Part shown: one piece after another, positions 1-64,000 of the stretch | Position numbering within the stretch: the first letter of the stretch is position 1 | Layout of the letters: each line of letters opens with the position of its first letter | Origin: Agarophyton chilense | Lineage: Eukaryota > Rhodophyta > Florideophyceae > Gracilariales > Gracilariaceae | Reading direction: 5' to 3' | Assembly (NCBI GenBank): GCA_030374765.1 | Contig: JARGXX010000092.1 | Location: 744,001-808,000, forward strand | DNA length: 64,000 nt | Notes under the pieces: model-generated | The model's input: the letters and a program-made list of their open reading frames with translations, nothing else | Told to the model about the DNA's origin: nothing | Database searches by the model: none | Translations under genes and position numbers: made by a program

Positions 1-24
1 GAACCGGATAAACCTTTCAAGGTT

Positions 25-2328
25 TTGGTAGCCATCTTTGGAAAGACAACGCAGCATTTGGTCAAACACCAGATCCTGGGTTCTGTTCTTCCACACCCGC
101 ATGCGGTCGTACCTACAAAGATCTCTATCGCAGAGGTCCTTGGTGTGGCGGACCCTAAGGAGGGGGAGGACACTACCGAAATCGCGGAAGACGGTGAGCA
201 TACGACTGCAGCTCCACACGCTGAACACTTTAAACCTCAGAAGGTTACGGCCCCTATCACAGGAGCAGACCAGACGGATCCTGTTCAGGAATTGGAGAAA
301 TGGGATCTCAACCATGTACCCGCATCTCATCGGGAGAAGCTGAGGCACATGCTTCGTGAATTTACCCCCATGTGGGATGGTTCCCTTGGAACTATTGGGA
401 TTACAGAACACCTCATCGACTTGTTACCGAACACTCGGCCTATCGCCCAACACCCTTACAGGGCTGGACCGAAAGCTCGGGAAGAGGAGAAATCTCAGGT
501 GGAGAAGATGCTTAAAGCGGGCGTAATTGAACCTGCCCAGTCCGCTTGGGCCTCACCAGGGGTGTTAGATCCGAAGCCGGATGGATCGTGGCGTTTCTGC
601 ATCGATTACAGACGCCTGAACGAGGTAACAATTAAGGATGTGTACCCGATCCCTCGGATGGACGAATACATCGACTCCCTTGGGAGCGCTACTGTTTTCT
701 CTACCCTCGACGCCAATTCGGGCTACTGGCAAGTCCCTATTAGGGAGGATGATCGAGACAAAACGGCGTTCGTGTGTCATCAAGGGCTTTTCCGATTCCG
801 GAGGATGCCTTTTGGGTTGACAAATGCCCCCGCAACGTTTCAACGGGCGATAGACATTCTGTTGGCTCCCTTCAAGTGGAGGACGTGCCTAGTGTATTTA
901 GACGACATTATTGTCTTCTCCGACAACCTGGATGACCACCTCGAACACGTCAGGGACGTAATGAAGATACTCCGCGACGCGGGAATCACCTTGAAACTCA
1001 AGAAGTGCGAGTTTTTCACCGATTCGGTTAAGTATCTGGGTCATATCATCCGTCCCGGACAGCTTTCAATCGATGAAGTACGAGTGAAATCCTTGAAGGA
1101 AGCAAAACACCCGAAAACTCAAACGGAGTTGCGATCCTTCTTAGGTCTGTGTAACGTGTATCGCCGATTCGTCCCGAACTTTGCGGATATTGCCACCCCC
1201 CTCAACAGGCTCCTGACGAAGGGACAACCAGTTGAACTGGAACCTTTTGGCGACGCGGAAGCGTCTGCCTTCACGGCACTGGTGAATGCCGTAACATCAC
1301 CGCCAATCTTGGCTCTACCCAATCCTGGGCTCCCTTACGAAGTGGACACCGATGCTAGTGCAAACCAAATAGGGTGTGCACTGTTCCAATCCTCTGAGGA
1401 TGGTGAACGTCACCCTATTGGGTACTGGTCACGTTCCCTGAATGTCCATGAAAGGAACTACTCGGTCTCCGAGAAAGAATGTTTAGCCGTTGTGTGGGCC
1501 TTAGCTACACTTCGCCCCTATCTGATGGGTACTCGTTTCAAAGTCCATACGGACCACGCATGCTTGCGTTGGCTCCTGGAGATCTCCGAACCCTCGGGCC
1601 GCCTTATGCGCTGGCGTCTCCGACTGTCGGAATTCGACTCTGAGATCCTGTACAAGAAAGGGAAGCTGAACACTCCGGCTGATGCACTATCCCGCTTGGG
1701 AACCACAGCGGAAACGGAACCCTACGAAAACGATGACATCCCATGCTTTATGGTATCGGACCTCGAGGGAGGAGCTCAACCGCTGACGGATGATCTTTGT
1801 GACGATATACTCGTCAACGAGAGTCTGGATTCGCCGACCGGCTCTTTTATACCTATCTCTCCAGAGGAGATGATACGCGAGCAACAGCTCGACCCATTCT
1901 GTACACGGATTCGGGCTCGCCTCAACGGAAGATTTCAGTTACCTTTCGAGGACGACGATCAGGGTTACCTAATCAGGACCGTTGGACCTCGCCCGAGGAT
2001 AGTAGTGCCGCACACCCTACAACAGAGGGTATTACACCTCACTCACTATGTGAAGGTTGGCGCCCACCCCGGGGGAAGAAAACTGTACCTCACGTTGAGA
2101 AGGGACTTTTACTGGCCGGCAATGGCATTCGATTGTTACGCCGTCAGACGGGCATGCGCCAATTGCGCCAAGAATGACGTCAAACTTCGGAAGCACTCTA
2201 AGAAGTTGACGCTGTTCCCGGCACGGGCTCCACTCGAATTCGTGGCCATAGACATCCTAGGGGAGTTTATCAGGACGCCCCGAGGTCATCGGTATCTGCT
2301 TGTCATTCTGACAGATTCTCTAAGCTAA
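25..2328 (+). CDS. pol: Element A pol: RT, RNase H and integrase N-terminus
   Basis: The frame matches Ty3/gypsy pol. The reverse transcriptase region includes FCIDYRRLN, FSTLDANSGYWQVPI, MPFGLTNAPATFQ and the catalytic LVYLDDIIVFSD. A connection and RNase H follow, with VDTDASANQIGCALFQ and HTDHACLRWLL. The integrase HHCC zinc module is seen as HLTHYVKVGAHPGG followed by CANCAKN, and the first catalytic Asp lies in FVAIDILG. The protein replicates element RNA into DNA in virus-like particles. Integrase continues in the following frame, with the same layout in element B. The apparent first codon only reflects the window edge; upstream gag and protease are outside the window. Confidence 0.93.
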   Translation: MVAIFGKTTQHLVKHQILGSVLPHPHAVVPTKISIAEVLGVADPKEGEDTTEIAEDGEHTTAAPHAEHFKPQKVTAPITGADQTDPVQELEKWDLNHVPASHREKLRHMLREFTPMWDGSLGTIGITEHLIDLLPNTRPIAQHPYRAGPKAREEEKSQVEKMLKAGVIEPAQSAWASPGVLDPKPDGSWRFCIDYRRLNEVTIKDVYPIPRMDEYIDSLGSATVFSTLDANSGYWQVPIREDDRDKTAFVCHQGLFRFRRMPFGLTNAPATFQRAIDILLAPFKWRTCLVYLDDIIVFSDNLDDHLEHVRDVMKILRDAGITLKLKKCEFFTDSVKYLGHIIRPGQLSIDEVRVKSLKEAKHPKTQTELRSFLGLCNVYRRFVPNFADIATPLNRLLTKGQPVELEPFGDAEASAFTALVNAVTSPPILALPNPGLPYEVDTDASANQIGCALFQSSEDGERHPIGYWSRSLNVHERNYSVSEKECLAVVWALATLRPYLMGTRFKVHTDHACLRWLLEISEPSGRLMRWRLRLSEFDSEILYKKGKLNTPADALSRLGTTAETEPYENDDIPCFMVSDLEGGAQPLTDDLCDDILVNESLDSPTGSFIPISPEEMIREQQLDPFCTRIRARLNGRFQLPFEDDDQGYLIRTVGPRPRIVVPHTLQQRVLHLTHYVKVGAHPGGRKLYLTLRRDFYWPAMAFDCYAVRRACANCAKNDVKLRKHSKKLTLFPARAPLEFVAIDILGEFIRTPRGHRYLLVILTDSLS

Positions 2329-2336
2329 CGATAACT

Positions 2337-3716
2337 GTGCCGCTGAAGCGGATCACCACCGCTACCGTCGCGCAAGCATTCGTGACCCATTGGGTGTTCG
2401 TATATGGACCGCCGGTGCAGTTGTTATCCGACAACGGAGGGCAATTCGCATCAAAGTTCTTTCAGGATGTATGTCGAATCCTTGATGTAAGGAATTTATT
2501 TGTTACTACGTATCACCCTCAGGGGAATGGCCAGGTGGAGAGGTTTAACCGCACGATACTCAACGCTTTGAGATCGTATGTTGCGGATCACCCCAAAAAT
2601 TGGGACTTGTACACAGACGCTATCACGTATGCGTACAACACCCAGGTACATCGGGTTACATCGTTATCCCCATTCGAACTGGTACTGTCGAGGACAGCGC
2701 CGCCAGTTGCCATCGAGGCTCAACCGACGCTGTCGACGTACCCGTCACCGGGATTGTACCGAAAAGCCTGGAAGGAGTGGCTTACGAGGATGGTGCCGAT
2801 AGCCCGGAAAGCAATGGACAAAGCTCAACGCGCCTACAAGAAGGACTTTGACAATCGGGTTGGCAAACCTCTACCTCAGGTGGAGCCCGACGACTTCGTC
2901 TTCCTTCGAAAGGAATACTACAATCCTGAAAAGGAACGTAGGCACAAGCTTTCGCCAATTGTGGACGGACCCTATCGGGTGGTTTCTGTAGACCCGGACA
3001 AGGTGGTATTGGATATCGCTAACCGCCACGAACGGATCTCCAGGGACCGCATCACACGAGCGCCCAACCCAAATGTGGAAGTGGTGTGGGCACCAACGCC
3101 CTCCACAAGGGATGATTCAACGGAAGTTAACCCGTCAGGCGGAGATTCAAACACCCGCCCCGTTATACTTCCGCACCCGGAACGTGGTTTAACGGACCTA
3201 CCGGAAACTTCGGATACTCCCGAACCTGGGCCCGCTCCCTCAAGGGCCCAGTCAACGAACTCTTACAGAGTCACTCCCCCACCGGAGGTAATCAAGCCTC
3301 CTGGCTCTCCGCCTAAGGAGGGGGAGGAGGACTTAGTTCCGTCGCAGGACGTTGCTTCGGCGTCAGCCAGTCGCCCTTACAGGGAATCTAGTTCTCACAG
3401 TGAGACGGCGAGCCCGACCGAGCCGGCGACAGAGAAGTCACAACCCCAGCGTATGGGTAGCGACATCACCGCTGACCCAGCCGAGCACGAAGTCAGAAAA
3501 GATGACGAAAACCCGCCTAGGGAGAGTCGTGTGGAGAACTCCGCACCCGGAACGCCTACAGAGCCGACGATCACCCGCCGCCGCGGACGAGACACTGAGG
3601 TGTCGCACACTCAAACCCCGCTTTCTCGGGAACGAGCTGTGTCAGCGGACCCGCACGGGGAAGATCTCGACGACGAGGTTGACCAAATTTGGCTCTCCGT
3701 TATGGAATGGGAATAG
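2337..3716 (+). CDS. pol: Element A integrase core and C-terminal tail
   Basis: This frame carries the rest of the retroviral-type integrase core: LLSDNGGQFASKFF holds the second catalytic Asp and GNGQVERFNRTI the catalytic Glu. A GPY-like module (LSPIVDGPYRVVSVDPDK) follows, as in chromoviral integrases. The last roughly 200 residues are Pro/Ser/Thr/Glu-rich and look disordered. The frame has no ATG at its head, so it is expected to be made as part of a larger pol product. A chromodomain lies shortly downstream. The same arrangement is present in B. Confidence 0.9.
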   Translation: MPLKRITTATVAQAFVTHWVFVYGPPVQLLSDNGGQFASKFFQDVCRILDVRNLFVTTYHPQGNGQVERFNRTILNALRSYVADHPKNWDLYTDAITYAYNTQVHRVTSLSPFELVLSRTAPPVAIEAQPTLSTYPSPGLYRKAWKEWLTRMVPIARKAMDKAQRAYKKDFDNRVGKPLPQVEPDDFVFLRKEYYNPEKERRHKLSPIVDGPYRVVSVDPDKVVLDIANRHERISRDRITRAPNPNVEVVWAPTPSTRDDSTEVNPSGGDSNTRPVILPHPERGLTDLPETSDTPEPGPAPSRAQSTNSYRVTPPPEVIKPPGSPPKEGEEDLVPSQDVASASASRPYRESSSHSETASPTEPATEKSQPQRMGSDITADPAEHEVRKDDENPPRESRVENSAPGTPTEPTITRRRGRDTEVSHTQTPLSRERAVSADPHGEDLDDEVDQIWLSVMEWE

Positions 3717-4215
3717 GAACTTCTATGGAGACACTGGAACCCTCAAGAATGGGAAAGAAATGAGTGAGACCCGTCGGGGACAGCTCAGAAGAGTGCTAGC
3801 GCGTGTCGAAAGCGCCAACTCACATCCGCTTGCGGAGTGGCAACCGGCGCCCGCGCATTTATGCGGCACACGTCGAATGGCACCGAGCCAATCAAAAGGC
3901 TCTGACGACCAACCGTCGCGCAAACCGCCTCCATCGCACGGCGCGCTGCACAAGAGCAACCTTCGTCCCCGTAGCTCGGGTTGACGTTGAAGTCTTACCC
4001 CCCTGAGATTGGAGACGCTACCGCGTCGCGGTTTCTCAACTGTCACGGAATCTAAGAACGGTGTTCTTATCCGGAAGATCTCAGCTTTAAGAAGAACCCA
4101 AAACTGGGCCGTTTTGACTCCGTAGACGGAAGTTACAACGTAGCCCACAGGCCACTCGGCGCCGTTTGGACGAAGTGCTGAGACCCGCTCGCAACACGGA
4201 AAAGAACCCACCGGG

Positions 4216-4506
4216 TTGTGTCTAGACCCTACGTTGACACCCTCAAGGGAACTAGAGCGTTCCAAGATGGAAGAGAAGCCCGAACAGGGAAAAGTGTACC
4301 CGCAGGAATTCGTTATCGATCGCATCGTGCGTCACATCTACACCCCCGAGGGAGAAGTCCGCTACCAAGTCCGATGGTACGGATTCTCGCCTGATGAGGA
4401 TACAGTGGAACCCATTAAGCACCTTCCGAGGTCTAAGGTTTTATCCTATCACCGACGCGCTCGGGTAACCTTTCCTCCAAGTCTGGATCGTGCCCAAGTC
4501 GGGTAA
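4216..4506 (+). CDS. Element A chromodomain
   Basis: This short frame encodes a clear chromodomain in its second half: YPQEFVIDRIVRHI, then VRYQVRWYGFSPDEDTVEP, then a basic helix around LPRSKVLSYHRRAR. The aromatic/WYG and EDT(V)EP pattern is the chromodomain fold signature. In chromoviruses this module follows integrase and binds modified histone tails, directing insertion to particular chromatin. Here it lies about 500 bp past the preceding integrase-tail frame. How it is linked to integrase is not visible from sequence alone. Confidence 0.88.
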   Translation: MCLDPTLTPSRELERSKMEEKPEQGKVYPQEFVIDRIVRHIYTPEGEVRYQVRWYGFSPDEDTVEPIKHLPRSKVLSYHRRARVTFPPSLDRAQVG

Positions 4507-4659
4507 GCCACCACGGGAACTGTTGTGGATGGGACCTCGAAGTGAGGAAGATGTTAGACCTCTGAAGAGGAATTGGGGAGAGTATCCCGAAGAACACGTA
4601 TTGAGAGGGAAGGTCTACTGGCCCTCGGCCTAGCGCCGTTAACCGGGGAACACAACACC

Positions 4660-4850
4660 GGTTATCGGGACAGTTTATGATGAAAAAGGAAAAGAAGACC
4701 CACGAAGTGGAGAAGAAGATTAAGAAGAAGATTGGACCCTAGGAAGGGAAGAAGATGAAGACGATCCTAAGAAGGAATGAAGAAGATAAAGTAGAAGTTA
4801 AGATCCTAGGAAGGAAGAAGAAAAGAAGTTTTGCAAATATCAGAAGTTTA
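4660..4850 (+). repeat. Purine-rich GAA/AAG spacer in element A
   Basis: A stretch of almost pure purine on the + strand, built of irregular GAAGAA and AAGAAGAT runs with repeated CCTAGGAAGG motifs. It separates the chromodomain from the convergent antisense frame. The equivalent in B differs in the number of runs. Confidence 0.7.
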
Positions 4851-4895
4851 CTATTGTCGCCAAGCTATGGACTCTAAAATTGCCCGAAGGCGGAA

Positions 4896-6624
4896 CTACG
4901 GAAAGCCCGAGGAGGGACCCGCCCCACCGTTGGGATTCTGACCCTGATGGTACGACGAGGCGAAAGCCAACATCTGGCTCACATCCGTCATACCCGGGGG
5001 AATCGGAATGCCCGCGTTCACGAGGCCTTTTCGCACACTATCCGCTTGAGGAGTGGCAACCGGCGCCTGCGCAAGGGTGTTCACACCCCACCCGGGGGGA
5101 GCAGATGGACCGCCACCGGATGCATTCGCCGCCGCAGCCGAGGTCGTTCCCACTGGTTGGTAGGGTGCAGATGGCTCCACAGGGAGTACTCCACTAGGAG
5201 CTGGCATGTCGTTATCCAACGCTGGATCGTCCAGGTCTACTGGAGGCTCGTACTCGTAATCGTCGGTATAAATGAACCCCGTCAGGTGTCCCACCAGCAT
5301 CGGTCGAGGCGAGTCCATCAGCGCCCGTGCTTGCGCCGCGCTGATGCGAACCCCTTCAAAGGGATTGTAATAGACCCAGTTACCGGAGCCCGGATCGTAC
5401 CGGCCAGGAGACTTGTCTCGCGCGGATCCTTCCCCTGCGGGCTGATTTTCAACTGGAACTCGATCCCATTGGGTGTTGTCGATCACGTCCAAGATTGGAT
5501 ACAGGTCCTGCACGCTGCTGGCCGAACCCAACGCTGGGACAAGGTCCATCTGACGCATGATGGTCCGTAGCATCGCAGGAATATACCAGATACGGAAATG
5601 GTCATGAGCATCCCAGAGGAGGTGCGCCGCTACGCGGGCTGCCCACTCGGCTGCAACGAGGGCCCAGTATCCCGAGTTCGGGTCGTGCATCAAATGAGAC
5701 CCGATATAGTAGATGCATGGAGGCAGTTCAGCAAAGCACCCTCGGGGGACCTCGACCTTCCTCCACCAAGCTGGAAGGGGCACGAATCGCCCAACCTTCG
5801 CCGTGTTACGGATACGCTCCAGTTCCACGTGAGGATACGGGACAAGGAACCCGAAACGGGAGCGCGAGCGGCGCTCGAAGCGCACGCGTCGATCGAACCC
5901 ACACTGGGTAAACTGCCGTTGAAGGTACCTGAATTCAGCCCGAAAGATGGGACGACTCCATTGGAGCATATCTTCTCGGACAGGAAAACCCGGTCCGCGG
6001 AACTCGGCTTCGGGAAAGGCTGCCAGGTTATCTCCGTAGGAGACCTCACCGTACGTGCGGTAATAGGCGACATCGAACCCGTACTCCGGGGGAACCAGAT
6101 GGTCAAAGCGTGACCTCTCCAATCTCTGGTAGGCCAGAGCCGCCATCGCTGCGCGCGCCTTGTCCAGGGACTCCCCGCGACCGCGGTATAGATACTGAGG
6201 CTCTATGGCTACCCGCGACCCTCCAATCGGGAGAACGTACAACCTCGACAGGTAGGCCACCCGGCAATAAGCCGTCCTCCACGTAGGAGTCGATGAGCTC
6301 ATCGTCGCGAACGGCTGTCGGATGGAACCACGGAGCGCGGGAATATATCACCGGATCGGTAAGGGGACTCCACCTTCGAAAGGATTCGTTTGAGATCCAA
6401 CCTCTGGAGTTTGCTACCAAGGGCATCGCATGAGCGGAGTTCCACGCCACCGCGTTAATGTCCAAATCCTCCTGAGGATGTCGGTTGCTCGCCGAGGCGG
6501 AAGGTTCGGTACCTGACGGAGCCGCATCCAAACCGGAGAAATATCCACCCTGCTGGGGAGCTTCGTTGTCCGCCGGCGCGGAGGCCGACGGCCCCGAGAG
6601 TGGGTTGATGACGTATGGGTTCAT
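4896..6624 (-). mobile_element. Element A antisense frame (counterpart of B 51549-53276)
   Basis: The reverse strand between the chromodomain and the 3' LTR carries the same antisense protein as element B. About 36 amino-acid differences are seen over roughly 430 comparable residues. Central features are the PAWW motif, the ELPPCIYYIGS stretch and an Ala/Trp-rich helix, followed by a Pro/Ala/Gly-rich C-terminus. The copy looks broken in about one place. The function is unknown and no named family was recognised. Upstream on the reverse strand lies a TATATATA box near 6765-6772, matching B. Confidence 0.8.
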
Positions 6625-6820
6625 TACCTTAAGAGGGCTGGTTGAGACTGCTGTTGCGAGAAGTTGCTTATCGCCGAAAGTCGGAGGAGTAGAAGAAAGT
6701 TGTACCGATGTGCCGGTTTTGTGGCGATCCTCAGAAGTGGTGAAGGACCCCATTGGGAGAGAAGTATATATAGTGACCGGAAAGCGAGACACCCGCGGCT
6801 CGGAATGTTCTTCCTCGTCT

Positions 6821-6834
6821 TAAGGAGGGGGAGA
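6821..6834 (+). other. Polypurine tract of element A
   Basis: Purine run AAGGAGGGGGAGA lies immediately before the 3' LTR. This is the expected plus-strand priming site, and the same sequence precedes the 3' LTR of B. Confidence 0.8.
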
Positions 6835-7751
6835 TGTAGAGCAATCCCCAGTTAGGGGATACTTGAAGATGCAACTCATAGAATGAGGATTGAACCCTCC
6901 GAGGGTTATGACTATGATCCCCTCTAAGGTGTGCTTAGGTGGCACTGTTTTCCGGTTAGAGTTCGCCTATGAAGTAAGAATTGGGATGGCCCATGGTTGG
7001 ATTGGCCCCGTGATACACGTGGCTTAATTTTGGCACCGATTTTCGGATATTTGTTAGAACGTTGGACTTTTGGGCCCTGACAGTGGGATCTCCACGTGTA
7101 TGGCCCTGAGCAGGTGTGCACTACTGTAGAGTTTAGTTAGTGGGCCCTACTTAGGGAGATGAGATCTGACAGTCCGAAGCTCAGAGTAAATGGTAACCAA
7201 GGTTGGTCTTCGATACCTTTAGAGGTTCTTCGTCGCCATCTTTTCGGCCTTACAACCCGGAACGGGCTCTGGTTAGCAACGCCTGCGTAAGGACACGACT
7301 CCACTTGGAGAGTGCCCACGTTTGGGTTGCGTGCAACCACCCCCTTGGGACCGCTCAGACGACCTGCGTGCACGATACCCCGTGGGGGTCCTGCTTACTT
7401 GTTGCGTGCTTCTTCGTGTTTCCTTTCGAGGACAGGTTTTCGCCCCTGTATTGGGTTTCTTTTGTTGTTTTGCCCCTTTTCTGGGTCTCGGGTCCGGTGC
7501 CTGTTAGTGCCCGACCCTCGCCCCGTTTTTCCTCTTCGCCGGATTTTCCCCCATTCTTTGGGATACTCATACCCATTCCCGATCCAACGGTTTCTACCCC
7601 TCACCTCCGTCGGTACTGCCGGAATCCCCCGTGGGAGTTACACCCCACACTACGGGTGGAACGGAGGGCTCTGTCTCTGAGTCTGCCTCCCCCAGGGAGC
7701 AAGGCTTCGAACACCTTGAGAACACTTCCCGTCGCCGGTTTTTGCTCCACA
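6835..7751 (+). repeat. 3' LTR of element A
   Basis: A 917-bp LTR beginning TGTAGAGCAA and ending GCTCCACA. It aligns along its whole length with both LTRs of element B with scattered differences. The open frames inside it (for example 7203-7763) are fortuitous. Copia gag sequence begins at once after it. Confidence 0.92.
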
Positions 7752-8553
7752 GTTTTCATCTGAGGGAGACGCAGCGGCCATAACGGAAACACGTTGTGCG
7801 TCATCAATGGAAGCATTGGACAGCAGCATGAGTGCTGTGAGGCATTCTGGCAAATTGGTTGTATTCGAGATCGAATTGAACTTTGCTACCTGTGCAGAGA
7901 AACGGGACTCGAAGTTCTTCATGTTTTCCGAGTTCCCACGACGGGTGTTCAGGAGCACGTTGAAGGTCTTGTAGGCTTCACTCACGACGGAGAAAGCGTC
8001 ACGCTTGTAGATTGCACCGACGATCAGAGAGACTGAATCTTCTCCAACGAGCTGGGCGTCAGTAATTCCGGAACACAGGTCCTTGGCACGTCCATACAGT
8101 TGGGACTGGAGACAAACAGCCTGCAACGCTGCAGGAATCTTGTTGTTGTTATTAACGGGGAGTGCGTTGTGGAACGTCTGCCACAAACTAACAGCATCGC
8201 GATATTCTCCCTGGTCTCCTTTGCCCTCAGTCCAAGGCGGAGATTTGGAATCCCAGGAAAACTTGGGCCTGGAAGGGAGGTCCTTGGGCGAGGGCGTAGC
8301 CTGGTGGCCCATAACTAAGGATAGCCAGTGTCAGATACAGGAAAGTCTGAGTGAAAGGTGCAGGGTGTATTCAGAGTACAAGCATTCGTCTGTCCGCCCT
8401 TGGGGGCTCGTCCGACGTTTACAATGCGGCGGTCTGATATTGTTAGTCAGAGAACTTGTTACACAAACAGTCGCCAAGAAATATACATTACAAATACAAA
8501 TACAAATACAGTGAACTTCACTAGTCCACGAGAGCAACATTCAAACATTCATA
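7752..8553 (-). mobile_element. Copia-2: 5' LTR and gag fragment
   Basis: This reverse-strand Ty1/copia fragment has a 238-bp 5' LTR (8316-8553), a primer site and the first part of gag. Gag is closely similar to that of the intact copia-1 (16062-21075): both share LPVNNNNKIP, SQLYGRAKDLCSGITD and NTRRG.SENMKNFES. Element A is inserted in the gag region, so the rest of copia-2 lies left of the window. Only one end is visible, so no target duplication can be checked. Confidence 0.9.
8316..8553 (-). repeat. 5' LTR of copia-2
   Basis: Read on the reverse strand it starts TATGAATG and ends CTATCCTTA, the same unusual non-TG...CA ends as copia-1. An (ATACAA)n-type run lies near 8491-8510. The primer site GTTATGGGCC follows at 8306-8315. 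Confidence 0.85.
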
Positions 8554-10125
8554 AGAGAGGCTTTGTGAGGGACACAACTTTTCCAAGCTCCGATAGTCCG
8601 TCGCGCAGATATGCGAGAGTAAATTCATCATTTCCTGTCTTTTTCCAGGTGATGGGTGCTGATTGTATGATTGTTCGATGTAGCGGAGGACGGTAAGATC
8701 GAGATCTTGGACGGTGGTTGGCATAGTTTTGGCGTACCGAAGGAACGATGAGTAGGCCATGAGGTACCGACGACGTGTTTGAGGTTTCAAGCGCCCGGCA
8801 AGAAGAGGGTGGGATTGAAACATGGTTGTACCGTATTTGGATAGGTATCTGAGCTCAGGATCACAAACAATGGTGGTACTCGATTGAAGTGGTTCTCGCG
8901 GAGTGATTGGAGGCGGTGCTTGTTGCAGTGGTGGTGGATTGGAAGAACGATTTTTCTTTAAGAGGGCCCGAAGACGGTAGAAGGCCTTATAGGTTTCACT
9001 GGAGATGGGCATGTTTGACTACTGGGGGCGTGAGGGAGTGTCAGCTGGGTTCAAGCGAGATTGTATGTGTAGAAGACGTGGGGAGAGGTCATTAGCTATT
9101 GTGATGGCAGCGAATCGACGAGCAGGTAGAGCGAGATTGGTGTATGAAGATCTGCCTTTTGAAAAGGCGCCAATTGTAGTGGTTGAATCAGAAAGCAATA
9201 CCAAAAGTCTACCTGCTATGTTGTGGGAGACGGCCCATTCCAAAGTAAATACGCCTGCATCACCCTCTAGCCCATCGATGTGTTGGCGGCAACGCCATCT
9301 GTGGGAAAAGGCAGTACTCCACTTATAACACTTAACAATGGTGTGTAATTTTTGGGTCTAGAGCGCCGTGATGAAGTGTCTGCAAGCGGCAAGCCCATGC
9401 AAGAATTCTGCGCTTCGCTGAGGAACTGGAGCGAAAGAGACACCCGCAGCGATTTGTCTGACGTCGAAAGCGACAATAATTGGCCAGATTGCATGGTCGG
9501 GACAGACTCTTGCTAGTGGAAGCACGGCTGAAAGTGCGGTAACCTCTCTGCGACCCGCACTCTGGAGAGCCTTTGAAGGCGGCAAGTTTGGGTGAGTGAC
9601 AAGAAATATGAGCCTCAGGAAAGAAAGAGCCGCCCTTGTAGCGAGTGCGAGCCACACAAGTCGCCCTAAGAGACTCCGAAGTTGGACGGGCGTCTTTTGG
9701 AAGAAAACAGTAGGCGACATTGCGAGGGAAAGGTATTTGAGAAGCTTCTCGGGATCGGGGCGAACAACATTCTCTTGGAGATACCACTCCCATCCGATGA
9801 AAGGCAAGGCGTCGATCACGACGGATTCCAGAGGGCTGGACTTTGGCTGTTTTCGTCAAAGACCGTGGTCGGAAAAAAAATATCACACTCATTATTGAGA
9901 AGTATGATATCATTCTCGGGCCAGTTTGCCCCAACTGCATTGATTTCATCTAAGATGTGAAGTAAAAGCAGGTCCTTATGTCGTACAATCACCTCTGGGG
10001 TATGCTAATGTCTTGTCTCGGGAGCGTGGTGACGCTCAACTTTAGAAGATAGACGTAATAAGCCTCGATGGTAACAGAGCACCGTGAAAACCCGCAGGGG
10101 CAAACGGCGGAGCAACTAGCCTATA
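8554..10125 (-). mobile_element. DIRS-like retrotransposon remnant (RT/RNase H and tyrosine recombinase)
   Basis: The reverse strand carries pieces typical of tyrosine-recombinase retrotransposons, in the usual order. First comes the back end of a reverse transcriptase (about 9960-10125 and 9358-9819, with GWEWYLQENVV and LLGRLVWLALATRAALSFLR). Then an RNase H part (LLVLLSDSTTTIGAFSKG, ending NPADTPSR; 9019-9243). Then the N-terminal core-binding part of a tyrosine recombinase (8554-9012, with LKPQTRRRYLMAYSSFLRYAK). DIRS elements integrate with this recombinase rather than a DDE integrase. The copy is decayed in several places and interrupted at 8553 by copia-2; its catalytic recombinase part is not in the window. 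Confidence 0.78.
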
Positions 10126-10799
10126 CCGTGTAGGTAAACGATGGTAGGCGTCGATGCGCGGGAAACCCTGGGTGGTAGTTGAGAAACGATGAACCAAAAG
10201 TTATAGTAGTGACCCAAGGGGGGCCTGTCTTTTTCAGATTAGGGTGGGGGAGGTGCAGTTCCCTATATGCAGTGGACTGCACTCTCCAGATCACCCGGGA
10301 GGGGCCAGCAAGGCACGGTCTCTGACCGACTGTCAGAGACCTGGCCAGCACTGGCTACAGTGCCAGGTGGCCACTCCACTACTGTACTAAAATAAACATA
10401 ATTACAATTACAATTACTAACAATTACTCAACCAGAAGGTAAATGTCAACACTACACGTGGCTGACAACACCTAGATGGTAGCTCGCCCGGAGCTGCATG
10501 GCCGATGGTCCTTTGCATCCATCACCTACAAAGTCAGTGTAGTATATCGACACACTCAAAGGTCAAACCTTCTGCTACTATACGACAGACCTTCTTCCTA
10601 CCCGTGAAACACGCCCTGTGTCTGCTTTCATCAAACCATAAAGGTACAGCGAGCGACAGCGGCGCGGGCATCGGAGTGGTGTCCGCCGGCGGTTGCTCAC
10701 GGTGCGCGACGCGCGATCAATTGAGGTTCAAAACTCGGTGCCAGTGTCGGTTGGGGAGTGCGGGCGACGACGGCGGCGCACGAATTGAGCGACAACCAT
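10126..10799. other. Unassigned stretch with palindromes
   Basis: No gene was recognised between the DIRS remnant and element C. It holds the hairpin cluster at 10317-10374, an AT-rich run of ATTACAATTACAATTAC type near 10396-10425, and a GC-rich patch (10660-10800). It may be the end of the DIRS element, the LTR side of element C, or host DNA. Confidence 0.5.
10317..10374. other. Tandem perfect hairpins
   Basis: GGTCTCTGAC and GTCAGAGACC form a perfect 10-bp stem with a 5-base loop (10317-10341). Next to it, CACTG/CAGTG arms around GCTA lie between two TGGCCA palindromes (about 10343-10374). Such structure could be a mobile-element end, a transcription terminator or a cruciform-prone site; none is proven. 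Confidence 0.6.
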
Positions 10800-10849
10800 T
10801 CAGGTGGGGCGAGGATGCAGCGACGGAGAGTCACGTTCGCACTGGCAAC

Positions 10850-12052
10850 TCTTACACTCCCGATATGCATATGTTTCATAACGTCGAGTACTTCTCACAA
10901 CTTACGAAGGGTAGACGCGATTGGTACGTGCTTCGACCAGATTGGTGGGAATTCTATGAGGTTCCGTTGTGGCTGAGCGTGCCCACTCCGCCGGTTTTGG
11001 CGTACTTCGGGACTCAGATCTCCCGAAACCTGGAACGGTATTACTTTATTTGGTCGATTGCTCTCTCGGAGTGGACCGTGTTGGTTGTCATCCTGGCTCT
11101 GGAGGCCGCCCGTTACGGTAACGATTGGGACTGTCCTAAACCCGACTCTGTCATATACCGAGATGGTGTTCAACCTGTAGGTCGCATCTTCGTCATACCT
11201 CCGAGGGTTGTCCAGGATATTTTCCGATTTGGTTACAAGAACATCGTTCAGAGGACCGATTATACCGTGACGGATTTGGACTCGTACCTTGAGCAGAGCG
11301 ATAATTATCATTGGAATTTCCATCAAGGTTAGGAGGATTTCGATCCCGCAACTTGAAAGATCGTGCTTCGCCACGCCCAATATGATCCCGGGGAGCCTCC
11401 TGTTCATGGAGCTCCCGCAAGCCCCGAACCTTATCAAGGTACTGTGGAGACACCTGTTGGTCGTTATGCTGGTCCCTTCCCGTCCGAGCCGTTACCTCAA
11501 GGTCGTAAGCCGCCTACCCCTACGGGTGTGACTCCTACTCAACCGAGCTCCTCGCAGGTTGCTGGTCCGGTTCGACCTCTGTTGGCGGGTATTTCTCGTC
11601 CTCCGCGTCAACTTATGATGGATTCTCCGGCCGTGGTCGTTTTGCTGGCTCGAATTCGCCAGTCTTGCGTCACCAACTTTCAGAAGGCTGGGCCTACCTC
11701 CGTGGTTGCTGAATTAACGCTCCTTGAAGGTTTGCTGGCGCACCATGCGCAATACATGAAGGCGCTGAACCAACTTGGTGAGTTCCGGAATCAGTTCCAG
11801 TTGGACATGTACCAACTGGCCACCTGTCAGGTTGCCAATCTGGCAAGCGTCTCTGCTGCCGCGCCATCTGATCCTTTGACGGATCTCCTTCTAGGTGCCA
11901 ACTTGAACCCTGCGGTTTTGCAACCCGTTCCAGCGGTTCCTTTCGTTCATCCTCTTTTGGTTTCGACTCCTCTCCCCAGTGGCGCGGCTACCGCTCCTTC
12001 GCTACCTCCTAGGTCGGTGGCTTCTATAATTTCTGCAAGTTTTCCTCCGTAA
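10850..12052 (+). mobile_element. Element C antisense-protein region
   Basis: Relative to element C this is the antisense strand. Shared features with the B antisense protein include WYVLRPDWWEFYEVP (B: FVPLPAWWSKVEVP), TPPVLAYFGTQ (B: LPPCIYYIGSR), a hydrophobic helix around FIWSIALSEWTVLVVILALE (B: FWALVAAEWAARVAAHLLWD) and GRIFVIPPRVV (B: FRIWYIPPMLR). A Pro/Ala-rich C-terminal part follows in both. The nucleotide sequences are too diverged for this to be simple copying, so the protein was probably under selection. The copy is broken in about one place. Confidence 0.75.
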
Positions 12053-12359
12053 GTAGTCAACATCACGGGTCCTTCTGATCCCACTGCTCCTAAACCCACA
12101 GGTCCTTCTACTCCCGGATTCGGGGCCTAGACTTTCTGTCGCTTCACCTTTGAGGTTCTTGTGGCGGCCGCCTGCCACTTGACTTCCTTAGTGTCTCCTC
12201 CTTAAAGTAAATTGTTGTCTCTCCTTGTCTCTTATACTGTTACATTAGATTGTTCTTTCGTGTCCCCCCTTGTAGGTAGTCTGACACGCATATGCGTCCA
12301 CCTTCTGCGGAAAACGACGTCTTTTCTCCCCCTTCCTTAGGCCTGAGTATCACGAAGAT

Positions 12360-12725
12360 CTAAGGGTAGCCGTCTGCAGGCATCGGCCCCTTGCGACGGC
12401 GCCAATACCTGATACGGAAGTGTGGGGGTATTGCGGCCGGGGGTTCGAGGGTGTCCCCTTCTGGGCCCCAGCCGTACCACCTGATGGTGTACTTCAGACC
12501 ATTGTAGGTTGGCGTGTGGCCCTCCAGACGGTCAACGGGAAACTCTTCTGAGGTTTGGTCCTGATCTTTCGGGGGATTGCTACCTCGAGGGTTCATATGT
12601 TCCGAGTTGGGTGCTTCGTGTGTGAAAGCCGGATCGAAAGCTCCCGCTGTTACCGTTTGGGGTTCAATTTCCGTCCATGTTAGAGGTTTGTAATCTGGAT
12701 CATCACGTTGACGGTCATTGTTCAC
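12360..12725 (-). mobile_element. Element C chromodomain region
   Basis: The reverse-strand frame contains a chromodomain: FPVDRLEGHTPTYNGLKYTI, then RWYGWGPEGDTLEP, then a basic helix FRIRYWRRR. The WYGW and GDTLEP pattern parallels the A/B chromodomain. It converges on the antisense frame with about 300 bp between their ends, as in B (about 400 bp). Confidence 0.8.
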
Positions 12726-13206
12726 CTCAATGTTGTGGGGTCCTCCGAGGGTCGAGTGCGCAGAGCTACAGCTCTGGGCGCTAGGGCTGAGGTGCCTGCA
12801 TCAATGAGATGTTGAACCGTTGCAGGTGCTACTGTAATACGGTCAATTGATATCGTATTCGGTATTCCGTATTGTTCAACCGTATCGGTGTGGTCTCATG
12901 CGTTTAATACCTTATGAGGTCCCACTGATTTGGGTAGAAGTTTCGAATTGATATATCTGTCTATAGCTTCATCGTCTGCTTCATCACCCGGTCGTGGTCT
13001 TTTACCTGAAGGTGGGTTGTCTATGTAGACATATTTTCCCGAAGATACAGAGACCACTTTGCGATACACCCCCCTCAGCCTGCGATCGCACCATCCTCAC
13101 ACCAGGAGGCGCATGTTTAAGGAGACTCTGTGAAACGCGCCTCCAGCAAGGTGAGAGCCAGGATTGGTGGAACAAATACTTCAAGACGGTCTGGGAGGGG
13201 TCAGCG

Positions 13207-13698
13207 ATGACCATGGAAAAAGTGGAGTCGATTGTATGCAATTTCAACGCCTACGACCCGCCTACGACCCCTCCAGGCGCCCGAGAGGTTTGTGTTGATG
13301 CACAACTAGAAACTCAGCTCCCATATGATCCGTACGCCACCCATCCGGGCACCAACGAGATCTTGAGAGCTATAAGAAAAATGAGGGACGCGAGAAGTGT
13401 CGCTCCTGGCCAAACTGTGCATCGCTTGCACATGCAACCACCACCTGTGGTGATCAGATCCATGCCACAGTACTCGGACGGTTCGCTCTCCGAGGAAAAC
13501 CTCACCGATTCAAGCCAGCCCCCCTCTGTCCCAGTGGCGTTCGAGAAGCACCGCCGTCAACGCCGCCAGATAGTTTCTCGCATGGTCAAGAAGTCGGCGA
13601 ACAAACTCAGGCGCGTGTTTAAGCCCACCGGAACACGCCCTGCGCGCCAGCGCCGGTGGTACTCTCGACTTCTGCCCCGCGTCGAAACTATCGAGTAG
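13207..13698 (+). CDS. Unidentified protein, paralogue of the 22184-22900 gene
   Basis: No family was recognised. The 163-residue product is clearly related to the gene at 22184-22900. Shared stretches include PYDPYAT.PG..EIL, a MRKMRD block, MPQYSD/VPQYSD with acidic SEE.L, and a basic C-terminus LRRVFKP..TRPA.QR.WYSRLLPRVE. The conserved TPPG...E(V/I)..DAQ and T.PG..EIL units look like a short internal repeat. The frame is open upstream to 12994 without an ATG, but that part overlaps the integrase tail of element C, so the ATG at 13207 was chosen. The paralogue has about 80 further N-terminal residues with a hydrophobic start, so this copy may be N-terminally truncated by the element. It is likely a host gene or recent pseudogene. 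Confidence 0.55.
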   Translation: MTMEKVESIVCNFNAYDPPTTPPGAREVCVDAQLETQLPYDPYATHPGTNEILRAIRKMRDARSVAPGQTVHRLHMQPPPVVIRSMPQYSDGSLSEENLTDSSQPPSVPVAFEKHRRQRRQIVSRMVKKSANKLRRVFKPTGTRPARQRRWYSRLLPRVETIE

Positions 13699-14130
13699 AT
13701 AATTTTCGATATGGATGGTAGCTGAGAAATAAAACGGTAATAAAAACAGTTGCAAACTGTGAAGATATGCGTGCCTTTGATGCAGCGATCACGACGAAAA
13801 TGCACGAAATGCAGCGGGCAAGCATAAAAGACAAGGAAAGCGCAAAGCGGCAGCGCTCAGTTTCAGTGACGACTCCAGGGCACGGGCCGCGCACCATTCC
13901 TATTGCGACGCAAATGCATGGCACCACCAATAACAACCAATGAATGATGGAATGGACGCGAGGCAAATGGAGCGCTGTAAGAATGCGATACCTTCGTGCA
14001 CAGCACAGTACATGCGCTGGCGACGACAACACAACGCACGACTGGGCGGACGGCTCGGCAGCGTGCCGTGTTGCCAACGGACGCGAGCTATTCTTACCCT
14101 CCGTAGCATTATATATGAGCTGACTGAGTC
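13235..14130. repeat. Segmental duplication, copy 1
   Basis: Beyond the paralogous coding part, the 3' flank also matches that of the 22184-22900 gene. Shared landmarks are CGAGTAGAT at the end of the gene, GTGAAGATAT.CG, CAATAACAACCA, GCGAGGCA.ATGGAG, GTGCACAGCAC and a TATATA-containing stretch near 14110. This indicates duplication of a block rather than of a retrocopied mRNA. Confidence 0.75.
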
Positions 14131-14749
14131 GGTGCCCGCGTCGAGAGTGGGGTATGCGCGCGATGCGACAGTGGCTGTGCTGCAAACATGCGGCGACTAA
14201 GGCATATCTTCCGCGTGCCAGAGGTGGTTGTTCATGACCCCGCGCCTCAGAAGCGCGGTGGGCATGAGAGAGAGTGCACGGAACTGATGAGAAAAGTGCA
14301 ACACAGCTCAGACAGTCGCGGACGGAACGTGGGGGGTCGGAGAGTGGATGGTGGACGCTGTGGAGGGTTTGGTGGATGTGGAGGTGGAGGAGAGGCGAGT
14401 GGTCTCGAGGGAGTGCGTGGGGTCGATGCTTGGGGCGATCGCCTGGAAAGAAACATTTGAGCGAGTTGATTGTAGCGTGAGTTGAATGAGGTGGGCCTCT
14501 CGATGGAAGTGGCATGACACGGTACGCGGAATGATGGGTCTGATGAACAGGCTCACTGCTATCCAAGTACGGATCGGCACGTTGTGGCCCTTGTGCAACA
14601 GGCGATTGGCGGCCGAGCCACTGAAGGAGACACGGCGAGCACAGCCGATGGCAACAGTGCATGAAGGCGCCAAATGTAGTTACGCGTTGCAACGGCTGCT
14701 GCAAGCCACCTGTGTTGCCACGTCGCGTGTGTGGTGCCGCGCGTGGCGT

Positions 14750-14863
14750 GTTGCGCCACGGTGCGTAAGTTGCGCCATGGCACGTACGTTGCGCCATGGC
14801 ACGTACGCTGCGCCATGGCACGTACGATACGCCACGGCGCATATGTTGCGCCACGGCGCGTAC
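14750..14863 (+). repeat. Minisatellite, six 19-bp units
   Basis: Six head-to-tail units of GTTGCGCCATGGCACGTAC, in register at 14750, 14769, 14788, 14807, 14826 and 14845. The middle units are near identical and the outer ones drift to CCACGG. Each unit holds the palindromes CCATGG and, at its end, GTAC. Confidence 0.9.
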
Positions 14864-15791
14864 GCTTTAAGCCAAGCCGGTGAGGCTTTCACTGTCGCTG
14901 TACTGAAGAACTGCCGAGTTAGGGACACACTGAACGGAGACAGGCAATGTGGACTGTCCGATCGCGCTGCAAACCTTGTTCAAGCTCTTCGTGGAACGGT
15001 GGCCCGCACATGTTGAGCCAGTGGTTCGTCGAAATGAAGGGGCAGTGCCTGATTTTCTTGGAGTAGCGCACCGTTCACTACAGCTGCAGTGCTGCCACAT
15101 GGCGCTCCCAAACCGTGGATGTAACTCTTTCTGCTTGAAGTGTGTGTCTTCAACATTCTACAAGCCACAATAGTGGAGAACAATAAATCATGAATTTGCG
15201 CAAACACAAGTTCATTTGCAAGCCACAGCCATGATTCATTCTCTGTCGCTGCTTTTACCTCTTTTTAGTCGGTATTGAGCATAACAAAGCACTCACTGCG
15301 CCTTTCGACTCACTGTTAAACTGCTTCTCTCCCCCGCCAGCTGTCACCGCAACCTGCAACGAGCTCTCCGGACAAGTGGACCATGCCAGCAGGACTCTTT
15401 TCGTGAGCAAAGATTGAACCGACAGAGTGCGCGTTTGGGCTTCTTGGCGGACTTCCCGGCCATTCTTCAAAGTTTCCCCCGCTTTTGATCCTTTCTTTCG
15501 CTGTTTGTCATATTTTACCCAGCATGAATGAAATCGCTCAGCTGACAGACTCTCCTCTCGTTGTGTCACAGAGCCATTGTGTAGAAAATGAAAGATGACT
15601 CAACGAGTTTGTTTGTTCTTGCACCACAGGGGCGAGCTGTTTGGAAACTTGAAATGGGCGTAGAGACTTCGAATGATCCACGGAAAGCACTTCTCTACGG
15701 CATCAGTGGCCAGTTCGATTACCTTGTGTATTTATTCGGACACTATTGCCGTAATAGGAAAGATGAAACAGAAGCACATGGCGCGTTGGGA

Positions 15792-15824
15792 GTATTTAAA
15801 GTGCAAGCATGGCGCTTTAAATAC
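15792..15824. other. Short inverted repeat
   Basis: GTATTTAAAGTGC and GCGCTTTAAATAC are reverse complements at 12 of 13 positions, with a 7-base loop. The arms contain TATTTAAA. The function is unknown. Confidence 0.6.
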
Positions 15825-16056
15825 ATCTACTCTATTTCAGTCCACTCCATCTCTCTATTATCGTACAAACGAAGTCACAATCACGCCATTGGTCGACTGT
15901 AGAAATGGTACGTCAGACGGGAGAGGTTCTATTGCGAGGTTGCACTGCATGGCAGGTACGTGGGTGCTATGCATCATGTGTAGCGCAGCTGACTTAGCCC
16001 TGAACCGCTTGGTACTGTTCATTGCGAAAAATGTTGTACCACGACCGACTCCTGGG

Positions 16057-16061
16057 TGCGA
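16057..16061. repeat. Left target-site duplication of copia-1 (TGCGA)
   Basis: TGCGA directly precedes the 5' LTR and recurs at 21076-21080 directly after the 3' LTR. Confidence 0.9.
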
Positions 16062-16305
16062 TATGAATGTAGACACTCTCGTAGACTCTATCAAAAGCGC
16101 TGATATACAATGCATCTCCATTTGTATTTGAATCTTGTATTACACGACGCCCGGTCTCACCTTACGTGACAACCGCTTGTGCATGGAGCCTCATGGCTAC
16201 AAATACCAGAACTTGCACTCCGTTAAAGACGAAAAAAAGACGACCAGACTGTACTTCGACTACACTCTCTGCTTAGATTCCTGTATCTAACTCCGATCAT
16301 ACTTA
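16062..16305 (+). repeat. 5' LTR of copia-1
   Basis: 244 bp, aligned end to end with 20832-21075. Confidence 0.93.
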
Positions 16306-16316
16306 GTTATGGGCCC
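16306..16316 (+). other. Primer-binding site of copia-1 (half-tRNA iMet type)
   Basis: GTTATGGGCCC directly abuts the LTR. It is complementary to the anticodon stem-loop of eukaryotic initiator tRNA-Met (GGGCCCATAAC). Drosophila copia is primed from the 5' half of this tRNA, cut in the anticodon region, and has the same sequence at its primer site. Copia-2, copia G and the fragment at 54648 share this motif. Confidence 0.82.
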
Positions 16317-16428
16317 CCAACCCGCAACCCATACTCTTCCTTCTCGGCCCAAATTCTCATGAAATTCGAAGTCTCCGCCTTGGACTAACGGCAAAGGAGA
16401 CCAGGAGGAATATCGCGATGCTGTAAAA

Positions 16429-19400
16429 TTGTGGCAGACGTTCCACAAAGCACTTCCAGTTAACAACAATAACAAAATTCCTAACGAGCTACAGGCAATT
16501 TGCCTCAAGTCGCAGCTCTACGGACGCGCCAAAGACCTCTGCTCCGGAATCACTGATGAGCAGCTTGTTGGTGAAGGTGCTGTTGACCTGCTGGTCGGTC
16601 AAATTTACAAACGAGATGCACTCTCTGTTGTCAGCGAAGCCTATAAGGCATTTAACCAACTGTTGAACACCCGTCGTGGCGCATCCGAGAACATGAAGAA
16701 CTTTGAGTCCTGCTTAAGCGCGCAAGTTGCCAAGTTTAACTCCATATCAACAACGACAAAGCTACCTGACTGTATCACTGCACTAATGCTGATTTCAAAC
16801 TCTTCCATCGATGATGTCCAACGTGTATCTGTCATGGCTGCTTCGGCTCCGTCCGCGGTCAATCTGAGCGCCGAGTCGACAAACGACCAATTCCTCAGTG
16901 CAGTGGCCTACAATTCTGTAGCATCTGTTATCAAGCAGTGCGACAAGTCTCGCCCATACACCTCCGAAAATAACGAAAGCACACTGAGTGCAAGCTCTGG
17001 CGGCCTTTCCCACCAGGGAAGCAAGAACTGTAGAAATGGAAACCGCGACAGGTCTGGAACATCACCCACAATGAAGTATCCGTGCAACACATGCGGAAAA
17101 TATGGTCACTGGAAACAAAACCATCGCGCGGACGGTTCGCTGGCACCCGGTGTGAAGTCTTTCGACCATCCGTTAAACTCAACCAATTCAACGAGCAGCA
17201 ATGAAAATTCATCGTCGTCTGTATCTGGCTCCGGACCAGCATCGGCTGAAAGTGACAAAACCGGAACCCTTTCCTTCAACAACGCAAGCCTTGATCGTTC
17301 ACTGCAAGACTCAACTCTTCTCGGCCCGCTCGTCGATAGCGGTGCACCATACTCAGCAATCGGTCTATTTGAACTAGATGTTCTAGCAGATCACCATGGC
17401 CTGTCACACAACCCGACACTCAATGCAATCCCGAAGTCACTTGGGGGATTAACGTGCTGGCAGTATGGTGTCGGAACGCACGCAAGCCCCGCCCGCAAAA
17501 TTCTAGGGTCAATTGTGCTGAATGCCATAACCGACAACAGTAACACAGTTTGTATAACTCACCTCGTACTCGACGGTTCATCGCAATGGGTGATCGGTCG
17601 CAATGTAACCAGTCGAGCGAACATCGAACATATCGGTCGTAACGCACTTGTGTTCCCCTTTCATGGAGAAGAAGATCTTATCTCTCTTGTCGAGCGTCGG
17701 TTTCTATCGTTTATAGAGCTATCCAGGTTCCGTCCGTTGACCCAATCAAAGAACGGCTTATCGGTCAACTCCGGCTCTACACTGTCATGTCTCTCGGCAG
17801 TGTCTGTCAACCACTCTTCATGGCCTCGTGCCAAACACGTGCTTGACAAAGTTCACCAACACGTTTGCGGACATGCTGCGTTCTCAGACTACAAGGTGTT
17901 TCTGGAGCGCAATGGCCTATGGAACGACGTCGTAGCCAAGTATATTTCAGATGTCGTGAGCACCTGCAATGCATGCCACTCCACCTCGCTACCGAAACCA
18001 TCCAGAAAAGTATCCATTAGCTCTCTATTGAAAGAGTTCAACGAAATACTGTGTGTAGACCACTTGTTCCTTGAAGGACTCTGCGTCTTTCATTGCATGG
18101 ACCTCGTCTCACGGTTCTCCGCCGCACGTGTTGTAAGGACCACCTCTCTCCAAGAGGCAGTCATCGGCTTCGAATCATGCTGGAATTCGCAGTTTTGGTA
18201 CCCAGACTCATTTCTTGCTGACAAAGCGTTTACCTCCGGTGACTTCCAGTCGTATGCCGACTCTCTCGGAATTCCGATTAAGCTTGTTCCCAAGCAACGT
18301 CATCACAAAAACCCCATTGAGTCAAAGCACAGCATCATACGATCGGTGTTCTTGCGCTTGAAAGAAAGTGCCGGAGATGATTACATCCCGGAGGTTGCTG
18401 CCTATGAAGCAGTCACTATCTCAAATGACTTGTATGGAAACGATGTCATGTCCGCATTCGAACTGGCAAAGGGCTTTACCAAACCGATCAACACAAAGCC
18501 AGCTGACACCGCTGTTCCCCAGGACGTCATCGACGCTCGTGACCAACTGCATGCCCGCCGCAAGTTGGCACTGATCCTTAGATCGAAATCGACCGACGAA
18601 GTACCGATAGCCACTGGTGACACGGTAGAAATCTTTCAAAAGAAAGATACTGAGAAGCGTGGCAGATGGTCTGAACCGAAGACAGTACTCGCAGTCGATC
18701 GCCATGCCCGCTCTATTTCCGTACCTGGCAGCAATGGCCGAGTCAGTACTGCCGCGATTGAAGATGCTCGCCCCGCCATCTCCCCGACATCATTCGCTCA
18801 AGTTGTGCAAGATGCAATTGACACTCTCGATGAGTGCATGCCCGTATTATCTGACACTGCTCATGATGAAACGCTTTCGACAAACGCCGATGATGACCGA
18901 AAGGACGAGTCGCACGTCACACCCGAAGACCCTCAGGACTTTTCCGATGACCGCACTCACAGCCCAGCTGTTGGTGACCGAGTTGATGTCTTATGGGATG
19001 ATGATGGTGTGATATACCCTGGTGCGGTACACTCGCGAGCCGAAAGCGGCAAAGTGACAATACACTACGACAATGGGGACATTGAGAACGATGTAGACCT
19101 GAACAGTGTACAGTGGACACCATCTGACGCTACCGAAGCCCCGCTTGCTGCTGCCAGCAGCAATCTGAAAGCTAGGCTACAGGTCACTAGCACTGAAGAC
19201 ACGGTACTCTCATCGATGCTAGAGCACTTTAATAATAAGCCTTTTATGCGGCATCAAGCTCAAGGATTTGATCAATACCCGCTCGTCAATGCGTATGCCC
19301 GGGAAGAAGAGACCTTTCTGAAAACCGCTCGTATTGTTTGCATTCGAGATATTCCTAAAGGAGCTAACGTCATCAACAGTCATACGCTCTATAAGATCAA

Positions 19401-20820
19401 GCACAATGACGATGGATCCTTGAAGTTGAAAGCCCGAATCGCGCCGCATGGAAACGAAGACGCTCTCAAACACACCCTCAGCAAAGACTGCGCCACCTGC
19501 TTGCCGACTGGGCTTCGTATCCTAGAATCTGTGGCATATCTTTTTGGCTGGACACTTTATAAGGCAGACGTTAAAGCCGCATTCTTACAGACCGGTGCTG
19601 CTGAAAGAGATGTGTATGTGAAGCCACCTGCTGAGATTCACATGCGTGCGACACATGTGTGGCTCCTTTTAACTGCTGCGTATGGCTTAGTCAACGCCAA
19701 CGCTAAATGGCAATCAAAGTCAGATGCCGTGATGCCAGAACTTGGACTAGAGCAATCCAAGCACATACCCCAGCTTCTCTTCAAGAAAAAGGATGGAAAG
19801 CTAGCACTTCTGGTTGCCAAGGTCGTAGATGAACTCAAGGCAGCAGGGGTAGGAGACCATGCCAAACAGTTTCTCTCAGCCTTTGATCAGAAGTTCAAGT
19901 TCGGCACGGTTAACTGCGGACCAGGTCACATGAGGTATTTCGGAATCAACACAATCCAGAATGAAGACTTTTCTATCGCAACCAATGCCGACGACAAGCT
20001 TGAGGCGATAGGCGAATGTCCGATCTCTAGACATCGGCGCAAAGAAAGCTCTGAAATTATCAACGCAATCGAGAAAGCTACGTACGCATATATCAACAGC
20101 TCCATTGGCTGGATTGGAACCACTGCCTCTCCTATTTGTGCATTTTACGCAAGCTATCTCCAGCAGAAAGCGCCTCAGACCCAAGTTCACCACCTTGTCG
20201 AACAGACAACTATTACTCGTCGCTTGAAGAATATTGGCACTACCATAATGTACTCGCGCCCAAAAGATAACTCTGACTACGAGCTTTCGATTCTTGTCTT
20301 TGCTGATGCATCTCGAATCGACGATGTAGGACAGATAGGCGTCGTCCCTGGACTTCTGCTAGGTCCCATGCAAAAAGGGTCCATTTATCATGTTATCTCG
20401 TGGATTTCTCACAAGGCGAAGCGTCCTGTTCGCAGTGTTCCCGCGGCAGAAGTATTTGCCGCCGCAGAGGGCATCGACGACGGCAAGGTAGTCTGCAATG
20501 TGTACAGTGAACTACTGAATGTGAAGGTTAAATTGCATATTTGTGTTGACTCAAAGGATCTCTTCAGTTCTACGTCGGCTCAGAAACTATCAATTGATAA
20601 GTCGATTCGCGGAGATGTGGGCTCCATCAGGTACGAGTTTCAAACAGGTGCCGTCGACACGATATCTTGGATTCCTGGCACCACAAACATCGCAGATCCA
20701 CTCACAAAGACAGACAGCTGCCTCACCGATGCACTACAACTAACTATGTTCACTGGGAAACTGACGATGGACTACGACTCCGTGGCCGAAACACAGAAGT
20801 GTGAAGAGAATTTTGGCTAA
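16429..20820 (+). CDS. gag-pol: Copia-1 gag-pol polyprotein with Tudor-like module
   Basis: One 1463-codon frame; the first codon here is TTG, so translation must begin upstream or at a later ATG. Order: gag (residues 1-200), zinc-knuckle-like CNTCGKYGHWKQNH (about 222-235), aspartic protease PLVDSGAPYSAIG (about 304), an integrase zinc region with HQHVCGH and CNACHS (about 475-520), and the integrase core. Its catalytic residues lie in CVDHLF, FLADKAF and NPIESKH (about 543-630). Then a Tudor-like module, GDRVDVLWDDDGVIYPGAV to DNGDIENDVDL (about 848-892). Then RT (KADVKAAFLQTG near 1045) and RNase H (LVFADASRIDD, VPAAEVFAAAEGIDD). The order integrase before RT defines Ty1/copia. The Tudor-like module is not a usual copia component and may bind methylated histone or arginine. 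Confidence 0.9.
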   Translation: MWQTFHKALPVNNNNKIPNELQAICLKSQLYGRAKDLCSGITDEQLVGEGAVDLLVGQIYKRDALSVVSEAYKAFNQLLNTRRGASENMKNFESCLSAQVAKFNSISTTTKLPDCITALMLISNSSIDDVQRVSVMAASAPSAVNLSAESTNDQFLSAVAYNSVASVIKQCDKSRPYTSENNESTLSASSGGLSHQGSKNCRNGNRDRSGTSPTMKYPCNTCGKYGHWKQNHRADGSLAPGVKSFDHPLNSTNSTSSNENSSSSVSGSGPASAESDKTGTLSFNNASLDRSLQDSTLLGPLVDSGAPYSAIGLFELDVLADHHGLSHNPTLNAIPKSLGGLTCWQYGVGTHASPARKILGSIVLNAITDNSNTVCITHLVLDGSSQWVIGRNVTSRANIEHIGRNALVFPFHGEEDLISLVERRFLSFIELSRFRPLTQSKNGLSVNSGSTLSCLSAVSVNHSSWPRAKHVLDKVHQHVCGHAAFSDYKVFLERNGLWNDVVAKYISDVVSTCNACHSTSLPKPSRKVSISSLLKEFNEILCVDHLFLEGLCVFHCMDLVSRFSAARVVRTTSLQEAVIGFESCWNSQFWYPDSFLADKAFTSGDFQSYADSLGIPIKLVPKQRHHKNPIESKHSIIRSVFLRLKESAGDDYIPEVAAYEAVTISNDLYGNDVMSAFELAKGFTKPINTKPADTAVPQDVIDARDQLHARRKLALILRSKSTDEVPIATGDTVEIFQKKDTEKRGRWSEPKTVLAVDRHARSISVPGSNGRVSTAAIEDARPAISPTSFAQVVQDAIDTLDECMPVLSDTAHDETLSTNADDDRKDESHVTPEDPQDFSDDRTHSPAVGDRVDVLWDDDGVIYPGAVHSRAESGKVTIHYDNGDIENDVDLNSVQWTPSDATEAPLAAASSNLKARLQVTSTEDTVLSSMLEHFNNKPFMRHQAQGFDQYPLVNAYAREEETFLKTARIVCIRDIPKGANVINSHTLYKIKHNDDGSLKLKARIAPHGNEDALKHTLSKDCATCLPTGLRILESVAYLFGWTLYKADVKAAFLQTGAAERDVYVKPPAEIHMRATHVWLLLTAAYGLVNANAKWQSKSDAVMPELGLEQSKHIPQLLFKKKDGKLALLVAKVVDELKAAGVGDHAKQFLSAFDQKFKFGTVNCGPGHMRYFGINTIQNEDFSIATNADDKLEAIGECPISRHRRKESSEIINAIEKATYAYINSSIGWIGTTASPICAFYASYLQQKAPQTQVHHLVEQTTITRRLKNIGTTIMYSRPKDNSDYELSILVFADASRIDDVGQIGVVPGLLLGPMQKGSIYHVISWISHKAKRPVRSVPAAEVFAAAEGIDDGKVVCNVYSELLNVKVKLHICVDSKDLFSSTSAQKLSIDKSIRGDVGSIRYEFQTGAVDTISWIPGTTNIADPLTKTDSCLTDALQLTMFTGKLTMDYDSVAETQKCEENFG
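18955..19120 (+). other. Tudor-like domain coding segment within copia-1 pol
   Basis: The encoded GDRVDVLW, YPGAV, GKVTIHYDNGD and DVDLNSV blocks follow the five-strand barrel pattern of Tudor/SGF29-type readers: a V.V.W strand, an aromatic YPG turn, then an I.YD.GD strand. It lies in an acidic linker between the integrase and RT domains, where it could remain attached to integrase. The call rests on motif pattern only. Confidence 0.65.
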
Positions 20821-20831
20821 AGAGAGAGCGA
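20819..20831 (+). other. Polypurine tract of copia-1
   Basis: Purine run AAAGAGAGAG followed by CGA, immediately upstream of the 3' LTR. Confidence 0.75.
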
Positions 20832-21075
20832 TATGAATGTAGACACTCTCGTAGACTCTATCAAAAGCGCTGATATACAATGCATCTCCATTTGTATTTG
20901 AATCCTGTATTACACGACGCCCGGTCTCACCTTACGTGACAACCGCTTGTGCATGGAGCCTCATGGCTACAAATACCAGAACTTGCACTCCGTCAAAGAC
21001 GAGTAAAAGACGACCAGACTGTACTTCGACTAAACTCTCTGCTTAGATTCCTGTGTCTAACTCCGATCATACTTA
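20832..21075 (+). repeat. 3' LTR of copia-1
   Basis: 244 bp matching the 5' LTR with about six substitutions. Confidence 0.93.
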
Positions 21076-21080
21076 TGCGA
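21076..21080. repeat. Right target-site duplication of copia-1 (TGCGA)
   Basis: Matches 16057-16061. Confidence 0.9.
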
Positions 21081-22183
21081 ACGGTGCAATTCCCCGACAG
21101 GCGCAGCCTCGTTTTCAAGTTGACCATCCGTGCTGCTTTGAGATGTACGTGATGGTATTTTTGTTGCCTAGCTGAATAAATTACCGCAAGCTCTCTGGAA
21201 CACCATACACTTGGAAACTGTTAACCTTCCAAATCTTTTCTACCGATGCTGCCTGGATCCTCATGTACAGGTGGAAAATCTCTAGTCGATAGTTATCATG
21301 CACCAGGTAGCCCGTCGTTCCAAATTCAATGATATATTGTAATGGTTTAGACTCGCACGGCGCGGAATATAAAAACTAAGTGGGCTGTTAGCGCACGCTT
21401 TATCACGGTCTTGTACGATCAGTTTCAATTCCAACATTAACAAACTCCTCGTGTGCGCTGTACAAGAGCCTCAAGAGTCTCATCTGCGTTTGAAAAAGCT
21501 AAACAAGAAGCGTGTGCAGTTTTATTAGAACACTCAAAACATTTCACTTTTTCTGCGGTTTTGGAGTGGAGCACCGCACAACGAGTGCTGCACTGCTGCA
21601 TTGCTATCGTTTTTTTTCTGTTCTCTGTGACTATCAGTCCCTGGGTTCCAACAAACAAGCAAGGCTAGAACGGCCGCAGCGCTATCCAAAAGGCCAGACA
21701 GTTCTAGCACTCTGTCAACTGACAGAACTCTCCGAAACAACTGATAATGAACCATGCTATCGTCATTTGTCACGCAAATGCACTGACACAGTACGAGGGA
21801 GTATGTGAGATCAAATAGTTTTCAGATATTATCAGCCATTTGCCTCAATATACTGCATTCTGTAGATACAGCCAACAAAAGCAGGCTCAAATTGAAGCCT
21901 AACCACCCCCGTCCATGCGGCTATGTTCCAATTGAACGGTGGCGTCACGTCGCTCCTCGTCTCCGTTGTCACCAGCACCGCCGGTGAGGGTTAATTCGAA
22001 TAGCTCGGGTACAGGTTTCAGTCTCTGCGCCGTATTTGTAATTGGGAATAAAAGGCGGCACAGCTTTGCGACCATGCCTTCAGTCTGTTCTTCTCAGGAG
22101 CGTTTCTCACAAACGAATCACTGCCACTTGCAAGAAAGCACCAAAGCATTTGGCTTGAAACGTTCCTCAACACAATAGAAATA
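21081..22183. other. Upstream region of the 22184 gene, no gene seen
   Basis: No supported coding sequence. Short frames on both strands near 21440-21810 lack any recognisable feature. An AATAAAAGG stretch at about 22046-22054 could be a TATA-like element for the gene starting at 22184. Confidence 0.45.
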
Positions 22184-22900
22184 ATGCTTTTCTTTTCGCT
22201 TGTTTTGGTCGCACTAGGTTACTTCATTGAGGCTTTTGAGCCTGAAAACAAAGAAGAAAAAGATGAGACATGGGAGGCTTATCATTTGTTTTTCTCAGAT
22301 AAGTTTGGAATTGTCTCCGAAGCGGACGATGAAACGTCGGATGATGATAGGAGCTGGTATTCGTGTACCTCCAGCTCCGAAACAGCGTTAGAGGAGTTGG
22401 AAAATACTATGAAAAAAGAAGCACAACTGGGTGATTGCAGCTCTAAATCTTACGACCTGCTTGCAACCCCTCCAGGAGTACAGGAGATTTGGGTTGATGC
22501 GCAACAGGAATACCAGCCACCATATGATCCGTACGCCACCCCTCCGGGTGCCAGCGAGATCTTGAAGACTATGAGAAAAATGAGGGACATAGGCTGTGTC
22601 ACGCCTGGCCGTGCTGTGCATCGCTCGCACATGTATCCACAACCGGTCGGGGCCAGGTACGTGCCACAGTACTCGGACTTTTTGGCCTCCGAGGAAGACC
22701 TCAGCGACACACGAGAGCCCCCCTCTGTTCTGTCAGCATTCGAGGAAGAACGTATGCCACGCCACAAGCTAGTTTTATGCCTGCTCAAGAAGTCGGTGAA
22801 AAGGCTCAGGCGCGTGTTTAAGCCCATCAGAACACGCCCTGCACACCAGCGCCAGTGGTATTCCCGGCTTCTGCCCCGCGTTGAACTATCGAGTAGATAG
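22184..22900 (+). CDS. Unidentified protein with hydrophobic N-terminus
   Basis: The 238-residue product starts at an ATG with a hydrophobic stretch MLFFSLVLVALGYFIEAF, which could be a signal peptide or anchor. An acidic, Ser-rich region follows (ETSDDDRSWYSC). Then come two related units, ATPPGVQEIWVDAQ and ATPPGASEILKTMRKMRD, a VPQYSD block with acidic SEEDLSD, and a strongly basic C-terminus (KKSVKRLRRVFKP, QRQWYSRLLPRVE). The C-terminal 150 residues are paralogous to the product of 13207-13698. No family was recognised. Conservation of the coding part between the two copies suggests a real, lineage-specific gene family. Cellular location and role are unknown. Confidence 0.65.
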   Translation: MLFFSLVLVALGYFIEAFEPENKEEKDETWEAYHLFFSDKFGIVSEADDETSDDDRSWYSCTSSSETALEELENTMKKEAQLGDCSSKSYDLLATPPGVQEIWVDAQQEYQPPYDPYATPPGASEILKTMRKMRDIGCVTPGRAVHRSHMYPQPVGARYVPQYSDFLASEEDLSDTREPPSVLSAFEEERMPRHKLVLCLLKKSVKRLRRVFKPIRTRPAHQRQWYSRLLPRVELSSR

Positions 22901-23190
22901 TTTTACATGTGGATGGTAGTTAGTTAACGAAATGGTAAGAAAAAAAGCAGTTGGCATCTGTGAAGATATACGCTCCTTTTATTTTGAGTCCTTGTAGATT
23001 TGCGTTGCAGCAGCACGGCTGCTGCAACGCAAATATACAATGCTACCAATAACAACCATTGATTAGAGGCGAGGCAGATGGAGGGCAAAATGCTGTGAAA
23101 ACGCGATCCCTCTGTGCACAGCACTGCACACCCACTGTGGGCTCACCGGCAATGTACAAGGCGTATCGTATGTATATAATAGACTAGATA
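22440..23190. repeat. Segmental duplication, copy 2
   Basis: Partner of 13235-14130. The gene's 3' half and about 290 bp of downstream DNA align, including CAATAACAACCATTGATTAGAGG and the TATATAATA stretch near 23175. Element D is inserted just past its end. Confidence 0.75.
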
Positions 23191-23308
23191 AAAACTACTT
23201 AAGTTACAGAGACCCAACTCGATGTGCCCTCCATGCGCCATGGTACCCAACTCCATGACTCTTTACGAACACATATGCGTGAGCAAATTGGAGCTCTTCG
23301 TTTCCTTT

Positions 23309-23313
23309 CTCTT
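23309..23313. repeat. Left target-site duplication of element D (CTCTT)
   Basis: CTCTT precedes the left LTR and recurs at 29605-29609. Confidence 0.85.
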
Positions 23314-23612
23314 TGTTGATCGTAGACGCTGACGGAAGGACGGGGTGGACTGTCTACGGATCGCCAAACACGCAAGGGGGAAGAGGGACCAAATCTCTCA
23401 GAACTTCTCTGGGGATACCCGCCCACCGCCGTCGCCTTTTTGCCGTCGGTGTGGGTTTTTTTTATTACTCTGCCTCTGTTCTGGCAGTTCGATTGTATTG
23501 TACTATAGCCCAAACAGTACTGTAGTGCCACTAGATCGTTTTATTTGGCAACTTCGATCTTTTGATCTACGGCGCATTTGCCTACGCCTATGTAGCGCAA
23601 GCGCCACGAACA
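23314..23612 (-). repeat. 3' LTR of element D (left)
   Basis: 299 bp with ends TGTT...AACA, aligned throughout with 29307-29604. Confidence 0.9.
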
Positions 23613-26600
23613 CTCCCCCATGGCCAAAATAGTTCTTTGGATATTGGAGGTGTGGGCGCCATTTTTGAATGTGACGCTGCGGGCTAGACGTTACAGTAAA
23701 CTTCGGCAAAAATAAGCCTTTTACGATACTGAATGGTTCAGATACATGAGATGAGATACAAATATTTTGAAAGAAACGTGTTCTTCTTGATCTTATTAAA
23801 CTAACGCAACCAAAGACTTATGTCAATAGTCACTAGGGATCACACACCCTGGCTTCCGGTCAGACACTCCGGATGTGTAACGATTTTTTCAGCCTTCCCA
23901 CTTCTGCGTTAACCAGAATAAAACGTGTACAATCCCTACAAGGCTTCTTGAGGAGAGGTTATAAAAAAATGATATGTTTTCACTCTATACCTGAAGCTGG
24001 TCTTTTGCGGAAAAGTTTAGACAGTACCACTTACAGCAGCTCTCGTTCAGTACTAGATCCCAGATTGCCAAAAGATCTTTATGACCGTCACAGAAGTTTC
24101 ACTCTGTGGAGGCTTTCTAGACAGAACCAGTAACGTCTGTACACACAGACCGTCTCCGATTCACGCCGAGTGCACTTCAACCGATGGAGTGGGCTGACAG
24201 GGGGTGCTCCGCCCAACGGCTAATGCCTCAATGGACCCCTGTACTGCGGCAAACGCCTCACAGATTTTTGAGAAGGAATGGGGTTGCTCTTCCAGCGTCA
24301 GTCGCCTCACTAAACCCAGGGCAGGAAGCACCTTACCCTTTGATAAAGTTGAAAGGCTCGTAGCGAAAGGAAAATAACGTTTTTGGGTATCAATTGTTGG
24401 TTTAATTAGTCTGAGAGAGAACTTGGAGACATCAAACCCCTTCTTTTAGAGATCAAGAAGCTCCAAAAAGGAGCTGAAACGCATCATTCTCCGATATTTA
24501 CTACTATGTGCTTCTAGTTTACTCTAATTGCTGCTAGCAGCGTGTAAAGCAGCACATTAACAAAAAGGAATATAAAAACTAGATTATTTTCCGAAATGCG
24601 CCATTATGGCTTTCGAAGCCAGCGGTGAAATACAGAGTGCAGATCCCGCTGGCACTCCATTAACGTGCGTTCCAGCAATTCTGGAACACTATACGCATTA
24701 TGGGATGGACAAGAGGTCCATGGCTTTCGCAGTTCTGCGCTGTCTTTGGTTGCCGGACTGCGTCACTTCGGCGATGTACTCGCGAAGGAGATCGGGAACG
24801 TCTTGCTGGAGGGAATCAAATCCGACCCACCCGGTTTCTTCCTCTGAAAATCCTCTCAACTTCACGAGTAGCTGTAGCCGTCATTTATGACGGCCAATGT
24901 CCGTAAAATTCCTCGATTGCCATCAGTTCGGTAGCTTGATAAGCCAGATGGTTCTTGATCTCCTCAGTGACTTCAAATTCCTTTTTTCTAAAGAACTTCA
25001 AGCGACGCCCATGAACCTACTCGTTTTTGAAAGCCAACAAAAATTTTCCACCTGGAATACGTAATGCTTTCTGCATGCCGTAACTCGGAAAGGTCCGCGC
25101 CATTTCAGGCTGCTCTTTGAGTTCACGCATCGTTGTAGAACGCAGCGAATGACAAAATCGCCGACCGAAGAGTTAATCGGTCGAATGCCGGTTCTTCGGC
25201 TATGAGACTCAACTGATGCTTTTCTTTGGGTTTCAGAGCAATCTGCGCACTCCCGATGTAGTTAGTTCAAGACTATCAGTATTTTCTCCTGCACCGCCAG
25301 CGCTCGAACTCTTTCTTCAGCGGTAGACGAATCTTTCGTGGCGTTCGTGTGTCGCGAAATAGCAGTCAGCGGCGAGTCCTGTGGAAGTCCAGAAAATACA
25401 GTATGTGGACACTTTCCATTGAGTTGCTATGTTGGCGAGTTGTTGAGGGCATATTGTATGAGTGGTAGGACAGATGCCCATTCAGACTGTCACGACATAC
25501 TACCTCGAACGATCCGTTGCTCCATGGGCAGTAAGAAAGTGTGAAACGATGACTCCATTTCAGCCTGTCTGCGAGGCACTTCATGAGCTTTTTGTTAACG
25601 TGACTGCCTTGATCGGAGATCCATGACTGTGCTATCCCGAACGAGGCAAACCAATCCATCAAAACCCTGGCATTTTGTCTGCTTCTGCTTGAGATGTCGC
25701 CTTCGAACATTCATATTCCGATAGGTCGTCCTTCAGAATTAGTGTATACAGTTCTCCGTTCCCACCTCGTTACATGTAACAGCAGTCGAAATGGATGATG
25801 TCGTTTGGCTGCTGCACACGGAGGTTGTGGCCGAGTGGTCTTGGCAAGGTAGCGCCAGACTCGGCGGCGATGCAGTGAAAGCAAGATTTGACGAACTTTT
25901 GGGTGTCTTATCGAACAGTTTCCAACCAAAAATGTTTTGCTACTGAAGCATATAACGGATCATACGCCCTATGACCTGCACGACCGGTATGAGCCGCAAT
26001 AAGAATGCGAAGTCGCAGATCAGCATCCTGTTCTGGAATCGAGATTTCCCCAGTAGTCAGTCGCCACGGCGCCGTCTCTTAAGAGACTCTCTTTGGTGTG
26101 TTAGATTCATTACGGCGCTGGGATTCAATTATGTCCGGTACAGTAGGCGCATCGAATTCCACCTCGATTCCAGGGTTGATCAGTGCTGCGATGAAGGCAC
26201 TTATGCGTCCAACATTTGCGGTGGGCACTGTTTGCTTCGTTTGTACCGCCCAGAACGAAAGCATATCTGCCCACACGTTCATTATTCCGGGAAATTGTTC
26301 TATGAAGTACCTGAAACCGCTCAGCTTCAAGGCCCACCGCATCAGTTTGTTCGCAGTGGGACGTGCAATACCTGGGTTTTGTCCATATGGATCGTATATG
26401 TAGATGAAATTGGAATGGTCTTTGTATATTTGGGTAATTCTTCCCGCCGTTAGGTAGTCCATTCTACACATAGCCTCGACACTGGCGAAACCTTTTTTTT
26501 CAGGCACGCTCCAGCGTTCTGCGGATCCTTTGAACGCGCCTAACAAGAAACGCAGGGGCTTATGTCCTTGAAGTTCTACTGCTTTCCTTTTGTCTTGTTG

Positions 26601-27575
26601 GGGTATCTGCGTCAGAATTGCGGACCAGTGTGTGTCCCACGCGTCTGTAAACACACGCGTTATGTTGTTCTCGTTTGGGATAGCCAGTTTCGTGGCAGCG
26701 GCTAGCTGCCTTAGTATCATTTCGAATGCTTCAGTGTGTGGCTTCCCCCACGAGTCGCCGATACGAATCTTCTCTACTGCTTTCTTGTTCCGCTTTCCTG
26801 ACTTCTTGTACGTCTCCTAGAGAAGGTCATGTAGTGGTTGTACTGTTTGCGAGTAGTTTGGAATTGAATTACGAATCCAGTTTGTTGCGCACATAAGTTG
26901 CTGTAGCTCATTACCCTTCTGCGGCTTTCTCATTGAGGTTAGTGCCTCGAGATTTCATGGATCGAATTGTACGCCTTCCGCTGATATGATTCTGCCACAG
27001 AACCTGACTTCCTTCGAAAAGAAGAAAGACTTTGCGGAGTTGACCTTGAAACCTACCTCCCTACAGACTAAAAGAAATGACTTGGTGTCTATCAGAAGCT
27101 CTTGTTCGTTTCGAGCGTATATGAGAAAATCGTCCAGCCATTGAAGCATATGATGCACATGTCCTTCGAACTTCTCCCTGGTTACAGCCTGGAAGCGTTT
27201 GCCAGAATCTGTTGGTCCCTGTAGTGTCCTACTTGGAGAATAAATTCCATCTGGCGTCTGTATTGACATGAGTTCCGACGATTTCTGGTCCAGCGGTATC
27301 TGCCACTACCCATTTGTAAAGTCGATATTTGCGTAGCACTTGCTTTCCGTACAGTCCTGGATCAGGGATTCAAGATGGGGCATGGCAGGCTGGAGTGGAA
27401 TGGTTCTTCTGTTCCTTCCTCGAAGGTCCACAGTGAATCGTAGTTTGTCGGTTCCCAGTTTCGCCACGGCGAGGGCGGGGCATGCCCATTGGGCCCCAGC
27501 GTTCTTTTAGACGGCTCCGATTTTCTCCAGTTGTTGTACAGTATGTCGGATGAATGCTCTCTGGTTGGGGGCATA

Positions 27576-28260
27576 TCAGCGTTGGGGTGATCGGAAGGGT
27601 GTTGCGTATGGTTTCAGTTTGATACAAAGTGGTCTGACCTTTTGCGGGGGATTTGCACCAAGCTTGATATGAAAACAGTCGCGGTTGGAGCCGAGTAACG
27701 TTCTGAGTGTTGTAACCCCCATTCCAGACATTCCGGAGCATTCAGCGTCATCTACTGCCTTTCTCAAGGCTTGATGTATTTTTGCTTCGGAGGCCCTGCC
27801 AAAGCCTGCCTGCAAGCATTCTGGTGGCTCTATAGGGTTACCGTCAACCAACTGGTAACTCAAATCTCTGAACTTTGTGGTTGAAAGGCGAAGAATTCCT
27901 TCTTTCAGCTCTGCTTCGGATTTTTCGTCTATCACTGTTGCCACCCGTCTTAAATGCGTTTCCAGATCGAATCCCATTTCCTTGAGAAATGGTCTTCCCA
28001 ATAGTACTTCTGCAATCTCTTCGTCTGTGACGAATAAATCCAAGTTATGTATGGGTACAAGGAGATCAGTCCTTGGCAGAATGATCTTAAGTGAGAGCTC
28101 GACCCTTCCAAGAGCTGTGAATTTTTTATCTTGTTCTTTGCCTTTCAAGGCCGGCTCGAGTATCATCGCCTCCTTGAAACGCTGTACGACTACATCCGAA
28201 TGCTTCTCCTGAATCGCTGATAGGACTGTGCTTGAAACGGTAGAGTGATCGGCGCCCGAG
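27576..28260 (-). mobile_element. Element D protease and downstream linker
   Basis: The aspartic-protease motif DSGADHSTVS is followed by a long frame containing LLVPIHNLDLFVTDEEIAEV and VLLGRPFLKEMGFDLE. The (I/L)LGRPFL motif is the second conserved block of gypsy proteases. Confidence 0.75.
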
Positions 28261-29306
28261 TCTCAAAGTGCGACTTCCTCGATATCGTGTAGAATTACTT
28301 CATGTCTGCCTTCTTCAGCGTTCGGGGACGTTTCTAGTACGGATCAGACCGCTGTGATCTTCGGGGTTTTAGATACATTCGTTTTCTTAGCAAAATATCC
28401 GTTGAGAAGTTCCCGTCTCTTCTCTCTCGAAGTATCAGGACACTTGATACTGGGTTGGATACATTTACACTTCTCTTTATTTAAGCGAGGTTCGATCAAC
28501 TCTTCACCAGTTTTCTCCCTGCACTGGGTGTCGCTGGTCTCTCTCCTAGGCGATCGCGGACCGATCCAGTTCTGGTTTTCTGCTTCGTACGATACGAATC
28601 TTGCGTTTCTACGCTGCGTTGCTTGTTTGACGCATGCTTTCGTTTGAGTTTTTAAACAGCACACTTTACTGCATGAACCTGGTTCGCTAATGTGGTGAGT
28701 GGGTTGCTTTTCTGTTCCGCGGTTCACATGTTGATTTAATCCTTTAAAATTTGCTACAGTTCGGGTGGTTCTAGTTTGTGAATCAATTTCCAAATCAGCT
28801 GTTTGCATAGGTCCTTCTCATTAACAACGCTTGATGCGTTGTGTTAGTGTAGTTTTGGTATCACATCCAGAACAAACTGTTCTGCACTTCCTGCTGGGTC
28901 GGTAGGTGTCAAGGTATACTGTACTAGAGACACCGCTGCCTCGACCCTTTCGTGAAGGTCGCGTTCAGAGTGGGACAATCGAGATGCAAACCAGCTTGTC
29001 ACAGCCTGGTCACTGGCTCCCTCCGATTTACAGGTGCCTTCGATCCTTCCCAGGATGCAAAGACTGCGTAGAAGTTTGGGTTTGATGCATTGTTTCATTG
29101 CCGCAGCCTTTATATTCTGGGTTGTAGGTTTACCAGCATTGACATCGTTAACGCGTTCCACGTAGGCTGAGTAGTTTAACTCGATTTTGACCAGATCTGG
29201 CTGCGTGGTTTTTGTCAACATGGAAGGCTGGATCGTGTTCACGAGTCCGTAGGTAGACATCGTTCTTCCGTCGCGTCTTACTGCTCTTCGACGTCTCAAA
29301 GCGTTT

Positions 29307-29604
29307 TGTTGATCGCGAACGCTGACGGAAGGACGCCGTGGACTGTCTACGGATCACAAAAGATGCAAGGGGTAACAGGGGCCGAAATTTCTTAGAACTT
29401 CTCTGGGGATGCCCGCCCTCAGTCGTTGCACTTTTGCCGTAGGCGTGGGCTTTTGTTTACTCTGCCTCTGTTCTGGCAGTTCGATTGTACTGTACTGTAG
29501 TTCAAACAGTACTGTAGTGCCACAAGATCATTTAATTTGGCAATTTCGATCTTTTGATCTACGGCGCATTTGCCTGCGCCTATGTAGCGCACGCACCATC
29601 AACA
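29307..29604 (-). repeat. 5' LTR of element D (right)
   Basis: 298 bp. No convincing tRNA primer site was found inside it. Confidence 0.9.
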
Positions 29605-29609
29605 CTCTT
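29605..29609. repeat. Right target-site duplication of element D (CTCTT)
   Basis: Matches 23309-23313. Confidence 0.85.
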
Positions 29610-31842
29610 TCAATCTTCTATTCAGCCGAAACTCGGGCTTTTTCATCGCAAACCAACTTTTGTCAAGTCCCTGGGCTGTACACAATGTGTCCATTTCAAA
29701 CATTTTCAATCACAGATTGCGCACGATTGGTCAGAGCAGCCATCGTTCTCCTTCCCGTGAGGAACATCTATAGTACATCATTCTGACGATAATAAGTCGT
29801 ATTACCAGTTTCGATAACGTTTCTTGACACAGATCCTTTTTAGTGTATCAAAAATCATTGAGTAAGTGTACTATCCGCTCTCTTCACATGTGCTTAATGT
29901 GCGAACTAACGATAATATTTGATTTTTACATGAAAGCTATTGCGTTTCCATCAGCACAACAAAATAAGTAGAGAGGCGAAAATAGGATCTTTGAACTTCT
30001 TACAACACTATACGATGAGGTGAGGCAGCACAGTTATCTAAATATCATTAAATCAGATACATGCATTTCGGTTGTTCACAAAGATCTGGATAGAATCTTA
30101 GAATGAAAAGAAGCGTATCAACGCATCCCTATTTGTGCACAGATCTAAAAATGGCGCATAAATTTGCAGCAAGCTCATCGCCGCTGCGTGAATTGACGTT
30201 TCGACTTTACCAGAAGGTTTTTTTTTCATGTAATACTGGATTCATTTCAACCCACCACGTAAAAACATTGAACAGCACGGCTCTTGATTTTAAAATAAAA
30301 GAGACCATTTTCCCTAATCCAATGATGTGAATTTTGAGTTACAAAACCTGACTTTTATCGTACGTAAAGTTCTGTTCACAAAACTGTCTCTGAAAAACTG
30401 CCCAAGCAAGATCTTTCGAAGGACGTAAAGTACTAGTTAAAAATCTATGTTAGAAGGCATTTGATGTACACGACAGAGCATTGCACCTGTTTGTGAGCAG
30501 AGGCTCGATCTAACTTCCGGTTTACCAATTTATGTTAGACTACTTCCGATCTTCGTGTGATATCGCTAGTACTGTCACCAGTGTTCTCAGTTATTCATTT
30601 TTGAGCGAACCATTTTTTATAAATGTAAATCAAGGTAGTCGTGCGTTTCAGATCCACACGGTGGTGCTCCCATTAAACCTTTTCCATGAATCGCCGCGCG
30701 CTATTTCGTTGTTGAAGAATGTGGGAAAATAGCGAGAAGCAGATGGAATGGGGGAATAATTTATTTGATAATCTGTGCCTCTGCAAGTGCAGAATTGGAA
30801 ACGTTTACGTACAGCAAGGACGATGCCTCATTCACGCGACACCTATGATCAAGTCCCTACATCCTCAAGGATTCTTGAGGTTTTTTGGAAAGGACTTCTT
30901 TTTTGTCTTTCCCCTATGGTAGTCTATGCGTTTTGGAAACTTAAAACATAGAATTTGATGATGATTAGAAAATTATTAAACTGCATTTTAGAACCATAGA
31001 AAGACAGGCACAAAGCAGACTCTGGTCATCGACTCAGTAGTCAGCTTTGACGGTCACAGTTTGGTAATCTGCAGAGAATTAGTTGGTTCTAATGCCCGAA
31101 AATCTTTCAGGTATTGCTACCGACTATTAACCGACGGCATTGCATCCATATTGGGACCAAGCGCGCTATCCTCGAAAGATTTCTCGCTTCTCGACCTTTC
31201 TGGTCACCTACAACTGACCAAGATCTATTGCATGCGTATGGTGGGTCCACTTTCGCGTTGGTACGACCATTTAGATGTTTATATTAGACTCTAGTAGAAT
31301 CTCGAATTTGTGAAACCTGGACAGTATCTTAAAGTCCCGTTTTCCATTTTGTTACCTTTTTCCGGTTTTATATTTCGGCCTACCTTCATAGTTATGACAG
31401 AACCTCTAAACCGTCCTGGGCGCGTGCGATCCAACTCAGTGCGCCGTCGGTGACATTTGCGCTATCTTGTTCGTCTCCCACCGACACCTTGAAGAGGTAC
31501 AATTTGTCCCAAACCATGGATCATCATGTGAAAAATTAAACCGAAACTCGTTCAAGTCAGTTCGTCAGAATTCTGAAACCGACTCACAGAATTCTAACAT
31601 TCGGAATCAGTTTCCTGAACAACTGGTCAGAACAGAAAACTCCTTCCTGAAATATCAATTTATAGCTTAGAACCTATATGACAAGTAGGAGGAGTAATCG
31701 CGAAAATAGTAGTAGGCCTGGTTATGGGAGTTCAAATGGGTTGTTGGTCTATGATTGGTTTTTGGGGTGTGGGGGTGACCTGGCTGGGACTTAATTGTTT
31801 TCTTGTTAGATTACTTGGATGCCGGCGCGTGGTCGTTAAAAA
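29610..31842. other. AT-rich stretch without a recognised gene
   Basis: Only short frames without recognisable motifs. No RNA gene or repeat structure could be supported. Confidence 0.5.
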
Positions 31843-31847
31843 CACTA
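31843..31847. repeat. Left target-site duplication of solo LTR (CACTA)
   Basis: CACTA precedes the LTR and recurs at 33076-33080. Confidence 0.8.
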
Positions 31848-33075
31848 TGTAGAGCAGCGCGTGGGCATATAACCGGTCGGGGCACAATTCATATGGCGTT
31901 CGATATATCGGGGACCACGTTGATGGTTTTATGAGTAATATTAGTTTTAAGTATTTAAGACACCTTGGAAGATATGTAAGTTAAGTCTCTACAGTAGCAC
32001 TGTAGTGAACGGATGGACCTGCAAGGCTGGGATTACACGAATGATACTTGTATCGAGCAGGATTGGTGTTATGAGTTGATATAATTGCATGGAAGGAACT
32101 ATTTGTTGGAATTGTATATTTATCCTTTTATTGATTGTTGTTTAGAATTTGGACTTGCTGGAATATAGTGATGTAGAATAACGTAGGCTTTTATTGTTGG
32201 ACTATTTGGTGTAACTGCTAAGTACTATAACTACCTAATGCAGTACGCCTACTTTATATCTCAAAAGTCTATATAAGCGCTTTTGGAGTCGCACTGGCAC
32301 TCTCTTCCTCCCTTGCTAAGTGCAGATCGGAATGCGTGCCCAGAAGTGCCTCCACGACAGAAGCACCTGTTGATAAAAGAATTGAATCCTTTTAATTTAA
32401 ATACTTGCATGATTACACCATCACAGTAATTAGTAAGTTAAATACATACGAACCTGAAAACCCAATTGCTACAATTGGTTAGCACTACTATAGTCTACAC
32501 GTGTTGTTCACTGTCTAGAATAGACTTAAGCGATGGCTTCACCACCATCGCTACAATCAAGTAAATGGTAACCGAGTGCTTGGCTCTAGATTATGTCGCC
32601 TACGCGAGTCTCCATCTCTTAGCAGGATAAACGGCGACCGGTTTGGCTAATCTATCCCCTCGGGAAGCTCAGACGTCACTGTACCATCGTCATTTGTTTG
32701 TTTCTTTCTTTTGTTGATTTTCCTGTGTTTAGGTCAGTACACCGCCCCTGTATAGGATTGTTTTTATCCGTCTTTATTTCGCTTATCCAGTGTGGATACT
32801 CCTTTCATAGGTCTGTACGCTTGGTCGTGCGTTCTATTCCCCCCTACATTTTCGCCCTACACTTTTCCTTTGTCCGCGGAATATCCTTGTCCTTGGATCC
32901 CCCTTTGATTCTTTCCATTTTCCTGGGTTCATCACCTTCGTAGGTATTGCCTGAACCACCGTGGTCTTACACCCACGCATCGGTGGCACGAAGACTCGTT
33001 CGCTGAGCTACATCTCTTCACGAGAGCGGGACTCGAAAACCCGAGAGGTATTTCCCCATCTGTGATTGCTTCACA
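31848..33075 (+). mobile_element. Solo LTR of an A/B-related gypsy family
   Basis: A 1228-bp block starting TGTAGAGCAG and ending GCTTCACA (A/B LTRs: TGTAGAGCAA...GCTCCACA), flanked by CACTA on both sides. Internal similarity to the A/B LTR appears at AGTAAATGGTAACC and CGCCCCTGTAT, and in the same order of terminal hairpin-like blocks. No internal coding part is present, so it is a solo LTR left by recombination. A TATATAAG box at 32270-32277 is a plausible promoter. Confidence 0.8.
32270..32277 (+). promoter_or_regulatory. TATA box candidate in solo LTR
   Basis: TATATAAG, followed about 30 bp later by a pyrimidine-rich CTCTCTTCCTCCC stretch suited to a transcription start. Confidence 0.5.
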
Positions 33076-33080
33076 CACTA
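33076..33080. repeat. Right target-site duplication of solo LTR (CACTA)
   Basis: Matches 31843-31847. Confidence 0.8.
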
Positions 33081-33299
33081 TAGCTTCGTAAAAAAAATTG
33101 AATTAATTTGGTCAATTTTTATTTTTTACATTGCCAAATATTACTTAGTTAGATTAAGAAGCGATGTATTACGAGCGTAGCGAGTTCTTACTGTAGTAAA
33201 TTAGAGGAAATGTATTAATCCAGAGCCTTCGTAGGGATTATTATTTCCGGAGACTTGTCGAAAAATTGATACCTCTTCGTTTGGTCGAATAATAAATCT

Positions 33300-36200
33300 T
33301 CAGATTATGTACAACATGAATTTGCGGTTACCGCTGAGGTTAGAAAGTTTGTCGACACCAGGTGGACGGATGAACCTGAAGCTTCTCCTTCAAGGTTTGG
33401 TTGGCCCTGCCCGGAGACACCTCAAAGGTCTGCGTCAGTTCGGGCCAGTACGACGGCGGCTGTTGAACCTCAATGGCCAACACAGATACAAACGGAAAGG
33501 ATGGATACATGTGTTATCTTTTCGAAACAATCCCAAGAGGCTTCATTTAATACGGGTAAATACCTCTTGTGTTCAGCGCGGCGATGAAGGTTTAGGCATC
33601 TCCTCGCTCGTGGGCTCGGATTACTGGAATCTCAACCATTTCAGGTAGCGGTTGATCGCGTGGCTATAAACGCGGGGTGTATGACTATGAAAATTACTTG
33701 CTGGACTTTTCGGACACCTGCCAACATTGGTTTTTTAAGCGTGCCCCTCCCTGCGGCCCAATTCTCGCCTGGGACGCCCGCTGACCCTTACCGAAGTATA
33801 GGTGGATCTTCTCCAAAGTGACAAACCAGTTGGGCTTGCAATCTTGCGTTCAGGATTGGGAACTGTAAGAGAAACCAGTATGGACCTTTTGGTATTTCCA
33901 TCAAACTGGTGTTCTATGGCGACCTGCGGAAGCACGACTGGCCTGTGGCGGTGGGAAACTTTTCATTTTCGAAGGTCCTCATCCGGCCACAATTCGATAC
34001 CTACTTTGGCTTGTGCCGTTGGGGTTACAAGCGTCTTCACTCCGTCTCTGTATTCTTCAAGAAAATATATCAGGAATCAACCTCTTCAGGATCGACAGGA
34101 ATATTACCTGTGTTGGCAGCATTACACAACTTTGAGGTATTTCATCCCGGAGATGTATCCTAGTGATTGTTCAAGCTCTCACTGGACCGGAGCTGCATAA
34201 TTACTGTCCATTAATGGTGCGGTTGTGCGATTACCCGTCTTTCCGAATAATTACCTTCCAGTTACACCTAAATTGGTTTCTCTGATTCTTCCTTCCAGCC
34301 CCACCGATTCGACTGGCCGTAGTAGGTGGGGCGAGGTCGCAGAGACATAAAGCCTCGTTCGCATTTGCAGCCTCTATACTTGCGTTATGCAAATATTTCG
34401 TACCTTCGAGAACTTTTCTCAAACTACGAACGGTAGACGCGAGCTGTAGGTCATATTGGTGGGATTTCTATAAGTGTTCTTTGTCACTGGGTGTTTCTAC
34501 CCCGCCAGATTTGGTGTACATGGGGAGTCAAATATTTAGTAAGCTCAAACAGTATTCCCTCATTTGGACGAAAGGTCTCTCGGAATGAACCGTTCTGGTT
34601 CCCATCATGGCTTTCAAGGCCGCCCATTAAGTTATTGAATGGAAATGGCACAATCCAGATTCGGACATCTACCGAAAGGGTGTCTAACTTTTACTTCGCA
34701 TCTTCTTCAAAAATTTGAGGGTTCTCCAGGCCATTCGCCGATTTGATTACCTGAACATCGTTAAGGGCGCCGAATATATGGTGAAGAAAACTAGGTTCAT
34801 AACTCGTTCCGAGGGAGACCAACACTTGAGATTCCCATCGGAGTTTGGAGGCCTTCGATCCCATAGAGTGAGAGATTGTGTCTCGCCACGCCGAATACTA
34901 TCAAAAGGAGCTTCGATTCCATGAAGGTCCCCCGAGCACCGAACCTTATCATGGTACTGTGCAGACACTAGTTGGACGTTATGCTTGTATGCTTGTGCTT
35001 TCCTGTCCGAGCAGTTACCTCAAAGGGGTAAGTCACCTACTTCTATGGGTGTGACTCCTATTCAACCGAGCTCCTCGATGGTGTCTGTTCTGGTCCAGTT
35101 CGACTGACATTGGTGGGTATTGTTCGTCTCCCTCCTGAATCTAAAATGAATTCTCCAGTCGTAGTCGGTCTAATTTTTAGCACAGATCGTACGAACGCCA
35201 CAGAACAGTAGGCACAAGAACTATGAACAGTAGAAGCTGCGAAGATATTCTCGTGGTCTTGTTACTCTTGTTACTCTTGTCTGGAGCGGTTGTCTGGTCA
35301 CCCTCATCTCTAGCTTACGTACGTTTTTAAGTGACTTATCAAGCGCACAGATCCGGTAACATGTAGAACAAAATAAAACACAACAGACAGTAGATACGAA
35401 CTAAAAGAAATGAAACTGTGGTCTACAAGCTGTCCGGTAGCTTAAAGATTTCCAACAGTCACAACCGACCGATTCAAATAACAGGGAGACAGTTCTCGCT
35501 CCTGAAACGAGACACAATTTCAGCACTAATATCTCGAATTCGCTAGGCCTGCTTCACCTATTTCCATAATGGTGGGAGTACCTCTGTGGTTGCTGCTCCG
35601 ACACTCCTCTACGGTTAGCTGCCATGCCGTGCGCAGTATATGAAGAGACTAAGCCAACTTGGTGAGTTCGGAACCAGGTACATTTGGATCTGTGGCACTT
35701 GGCCAGCTCAGGTTTCGAACCAGGCGAGCGTCGCTTCTGCTGCCCTTTCTGATTCTCTCATGGATCCCCTCCTATGGGCAAGTTTGAACTCTGAGGTTCT
35801 GCAACCGAGTCCGGCGATTTATCCTATTCAACCTATGTTGGTTTTGAGTGCTCTTCTTCATGGTGGGGCTAATGCTCCTCGGTTTTTTATATGTCCAGGT
35901 CGCCTAGCTTTCCTGCCAGATTCCTTCGATAGGTAGTAACTGAATCTCATATTCCGGAACCTCATGCATCTTACCCTGTAGTTCTTTTTTTTTTGAGAGA
36001 GGGTGAGCTAGACTTTCTGTTGCTTCACTCTTGTTATTCTTGCGGCGTCTTTCTTCCACTTAAGTTTTTAAGTCATTCCTTCGTAAAAAAACTGTTTTAT
36101 ATTTTTATTATATTTCTGCGCTCTGTAGTGTCACTTCTTATAGGTTCTTTTGCACGATTATGTACCGAGTTTTGGCAAGCATGAATCTTTCTCTTCCCCT

Positions 36201-36660
36201 TTTCTAAGCCTGCATGTCTACCACGAAAGTCAGAGCCTAGTCGTCTGTAGGCATTGTGTCCTTTCAACGGCGCGAGTACCTGATACCGAAGTGTGATAGT
36301 AATGCGGATATGGGTTCGATAATTACCCCATCAGGCCCCGAGCAGTTCCCTCGAACGGTGTACTATAGACGATTGTCGGTTAACGTGTGTCTAACCAACC
36401 AGTCGACCGGAAACTTCTCTGATATTTGGCCTTCTTGCATCGTGGTAACGTTACCTCGAAGGTTTACACATGCTGATTTATGCAATGGGCTAATGCCAGA
36501 TTAGGAGCTCTTGAACTCAAGCTTTGAGACCCACTGTCCTCTTGTCATGCGGGGAGCTATTCAGCGTCACCGCCTTGAAGGTAATAGTTCACCTTAATTG
36601 GGGTAGGTTTCTCCGAGGGTCGAGTGCGCAGACCAACAGCTCCGGGCTTTCGACCGAACT
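33300..36660 (-). mobile_element. Ty3/gypsy element E, strongly decayed relative of C
   Basis: Nucleotide similarity to element C runs in the same order. The antisense-protein region is on the + strand (34380-35935 against 10860-12050; for example TTGGTGGGA, and KRLSQLGEFGTR against C's KALNQLGEFRNQ). The reverse-strand chromodomain remnant (about 36260-36400) follows, then CCGAGGGTCGAGTGCGCAGA (36609-36630; C: 12743-12762). The boundary to the left of 34200 is inferred only. The copy has many breaks and holds an insertion at 35184-35521. Confidence 0.7.
35184..35521. mobile_element. 338-bp insertion within element E
   Basis: When aligned with element C, E has extra DNA here flanked by AGCAC on both sides (35179-35183 and 35522-35526). 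It has no terminal inverted repeats or TG...CA ends, so the element type is unknown. It contains TTGTTACTC repeats near 35260-35280. Confidence 0.5.
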
Positions 36661-39244
36661 TCGTCAGTGTCTACGGAATGCTAGTTTTTGGCGAGGTTTC
36701 GCTGGCTTTTGCAGAGGGTCACGCGGTTAATTTTTTGAAAAATTCCCTTTATCTCCATATAAAAAGGGCCTATTTTTTCACGAGGGTCTGCTCGTTTATT
36801 TCTGAAGTATAACTACAACTTTTTCCAATCACGATAGTCTCTTCGCCACAGATTCTTCTGGCATACATTTCAAGTGCTAGTTTTCTCGTGTTACTACTTA
36901 CTGCCACGTTTTTCGACCGCGCTAGTTCTCTCTTGTTAGTATTTTCTCGTACGTTTCTCGACCGCGCTAGTTCTTTCGTATTAGTCTTAACTGGTTGGTT
37001 TTTAACACACATGTCAGTACTCTCGTCAGTGGAAACTGGAGTATTTGAATACTTACGTACCAAGCTTCTGAAAAGAATCACACAACAACCACAATCCAAA
37101 CCGTTCACAACAACTGCAACCAAAACCATTGTCCATGACAGAATTCACAAACGCAAGGCATACAATGAGACGCGGAGGATAGTAATTTGTTCGCTTCAGT
37201 CTCGCGTCTTCCAAAAAATATGTACCACGCTTCTCTACATAGCGAAACAACAAGCAACACACACACCGTCGTCACCAACTCCAACCTATCTCAAGCCTCC
37301 TGAGATACATCACGCAGGATTACAACATAATGAAACGGAAACGTTAGGTCAGCTGTCGCGCTCATGCTCGCCAGGTTTTTGCCGATTGTTCGGCTGACCG
37401 TCGGGTTCACGATTATAATCTCCAAGACCGCCGCGTACATTATTACCGTTTTCATAATTATATCAGCCCGTATGGACCCTCCTCCGCACTCCTTCGTTAT
37501 TTTGTTTGCAAACGATCCCTAGGCGATCGTCCCTCTCTGTCGTGGCTATTATTATCCCGACTCTTTACATTTCTTGGCGGACAAATTCCTTTGTTCGCAA
37601 GATCATTTTGGCCGGCAGCATTGTTCGGTCTCCTATATTCGCGATTGACGCCATCCACGCCATATTTCGGTTCATTTTTCAGACCAGGTCTCTCTCCATC
37701 ATCTACAGGAGCACGCTTCGGTGGCAAAGGTCTTACAATTCCAGAACTTTCACGAGACAGTTCGGGCATTGGATCCTCGCTTTTACTTTGCCTATCGTGG
37801 TTAGGTAGCTTGGGATCATTCCGTTCATTACCGGGTCCTATTTCTCTGCCATTTTTTCGCACCTGCTAATAGGAGGGCGAATCCCATCACTTTCGTAACC
37901 GTAATGCACAGGTCTTCTGCATATCGTGTTGTAGATACCCGTACAGCTTCCATCGGGTGGTGTGTGGCAGCTCCTTCAGCACATCTTAGATGGCATTGGC
38001 CAACCTCTGTGCTTGACTGAAGAAGAGAGAAGGCCAACAGGATCCCCGTTTCCCACCTTTTTTAATTGGTGAGTGCAATGCGGCTGTACCAGAGTGCTAT
38101 TTTCACTGTTGTTTCGGTTTTGGGTGTTTTTCATGGCTCTGGTTCATGGTATGCTCTGCTGGATTGTTCCGTTTTCCAGCATCCTGGTCTTGTGTCCAAT
38201 TCTTTCGCATTCGGTAGCGTTTTGTGTGTTGTGTTGCTAGGTATCTGTTGGGTGTCTGGATTGTGAACTGGTTGGTGTGATCGGTTGTTTTGTTCTCCCG
38301 TCTTATGAATGTCTCTCTGGATGATTTGTGAAGCTTTTTTGTTGAAACGAGTGATAATGTGATCTTCTTCTATTGTCCTTAATGTTCCGTTCGAACGTTG
38401 TCTACACGGATTGGGGTGTGGCTGACTCTGGCCCAGTAGGTGGTTTAGTTTCGTTTCCGATTTCCGGGATTGAGCTTAGAAAATGACCTCTACTGGTGGT
38501 ACCTGGGGTAGACCTAGCCTGTGTGGCTTTACCCCGTAAGTCAGCGCATCCGTAATTTCGTCGAAGGCTCTCTGTCTTTGGCGGGTCTTTCTTGACTTTC
38601 TTTGTCGAATGGTTTGTGTGAGAGGGTGAGGCGGTATGTCGTTGTTATCTCCCGTGTTTCTATCTTCCTGTTTAGCTGAGTGCCCTGTGTGGGTTGTACC
38701 TGTTGTGCTTTCGTTTCGTCTGTTGTCGCTTGCGTTTCTGAGCGCTGTTAGTCCTTCCCCAAAATAGGTTACCGGAGATGGTAGTGGTGTTGTGACCAGG
38801 CGGCGTAGGGAGTGAGCTTGTGTGATCGGTGAGTGTCTGTCGTTCGTACAATTATTACGGTTGGCTGTCGTGTCCTGAGGGCTTTGTACCGGTCTTGTTT
38901 CTGTTCGGTGTGTTGTGCTGTTATACCGGGTGTTTGGTTGTCGTTGTCTCCCCGCCGCCTTGGTATTCTTTCCAGGTTTGTCTTCGTTTGGTTTGATGAT
39001 CGGTGGGGTTGTGGGTGGTGTTTTCTCGAGATTGGGTATAGCCTGTGCGTCGAGTGCGTCGTATTCAAGGAGGTCAAAATGTCGTGATCTGCTTTCATCG
39101 ATACAGCGCTCCGTCTCGCGAAAGTATGGTGTGATCCTTTGGTTTGTGTGAAGGAGCGATGATAATGGTTGAGACCTGTAAGCTGCCGGGCCCCTAAGGA
39201 TTTTGCAGATGACATGTGTACCGGTCAACCTTAGGTGGACTCAT
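36661..39244. other. Unassigned region with 45-bp tandem repeat
   Basis: No recognised gene. Reverse-strand frames near 36770-37129, 37497-37862 and 38476-39228 encode hydrophilic, Arg/Asn/Thr-rich sequence without known motifs; the latter two begin with non-ATG codons. They could be gag-like debris of an unidentified element. Confidence 0.4.
36877..36990. repeat. 45-bp tandem repeat (two and a half units)
   Basis: Units at 36877-36921 and 36922-36966 and a partial unit from 36967 share CTAGTT.TCTC and CGTTT.TCGACCGCG. On the reverse strand they encode a 15-residue repeat of the form N.(K/R)ELARS(R/K)NV. Confidence 0.8.
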
Positions 39245-39574
39245 GTAGATTATTAATTTATTTTAATTAGTGTAATAGGTTAGCATTACAGTGATAGGGA
39301 GATCCCAGCGCCTCGCCAGTACTATTTACTTGGCTCGAGTGACGCTTCTCCCTTAGAGTACGGTAGGCACCCCTTCGGTATATTATTTCCACCCTTTGGT
39401 CTTCAAGCCATCGTTTCCGTAGCTCCAACCTTTAGGACTACGCAGTAAACGCCAGCCCATTGCACCAAGTACTCTAGGAGTGGCGCCGTCAAGGATTCGA
39501 ACATTAGGACCCGCTCTACCATGATACCACCGGTCGAGACCCAAACGCTGACCCAACAGTCATTGCGTTACATT

Positions 39575-39595
39575 TTGGTCTCCCGACTTCGAAAC
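39575..39595 (+). other. Primer-binding site candidate of element F
   Basis: TGGTCTCCCGACTTCGAA closely matches the site after the 5' LTR of B (TGGTTTCCCGACTTAGAA). The priming tRNA was not identified. Confidence 0.6.
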
Positions 39596-40345
39596 CTTTG
39601 TAATAATTGAACGGATCACTAGAACGAAGTATAATCCGGATTCTAAGCTTTGGTTTAATTCCCCAACGGACCAGAACTACAGAAGCAACCGCCATTATGG
39701 ATGCAGGAAACACACCCAACCGACCCGACCATAGGACTCTCACAGCAGGAACAGCTGCCACTGCAACGCCGACGATGTCGCCTGAACCTCATGTTGATAG
39801 TGCTGGCGAGTGCAGGAGCACGAAAAGCCAGCTGCAAGGAGTACTAACTCCCATGGACGACCCTGAAAGGATTCGCTGAGAACCCACGGTAGCAGCGCGT
39901 TTACGAGAACGACTCACCAGGGCCACCTCTAAGCCAGGAACACCACAAGGAGAACCCCGTAAGACCGAAGGAATTAGAGACAGTATTCCCGCCGGACTGG
40001 CCAACCTTCTCTGGCCCCATCTCCGTGAGGTCTACTCAGTCCATGTGGATTCTATTGTGGACATGCAACTCGCCACGACGATCGCAGACCATACGGATTA
40101 CCTCGTTACGCGAATCGTCCCCAAGGTCATGGAGTCTGAGCTATTCTTAGACTACCTCATTAAGGCCGTTCAAAGAGCAGTCACCAGCCAGTCAGGCAAC
40201 CCGGTCCCTAGGACCACTCCAAAAGTCAACCATCCGGCTTCTGTATGTTAACCCCCTACCGAACCCCCAGGAGTGGCGTCATTATCCGCCCCTCGCCGGG
40301 GATAACATCAGGAAAACCCCATGGTGGGACTATATAGGAGCAGAA

Positions 40346-40495
40346 GAGAAGCTTCGCGTCTAGATGAGGGACAGGTTGCCCACTAGGACAATCCAAGGGA
40401 GGGGCAAGCGGGGAACAAGAGAGAAGCTCCGCGTCTAGAAGAGAGACCGCTTGCCCCACCCGACGGACCATACTAGGACAGCAAGCTCAGTTCTC
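40346..40495 (+). repeat. Imperfect 75-bp tandem duplication in element F gag
   Basis: GAGAAGCTTCGCGTCTAGA at 40346 recurs as GAGAAGCTCCGCGTCTAGA at 40421. Later parts (TTGCCC...ACTAGGACA) also recur in register, giving a 75-bp period. Confidence 0.7.
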
Positions 40496-42646
40496 CATCG
40501 GATCTGATAGAGAGATCGATCCTTTAGGTCCCTACTTCGCTGGAAAGAATAGAAGCAACCGTAGGAGAAAGAAGAAAAGAAGTAGCAAAAGAAGAGACCA
40601 TTCGGACACGAGTGATTCCGAATCGGCCTCGACCGAAACGACCGACTCCGACGTGGATGAGGCTGCCGTTCGATGCCTCAGATCACTGACAACCACAAAC
40701 AAACTTTTCCTTGAGGTTCTAGACTACCGGAATTACCGGCTGGCCAACAGGTCCCCGAAATATTCTGGTTCGGTGGCTCGCAGAGTCGCCAAATGGGCCT
40801 AACGGATGCAACTAACCATTAAGGACAAGTTCTCGGGTTCCGATCCCATTGCTGTCCTTAGGTTTCTCAGTTTGTTCCGTACGGCCTGCGTTCAGAACGG
40901 TGTTCATGAGGGCGCCGCTCTGTACCTTCTCCAATTCTTCCTTACAGGACAGGCGCGTGACCGAATAGTTTCGAAGATATCTGGCACAACTGACTTCGTG
41001 GATGTTCAAGACCGTGAGCTCCTCAGGTAATACCCTCAGGTTGTTCATTACCTCTTGGAAACTTACGCCACAGATGACGTTATAATAGAAGCACACCGGG
41101 AAGAAATATCCTTTAGGCAGAGCTCCAACATGACCGAATCGGATTTCGCAGACAACCTATGAAAGAAGGCTTACCGATGTGGAAACGTGTTCTCCGAAGG
41201 ACGTCTTAAACGCCACTTCAAGACGGGATTGCTCCCTGACATTCGAACACATGTGCGCAATTACCACACAGAAAACCTGCAATACTCTTTCCGAAGGCTC
41301 GTTACTAACGCCGATGGTTTTGGAAAAACCTACACAACCTCCATGCGCAACGCTGATATAACCAGAGAACATGCAACTCCATTGCGTAAACCTAACCAAG
41401 CCCATTTCGTTAGATCCACGGAGTCGGACATAGATGCATCACTCCATGACGCCGATTCGGGAGATATCCTCGCGATCAATTTCAGTGCTCCTCCGTCTGG
41501 GCCCACATCATATACCTCCCAGGGAACTACAGCGACCACTGGACCACCCAAACCCAAGTATTCTCCCTTCCCGCGTCGCAAGGACGTTTTTGTTCGCTCC
41601 CCAAGGGCTTGCTTCCTCTGCCTTACAGTGACCCATGATTGTGACTGTACGAGTTATCTGCCTAAGGACGCACGTAGAACCCTCCTAGCCCTAAGGGAAG
41701 AGAATTACCGGGTACGGAGATCCGAAGGAATGTATAACAGGGCACAGCAAAGAACCACAGGGACCCCTGGAAGCTCACGCTATGCCACGCCTCCGGATAC
41801 TCCGATCAAAGCCCCACAGGTCCACGCCATTGTAGATTCTACGGACGACCGGATGGAAGAACCCTATCCTCAGGAAGAAACGGAAACCCCATCGGAAAAC
41901 GCCTAGAGGGACGACTCGAGGCAAATCCTCCCTCTTTAAGCCCCTGTTTCAACCAATTGGACGGTCATGAGCCAAAGAACTCTTCACCTTCCCATACGAA
42001 CCACCTACAATGGACCACTCAGGATGAATTACAATTGGAACAAAGTGACGACCCCGTGTGTATTCTCAGAAAAGAGAACTATAGAGTTCGAGTAACCGTA
42101 GGACTTCGTTCAAACAACTCTCGAGTGACCATAGCTGTATTGGACACAGACGCTGGTCCCATCTTGGTTCATCCTAGGCTGCTCCCACTGGGGTTGCAAG
42201 ATTTCGTTCAGGCAAGGAAGACCCCAAGGATTACTGATGCATCACGTAGACCAATGGAAATTATAGGGATAGTACCACTTTACCTCCAGGTAGGACAATT
42301 CAAAGTCCGCACTTGGTTTTTCGTATGTCCTAGCTTGGGTGCTGAGGAAATCCCAGGGACCTCCTTTCTCGATCAATACTTTAAGGCCATTTATCCAGGC
42401 CTTAGGAAAGTCGCGTTCTACCGCGCACCTTCCATCTCTATAACTGGTTCCGCCCCAGGGCCAGAAACGAACCGCAAACGAGCGGTTGTATCCGAAAACA
42501 CGAAGTTCCATTAGGTTTGCCTGTCAAAGGCCATAACAATACCCCCGATGAACTATATCGTTGTATCGGTCCATTCCCAGTTCTTACGTCTCGTAACGAT
42601 TCAGAACCACCCGAAAACGGTTCTGAAGCACCTTACCTTGATGGCC

Positions 42647-42651
42647 AATGG
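42647..42651. repeat. Left target-site duplication of element B (AATGG)
   Basis: AATGG precedes the 5' LTR and recurs at 54402-54406. Confidence 0.92.
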
Positions 42652-43567
42652 GGTAGAGCAACGCCCAGTTAGGGGATACTTGAAGATGCAACTCATAGAA
42701 TGAGGATTGAACCCTCCGAGGGTTATGACTATGATCCCCTCTAAGGTGTGCTGAGGTGGCACTGTTTTCTGGTTAGAGTTCGCCTATGAAGTGAAAATTC
42801 GGATGGCCCATGGTTGGATTGGCCCCGTGATACACGTGGCTTAATTTTGGCACCGATTTTCGGATATTTGTTAGAACGTTGGACTTTTGGGCCCTGACAG
42901 TGGGATCTCCACGTGTATGGCCCTGAGCAGGTGTGCACTACTGTAGAGTTTAGTTAGTGGGCCCTACTTAGGGAGATGAGATCTGACAGTCCGAAGCTCA
43001 GAGTAAATGGTAGCCAAGGTTGGTCTTCGATACCTTTAGAGGTTCTTCGTCGCCATCGTTTCGGCCTTACAACCCGGAACGGGCTCTGGTTAGCAACGCC
43101 TGCGTAGGGACACGACTCCACTTGGAGAGTGCCCACGTTTGGGTTCCGTGCAACCACCCCCTTGGGACCGCTCAGACGACCTGCGTGCACGATACCCCGT
43201 GGGGGTTCTGCTTACTTGTTGCGTGCTTTTTGTGTTTCCTTTCGAGTACAGGTTTTCGCCCCTGTATTGGGTTTCTTGTGTTGTTTCGCCCCTTTTCTGG
43301 TTCTTGGGTCCGGTGCCTGTTAGTGCCCGACCCTCGCCCCGTTTTTCCTCTTCGCCGGATTTTCCCCCATTCTTTGGGATACTCATACCCATTCCCGATC
43401 CAACGGTTTCTACCCCTCACCTCCGTCGGTACTGCCGGAATCCCCCGTGGGAGTTACACCCCACACTACGGGTGGAACGGAGGGCTCTGTCTCTGAGTCT
43501 GCCTCCCGCAGGGAGCAAGGCTTTGAACACCTTGAGAGCACTTCCCGTCGCCGGGTTTTGCTCCACA
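42652..43567 (+). repeat. 5' LTR of element B
   Basis: 916 bp beginning GGTAGAGCAACG (3' copy TGTAGAGCAACG) and ending GCTCCACA. Confidence 0.95.
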
Positions 43568-43569
43568 AG

Positions 43570-43590
43570 TGGTTTCCCGACTTAGAATCC
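43570..43590 (+). other. Primer-binding site of element B
   Basis: TGGTTTCCCGACTTAGAATC begins two bases after the LTR. The leading TGG fits the CCA end of a tRNA, and the site is conserved in element F. Which tRNA it is could not be named. Confidence 0.65.
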
Positions 43591-43794
43591 GTTCTCGGAC
43601 TTTTGGGTTGGTCATCCACGTGTTGGAATATCACTTGGAAGAGGAAGCACCGTCGTGAAGATTTGTTGTAGTCGTCCCCTTTGGAAAGGGTGGAATTGGT
43701 TTTTATTTTTGTTTTGTGTTACGTCATCCGTTCTCCGGGAATCTCGTGATCGAATTTCATCGTTACCCCGAATCGTCATTGTCGTGTCTGCAGC

Positions 43795-45633
43795 ATGTCG
43801 CCGCCTACCCGTGGTTCCAGGACTGGATCGAACCGTCAAGCGGATTCAGTGCCCCCGGCCCCGCCTAGGCCGAGGAGCTCAATTCCCGAAGGTCGGAACG
43901 ATTCCGGTATCGATCCGGACACTCGGAGAGCACCCTCAGTGGTTTCAGGTCCTCGAGAGGTCGTGGCTGTGGGCCCAGCTCCAGTGGTGGAGACCCCCTC
44001 AGCAGCACCCCGAAGTTGGGCCGACCCTAAATTACAGCGCCTGGAGACTCGAATCGATATCGCCAACGTGGCTCACGTCGAGCTCCTTCAGGAGGTTACT
44101 ACCCTCCGCCTCAAGGTGGAGGACGCCCCGGTGCGCGGAGTCGCCGATGACCTTCGTACCCTGAGGAGGGATGTGAACTCCCTTTTGGAAAGCTTTGGTA
44201 CCCCTGGGGCCTTTATCCAGGAGTACCGGAGCCTCGTGGAGGAACACCGCGTGCAAGCGGAACGCTTTCGAGCTCGGCTGGACACCCTCGAGGCCATTAT
44301 CCGTATGGACGGACACACAGAAGCCTCAAACAATAAACCCCACGTTTCGGAAGACGAAGAACACCGCTCCGCTAAACGGGACCGCCGCAAGTCCAAGAAG
44401 AGGGTTCACCTCCAAGAGGATTTATCGGATTCCGATCCCAATCGCTCGCCATCGTGTTCGTTCTCCGAATCTTCGGATAGTGAAGATGAACGCCGGTCAT
44501 CCCGGGCGACTCGGTCGAAGGCTACTTACACCTCTCAAGGGGCAATCCGTACCCGGAAGAAGGGTAGGAAACACCTTGGATTAAGGGAGCTGAAGCCGAC
44601 GAATCCTCTCTATCGGAAGCTGCTATCGTACCGCTATTACCGGTTGGATAACCCTTCGGGAGATCGAACATCCCGCGGAACGGGTAAGGTCAAGGACTAC
44701 ATCAAGAGGCTGAGAATTACCCTACAGAAGAGGGAGTTCACAGGAACAGACCCAATTCTGGTGCTCGATTTCCTTGCGAGGTTCGTCCAGGAGGCTGACA
44801 TCTTCGGTATGAGTGAAGCGCAAGCGTATCTTGCATTAACCTATTTCTTAAAGGGGATGGCTGAAGACCAGTTCAACTCCGTCCGTGGATCATCCCGAGC
44901 CTCGGAAGGGGGAGTCACGTGCTGGCCCGAAGCGGTGCAGTACCTCTTGAGGTCATACGCTACTGGAAATGCGATTCAGGAAGCAACCCTTGCATTAAGG
45001 GATACGCGGCAGAAGCCGATGGAAACCGAAACGGTGTATTCAACTTGCTTGAATAAAGCGTTTCACCGATGCGGGAATGTATTCCCCGCCTACGAGAGAT
45101 GCTCCATGTTTGTGGATGGTTTGGACCCCTCGATAAGGGCATTGGTTGCCCGACATCGGGAAGAGAAGCGCAAGCTGACCTACTTGGAACTGGTTCAGTA
45201 CGCCCAGGCTGAGGGGGATACTCTCCGTGCCCGGCAGAAACGAAAGAGTTGGCGGACACGTGCACTCCTCGCCGATGGAGGTAACTCGTCTTTGTCACTC
45301 GCAGGAGGCCCTGCCCCTGTGGGGGTCAATGATAACATTCACTTCATGGGAAGTAACCCCGAATCTATTGGTACGTCTGAGTTGCCGTCGACATCCGCTC
45401 CGACTACGGATGAAGACCCTGCGCTCTATACCCACGGACGGAGGGTGCCAGCCGCATCGCTACCTTTTGCGAATACCGCTGCTCGGTTCTCTCGGCCCGG
45501 ATGGAGGGATACAGCACCACCTCGCGTGGATTCACGTCCACAACCGAACCCGGCAGAGCTGATTTGCTATTTGTGTTACCTCCGTGGTCACAAAGCACCA
45601 GACTGCACATTTCCCCTGCGGGAGGGTTCATGA
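43795..45633 (+). CDS. gag: Element B Gag
   Basis: The 612-residue protein starts at an ATG. A Pro/Arg/Ser-rich N-terminus is followed by a coiled-coil-like stretch (about 85-165, with LQRLETRIDIANVAHVELLQ). Then a basic/acidic linker with KRDRRKSKKRVH. Then the capsid-like helical region (about 300-480, with DYIKRLRITLQKREFTGTDP and LALTYFLKGMAEDQF). It ends in a CCHC zinc knuckle CYLCYLRGHKAPDC (about 591-604). Gag assembles the particle and binds the RNA. The protease/pol frame follows after about 190 bp. A related, decayed Gag lies in element F. Confidence 0.93.
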   Translation: MSPPTRGSRTGSNRQADSVPPAPPRPRSSIPEGRNDSGIDPDTRRAPSVVSGPREVVAVGPAPVVETPSAAPRSWADPKLQRLETRIDIANVAHVELLQEVTTLRLKVEDAPVRGVADDLRTLRRDVNSLLESFGTPGAFIQEYRSLVEEHRVQAERFRARLDTLEAIIRMDGHTEASNNKPHVSEDEEHRSAKRDRRKSKKRVHLQEDLSDSDPNRSPSCSFSESSDSEDERRSSRATRSKATYTSQGAIRTRKKGRKHLGLRELKPTNPLYRKLLSYRYYRLDNPSGDRTSRGTGKVKDYIKRLRITLQKREFTGTDPILVLDFLARFVQEADIFGMSEAQAYLALTYFLKGMAEDQFNSVRGSSRASEGGVTCWPEAVQYLLRSYATGNAIQEATLALRDTRQKPMETETVYSTCLNKAFHRCGNVFPAYERCSMFVDGLDPSIRALVARHREEKRKLTYLELVQYAQAEGDTLRARQKRKSWRTRALLADGGNSSLSLAGGPAPVGVNDNIHFMGSNPESIGTSELPSTSAPTTDEDPALYTHGRRVPAASLPFANTAARFSRPGWRDTAPPRVDSRPQPNPAELICYLCYLRGHKAPDCTFPLREGS

Positions 45634-45827
45634 ATTATCGCTCAGTACGAGGCTCTGACCCCTGAGGAGAAAGCTCGAGTCCCGAGTAGGTCCTATGAGG
45701 AACAAAGGATACTCCGAGCTCACCTTGATGACAGGGATACAGAACTTGTACCCCCGAACGGGGAACAACCGGTCCCCTTCGAGGCAGCTGCACCGAATTC
45801 GGTGGGGTCCGCTTCGAAAAACTAAAC

Positions 45828-48800
45828 TTGGGAGTCTCCCCTGCGGGAGGGGCGTCTTCTAAGCCGGAGTTGAAGACGCCTGAGGCGCTCCAGCTTCGCT
45901 CCCCAGCTGGGACTATCCTTTCAAAGAGAACGGCTGACACCGACGTTAACTCGGGATACTTTAGTGTCCTCCGTCGCTCGTGGATACGGTCCCGTAATCT
46001 CCGTATTCCGGATCGATTTATGGTAATGGCCAAGCGGAATTGTAAAGTATTCGCCGACTTCGGCCTGTCCAACCAGTTTATGGTTCGTCAAATATCTGTC
46101 CTGGATACAGGAGCCGCTCCTAACTTAATTCATGTTGAATTGTTACCCCCGCTGCTCCGGGTTCAAGTTCGTACCGGTCTACGTTTGGATATCGCCGATG
46201 CGAACAACAACCCGCTACGGACACTGGGTACAATTTCCCTCATGGTGAGGTTAGGCTCCTATCTCGTTCAACTAGAGTTTATTGTATGCAAGTCACTTGC
46301 AGCACCAGTCATACTGGGTTGTGACTTTTGCGACCGCTTCGTGGAAGCCATCCGTCCTCGGAATAGAACTGTGGAACTCGAAGACGGGTCTACGATCCCA
46401 ATCGTTCCTAAACCCGTACAGGGAGCAGCGCGAACACGCGTTCCTCTCCCTGTCGCGCAGGAAACTGTGAAGAAGGACCCGGTGTCTACACGGGTAAAGG
46501 TTGCGAAGTCAGTGGCTATCCCGGCAGAAACCCAGGTTTGGGTCACAGTTGTTACCAAGCAAATTGGTGTGCATGTGGTACAACCGAACCTGTCTATGTA
46601 TACGCGGCGTCAACTCGCCCTTGCGAATGGGGTTGTCTCCGTGGAACCGGATAAACCTTTCAAGGTTTTGGTAGCCAACTTTGGAAAGACAACGCAGCAT
46701 TTGGTCAAACACCAGATCCTGGGTTCTGTTCTTCCACACCCGCATGTGGTCGTACCTACAAAGATCTCTATCGCAGAGGTCCTTGGTGTGGTGGACCCTA
46801 AGGAGGGAGAGGACACTGCCGAAATCGCGGAAGACGGTGAGCATACGACTGCAGCTCCACACGCTGAACACTTTAAACCTCAGAAGGTTACGGCCCCTAC
46901 CACAGGAGCAGACCAGACGGATCCTGTTCAGAAATTGGAGAAATGGGATCTCAACCATGTACCCGCATCTCATCGGGAGAAGCTGAGGCACATGCTTCGT
47001 GATTTTACCCCCATGTGGGATGGTTCCCTTGGAACTATTGGGATTACAGAACACCTCATCGACTTGTTACCGAACACTCGGCCTATTGCCCAACACCCTT
47101 ACAGGGCTGGACCGAAAGCTCGGGAAGAGGAGAAATCTCAGGTGGAGAAGATGCTTAAAGCGGGCGTAATTGAACCTGCCCAGTCCGCTTGGGGCTCACC
47201 AGGGGTGTTACTTCCGAATCCGGATGGATCGTGGCGTTTCTGCATCGATTACAGACGCCTGAACGAGGTAACCATTAAGGATGTGTACCCGATCCCTCGG
47301 ATGGACAAATACATCGACTCCCTTGGGAGCGCTACTGTTTTCTCTACCCTCGACGCCAATTCCGGCTACTGGCAAGTCCCTATTAGGGAGGAAGATCGAG
47401 ACGAAACGGCTTTCGTGTGTCACCAAGGACTTTTCCGATTCCGGAGGATGCCTTTTGGGTTGAAAAATGCCCCCGCAACGTTTCAACGGGCGATAGACAT
47501 TCTGTTGGCTCCCTTCAAGTGGAGGACGTGTCTAGTGTATTTAGACGACATTATCGTCTTCATCAACAACCTGGATGACCACCTCGAACACGTCAGGGAC
47601 GTAATGAAGATACTCCGCGACGCGGGAATCACCTTGAAACTCAAGAAGTGCGAGTTTTTCACCGATTCGGTTAAGTACCTGGGTCATATCATCCGTACCG
47701 GACAGCTTTCAATCGATGAAGTACGAGTGAAATCCTTGAAGGAAGCAAAACACCCGAAAACTCAATCGAAGTTGCGATCCTTCTTAGGTCTGTGTAACGT
47801 GTATCGCCGATTCGTCCCGAACTTTGCGGATATTGCCACCCCCCTCAACAGGCTCCTGACGAAGGGACAACCAGTTGAACTGGAACCTTTTGGCGACGCG
47901 GAAGCGTCTGCCTTCACGGCACTGGTGAATGCCGTAACATCACCGCCAATCTTGGCTCTACCCAATCCTGGGCTCCCCTACGAAGTGGACACCGATGCTA
48001 GTGCAAACCAAGTAGGGTGTGCACTGTTCCAATCCTCTGAGGATGGTGAACGTCACCCTATTGGGTACTGGTCACGTTCCCTGAATGTCCATGAAAGGAA
48101 CTACTCGGTCTCCGAGAAAGAATGTTTAGCCGTTGTGTGGGCCTTAGCTACACTTCGCCCCTATCTGATGGGTACTCGTTTCAAAGTCCATACGGACCAC
48201 GCATGCTTGCGTTGGCTCCTGGAGATCTCCGAACCCTCGGGCCGCCTTATGCGCTGGCGTCTCCGACTGTCGGAATTCGACTTTGAGATCCTGTACAAGA
48301 AAGGGAAGCTGAACACTCCGGCTGATGCACTATCCCGCTTGGGAACCACAGCGGAAACGGAACCCTACGAAAACGATGACATCCCATGCTTTATGGTATC
48401 GGACCTCGAGGGAGGAGCTCAACCGCTGACGGATGATCTTTGTGACGATATACTCGTCAACGAGAGTCTGGATTCGCCGACCGGCTCTTTTATACCTATC
48501 TCTCCAGAGGAGATGATACGCGAGCAACAGCTCGACCCATTCTGTACACGGATTCGGGCTCGCCTCAACGGAGGATTTCAGTTACCTTTCGAGGACGACG
48601 ATCAGGGTTACCTAATCAGGACCGTTGGACCTCGCCCGAGGATAGTAGTGCCGCACACCCTACAACAGAGGGTATTACACCTCACTCACTATGTGAAGGT
48701 TGGCGCCCACCCCGGGGGAAGAAAACTGTACCTCACGTTGAGAAGGGACTTTTACTGGCCGGCAATGGCATTCGATTGTTACGCCGTCAGACGGGCATGC

Positions 48801-48971
48801 GCCAATTGCGCCAAGAATGACGTCAAACTTCGGAAGCACTCTAAGAAGTTGACGCTGTTCCCGGCACGGGCTCCACTCGAATTCGTGGCCATAGACATCC
48901 TAGGGGAGTTTATCAGGACGCCCCGAGGTCATCGGTATCTGCTTGTCATTCTGACAGATTCTCTAAGCTAA
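45828..48971 (+). CDS. pol: Element B pol: protease, RT, RNase H, integrase N-terminus
   Basis: 1047 codons; the head has no ATG, so it is expected to be made from the gag-pol RNA rather than started alone. Protease: SVLDTGAAPNLIH (about residue 92) and VILGCDFCDRF (about 163). RT: FCIDYRRLN, FSTLDANSGYWQVPI, MPFGLKNAPATFQ and the catalytic LVYLDDIIVF (about 571). RNase H: EVDTDASANQVGCALF (about 717), YSVSEKECLAVVWAL and HTDHACLRWLL. Integrase zinc module: HLTHYVKVGAHPGG and CANCAKN (about 965-1012), then the first core Asp in FVAIDILGEF. Nearly identical to element A. Confidence 0.94.
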   Translation: MGVSPAGGASSKPELKTPEALQLRSPAGTILSKRTADTDVNSGYFSVLRRSWIRSRNLRIPDRFMVMAKRNCKVFADFGLSNQFMVRQISVLDTGAAPNLIHVELLPPLLRVQVRTGLRLDIADANNNPLRTLGTISLMVRLGSYLVQLEFIVCKSLAAPVILGCDFCDRFVEAIRPRNRTVELEDGSTIPIVPKPVQGAARTRVPLPVAQETVKKDPVSTRVKVAKSVAIPAETQVWVTVVTKQIGVHVVQPNLSMYTRRQLALANGVVSVEPDKPFKVLVANFGKTTQHLVKHQILGSVLPHPHVVVPTKISIAEVLGVVDPKEGEDTAEIAEDGEHTTAAPHAEHFKPQKVTAPTTGADQTDPVQKLEKWDLNHVPASHREKLRHMLRDFTPMWDGSLGTIGITEHLIDLLPNTRPIAQHPYRAGPKAREEEKSQVEKMLKAGVIEPAQSAWGSPGVLLPNPDGSWRFCIDYRRLNEVTIKDVYPIPRMDKYIDSLGSATVFSTLDANSGYWQVPIREEDRDETAFVCHQGLFRFRRMPFGLKNAPATFQRAIDILLAPFKWRTCLVYLDDIIVFINNLDDHLEHVRDVMKILRDAGITLKLKKCEFFTDSVKYLGHIIRTGQLSIDEVRVKSLKEAKHPKTQSKLRSFLGLCNVYRRFVPNFADIATPLNRLLTKGQPVELEPFGDAEASAFTALVNAVTSPPILALPNPGLPYEVDTDASANQVGCALFQSSEDGERHPIGYWSRSLNVHERNYSVSEKECLAVVWALATLRPYLMGTRFKVHTDHACLRWLLEISEPSGRLMRWRLRLSEFDFEILYKKGKLNTPADALSRLGTTAETEPYENDDIPCFMVSDLEGGAQPLTDDLCDDILVNESLDSPTGSFIPISPEEMIREQQLDPFCTRIRARLNGGFQLPFEDDDQGYLIRTVGPRPRIVVPHTLQQRVLHLTHYVKVGAHPGGRKLYLTLRRDFYWPAMAFDCYAVRRACANCAKNDVKLRKHSKKLTLFPARAPLEFVAIDILGEFIRTPRGHRYLLVILTDSLS

Positions 48972-48979
48972 CGATAACT

Positions 48980-50626
48980 GTGCCGCTGAAGCGGATCACC
49001 ACCGCTACCGTCGCGCAAGCATTTGTGACCCATTGGGTGTTCGTATATGGACCGCCGGTGCAGTTGTTATCCGACAACGGAGGGCAATTCGCATCAAAGT
49101 TCTTTCAGGATGTATGTCGAATCCTTGATGTAAGGAATTTATTTGTTACTACGTATCACCCTCAGGGGAATGGCCAGGTGGAGAGGTTTAACCGCACGAT
49201 ACTCAACGCTTTGAGATCGTATGTTGCGGATCACCCCAAAAATTGGGACTTGTACACAGACGCTATCACGTATGCATACAACACCCAGGTACATCGGGTT
49301 ACATCGTTATCCCCATTCGAACTGGTACTGTCGAGGACACCGCCGCCGGTCGCCATCGAGGCTCAACCGACGCTGTCGACGTACCCGTCACCGGGATTGT
49401 ACCGAAAAGCCTGGAAGGAGTGGCTTACGAGGATGGTGCCGATAGCCCGGAAAGCAATGGACAAAGCTCAACGCGCCTACAAGAAGGACTTTGACAATCG
49501 GGTTCGCAAACCTCTACCTCAGGTGGAGCCCGACGACTTCGTCTTCCTTCGAAAGGAATACTACAATCCTGAAAAGGAACGTAGGCACAAGCTTTCGCCA
49601 ATTGTGGACGGACCCTATCGGGTGGTTTCTGTAGACCCGGACACGGTGGTATTGGATATCGCTAACCGCCACGAACGGATCTCCAGGGACCGCATCACAC
49701 GAGCGCCCAACCCAAATGTGGAAGTGGTGTCGGCACCAACGCCCTCCACAGGGGATGATTCAACGGAAGTTAACCCGTCCGGCGGAGATTCGAACACCCG
49801 CCCCGTTATACTTCCGCACCCGGAACGTGGTTTAACCGACCTACCGAAAACTTCGGATACTCCCGAACCTGGGCCCGCTCCCTCAAGGGCCCAGTCAACG
49901 AACTCTTACAGAGTTACTCCCCCACCGGAGGTAATCAAGCCTCCTGGCTCTCCGCCAAAGGAGGGGGAGGAGGACTTAGTTCCTTCGCAGGACGATGTTT
50001 CGGCGTCAGCCAGTTGCCCTAACAGGGAATCTAGTTCTCACAGTGAGACGGCGAGCCCGACCGAGCCGGCGACAGAGAAGTCACAACCCCAGCGTATGGG
50101 TAGCGACATCACCGCCGACCCAGCCGAGCTCGACGTCAGAAAAGATGACGAAAACCCGCCTAGGGAGAGTCGTGTGGAGAACTGCGCACCCGGAACGCCT
50201 ACAGAGCCGATGGTCACCCGCCGCCGCGGACGAGACACTGAGGTGTCGCACACTCAAACCCCGCTTTCTCGGGAAAGAGCTGTGTCAGCGGACCCGCACG
50301 GGGAAGATCTCGACGACGAGGTTGACCGAATTTGGCTCTCCGTTATGGAATGGGAACAGGAACTCCTATGGAGATACTGGAACCCTCAGGAATGGGAAAA
50401 AATGAGTGAGACCCGTCGGGGACAGCTCAGGAGAGTGCTAGCGCGTGTCGAAAGCGCCACCTCACATCCCCTTGCGGAGTGGCAACCGGCGCCCGCGCAT
50501 TTATGTGGCACACGTCGAATGGAACCGAGCCAATCAAAAGGCTCTGACGACCAACCGTCGCGCAAACCGCCTCCGTCGCACGGAGCGTTGCACGGGAGCA
50601 ACCTTCGTCCCCGTAGCTCGGGTTGA
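48980..50626 (+). CDS. pol: Element B integrase core and C-terminal tail
   Basis: This frame continues integrase: LLSDNGGQFASKFF (second catalytic Asp), GNGQVERFNRTI (catalytic Glu), then KLSPIVDGPYRVV (GPY-type module) and ISRDRITRAPNP. The rest, from about residue 245, is Pro/Ser/Glu-rich and probably disordered. It ends with basic SQSKGSDDQPSRKPPPS-like sequence, about 200 bp before the chromodomain frame. It is slightly longer than the equivalent visible in A. Confidence 0.9.
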   Translation: MPLKRITTATVAQAFVTHWVFVYGPPVQLLSDNGGQFASKFFQDVCRILDVRNLFVTTYHPQGNGQVERFNRTILNALRSYVADHPKNWDLYTDAITYAYNTQVHRVTSLSPFELVLSRTPPPVAIEAQPTLSTYPSPGLYRKAWKEWLTRMVPIARKAMDKAQRAYKKDFDNRVRKPLPQVEPDDFVFLRKEYYNPEKERRHKLSPIVDGPYRVVSVDPDTVVLDIANRHERISRDRITRAPNPNVEVVSAPTPSTGDDSTEVNPSGGDSNTRPVILPHPERGLTDLPKTSDTPEPGPAPSRAQSTNSYRVTPPPEVIKPPGSPPKEGEEDLVPSQDDVSASASCPNRESSSHSETASPTEPATEKSQPQRMGSDITADPAELDVRKDDENPPRESRVENCAPGTPTEPMVTRRRGRDTEVSHTQTPLSRERAVSADPHGEDLDDEVDRIWLSVMEWEQELLWRYWNPQEWEKMSETRRGQLRRVLARVESATSHPLAEWQPAPAHLCGTRRMEPSQSKGSDDQPSRKPPPSHGALHGSNLRPRSSG

Positions 50627-50830
50627 CGTTGAAGTCTTACCCCCCTGAGATTGGAGACGCTACCGCGTCGCGGTTTCTCAACCGTCACAATATCTAAGAA
50701 CACCTTTGTTATCGGGAAAATCTCAGCTTTAAGAAGAACCCAAAACTGGGTCGTTTTGACTCCGTAGACGGAAGTTACAACGTAGCTCACAGGCCACTCG
50801 ACGCCGTTTGGACGAAGTGCTGAGACCCGC

Positions 50831-51148
50831 TTGCAACACGGAAAAGCACCCACCGGGGTGTGTCTAGACCCTACGTTGACACCCTCAAGGGAACTAGAGC
50901 GTTCCGAGATGGAAGAGAAGCCCGAACAGGGAAAAGTGTACCCGCAGGAATTCGTTATCGATCGCATCGTGCGTCACATCTACACCCCCGAGGGAGAAGT
51001 CCGCTACCAATTCCGATGGTACGGATTCTCGCCTGATGAGGATACAGTGGAACCCATTGAGCACCTTCCGAGGTCTAAGGTTTTATCCTATCACCGACGC
51101 GCTCGGGTAACCTTGCCTCCAAGTCTGGATCGTGCCCAAGTCGGGTAA
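50831..51148 (+). CDS. Element B chromodomain
   Basis: The 105-residue frame ends in a chromodomain: YPQEFVIDRIVRHIYTPEGE, VRYQFRWYGFSPDEDTVEP and LPRSKVLSYHRRAR. Its first ATG at about 50909 gives MEEKPEQGKVYPQEF, close to the domain start. In this group the domain follows integrase and is expected to recognise histone marks at target sites. Confidence 0.88.
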   Translation: MQHGKAPTGVCLDPTLTPSRELERSEMEEKPEQGKVYPQEFVIDRIVRHIYTPEGEVRYQFRWYGFSPDEDTVEPIEHLPRSKVLSYHRRARVTLPPSLDRAQVG

Positions 51149-51309
51149 GCCACCACGGGAACTGGTGTGGATGGGACCTCGAAGTGAGGAAGATGTTGGA
51201 CCTCTGAAGAGGAATTGAGGAGAGTATCCCGAAGAACACGTATTGAGAGGGAATGTCTACTGGCCCTCGGCCTAGCGCCGTTAACCGGGGAACACAGCAC
51301 CGGTTATCG

Positions 51310-51485
51310 GGACAGTTTATGATGAAAAAAGGAAAAGAAGACCCACGAACTGGAGAAGAAGATTAAGAAGAAGATTGGACCCTAGGAAGGGAAGAAGATG
51401 AAGACGAAGATGAAGAAGATCCTAAGAAGGAAGAAGAAAAGAAGTAGAAGTTAAGATCCTAGGAAGGAAGAAGAAAAGAAGTTAT
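51310..51485 (+). repeat. Purine-rich GAA/AAG spacer in element B
   Basis: Nearly all-purine + strand built of GAAGAAGAT, AAGAAGATT and GAAGATGAAGACGAAGATG runs. It separates two convergent reading frames. It differs from A mainly by gain or loss of short runs. Confidence 0.7.
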
Positions 51486-51548
51486 GCAAATATCAGAAGT
51501 TTACTATTGTCGCCAAGCTATGGACTCCACAATCGCCCGAAGGCGGAA

Positions 51549-53276
51549 CTACGGAAAGCCCGAGGAGGGACCCGCCCCATCGTTTTGATTCTGACCCTGA
51601 TGGTACGCCGAGGCGAAAGCCAACATCTCGATCACATCCGTCATACCCGGGGGAATCGGAATGCCCGCGTTCACGAGGCCTTGTCGCACACTATCCGCTT
51701 GCGGAGTGGCAACCGGCGCCTGCGCAAGGGTGTTCACACCCCACCCGGGGGGAACAGATGGACCGCCACCGGATGCATTCGCCGCCGCAGCTGAGGTCGT
51801 TCCCACTGGTTGGAAGGGTGCAGATGGCTCCACAGGGAGTACTCCACTAGGAGCTGGCATGTCGTTATCCAACGCTGGATCGTCCAGGTCTACTGGAGTC
51901 TCGTACTCGTAATCGTCGGTATAAATGAACCCCGTCGGGTGTCCCACCTGCATCGGTCGTGGCGAGTCAATCAGCGCCCGTGCTTGCGCCGCGCTAATGC
52001 GAACCCCTTCGAAGGGATTGTAATAGACCCAGTTACCGGAGCCCGGATCATACCGGCCAGGGGACTTGTCTCGAACGGATACTTCCCCTGCGGGCTGATT
52101 TTCCACTGGAACTCGATCCCATTGGGTGTTGTCGATCACGTCCAAGATTGGATACAGGTCCTGCACGCTGCTGGCCGAATTCAACGCTGGGACAAGGTCA
52201 ATCTGACGCATGACGGTCCGTAGCATCGGAGGAATATACCAGATACGGAAATGGTCATGAGCATCCCAGAGGAGGTGTGCCGCTACGCGGGCTGCCCACT
52301 CGGCTGCAACGAGGGCCCAGAATCCCGAGTTCGGGTCGTGCATCAAACGAGACCCGATATAGTAGATGCATGGGGGCAGTTCAGCAAAGCACCCTCGGGG
52401 GACCTCAACCTTACTCCACCAAGCTGGAAGTGGTACGAATCGCCCAACCTTCGCCGTGTTACGGATACGCTCCAGTTCCACGTGAGGATACGGGACAAGG
52501 AACTCGAAACGGGAGCGCGAGCGGCGCTCGAAGCGCACGCGTCGATCCAACCCATACTGGGTAAACTGCCGTTGAAGGTACCTGAATTCAGCCCGAAGGA
52601 TGGGACGACTCCATTGAAGCATATCTTCTCGGAGAGGAAAACCCGGTCCGCGGAACTTGGCTTCGGGAAAGGCTGCCAGGTTATCCCCGTAGGAGACCTC
52701 ACCGAACGTGCGGTAATAGGCGACATCGAACCCGTACTCCGGGGAAACCAGATGGTCAAAGCGTGACCTCTCCAATCGCTGGTAGGCCAGAGCCGCCATC
52801 GCTGCGCGCGCCTTGTCCAGGGACTCCCCGCGACCGCGGTATAGATACTGAGGCTCTATGGCTACCCGCGCCCTCCAATCGGGAGAACGTACAACCTCGA
52901 CAGGTAGGCCACCCGGCAATAAGCCGTCCTCCACGTAGGAGTCGATGAGCTCATCGTCGCGAACCGCTGTCGGATGGAACCACGGAGCGCGGGAATATAT
53001 CACCGGATCGGTAAGGGGACTCCACCTTCGAAAGGGTTCGTTTGAGATCCAACCTCTGGAGTTTGCTACCAAGGGCATCGCATGAGCGGAGTTCCACGCC
53101 ACCGCGTTAATGTCCAAATCCTCCTGAGGATGTCGGTTGCTCGCCGAGGCGGAATGTTCGGTACCTGACGGAGCCGCATCAAAACCGGAGAAATATCCAC
53201 CCTGCTGGGGAGCTTCGTTGTCCGCCGGCGCGGAGGCCGATGGCCCCGAGAGTGGGTTTAGAACGTATGGGTTCAT
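51549..53276 (-). CDS. Element B antisense accessory protein, unknown function
   Basis: A 575-residue frame on the strand opposite gag-pol, between the chromodomain and the 3' LTR. The frame is open 56 codons further up to 53444 but without an ATG; the ATG at 53276 fits a TATATATA box at 53417-53424. Residues 1-110 are Pro/Ser/Ala-rich. The centre (about 150-400) is rich in Arg and aromatics, with DDELIDSYVEDGLLPGGLPV, PAWWSKVEVP, ELPPCIYYIGSR, the hydrophobic helix FWALVAAEWAARVAAHLLWD and FRIWYIPPML. The C-terminus (about 460-575) is Pro/Ala/Gly/Gln-rich. No known family was recognised. A related protein sits in the same place in elements C and E, and a near copy in A. Antisense frames at this position are known in some plant LTR elements, but I see no sequence link. 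The role is open: structural, regulatory or envelope-like. Confidence 0.8.
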   Translation of the reverse strand: MNPYVLNPLSGPSASAPADNEAPQQGGYFSGFDAAPSGTEHSASASNRHPQEDLDINAVAWNSAHAMPLVANSRGWISNEPFRRWSPLTDPVIYSRAPWFHPTAVRDDELIDSYVEDGLLPGGLPVEVVRSPDWRARVAIEPQYLYRGRGESLDKARAAMAALAYQRLERSRFDHLVSPEYGFDVAYYRTFGEVSYGDNLAAFPEAKFRGPGFPLREDMLQWSRPILRAEFRYLQRQFTQYGLDRRVRFERRSRSRFEFLVPYPHVELERIRNTAKVGRFVPLPAWWSKVEVPRGCFAELPPCIYYIGSRLMHDPNSGFWALVAAEWAARVAAHLLWDAHDHFRIWYIPPMLRTVMRQIDLVPALNSASSVQDLYPILDVIDNTQWDRVPVENQPAGEVSVRDKSPGRYDPGSGNWVYYNPFEGVRISAAQARALIDSPRPMQVGHPTGFIYTDDYEYETPVDLDDPALDNDMPAPSGVLPVEPSAPFQPVGTTSAAAANASGGGPSVPPGWGVNTLAQAPVATPQADSVRQGLVNAGIPIPPGMTDVIEMLAFASAYHQGQNQNDGAGPSSGFP

Positions 53277-53416
53277 TCCTTTAAGAGGGCTGGTTGAGAC
53301 TGCTGTTGCGAGAAGTTGCTTATCGCCGAAAGTCGGAGGAGTAGAAGAAAGCTGTACCGATGTGCCGGTTTTGTGGAGATCCTCAGAAGTGGTAAAGGAC
53401 CCCACTGGGAGAGAAG

Positions 53417-53424
53417 TATATATA
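53417..53424 (-). promoter_or_regulatory. TATA box candidate for the antisense frame
   Basis: TATATATA on the reverse strand, about 140 bp before the ATG at 53276. It is conserved in element A (near 6765-6772). It would place a transcription start near 53390. Confidence 0.55.
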
Positions 53425-53472
53425 GTGACCGGAAAGCGAGACACCCGCGGCTCGGAATGTTCTTCCTCGTCT

Positions 53473-53486
53473 TAAGGAGGGGGAGA
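53473..53486 (+). other. Polypurine tract of element B
   Basis: AAGGAGGGGGAGA lies immediately before the 3' LTR, identical to element A. Confidence 0.8.
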
Positions 53487-54401
53487 TGTAGAGCAACGCC
53501 CAGTTAGGGGATACTTGAAGATGCAACTCATAGAATGAGGATTGAACCCTCCGAGGGTTATGACTATGATCCCCTCTAAGGTGTGCTTAGGTGGCACTGT
53601 TTTCTGGTTAGAGTTCGCCTATGAAGTGAAAATTCGGATGGCCCATGGTTGGGTTGGCCCCGTGATACACGTGGCTTAGTTTTGGCACCGATTTTCGGAT
53701 ATTTGTTAGAACGTTGGACTTTTGGGCCCTGACAGTGGGATCTCCACGTGTATGGCCCTGAGCAGGTGTGCACTACTGTAGAGTTTAGTTAGTGGGCCCT
53801 ACTTAGGGAGATGAGATCTGACAGTCCGAAGCTCAGAGTAAATGGTAGCCATGGTTGGTCTTCGATACCTTTAGAGGTTCTTCGTCGCCATCGTTTCGGC
53901 CTTACAACCCGGAACGGGCTCTGGTTAGCAACGCCTGCGTAAGGACACGACTCCACTTGGAGAGTGCCCACGTTTGGGTTCCGTGCAACCACCCCTTTGG
54001 GACCGCTCAGACGACCTGCGTGCACGATACCCCGTGGGGGTTCTGCTTACTTGTTGCGTGCTTTTTGTGTTTCCTTTCGAGGACAGGTTTTCGCCCCTGT
54101 ATTGGGTTTTTTTGTTGTTTCGCCCCTTTTCTGGTTCTCGGGTCCGGTGCCTGTTAGTGCCCGACCCTCGCCCCGTTTTTCCTCTTCGCCGGATTTTCCC
54201 CCATTCTTTGGGATACTCATACCCATTCCCGATCCAACGGTTTCTACCCCTCACCTCCGTCGGTACTGCCGGAATCCCCCGTGGGAGTTACACCCCACAC
54301 TACGGGTGGAACGGAGGGCTCTGTCTCTGAGTCTGCCTCCCGCAGGGAGCAAGGCTTTGAACAGCTTGAGAGCACTTCCCGTCGCCGGGTTTTGCTCCAC
54401 A
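53487..54401 (+). repeat. 3' LTR of element B
   Basis: 915 bp, TGTAGAGCAA...GCTCCACA, about 1.4% different from the 5' LTR. Frames inside it are fortuitous. Confidence 0.95.
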
Positions 54402-54406
54402 AATGG
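54402..54406. repeat. Right target-site duplication of element B (AATGG)
   Basis: Matches 42647-42651. Confidence 0.92.
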
Positions 54407-54510
54407 AGTGATGGACATCCAGTGGTCACTGGGAGTAGTACCGCGATCCCGGGAACAGCAATATTCCTGAACTTTTACCAACGTTTGCGGGAGTACACAA
54501 AAAAATTTTA
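54407..54510 (+). mobile_element. Element F, short right part beyond B
   Basis: The sequence after B continues the element F segment that stops at 42646; the region corresponds to the protease-RT linker of B. It fades after about 100 bp, so the rest of F is lost. Confidence 0.6.
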
Positions 54511-54647
54511 TACGTAGATTTTATCTTTTGAAAATGTTTTATCAGCAGAACTCACAACTAATTTTCAGTTTGTAGCACTTCTCAGGGGCGTACGGTCTCT
54601 ATTGTTTTGACGGGATGCTGAGAGGGAGTGGCGCACATGGTACCCGG

Positions 54648-54800
54648 TGGCCCATAACCTGTCAGTGGAAGGGATTGACTCGACTTAACTTCGATGTCAT
54701 CGTCTACTCTTTTCTATTGTTCTCTCTAATGTAATGTTTGAGAGTCACTGATGATTAAGTGAAGAATATTGCCGTTGGTAATTTTCTTGGGACGCACTGT
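54648..54800 (-). mobile_element. Copia-3: primer site and partial LTR
   Basis: The reverse strand reads GTTATGGGCCAC at 54647-54658, the half-tRNA iMet primer site seen in the other copias. The DNA to its right (54659-54800) would be the end of its 5' LTR. Copia G is inserted in this LTR; the remainder may continue from 61108. It is a small remnant. Confidence 0.55.
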
Positions 54801-54805
54801 ACTCA
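54801..54805. repeat. Left target-site duplication of copia G (ACTCA)
   Basis: ACTCA recurs at 61103-61107. Confidence 0.82.
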
Positions 54806-55020
54806 TTCTTAGTGGATCTCAACTTGGATACCCGGTTTACTTTGTGTTGGAGCCCAGAGTTTGGTCTAAGTAGGAGATCCTAGCTTCAAGATAGCCAAAG
54901 GCTCTGTAATCACAATTCAAATCGCTCAAATATCTATTTTAAACAAGGATATTCCCAACAGTGATAGAACGCACGTAATGTGTAATTCGCACTTAGATAG
55001 GATGAACGTAATCTGTCACC
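54806..55020 (-). repeat. 3' LTR of copia G (left)
   Basis: 215 bp aligned with 60887-61102. Shares CAACTTGGATACCCGG and AGGATATTCCCAACAGTGAT. Confidence 0.88.
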
Positions 55021-55053
55021 ATACTCTCTCTTTCTACACTATGTAATTTTTTC

Positions 55054-55413
55054 TCAGTCCCATTTTTTGCAATAGCGGAGATGAGAAAAAGTAGCTATAC
55101 CCTTAGTCGTAACATCAGCCACCATCAAAAAAATTGGAAGATATCTCAACTCAACATTCTTCTTTTCCACATGATCGCGTACGAGATGATATCGAACATC
55201 AATGTGCTTTGTCCTTTCACTACAAATTTGATCACAAGAGAGAAACAGTGCTCCTTGACTGTATCCGTAAATGACCGTACATGCCTCCATCTTTTCACCG
55301 AGTCCACTCAAGAACTCACGCAAACAAAGGGACTCCCGAAGGGCGTAGGACATTGCAACGTACTCAGATTCTACGGTTGACTGAGCAACGATAGATCGCT
55401 TCTTTGAACGCCA
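55054..55413 (-). mobile_element. Copia G RNase H region
   Basis: ISWRSKKRSIVAQSTVESEY, ALRESLCLREFL and RTKHIDVRYHLVRDHVE are the standard blocks of copia RNase H. Confidence 0.85.
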
Positions 55414-55418
55414 AGAGA
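55414..55418. repeat. Left duplication around solo LTR (AGAGA on +, TCTCT on -)
   Basis: Matches 56306-56310. Confidence 0.75.
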
Positions 55419-56305
55419 TGTAGGACAACGCTTGGAGCGGAGACACCACGAAGATGTTCGGGATCTTCCTATCTTGAGAGACACGCCTCAGGCGGAGGAG
55501 ACGCGTCCCAGCGGAGCACAGAAACAGAGCCAATATGGAAAGGCACTACAGATTCGGGTGTAAGACCGAGGCCAACCCGGCGGGATATACCTAGAGTGTT
55601 TAGGTGAGCACGGCACAGTCCGGGGTATGACCAATCCTATGCGGAGCGGTACCACGGCGATTGTCGGAAACGGAGCTAGGAAACACTCGTATGAGGTGGA
55701 CGAGCGGGGTGAGTGGTGCGGCCACTCACGAGAGCCAAAAAGGAGAACGAGAGAAAAACGGGGGCGAAACCCTATACAGGGGCGAAACCACGACAAGTGT
55801 CGGCGATTAAATATGAACCCACGGTGGTGGTAGCACTCTAGTTGACAGAGGGGTGGATGAACTAACGTGCCACGGGCGCTCACGCAGTGTGCGGTGAAGA
55901 CGCGCCGAAGGCGAAAAGTTCAGAGCCAAGACTCCCTCCTTGGATCTCCAAAGAGGGTCTTTACTTGGAAGCAGTGCTCAACCTTCTAAGTAGTGTGGCG
56001 CGCAGCCCCTGACAGTGGGCGCGCGCCCGAAAAATAGACACTAAATAGCGATAGCGTAGCCAAATAAATACTAAAAATTAATAAATAATACTAACCATTA
56101 GGTAGAATCCGGGCCACGTGTGGCACGCCTCGTACTCGAGCGTTGGCATCCATGCAGTCCACGTGTTCCACCCGTGTGCACTTTCGGTCCTAACCGGCCG
56201 TCAGCACGCAATAGCGGTAAAGCTTGTCATAGCCCAAGCTATTCCTCAAGCGAGCGAAACTTCTAAGTCCTGCGAAGAAACCCCCTGGAAGGGCATTGTC
56301 CTTCA
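55419..56305 (-). mobile_element. Solo gypsy LTR inside copia G
   Basis: 887 bp. On the reverse strand it begins TGAAGGACAATGCCC and ends GTTGTCCTACA, with 5-bp duplications. It contains TTTCGCCCCTGTATAGGGTT, as in the A/B LTRs (TTTTCGCCCCTGTATTGGG). It is a diverged LTR of the same gypsy group without any internal part. Confidence 0.78.
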
Positions 56306-56310
56306 AGAGA
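56306..56310. repeat. Right duplication around solo LTR (AGAGA on +)
   Basis: Matches 55414-55418. Confidence 0.75.
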
Positions 56311-57160
56311 TACTAGCTTCGGACAACACAAATACGAAACCACTGGTGGATTTACGATCATCAGTATGAGCAGCAAAATCAGCATCAGTGTAGTCTACAA
56401 GGAAAGCATTGCTTTTGCGATATACCAGTCCCATGTACCTCGTTTCTTTCACGTATCGCAATACACGTTTAGCAGCCTTCCAATGTGGCATACAGAATTT
56501 ATTGAGAAAGCGTGAGAGGTATCCAACGGCAAGTGAAACGTCTAAGAGGCACGTATTTGCCAGATGAAGGAAGATTCCAACTAGCTCGCGGTAGGAAACG
56601 CTCAACAAATCCTCTGCTGGCTGCAATTGCATGTTGGGAACCATAGGCGTTCCGATCGGTGAATATTGTTCCATGCCAAAACGTATCAGGGTATCATCAA
56701 TGAAAGGTGCATTATAGATCTTGAGCCCAGCTTCAGATGTAATAATCTCAATAGTCAAACCCGGAAACTTACTCTCATCTTTCTCGATTCGTAGATTGAA
56801 ATTCTGACTGAGCTTTTTCACAAAGGTCTTCAAGGCATCTTCCGATTTGCAAGCAATGAGAACTTCATCAACGTAGACGACAACTATCATCATCCCCCCG
56901 TTACTGAATTTCTCAATATGCACAGTATACGAAGAAGGATCTGCGGAAGAGGCTCTTGCACCTAGGTTGACGAAAATAGGATGCAAGAACTTTCGAAATG
57001 CTCTTGACGCTTGTTTCAAACCATAAATCGCTTTCATCAATCGATAAACCAGATTCTCGCTGTCTTGTTCTTCAAATCCACGAGGCTGTTCCATGTATAT
57101 TTCTTCATCCAGTGTTCCGTAAAAGAATGAAGCTTTGATAACCAGTCTCATGAACTTCAA
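56311..57160 (-). mobile_element. Copia G reverse transcriptase region
   Basis: Contains ASFFYGTLDEEIYMEQPRGF, LVYRLMKAIYGLKQASRAF, MIVVVYVDEVLIACKSED, YRELVGIFLHLANTCLLDVS and DADFAAHTDDRKSTSGF, the usual series of copia RT blocks. Confidence 0.88.
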
Positions 57161-59680
57161 TCCCTGATCAACAATATGGGCAAGAACTGTGCGGATTGTG
57201 GTTTATCTGACCACAGGAGCAAAGACTTCCAAATATTTTATTTCGTACTGCTGCATGAAACCCTTTGCCACAATTCGGGCTCTGTGCCTTGTCACATGAC
57301 CAGAAATGTTTCTCTTACGTTCATAAACCCATCGAAAAGGTATCAGACGAGAACCCGCGGGCAACTGTGTGGCATTCCACTGAAGACTGTAGACGTCTCG
57401 GTGCAGTGCGTATCCACAGAAATAACCGCGAAGAGCGGGTGCAGCCTTGCGAGCGACGGTTCTTCGATAAGAAGAGAGTGTAAGGAAAGCAACCAGGTGT
57501 GCCTGAACAGTGGAGATAATACGTGTATTCACGAGGCAGATGTCTAGATATGGCGGTATGTAATGAACACGAGATCGGCTCGACAACCCTTGTGATAACA
57601 GAAATAACCAGGTAACAGTAGAGAAAACAAGAAAGAAACAAGACAGACACACAAACTGAAAGCTGTAGAAAAAGGGCGGTAAATGCGCAATAGTAGAGGG
57701 TATCCTCGGAACAAGAGATATAGCTCAGAACGGTTAAAAACAGATGCTACAGGTGCCCTTTTGTGTTGAACCACTTTGGGTTTTCTAAGACTCACCAAGA
57801 TGGTATTTAGGTTGGTTGTTGGCTGGCCTTTCGCCGTCCTTACCTGGGCCTTGCGCTCTTTAATGTGCCAAGAGGCAAAGAAAGTACGGTACAGTAATGC
57901 ATGCACGTGGCGTGCCACTACAAAATTATCTAAATAATACCAAATAGAATATTTGGTGATGGCACCTTACAGTGTACACTAAATACAGTATTTCTTAACA
58001 AAATACCTCCTGTCCGAACCTTTCCATTAAGTAATTCTTCTCATAAATTCTCGTAATCGAGTATAGCCCAAGCAATAGCTTATGAATGCCGTATCGCGAC
58101 TTTGTAGTATTTCGAACGGTCGAACTCAGGTGCATCCAGAATGCCACTAACTAATCAAACTTAACAACTCCTCTTCGGTGCAGATTGTTCATCTCAGACT
58201 TCATTTCCTGAAACCAATGCACACGTTCATTCGTAGACATGGCTTCTTCACAGGTGTTAGGGAGGTCACAAGCAGTGATCCCCCTTAAAAAACGCAGTTG
58301 TAGTGCTAACATGGCTTCAAGGGTGAGTCTCTTTGGAGCTGCACACCATCTGCTTGATCTTCGTGGCCCTGGCAGATAATTGGTTACCAGTTCAGGGTCA
58401 ACGTTTCAAACATCATCCAAAAACTCGAAATCCATCGTTTCGCTTTCGATTTCACCATTATTCTCTTCACTTGCGGTTGCAAAGTACTCAACCTGATTGG
58501 CGTCTTCTTCATTGGAATCTACTTCTCCATGATGATTTACATCACCAAAGAGATCTGAGATGCTAGCGCTGTCTTCTAAAGGGGTGCTTGTCGGCCATCC
58601 ATGGATAGATTCATCAAATTTCACATGACGAGACACCAAGAAGGTACCACTGTCGGGATAGTAGATTCTGTACGAGTTTTCTCGTTCAAATCCAACAAGT
58701 ATATCTTTCCTTGTCCTAGAACAGAACTTTTCGTCTCCCTTTTCCTTCGGGATGTGCACGTAAGCTAATGCACCAAAGACCCTAATGTGTGATAGATCAG
58801 GACGAGTTTTGAACACCGCCTCATACAGAGTACACTTCTCATCGGAGGCAGTTGTTTACATGACATTTCTAAGATAATTTGCAAAGTTGACTGCTTCTTC
58901 CCAAAGCTTTTTTCTTCCAGGAAACGATGAGAGAGACAGCATCATAGTCCTTGCCGCATCATTCAGAGTCCGATTTATCCTTTCAGCTTTTCCATTCGAC
59001 TCAGGAATATACGGTGCCACCGGCTCACTCTTGGTTCCACGATCTGATAGCCACTTCTGAATTTTCTTCGAAAGATATTTCTTTGCATTGTCGAACCTAA
59101 TGGCCTTTACACGCTTCTCAAGGAGGGTTTCTAGTTCGATTATAATCTGTTAAACAGCATCTCGCACCTTGGATCATGTGCGCAAGAACCTGACTAAAGA
59201 GTAGGCGCTCTTGTCATCATACAAGTTCACATAGTAGCGAGTGCTGCCCATTGATTAGGTACGCATTGGTCCAACAACTTCCGTGTGAACCAAGTCTCCA
59301 GGGTCTCGAAACCCACGACTGCTCTGGTTTACAGGCCTAGTTTCTCGCACAGACTTCGATATTTTGCAGCTCTCACAGGGACCCCAGTCCGTAAATTCTT
59401 GAAGGGACAAGACATGCAAAAGTGGCACAGCTTTGCGGATATGCCTTACATGCGTGTCTTAGACGATTGTGCCACAGCAAAGGCTTTTGTACCTTCATAT
59501 TCGACACTAAAAATTTTGCACCAACACCAGAATCACAGGGCTCGAGTAGTGCGGTATAAAGTCCGTTGCGTTTTGATTCAAGGCCTAAGAAGAAAATCTC
59601 GTTCCTATCGGGATCTTTAACAGTGCAAGTACGATTTCCATGTCGTTAATCCCTCTTGAAAAATATATTCAAACCTTTTT
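57161..59680 (-). mobile_element. Copia G integrase and linker region
   Basis: Reverse-strand pieces resemble copia integrase: a gag-pre-integrase zinc region near 59350-59470, a core around 58860-59250 and its C-terminal part at 58406-58816 (LSHIRVFGALAYVHIPKEKG, LVGFERENSYRIYYPDSG). The linker preceding RT lies at 57203-57652 (PFRWVYERKRN, RARIVAKGFMQQ). Strongly decayed. Confidence 0.72.
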
Positions 59681-59785
59681 TCCTCATAGACCCTATAGAC
59701 AGCAAGATAAACTTCAAGTCAGTTACATACTGCACATCTGTGAGAGTGAAGAAGTTTTTCTTCCCGTAGGCAATAATAGTGGCAT

Positions 59786-60403
59786 TTATGTCACCCTAAC
59801 CGGGACTTGAATGTAGTTACCGTCTCCAACTTCAACAGTATCGCAACACGACCTCTCGAGTTTCAGAAATAGAGACCGGTCATTACACATGTGCGCAGCA
59901 GTGCCAGAATCAATAAACCACGTTGACGTTGAGACAGGTCCATTTTTATCAACACAGAGTGCCCTCGCATTGTTGAGGATACTATCAGTGTCCAATGATC
60001 GATCAACTTCTCCTTGCTTGTGGTGGCGATACTTCTTGTTCTCAGGGTTGTTGTAGCAATTAATCTTCTTATGTCCACGCTTTCCACAGTAGTGGCATTT
60101 GACCTTGGACTTCGTCATGGATCTCTGACGAATATTAAGAGCCTTGATACTGCTTTCCTGGCCTTCAGAATGGGTGATAAGAATGGCTACATTAGAGATA
60201 AACAAGGCAAGAGATTGAAACACCGACTTCTCCATTCCACGTATCACTTCAGCAGTGACATCGAATTCTCCGCGAAGGACACGCATCACTGCACGGAGCT
60301 GTTCCTCTTCTGACGTCATGTATCCAATGTCACCTAGTTGAGATTTCATCTCGACTAGGCGAGCTCTGAATTCTAGCTCAGTTCCAGCTGGTTTCGTTTT
60401 CAT
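59786..60403 (-). mobile_element. Copia G gag C-terminus and protease
   Basis: A CCHC knuckle CHYCGKRGHKKINC is followed by the protease motif WFIDSGTAAHMCNDRSLF. The upstream part (LRAVMRVLRGEFDVTAEVIR) is copia-type gag. Confidence 0.85.
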
Positions 60404-60886
60404 AGACTGATAACGATCAAGAAGCCCATTCTACTCTGGCTTGGGATACTGCCTGATGCTGATCTTAGAGGTTTTTTTAAACCTCAGTCGAATCCCTCAT
60501 GTCCACTACCGGTGTGACACAGGAGTCATGGAATGAAAGCAGTCTGGTCGATAAAGCGACCTATCTGCGACGAAAACATTTCCGCATCTCCTGACTACCT
60601 TCATCAGAGTGCGGTTCGGAACCGATAATAATCTTCCACAATCGTTTGCTACGAAGAACCAGCTCCACCTTAAGAGACCAAAGGAAGTAGTTGTTAGAGT
60701 TCAGTAGCGGCATACGGATCTTGTTAATGTCACCAACAGATGTGCGATCATTCATGTCATAGTCAATTTTGAAGGTGGAAGAAAACAACGTTTAACGAAA
60801 ACCAAAAGCGAATACGAGAGACGCACACAAAAACGATTGACGGCAAAAAGACGGGGAGAACGTAAGCAGGGTCTTGGGCCCATAAC

Positions 60887-61102
60887 TTCTTACTGGATCA
60901 CAACTTGGATACCCGGCTTGCTTTGTGTTGGAGTGCAGAGTTTGGCCAAAGTAGGAGATTCTAACTTCAAGATAGCCAAAGGCTATGTAATCACAATTCA
61001 ACTCGCTCAAAGTATCTGTTGTAAACAAGGATATTCCCAACAGTGATAGAACGCACGTAATGTGTAATCTGCACTTAAATAGGATGAACGTCATCTGTCA
61101 AC
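60887..61102 (-). repeat. 5' LTR of copia G (right)
   Basis: 216 bp. The adjoining primer site GTTATGGGCCC (reverse strand, 60876-60886) is again the initiator-tRNA anticodon-region type. Confidence 0.88.
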
Positions 61103-61107
61103 ACTCA
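61103..61107. repeat. Right target-site duplication of copia G (ACTCA)
   Basis: Matches 54801-54805. Confidence 0.82.
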
Positions 61108-63105
61108 TCAGGGTATTCCATACCGTCATAGTTGGATGGGTTTTCCGCGATTCACTCGAGATGGTAAACGTGTTCGTCGTTACTGTTGTTATTGATAGTT
61201 AAATTGGCTTTTGGCTGTCGTGCGTCATCATCGCTACTGCTCATGTAGCCGCTCGTGACACAGCTTTTCTCCGCCGGACCATTTGGACTACACTTTAAAT
61301 GCACGGTGGTCCTGAAAAGACAGTTTCATTGCCCGTGTGAAAAGCCTAAAACACAAATTAGGTCGGCGTCCGTTCCTTATAACGTCAGCAAATCTGAATC
61401 AGAAAGTGAGATTCGCTACATAAGATTTGGTTGTCTTCGGTTGCTTGGAAACCCAGCCCATTACTTCATTTAATGCTCTCTTCTTTCTGTAAAACTAGGA
61501 CTTTTGATGCAATACCATGTAAGGTCTGGCACAATCCCTGAGGAGAACGCCAGACTCTCCCTTCTTAATCGAGATCTAGTACGAAGATCGATACCTCTAC
61601 GAGAAGTAAGAGCTGTCCTACGATTGGAGAAAGAGCTTACACAGGATTACAACCTGTCCTCGATATCTTGTGGCCCTACTCACACCTAAGTCTTACAATT
61701 TCTTTCTTTCTCTCAATTAGATGGAGGTACACCGACACAGTCTGATGGAAAACAATAACATATTTTTATTAGATTGTTATGTTTTCTCAACTTCTTTCCG
61801 AAGTCGAGAGCATGGATATCATCTTATCGATTTCTGTTGCTATAATAGATGCCAGTGCTTCGATGTAGAACGCAATAAAGGTTATTGCAAGGTTTGGATA
61901 GCTAGGACCGCTTCAGACGTCGAAACATTTTCATAGTTTGATTCTGAAGCGGTGAGGTCAAAGACAGTTTGTATATCAGCTGGTCAAAACGTGCACAAGA
62001 GCACGTCCTGTTAGCAACCAACAACACATGGAAAGTGGAGGGTAAGGGAAAGATTCGCTAGGAAGAACCGATGCCCCAATCATAATGCGCAAAGAACTGA
62101 ACGCGACCTAGTTTGCGGCTGAACGCATCTTTTCAGCTGACCGCAACACACTTGATGGAGAGGCAGAAATCAAGGCGCACACGATGTGGAGAGCAATAGA
62201 AGCCATCTGAAGCTGTTCTATGCGTCGATCAAGGATTTTGTTGCGAGTACATCTTGATTGCGCCACTGTCAGTGCTCCAGATCATCTGGCGATCACATCC
62301 ACACAAGTCGTACTTCCATCGATGCGATGTGCACACACTAGCAGTTTTCTTGTGTGTCGTTTCGTTTGAATTCCTTCTCGAAGGTTCAAGTGTGTCACGG
62401 GGCATAAATGACTGCGTTGCCACATTGACGTCATTATGACGCATTGCAAGATAAACCACATTCCTCGTTCCTTGAAGGGCTATTAACTTGAAAGGTACGA
62501 AAAGTATTGAAGCATCTCTGATCTGAAAGTATCAATATCACATCGAACGTAAACGATATCTTTTTCACACCACAAAACACTGAAAGGAAACGCAACAGAG
62601 TTGAATTTTGGCGACAAGCGATTTTATCCACGAAATGAAAACATGAAATATTTCTACGCGGTGGAATCTTGGTGAGGTTCATCTCTAAACAAAATATATC
62701 TCTAAAGCTTTTTGAAGCAGAGAAAGAGAAAAAATGAACATCGTTATATGATGAAGGGCTCAAGTATGCTTTTGTGGTCTGAAAGTCGACGACAAATGAA
62801 TTACATCGGGTTTATGAGAGCATTGAAAAGAACAACAAGGCACAACAATTCACGACTTCTTCTTGCTGATACCGAATTCCTTTTGTCGTCAGCTTTTGAG
62901 AGGGCTGGGATAGAGTACGCTATTGACTAATCACATTCATATGGATACCATTAGTAGCTCAATAACATGTGTTAACATATCACGTTGGCTAAGTGAAACA
63001 CTAGACATAACAGCATGCAAAGTTGAATACTGAGATGAGCATACAATTACTTGCTGGCGGAATGAACGAGGTGAAATTAAACTAGAAGCACCTTTAGAAA
63101 ACGTT
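61108..63105. other. Stretch without a recognised gene
   Basis: The first part may be the remainder of the copia-3 LTR. Beyond it only short frames without recognisable domains are seen on either strand. This is the 3' flank of the endonuclease gene. Confidence 0.45.
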
Positions 63106-64000
63106 CTACTGTTTCTGATCCCATGGATCTCGAGACCAAGAACAAGGAGAATTCTGATATAAGCGTTTGTAGGAAAGATAAGCCCCAGTTGTTTTTTTCT
63201 TACGAGATAGAAGAAAATCCGGATATAGGAGATGGTCGATGTGCTTCTGGATTAGCATCTCATTGATTACAGGAGCATTTTCGATGATTGCATTGTTTCT
63301 ATCCCCTTCGTTTTTCGAACCCAATCCCAGGCGCTGGCTTTCATCCACATAGACAAATGCCTTCACATCGTTCCGGTTAGGAATTAGGACTCGAAACCAT
63401 TCGGAAACGTTGTCATCCTTTCTTTTTTTAACCAAGGCTTGGAGCCAAAGTGCAGACGGAAATTGCCGGCCTTGGCAGTACATTGCGTGAACTCTATACT
63501 GTATCTGTATAAGAGGGGGACCACTAACCCCTGCCCATCTCGATGATGATTGTAGGACGAGTTTATCTCTCCTCGTTGTTGCGATTAGACGCTCCCAGTG
63601 TTCCATGACTTCTTGATTTGCGCTTCTGCAAAGTGCAACTATGTTCTTTGAAAGTCGCCCGTTCCCGCCCAAAGAATTTGCCAGAAGATGACCTCGAGTA
63701 AAATCACAATCAGATTTTTCATACCACCCAGGCGGCGTTTGACGACTATATGCTTTCGTTCCGCATGTATTTAGCTTCTCTGAATACGTGTTGACAAAGG
63801 TAGCGTCGGCAAAAGTGGCTTGCCATTTTCTGAAATTTACGTTAGAGTTCCGCGGAGGTCCATAATATATGACAGCACCATTTTGACGCCGACAGCGTAT
63901 GCTGCCCTGATTATCTTCTTTCTCCTTCAGTGCTCGCGCATAGCGTACTTCATTTGCTCTCATGTAGTGCACCGAAGGCAAGATCTCTATGTTGAAAGAG
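63106..64000 (-). CDS. DNA/RNA non-specific endonuclease (N-terminus off window)
   Basis: The reverse-strand frame is open to the window edge, so the true start lies beyond 64000; the first ATG inside is at 63963. The motif CDFTRGHLLANSLGGNGRLS followed by NIVALCRSANQEVMEHWE is the signature of the His-Me-finger nucleases of the NucA/EndA type. The RGH histidine is the general base and the downstream Asn (in KNIVAL) binds the metal. These enzymes cut DNA and RNA with Mg2+ and are often secreted or organellar. Near the C-terminus lie a helical/basic stretch and LSYKRLYQNSPCSW. No signal peptide can be judged without the N-terminus. It is probably a host gene, the best-supported one here. Confidence 0.75.
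   Translation of the reverse strand, partial: SFNIEILPSVHYMRANEVRYARALKEKEDNQGSIRCRRQNGAVIYYGPPRNSNVNFRKWQATFADATFVNTYSEKLNTCGTKAYSRQTPPGWYEKSDCDFTRGHLLANSLGGNGRLSKNIVALCRSANQEVMEHWERLIATTRRDKLVLQSSSRWAGVSGPPLIQIQYRVHAMYCQGRQFPSALWLQALVKKRKDDNVSEWFRVLIPNRNDVKAFVYVDESQRLGLGSKNEGDRNNAIIENAPVINEMLIQKHIDHLLYPDFLLSRKKKTTGAYLSYKRLYQNSPCSWSRDPWDQKQ

Follow-up and report, generated by a model that had tools for sequence, protein, structure and literature searches.

Does the strand opposite gag-pol of a red-algal gypsy retrotransposon encode a protein of its own and, if so, what would such a protein do? The question is raised by element B, a chromodomain-bearing gypsy LTR element of Agarophyton chilense that lies, with gag-pol on the plus strand, at 42652-54401 of the window, by which we mean the whole stretch of 64,000 nucleotides that was analysed (contig JARGXX010000092.1, positions 744,001 to 808,000). 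The original prediction held that a 575-codon frame starting with ATG runs opposite to gag-pol between the chromodomain and the 3′ LTR, and that element A, located at the window's left edge, carries a near copy. Both statements were borne out, the former by the frame itself and by the positions of the Pfam and LTR matches.

Layout of element B and its antisense frame

Element B is flanked on both sides by a 5-bp target-site duplication, AATGG (42647-42651 on the 5′ side and 54402-54406 on the 3′ side, read by eye from the sequence), and is bounded by two plus-strand LTRs that blastn aligned with 98.7% identity across 920 columns and whose exact ends were set by eye (42652-43567 and 53487-54401 for the 5′ and 3′ LTR, respectively). 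The internal region contains a gag ORF of 612 aa (43795-45633, plus strand; Retrotrans_gag E 0.0035, below the cut-off), followed on the same strand by a first part of pol (45828-48971) with RT, RNase H and integrase zinc-binding domains and a protease domain at an E of 0.14 only. This part ends at 48971 with an in-frame stop; the integrase core is found in a second part (48980-50626, plus strand; rve E 0.00044, below the cut-off). The chromodomain, whose presence behind the integrase is a chromovirus feature, occupies a separate frame of its own (50831-51148, plus strand) and exceeds the Pfam cut-off for PF00385 (27.9 bits compared with 25.1). The remainder of the element consists of a purine-rich spacer, evident from the sequence (51149-51548, plus strand), the antisense ORF (aORF; 51549-53276, minus strand), the leader between the antisense ATG and the 3′ LTR (53277-53486, minus strand) and a polypurine tract adjoining the 3′ LTR (53474-53486, plus strand, assigned by eye).

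A stop cuts the pol frames of elements A and B at an identical point (window positions 2328 and 48971, both frames ending in LVILTDSLS), compared with open RT frames of up to 1657 aa in other copies; the common stop reflects either descent from one broken copy or a read-through site. The window also contains an inverted repeat (7762-8279 and 16336-16853), the 518-base arms of which are 75% complementary and lie 8056 bases apart.

The aORF of element B comprises 575 codons from ATG and 640 codons from stop to stop, compared with 180 codons for the longest open frame on the sense strand of the interval from chromodomain to 3′ LTR. In 1000 first-order Markov simulations of this interval, the longest frame on either strand had a mean length of 167 codons and a maximum of 357. 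The GC content at the third codon positions of the aORF (0.62) makes stops rarer and in this respect favours a chance or compositional open frame, an explanation to which we nevertheless assign a negligible probability: a chance origin of the 640-codon frame is ruled out by the simulations, and the explanation is refuted because homologues exist, at 30-51% identity. The near copy in element A (4896-6624, minus strand) shows 56 differences in 1728 bases from that of element B as well as one inserted base, which splits its frame.

The original prediction had further pointed to a TATA box upstream of the antisense frame. The motif TATATATA is indeed present within the leader at 53417-53424, in what may be a promoter, but its value as promoter evidence is weak. 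TATAWA is kept in only 33 of 48 copies of the window family, and the 20-base segment around it, far from being kept better than its surroundings, varies more than any other part of the leader (about 210-215 bases); most of this variation falls in one column, which is altered in 27% of the copies. No TATA was seen by eye in the short leaders of other families. The start codon, too, is best described as putative, because most copies carry an in-frame ATG further upstream: it is found at -129 in 42 of the 48 copies and is one base off in a further copy, and it is missing from element B and four others. The starts of two related proteins, P0002 and L080 (both described below), align near the ATG at 53276.

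Copies, families and homologues of the antisense ORF

The genome searched (G000) comprises 79.8 Mb in 135 contigs, seven of which carry a total of 13 matches to phycobilisome linkers, in keeping with a red alga. A protein search of it recovered at least 76 close copies of the aORF at 93-100% protein identity, 44 of which have no internal stop among the matches listed; this list leans to good copies because it is ranked by protein score. A second sample of 20 loci was therefore considered that had been chosen by DNA outside the ORF, blind to the state of the ORF (the best 24 of 40 rows, minus element B and three loci already sampled). The aORF is present at full length in 17 of these 20 loci, cut by contig ends in two (L052 and L053) and rearranged in one (L063), and the last three were left out of the counts that follow. 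Four of the 17 full-length aORFs are fully open and 13 contain a stop or frameshift. A third sample consisted of 14 RT loci chosen by eye as being without a partner in the ORF lists, and these yielded nine near full-length ORFs, two deletions of the core, one fragment and two loci with none; a chromodomain was found at nine of the 14, the stretch examined sometimes ending short of it. From the DNA-picked and RT-picked samples, we regard the aORF as a property of the window family, carried by most of its copies (as is also said of the aORF-3R elements introduced below), most of them decaying and most of the DNA-picked ones with stops.

The two core deletions, at L070 and L074, are identical, remove about residues 45-347 and end in a short near-repeat. 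The two loci are 95% identical to each other, and their shortened ORFs are likewise flanked by the chromodomain on one side and the LTR on the other. They are possibly a mobile deletion derivative, and if the deletion was spread by copying, the protein would act in trans; alternatively, a single locus may have been duplicated. At two other loci (L068 and L069), the 3′ LTR follows soon after the RT and the antisense ORF is absent, and in three further copies of the genome searched (G000 C25:532625, C33:456871 and C68:3693962) the distance between RT and ORF is only about 2.8 kb, compared with 4.3 kb elsewhere, which suggests that these are internal deletion subfamilies.

From one of the 14 RT-picked loci we reached L079, the decayed remains of a gypsy element that belongs to a different family and whose pol is 45% identical to that of the window over 607 residues. 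It has a chromodomain on the pol strand and, behind it on the opposite strand, a remnant of the aORF at 29-31% identity; this position is seen from the chromodomain side only, the 3′ LTR there not having been located. A 72-aa piece of the remnant has at least 150 genomic matches, with identities of 39-100%; of the 150 listed, 14 lie in open frames of 500-662 codons. We compared the positions of all 150 with those of 150 listed RT matches, obtained with a piece of the L079 pol as query. Forty-nine of the 150 listed ORF matches have a listed RT match within 10 kb, the remaining 101 having no RT nearby among the matches listed, and in 48 of the resulting 50 ORF-RT pairs the two matches lie on opposite strands (in two, on the same strand). 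For 44 listed ORF matches, the opposite strand carries an RT match 3.5-6.5 kb downstream, an arrangement that arose 0.56 times on average, and never more than 5 times, in 2000 trials with random placement.

Full-length ORFs were found in two further families, represented by L080 (558 aa) and L084 (560 aa), so that there are at least two further aORF families at 30-35% protein identity (30 and 32% to the window protein for L080 and L084, respectively). The L084 family numbers at least 78 copies, and 16 of the 78 listed are free of stops. In the third family, the position of the frame is seen from its distance and orientation to RT.

RT matches were also seen in open 1847-aa frames (G000 C12:261791, C16:138026 and C75:1686397) with no aORF match within 10 kb among the matches listed; this family may be without the gene or may have a more distant version of it. 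On contig C39 of the same genome (227,691 bases), phycobilisome linker matches repeat at an offset of 185,684 bases, as would result if a circular plastid genome had been assembled beyond its start.

Comparison of the protein with other genomes, which had been proposed together with the original prediction, produced two relatives and no others at E ≤ 1 in 5.8 billion proteins, with scoring confined to the 7996 candidates that had the most short words in common. The first, P0002 (an ENA record), is 48% identical with 97% covered, and the second, P0003, is the hypothetical protein BWQ96_10156 of Gracilariopsis chorda (41% identity, 83% covered), for which the best match in the A. chilense genome among the matches listed is 44%. 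The best 120 of 187 matches of a pol search included none on contigs attributable to P0002 or P0003. Neither the window protein (P0001) nor its alignment found a plant or fungal protein at E ≤ 1 among the 7996 candidates scored.

Selection on the antisense frame

Between families, pS is 0.71-0.85 and pN is 0.26-0.48. A dS could be computed for 3 of the 19 pairs, whose dN/dS is 0.15-0.18; these ratios are rough because dS (2.2-2.7) is near saturation. Taken at face value, the codon comparison points to strong constraint on the protein between families, with synonymous sites near saturation.

Within families, the signal is weaker. For the other two families, 8 pairs give a dN/dS of 0.45-0.88, as is expected if most copies are dead. 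The first Ka/Ks sample of the window family was biased, having been ranked by protein score. When codon variants shared between copies of this family are considered, the antisense frame gives a w of 0.60 (p 0.0014, 48 copies), and four other frames give a w of 1.0 or more. In the DNA-picked sample, w for the antisense frame is 0.79 with all variants, 0.60 with shared variants (p 0.041) and 0.67 with variants present in at least three copies (p 0.27). Of the changes that separate element B from the other copies, 22 are nonsynonymous and 12 synonymous, the expected ratio being 2.5. One sense frame is also low, with a w of 0.66 in the 48 copies (p 0.011) and of 0.47 in the DNA-picked sample, compared with 0.60 for the antisense frame. 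We take these low values to mirror the antisense signal, because the two frames have their third codon positions in common and because the sense frame is not open; the ratios of the window family alone do not separate the two.

Within-family Ka/Ks alone is thus not decisive, the copies decaying almost neutrally, and the case for a protein gene rests on the comparison between families because the within-family signal is weak. A Ka/Ks near 1 combined with the lack of a preserved frame elsewhere had been named at the outset as speaking against a gene. Frames were found in other copies, in other families and in another genus, and the constraint between families appears strong; the ratios between families thus favour the gene, whereas those within families lie nearer to the unfavourable value.

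The predicted protein and its possible role

With 45 R against 5 K, the window protein is rich in arginine and poor in lysine. By crude hydropathy, the maximum 19-residue Kyte-Doolittle mean is 1.07-1.63 in five members of the family, none of which contains a strong transmembrane-like stretch; an envelope protein is disfavoured by this composition together with the lack of a strong hydrophobic stretch. The family has a conserved core with predicted helices and poorly conserved ends. Searches of the libraries returned nothing above their cut-offs: the best Pfam matches (DUF3905, E 0.032; E3_binding, E 0.23) and the best matches to PDB sequences (E 0.61 and 3.5) are far below the cut-off, no PHROGs family matches above the cut-off, and the 66 pattern matches in IMG/VR include no relative. 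Among 64 pattern matches in GTDB, a single 33-residue match within an 839-aa bacterial ORF was judged to be due to chance. Structure prediction of the full-length protein (3 sequences) was useless, with a mean pLDDT of 32. For the core (358 residues, 10 rows), the mean pLDDT was 51, with values above 70 mainly in the last third, and neither Foldseek nor VIA-align produced a match above noise with this model; because the model is too poor, the absence of a fold match is no evidence of a new fold.

Antisense ORFs between pol and the 3′ LTR (aORF-3R) have been described for Grande (gene23, maize), RIRE2 (rice), Retand (Silene), PvRetro13 (bean) and Boty (Botrytis), where they are reported to occur in most copies without clear similarity to database proteins (PMC7264820). 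Transcription is reported there for Grande and Retand, and the product of Grande gene23 is reported to be nuclear and the gene to have its own promoter (PMC7264820). In Retand, 97% of the clusters of recently active elements are reported to encode a TRP28 domain (PMC11963269). The same two sources mention antisense genes of HTLV (PMC7264820, PMC11963269), and an antisense promoter within the 3′ LTR is noted for deltaretroviruses (PMC7264820). The function of antisense genes behind pol is presented as unsolved, with cases in flowering plants and a fungus (PMC7264820, PMC11963269).

The red-algal frame resembles the aORF-3R elements in lying between pol and the 3′ LTR, in being antisense and in occurring in most copies, and it differs from them in its red-algal host and in having no plant or fungal protein relative at E ≤ 1 among the scored candidates. 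HBZ of HTLV-1 is an antisense protein gene near the 3′ end of the provirus and is regulatory; the likeness of the red-algal frame to it, as a putative antisense protein gene near the 3′ end, is one of position. The place and orientation of the Retand gene are also shared, but TRP28 (PF04195) has no match in eight members of the red-algal protein family at E ≤ 1, and the red-algal element carries a chromodomain. Retand belongs to a non-chromovirus lineage of flowering plants, and the PF00385 match of the red-algal element argues against an affiliation with it. The antisense orientation also distinguishes the red-algal frame from env-like aORFs, which are in sense. By its position and by the profile searches, the red-algal protein is assigned to the aORF-3R positional class and is not a TRP28 protein, which agrees with the original remark that a few plant LTR elements have antisense frames in this place, with no sequence relation recognised. 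In the open-access literature, we found no report of an antisense ORF in a red-algal retrotransposon.

Judged by these comparisons, the aORF appears to represent a real and old protein family that has gone unrecognised, in a position where antisense genes are already on record. The original proposal of an accessory gene of a gypsy lineage, possibly previously undescribed, is supported by the conserved protein and the lack of a library match. We consider it likely, with a probability of roughly 0.6, that the conserved frame antisense to gag-pol in at least three gypsy families is a genuine accessory gene, for which we predict transcription and a nuclear regulator as the product. Transcription of the aORF would run opposite to the genomic RNA and start from a promoter located either in the leader or in the 3′ LTR, and the message would be translated into a soluble, arginine-rich protein. 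By analogy with Grande gene23, this protein may be nuclear and may regulate the transcription or integration of the element itself, and it could be supplied in trans to deletion derivatives such as L070 and L074. The red-algal protein may work like those of the aORF-3R class, and on this analogy we hold, with moderate confidence, that it is an accessory regulator acting in the nucleus. The wider proposition stands at about even odds: that red-algal chromodomain gypsy elements have carried their own antisense regulator since before the families split, that it is an orphan that arose independently of TRP28 and HBZ, and that deletion derivatives use it in trans. If this is true, an antisense regulator would be a repeated solution among LTR elements. 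Because an apparently unrelated red-algal case is kept across families, with synonymous sites near saturation, the antisense place behind pol would seem to be selected rather than an accident of one lineage. With more than 200 listed copies (76 and 150), intact, decayed and deleted, in one small genome, the role of the gene is testable with RNA data.

Three other explanations of a conserved frame were weighed. A structural or movement-type protein, either capsid-associated or envelope-like and made from a separate antisense message, would fit the size of the product, which is near that of Gag (575 and 612 aa, respectively), and the helical core with its poorly conserved ends. It is unlikely, given that BLASTP of the aORF protein against gag and pol remained at chance level (best E 0.061) and that the hydropathy maxima of the five members indicate no strong hydrophobic stretch; the lack of a structural match also counts against it, although the model is too weak for this to exclude one. 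Rather less probable is that the antisense transcript itself is functional and damps the element by pairing with the genomic RNA, the frame being kept for other reasons. By position, any antisense transcript would extend over the 3′ portion of the genomic RNA, and damping through double strands with the genomic RNA has been proposed for aORF-3R elements (PMC7264820), but it is the protein that is conserved at near-saturated synonymous sites, which a role of the RNA only leaves unexplained.

The accessory-gene reading also has to be set against the capture, by one ancestor, of a host gene or of a gene from a nested mobile element that was inserted antisense and has since been a passenger. The annotation of BWQ96_10156 as a gene in Gracilariopsis chorda and the near-neutral ratios within families would fit such a history, which we rate as improbable, between the structural protein and the functional RNA. 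With P0002 and P0003 as queries, no closer host-like copy appeared among the matches listed, and the frame has persisted under constraint across families, one of which has a pol that is only 45% identical to that of the window.
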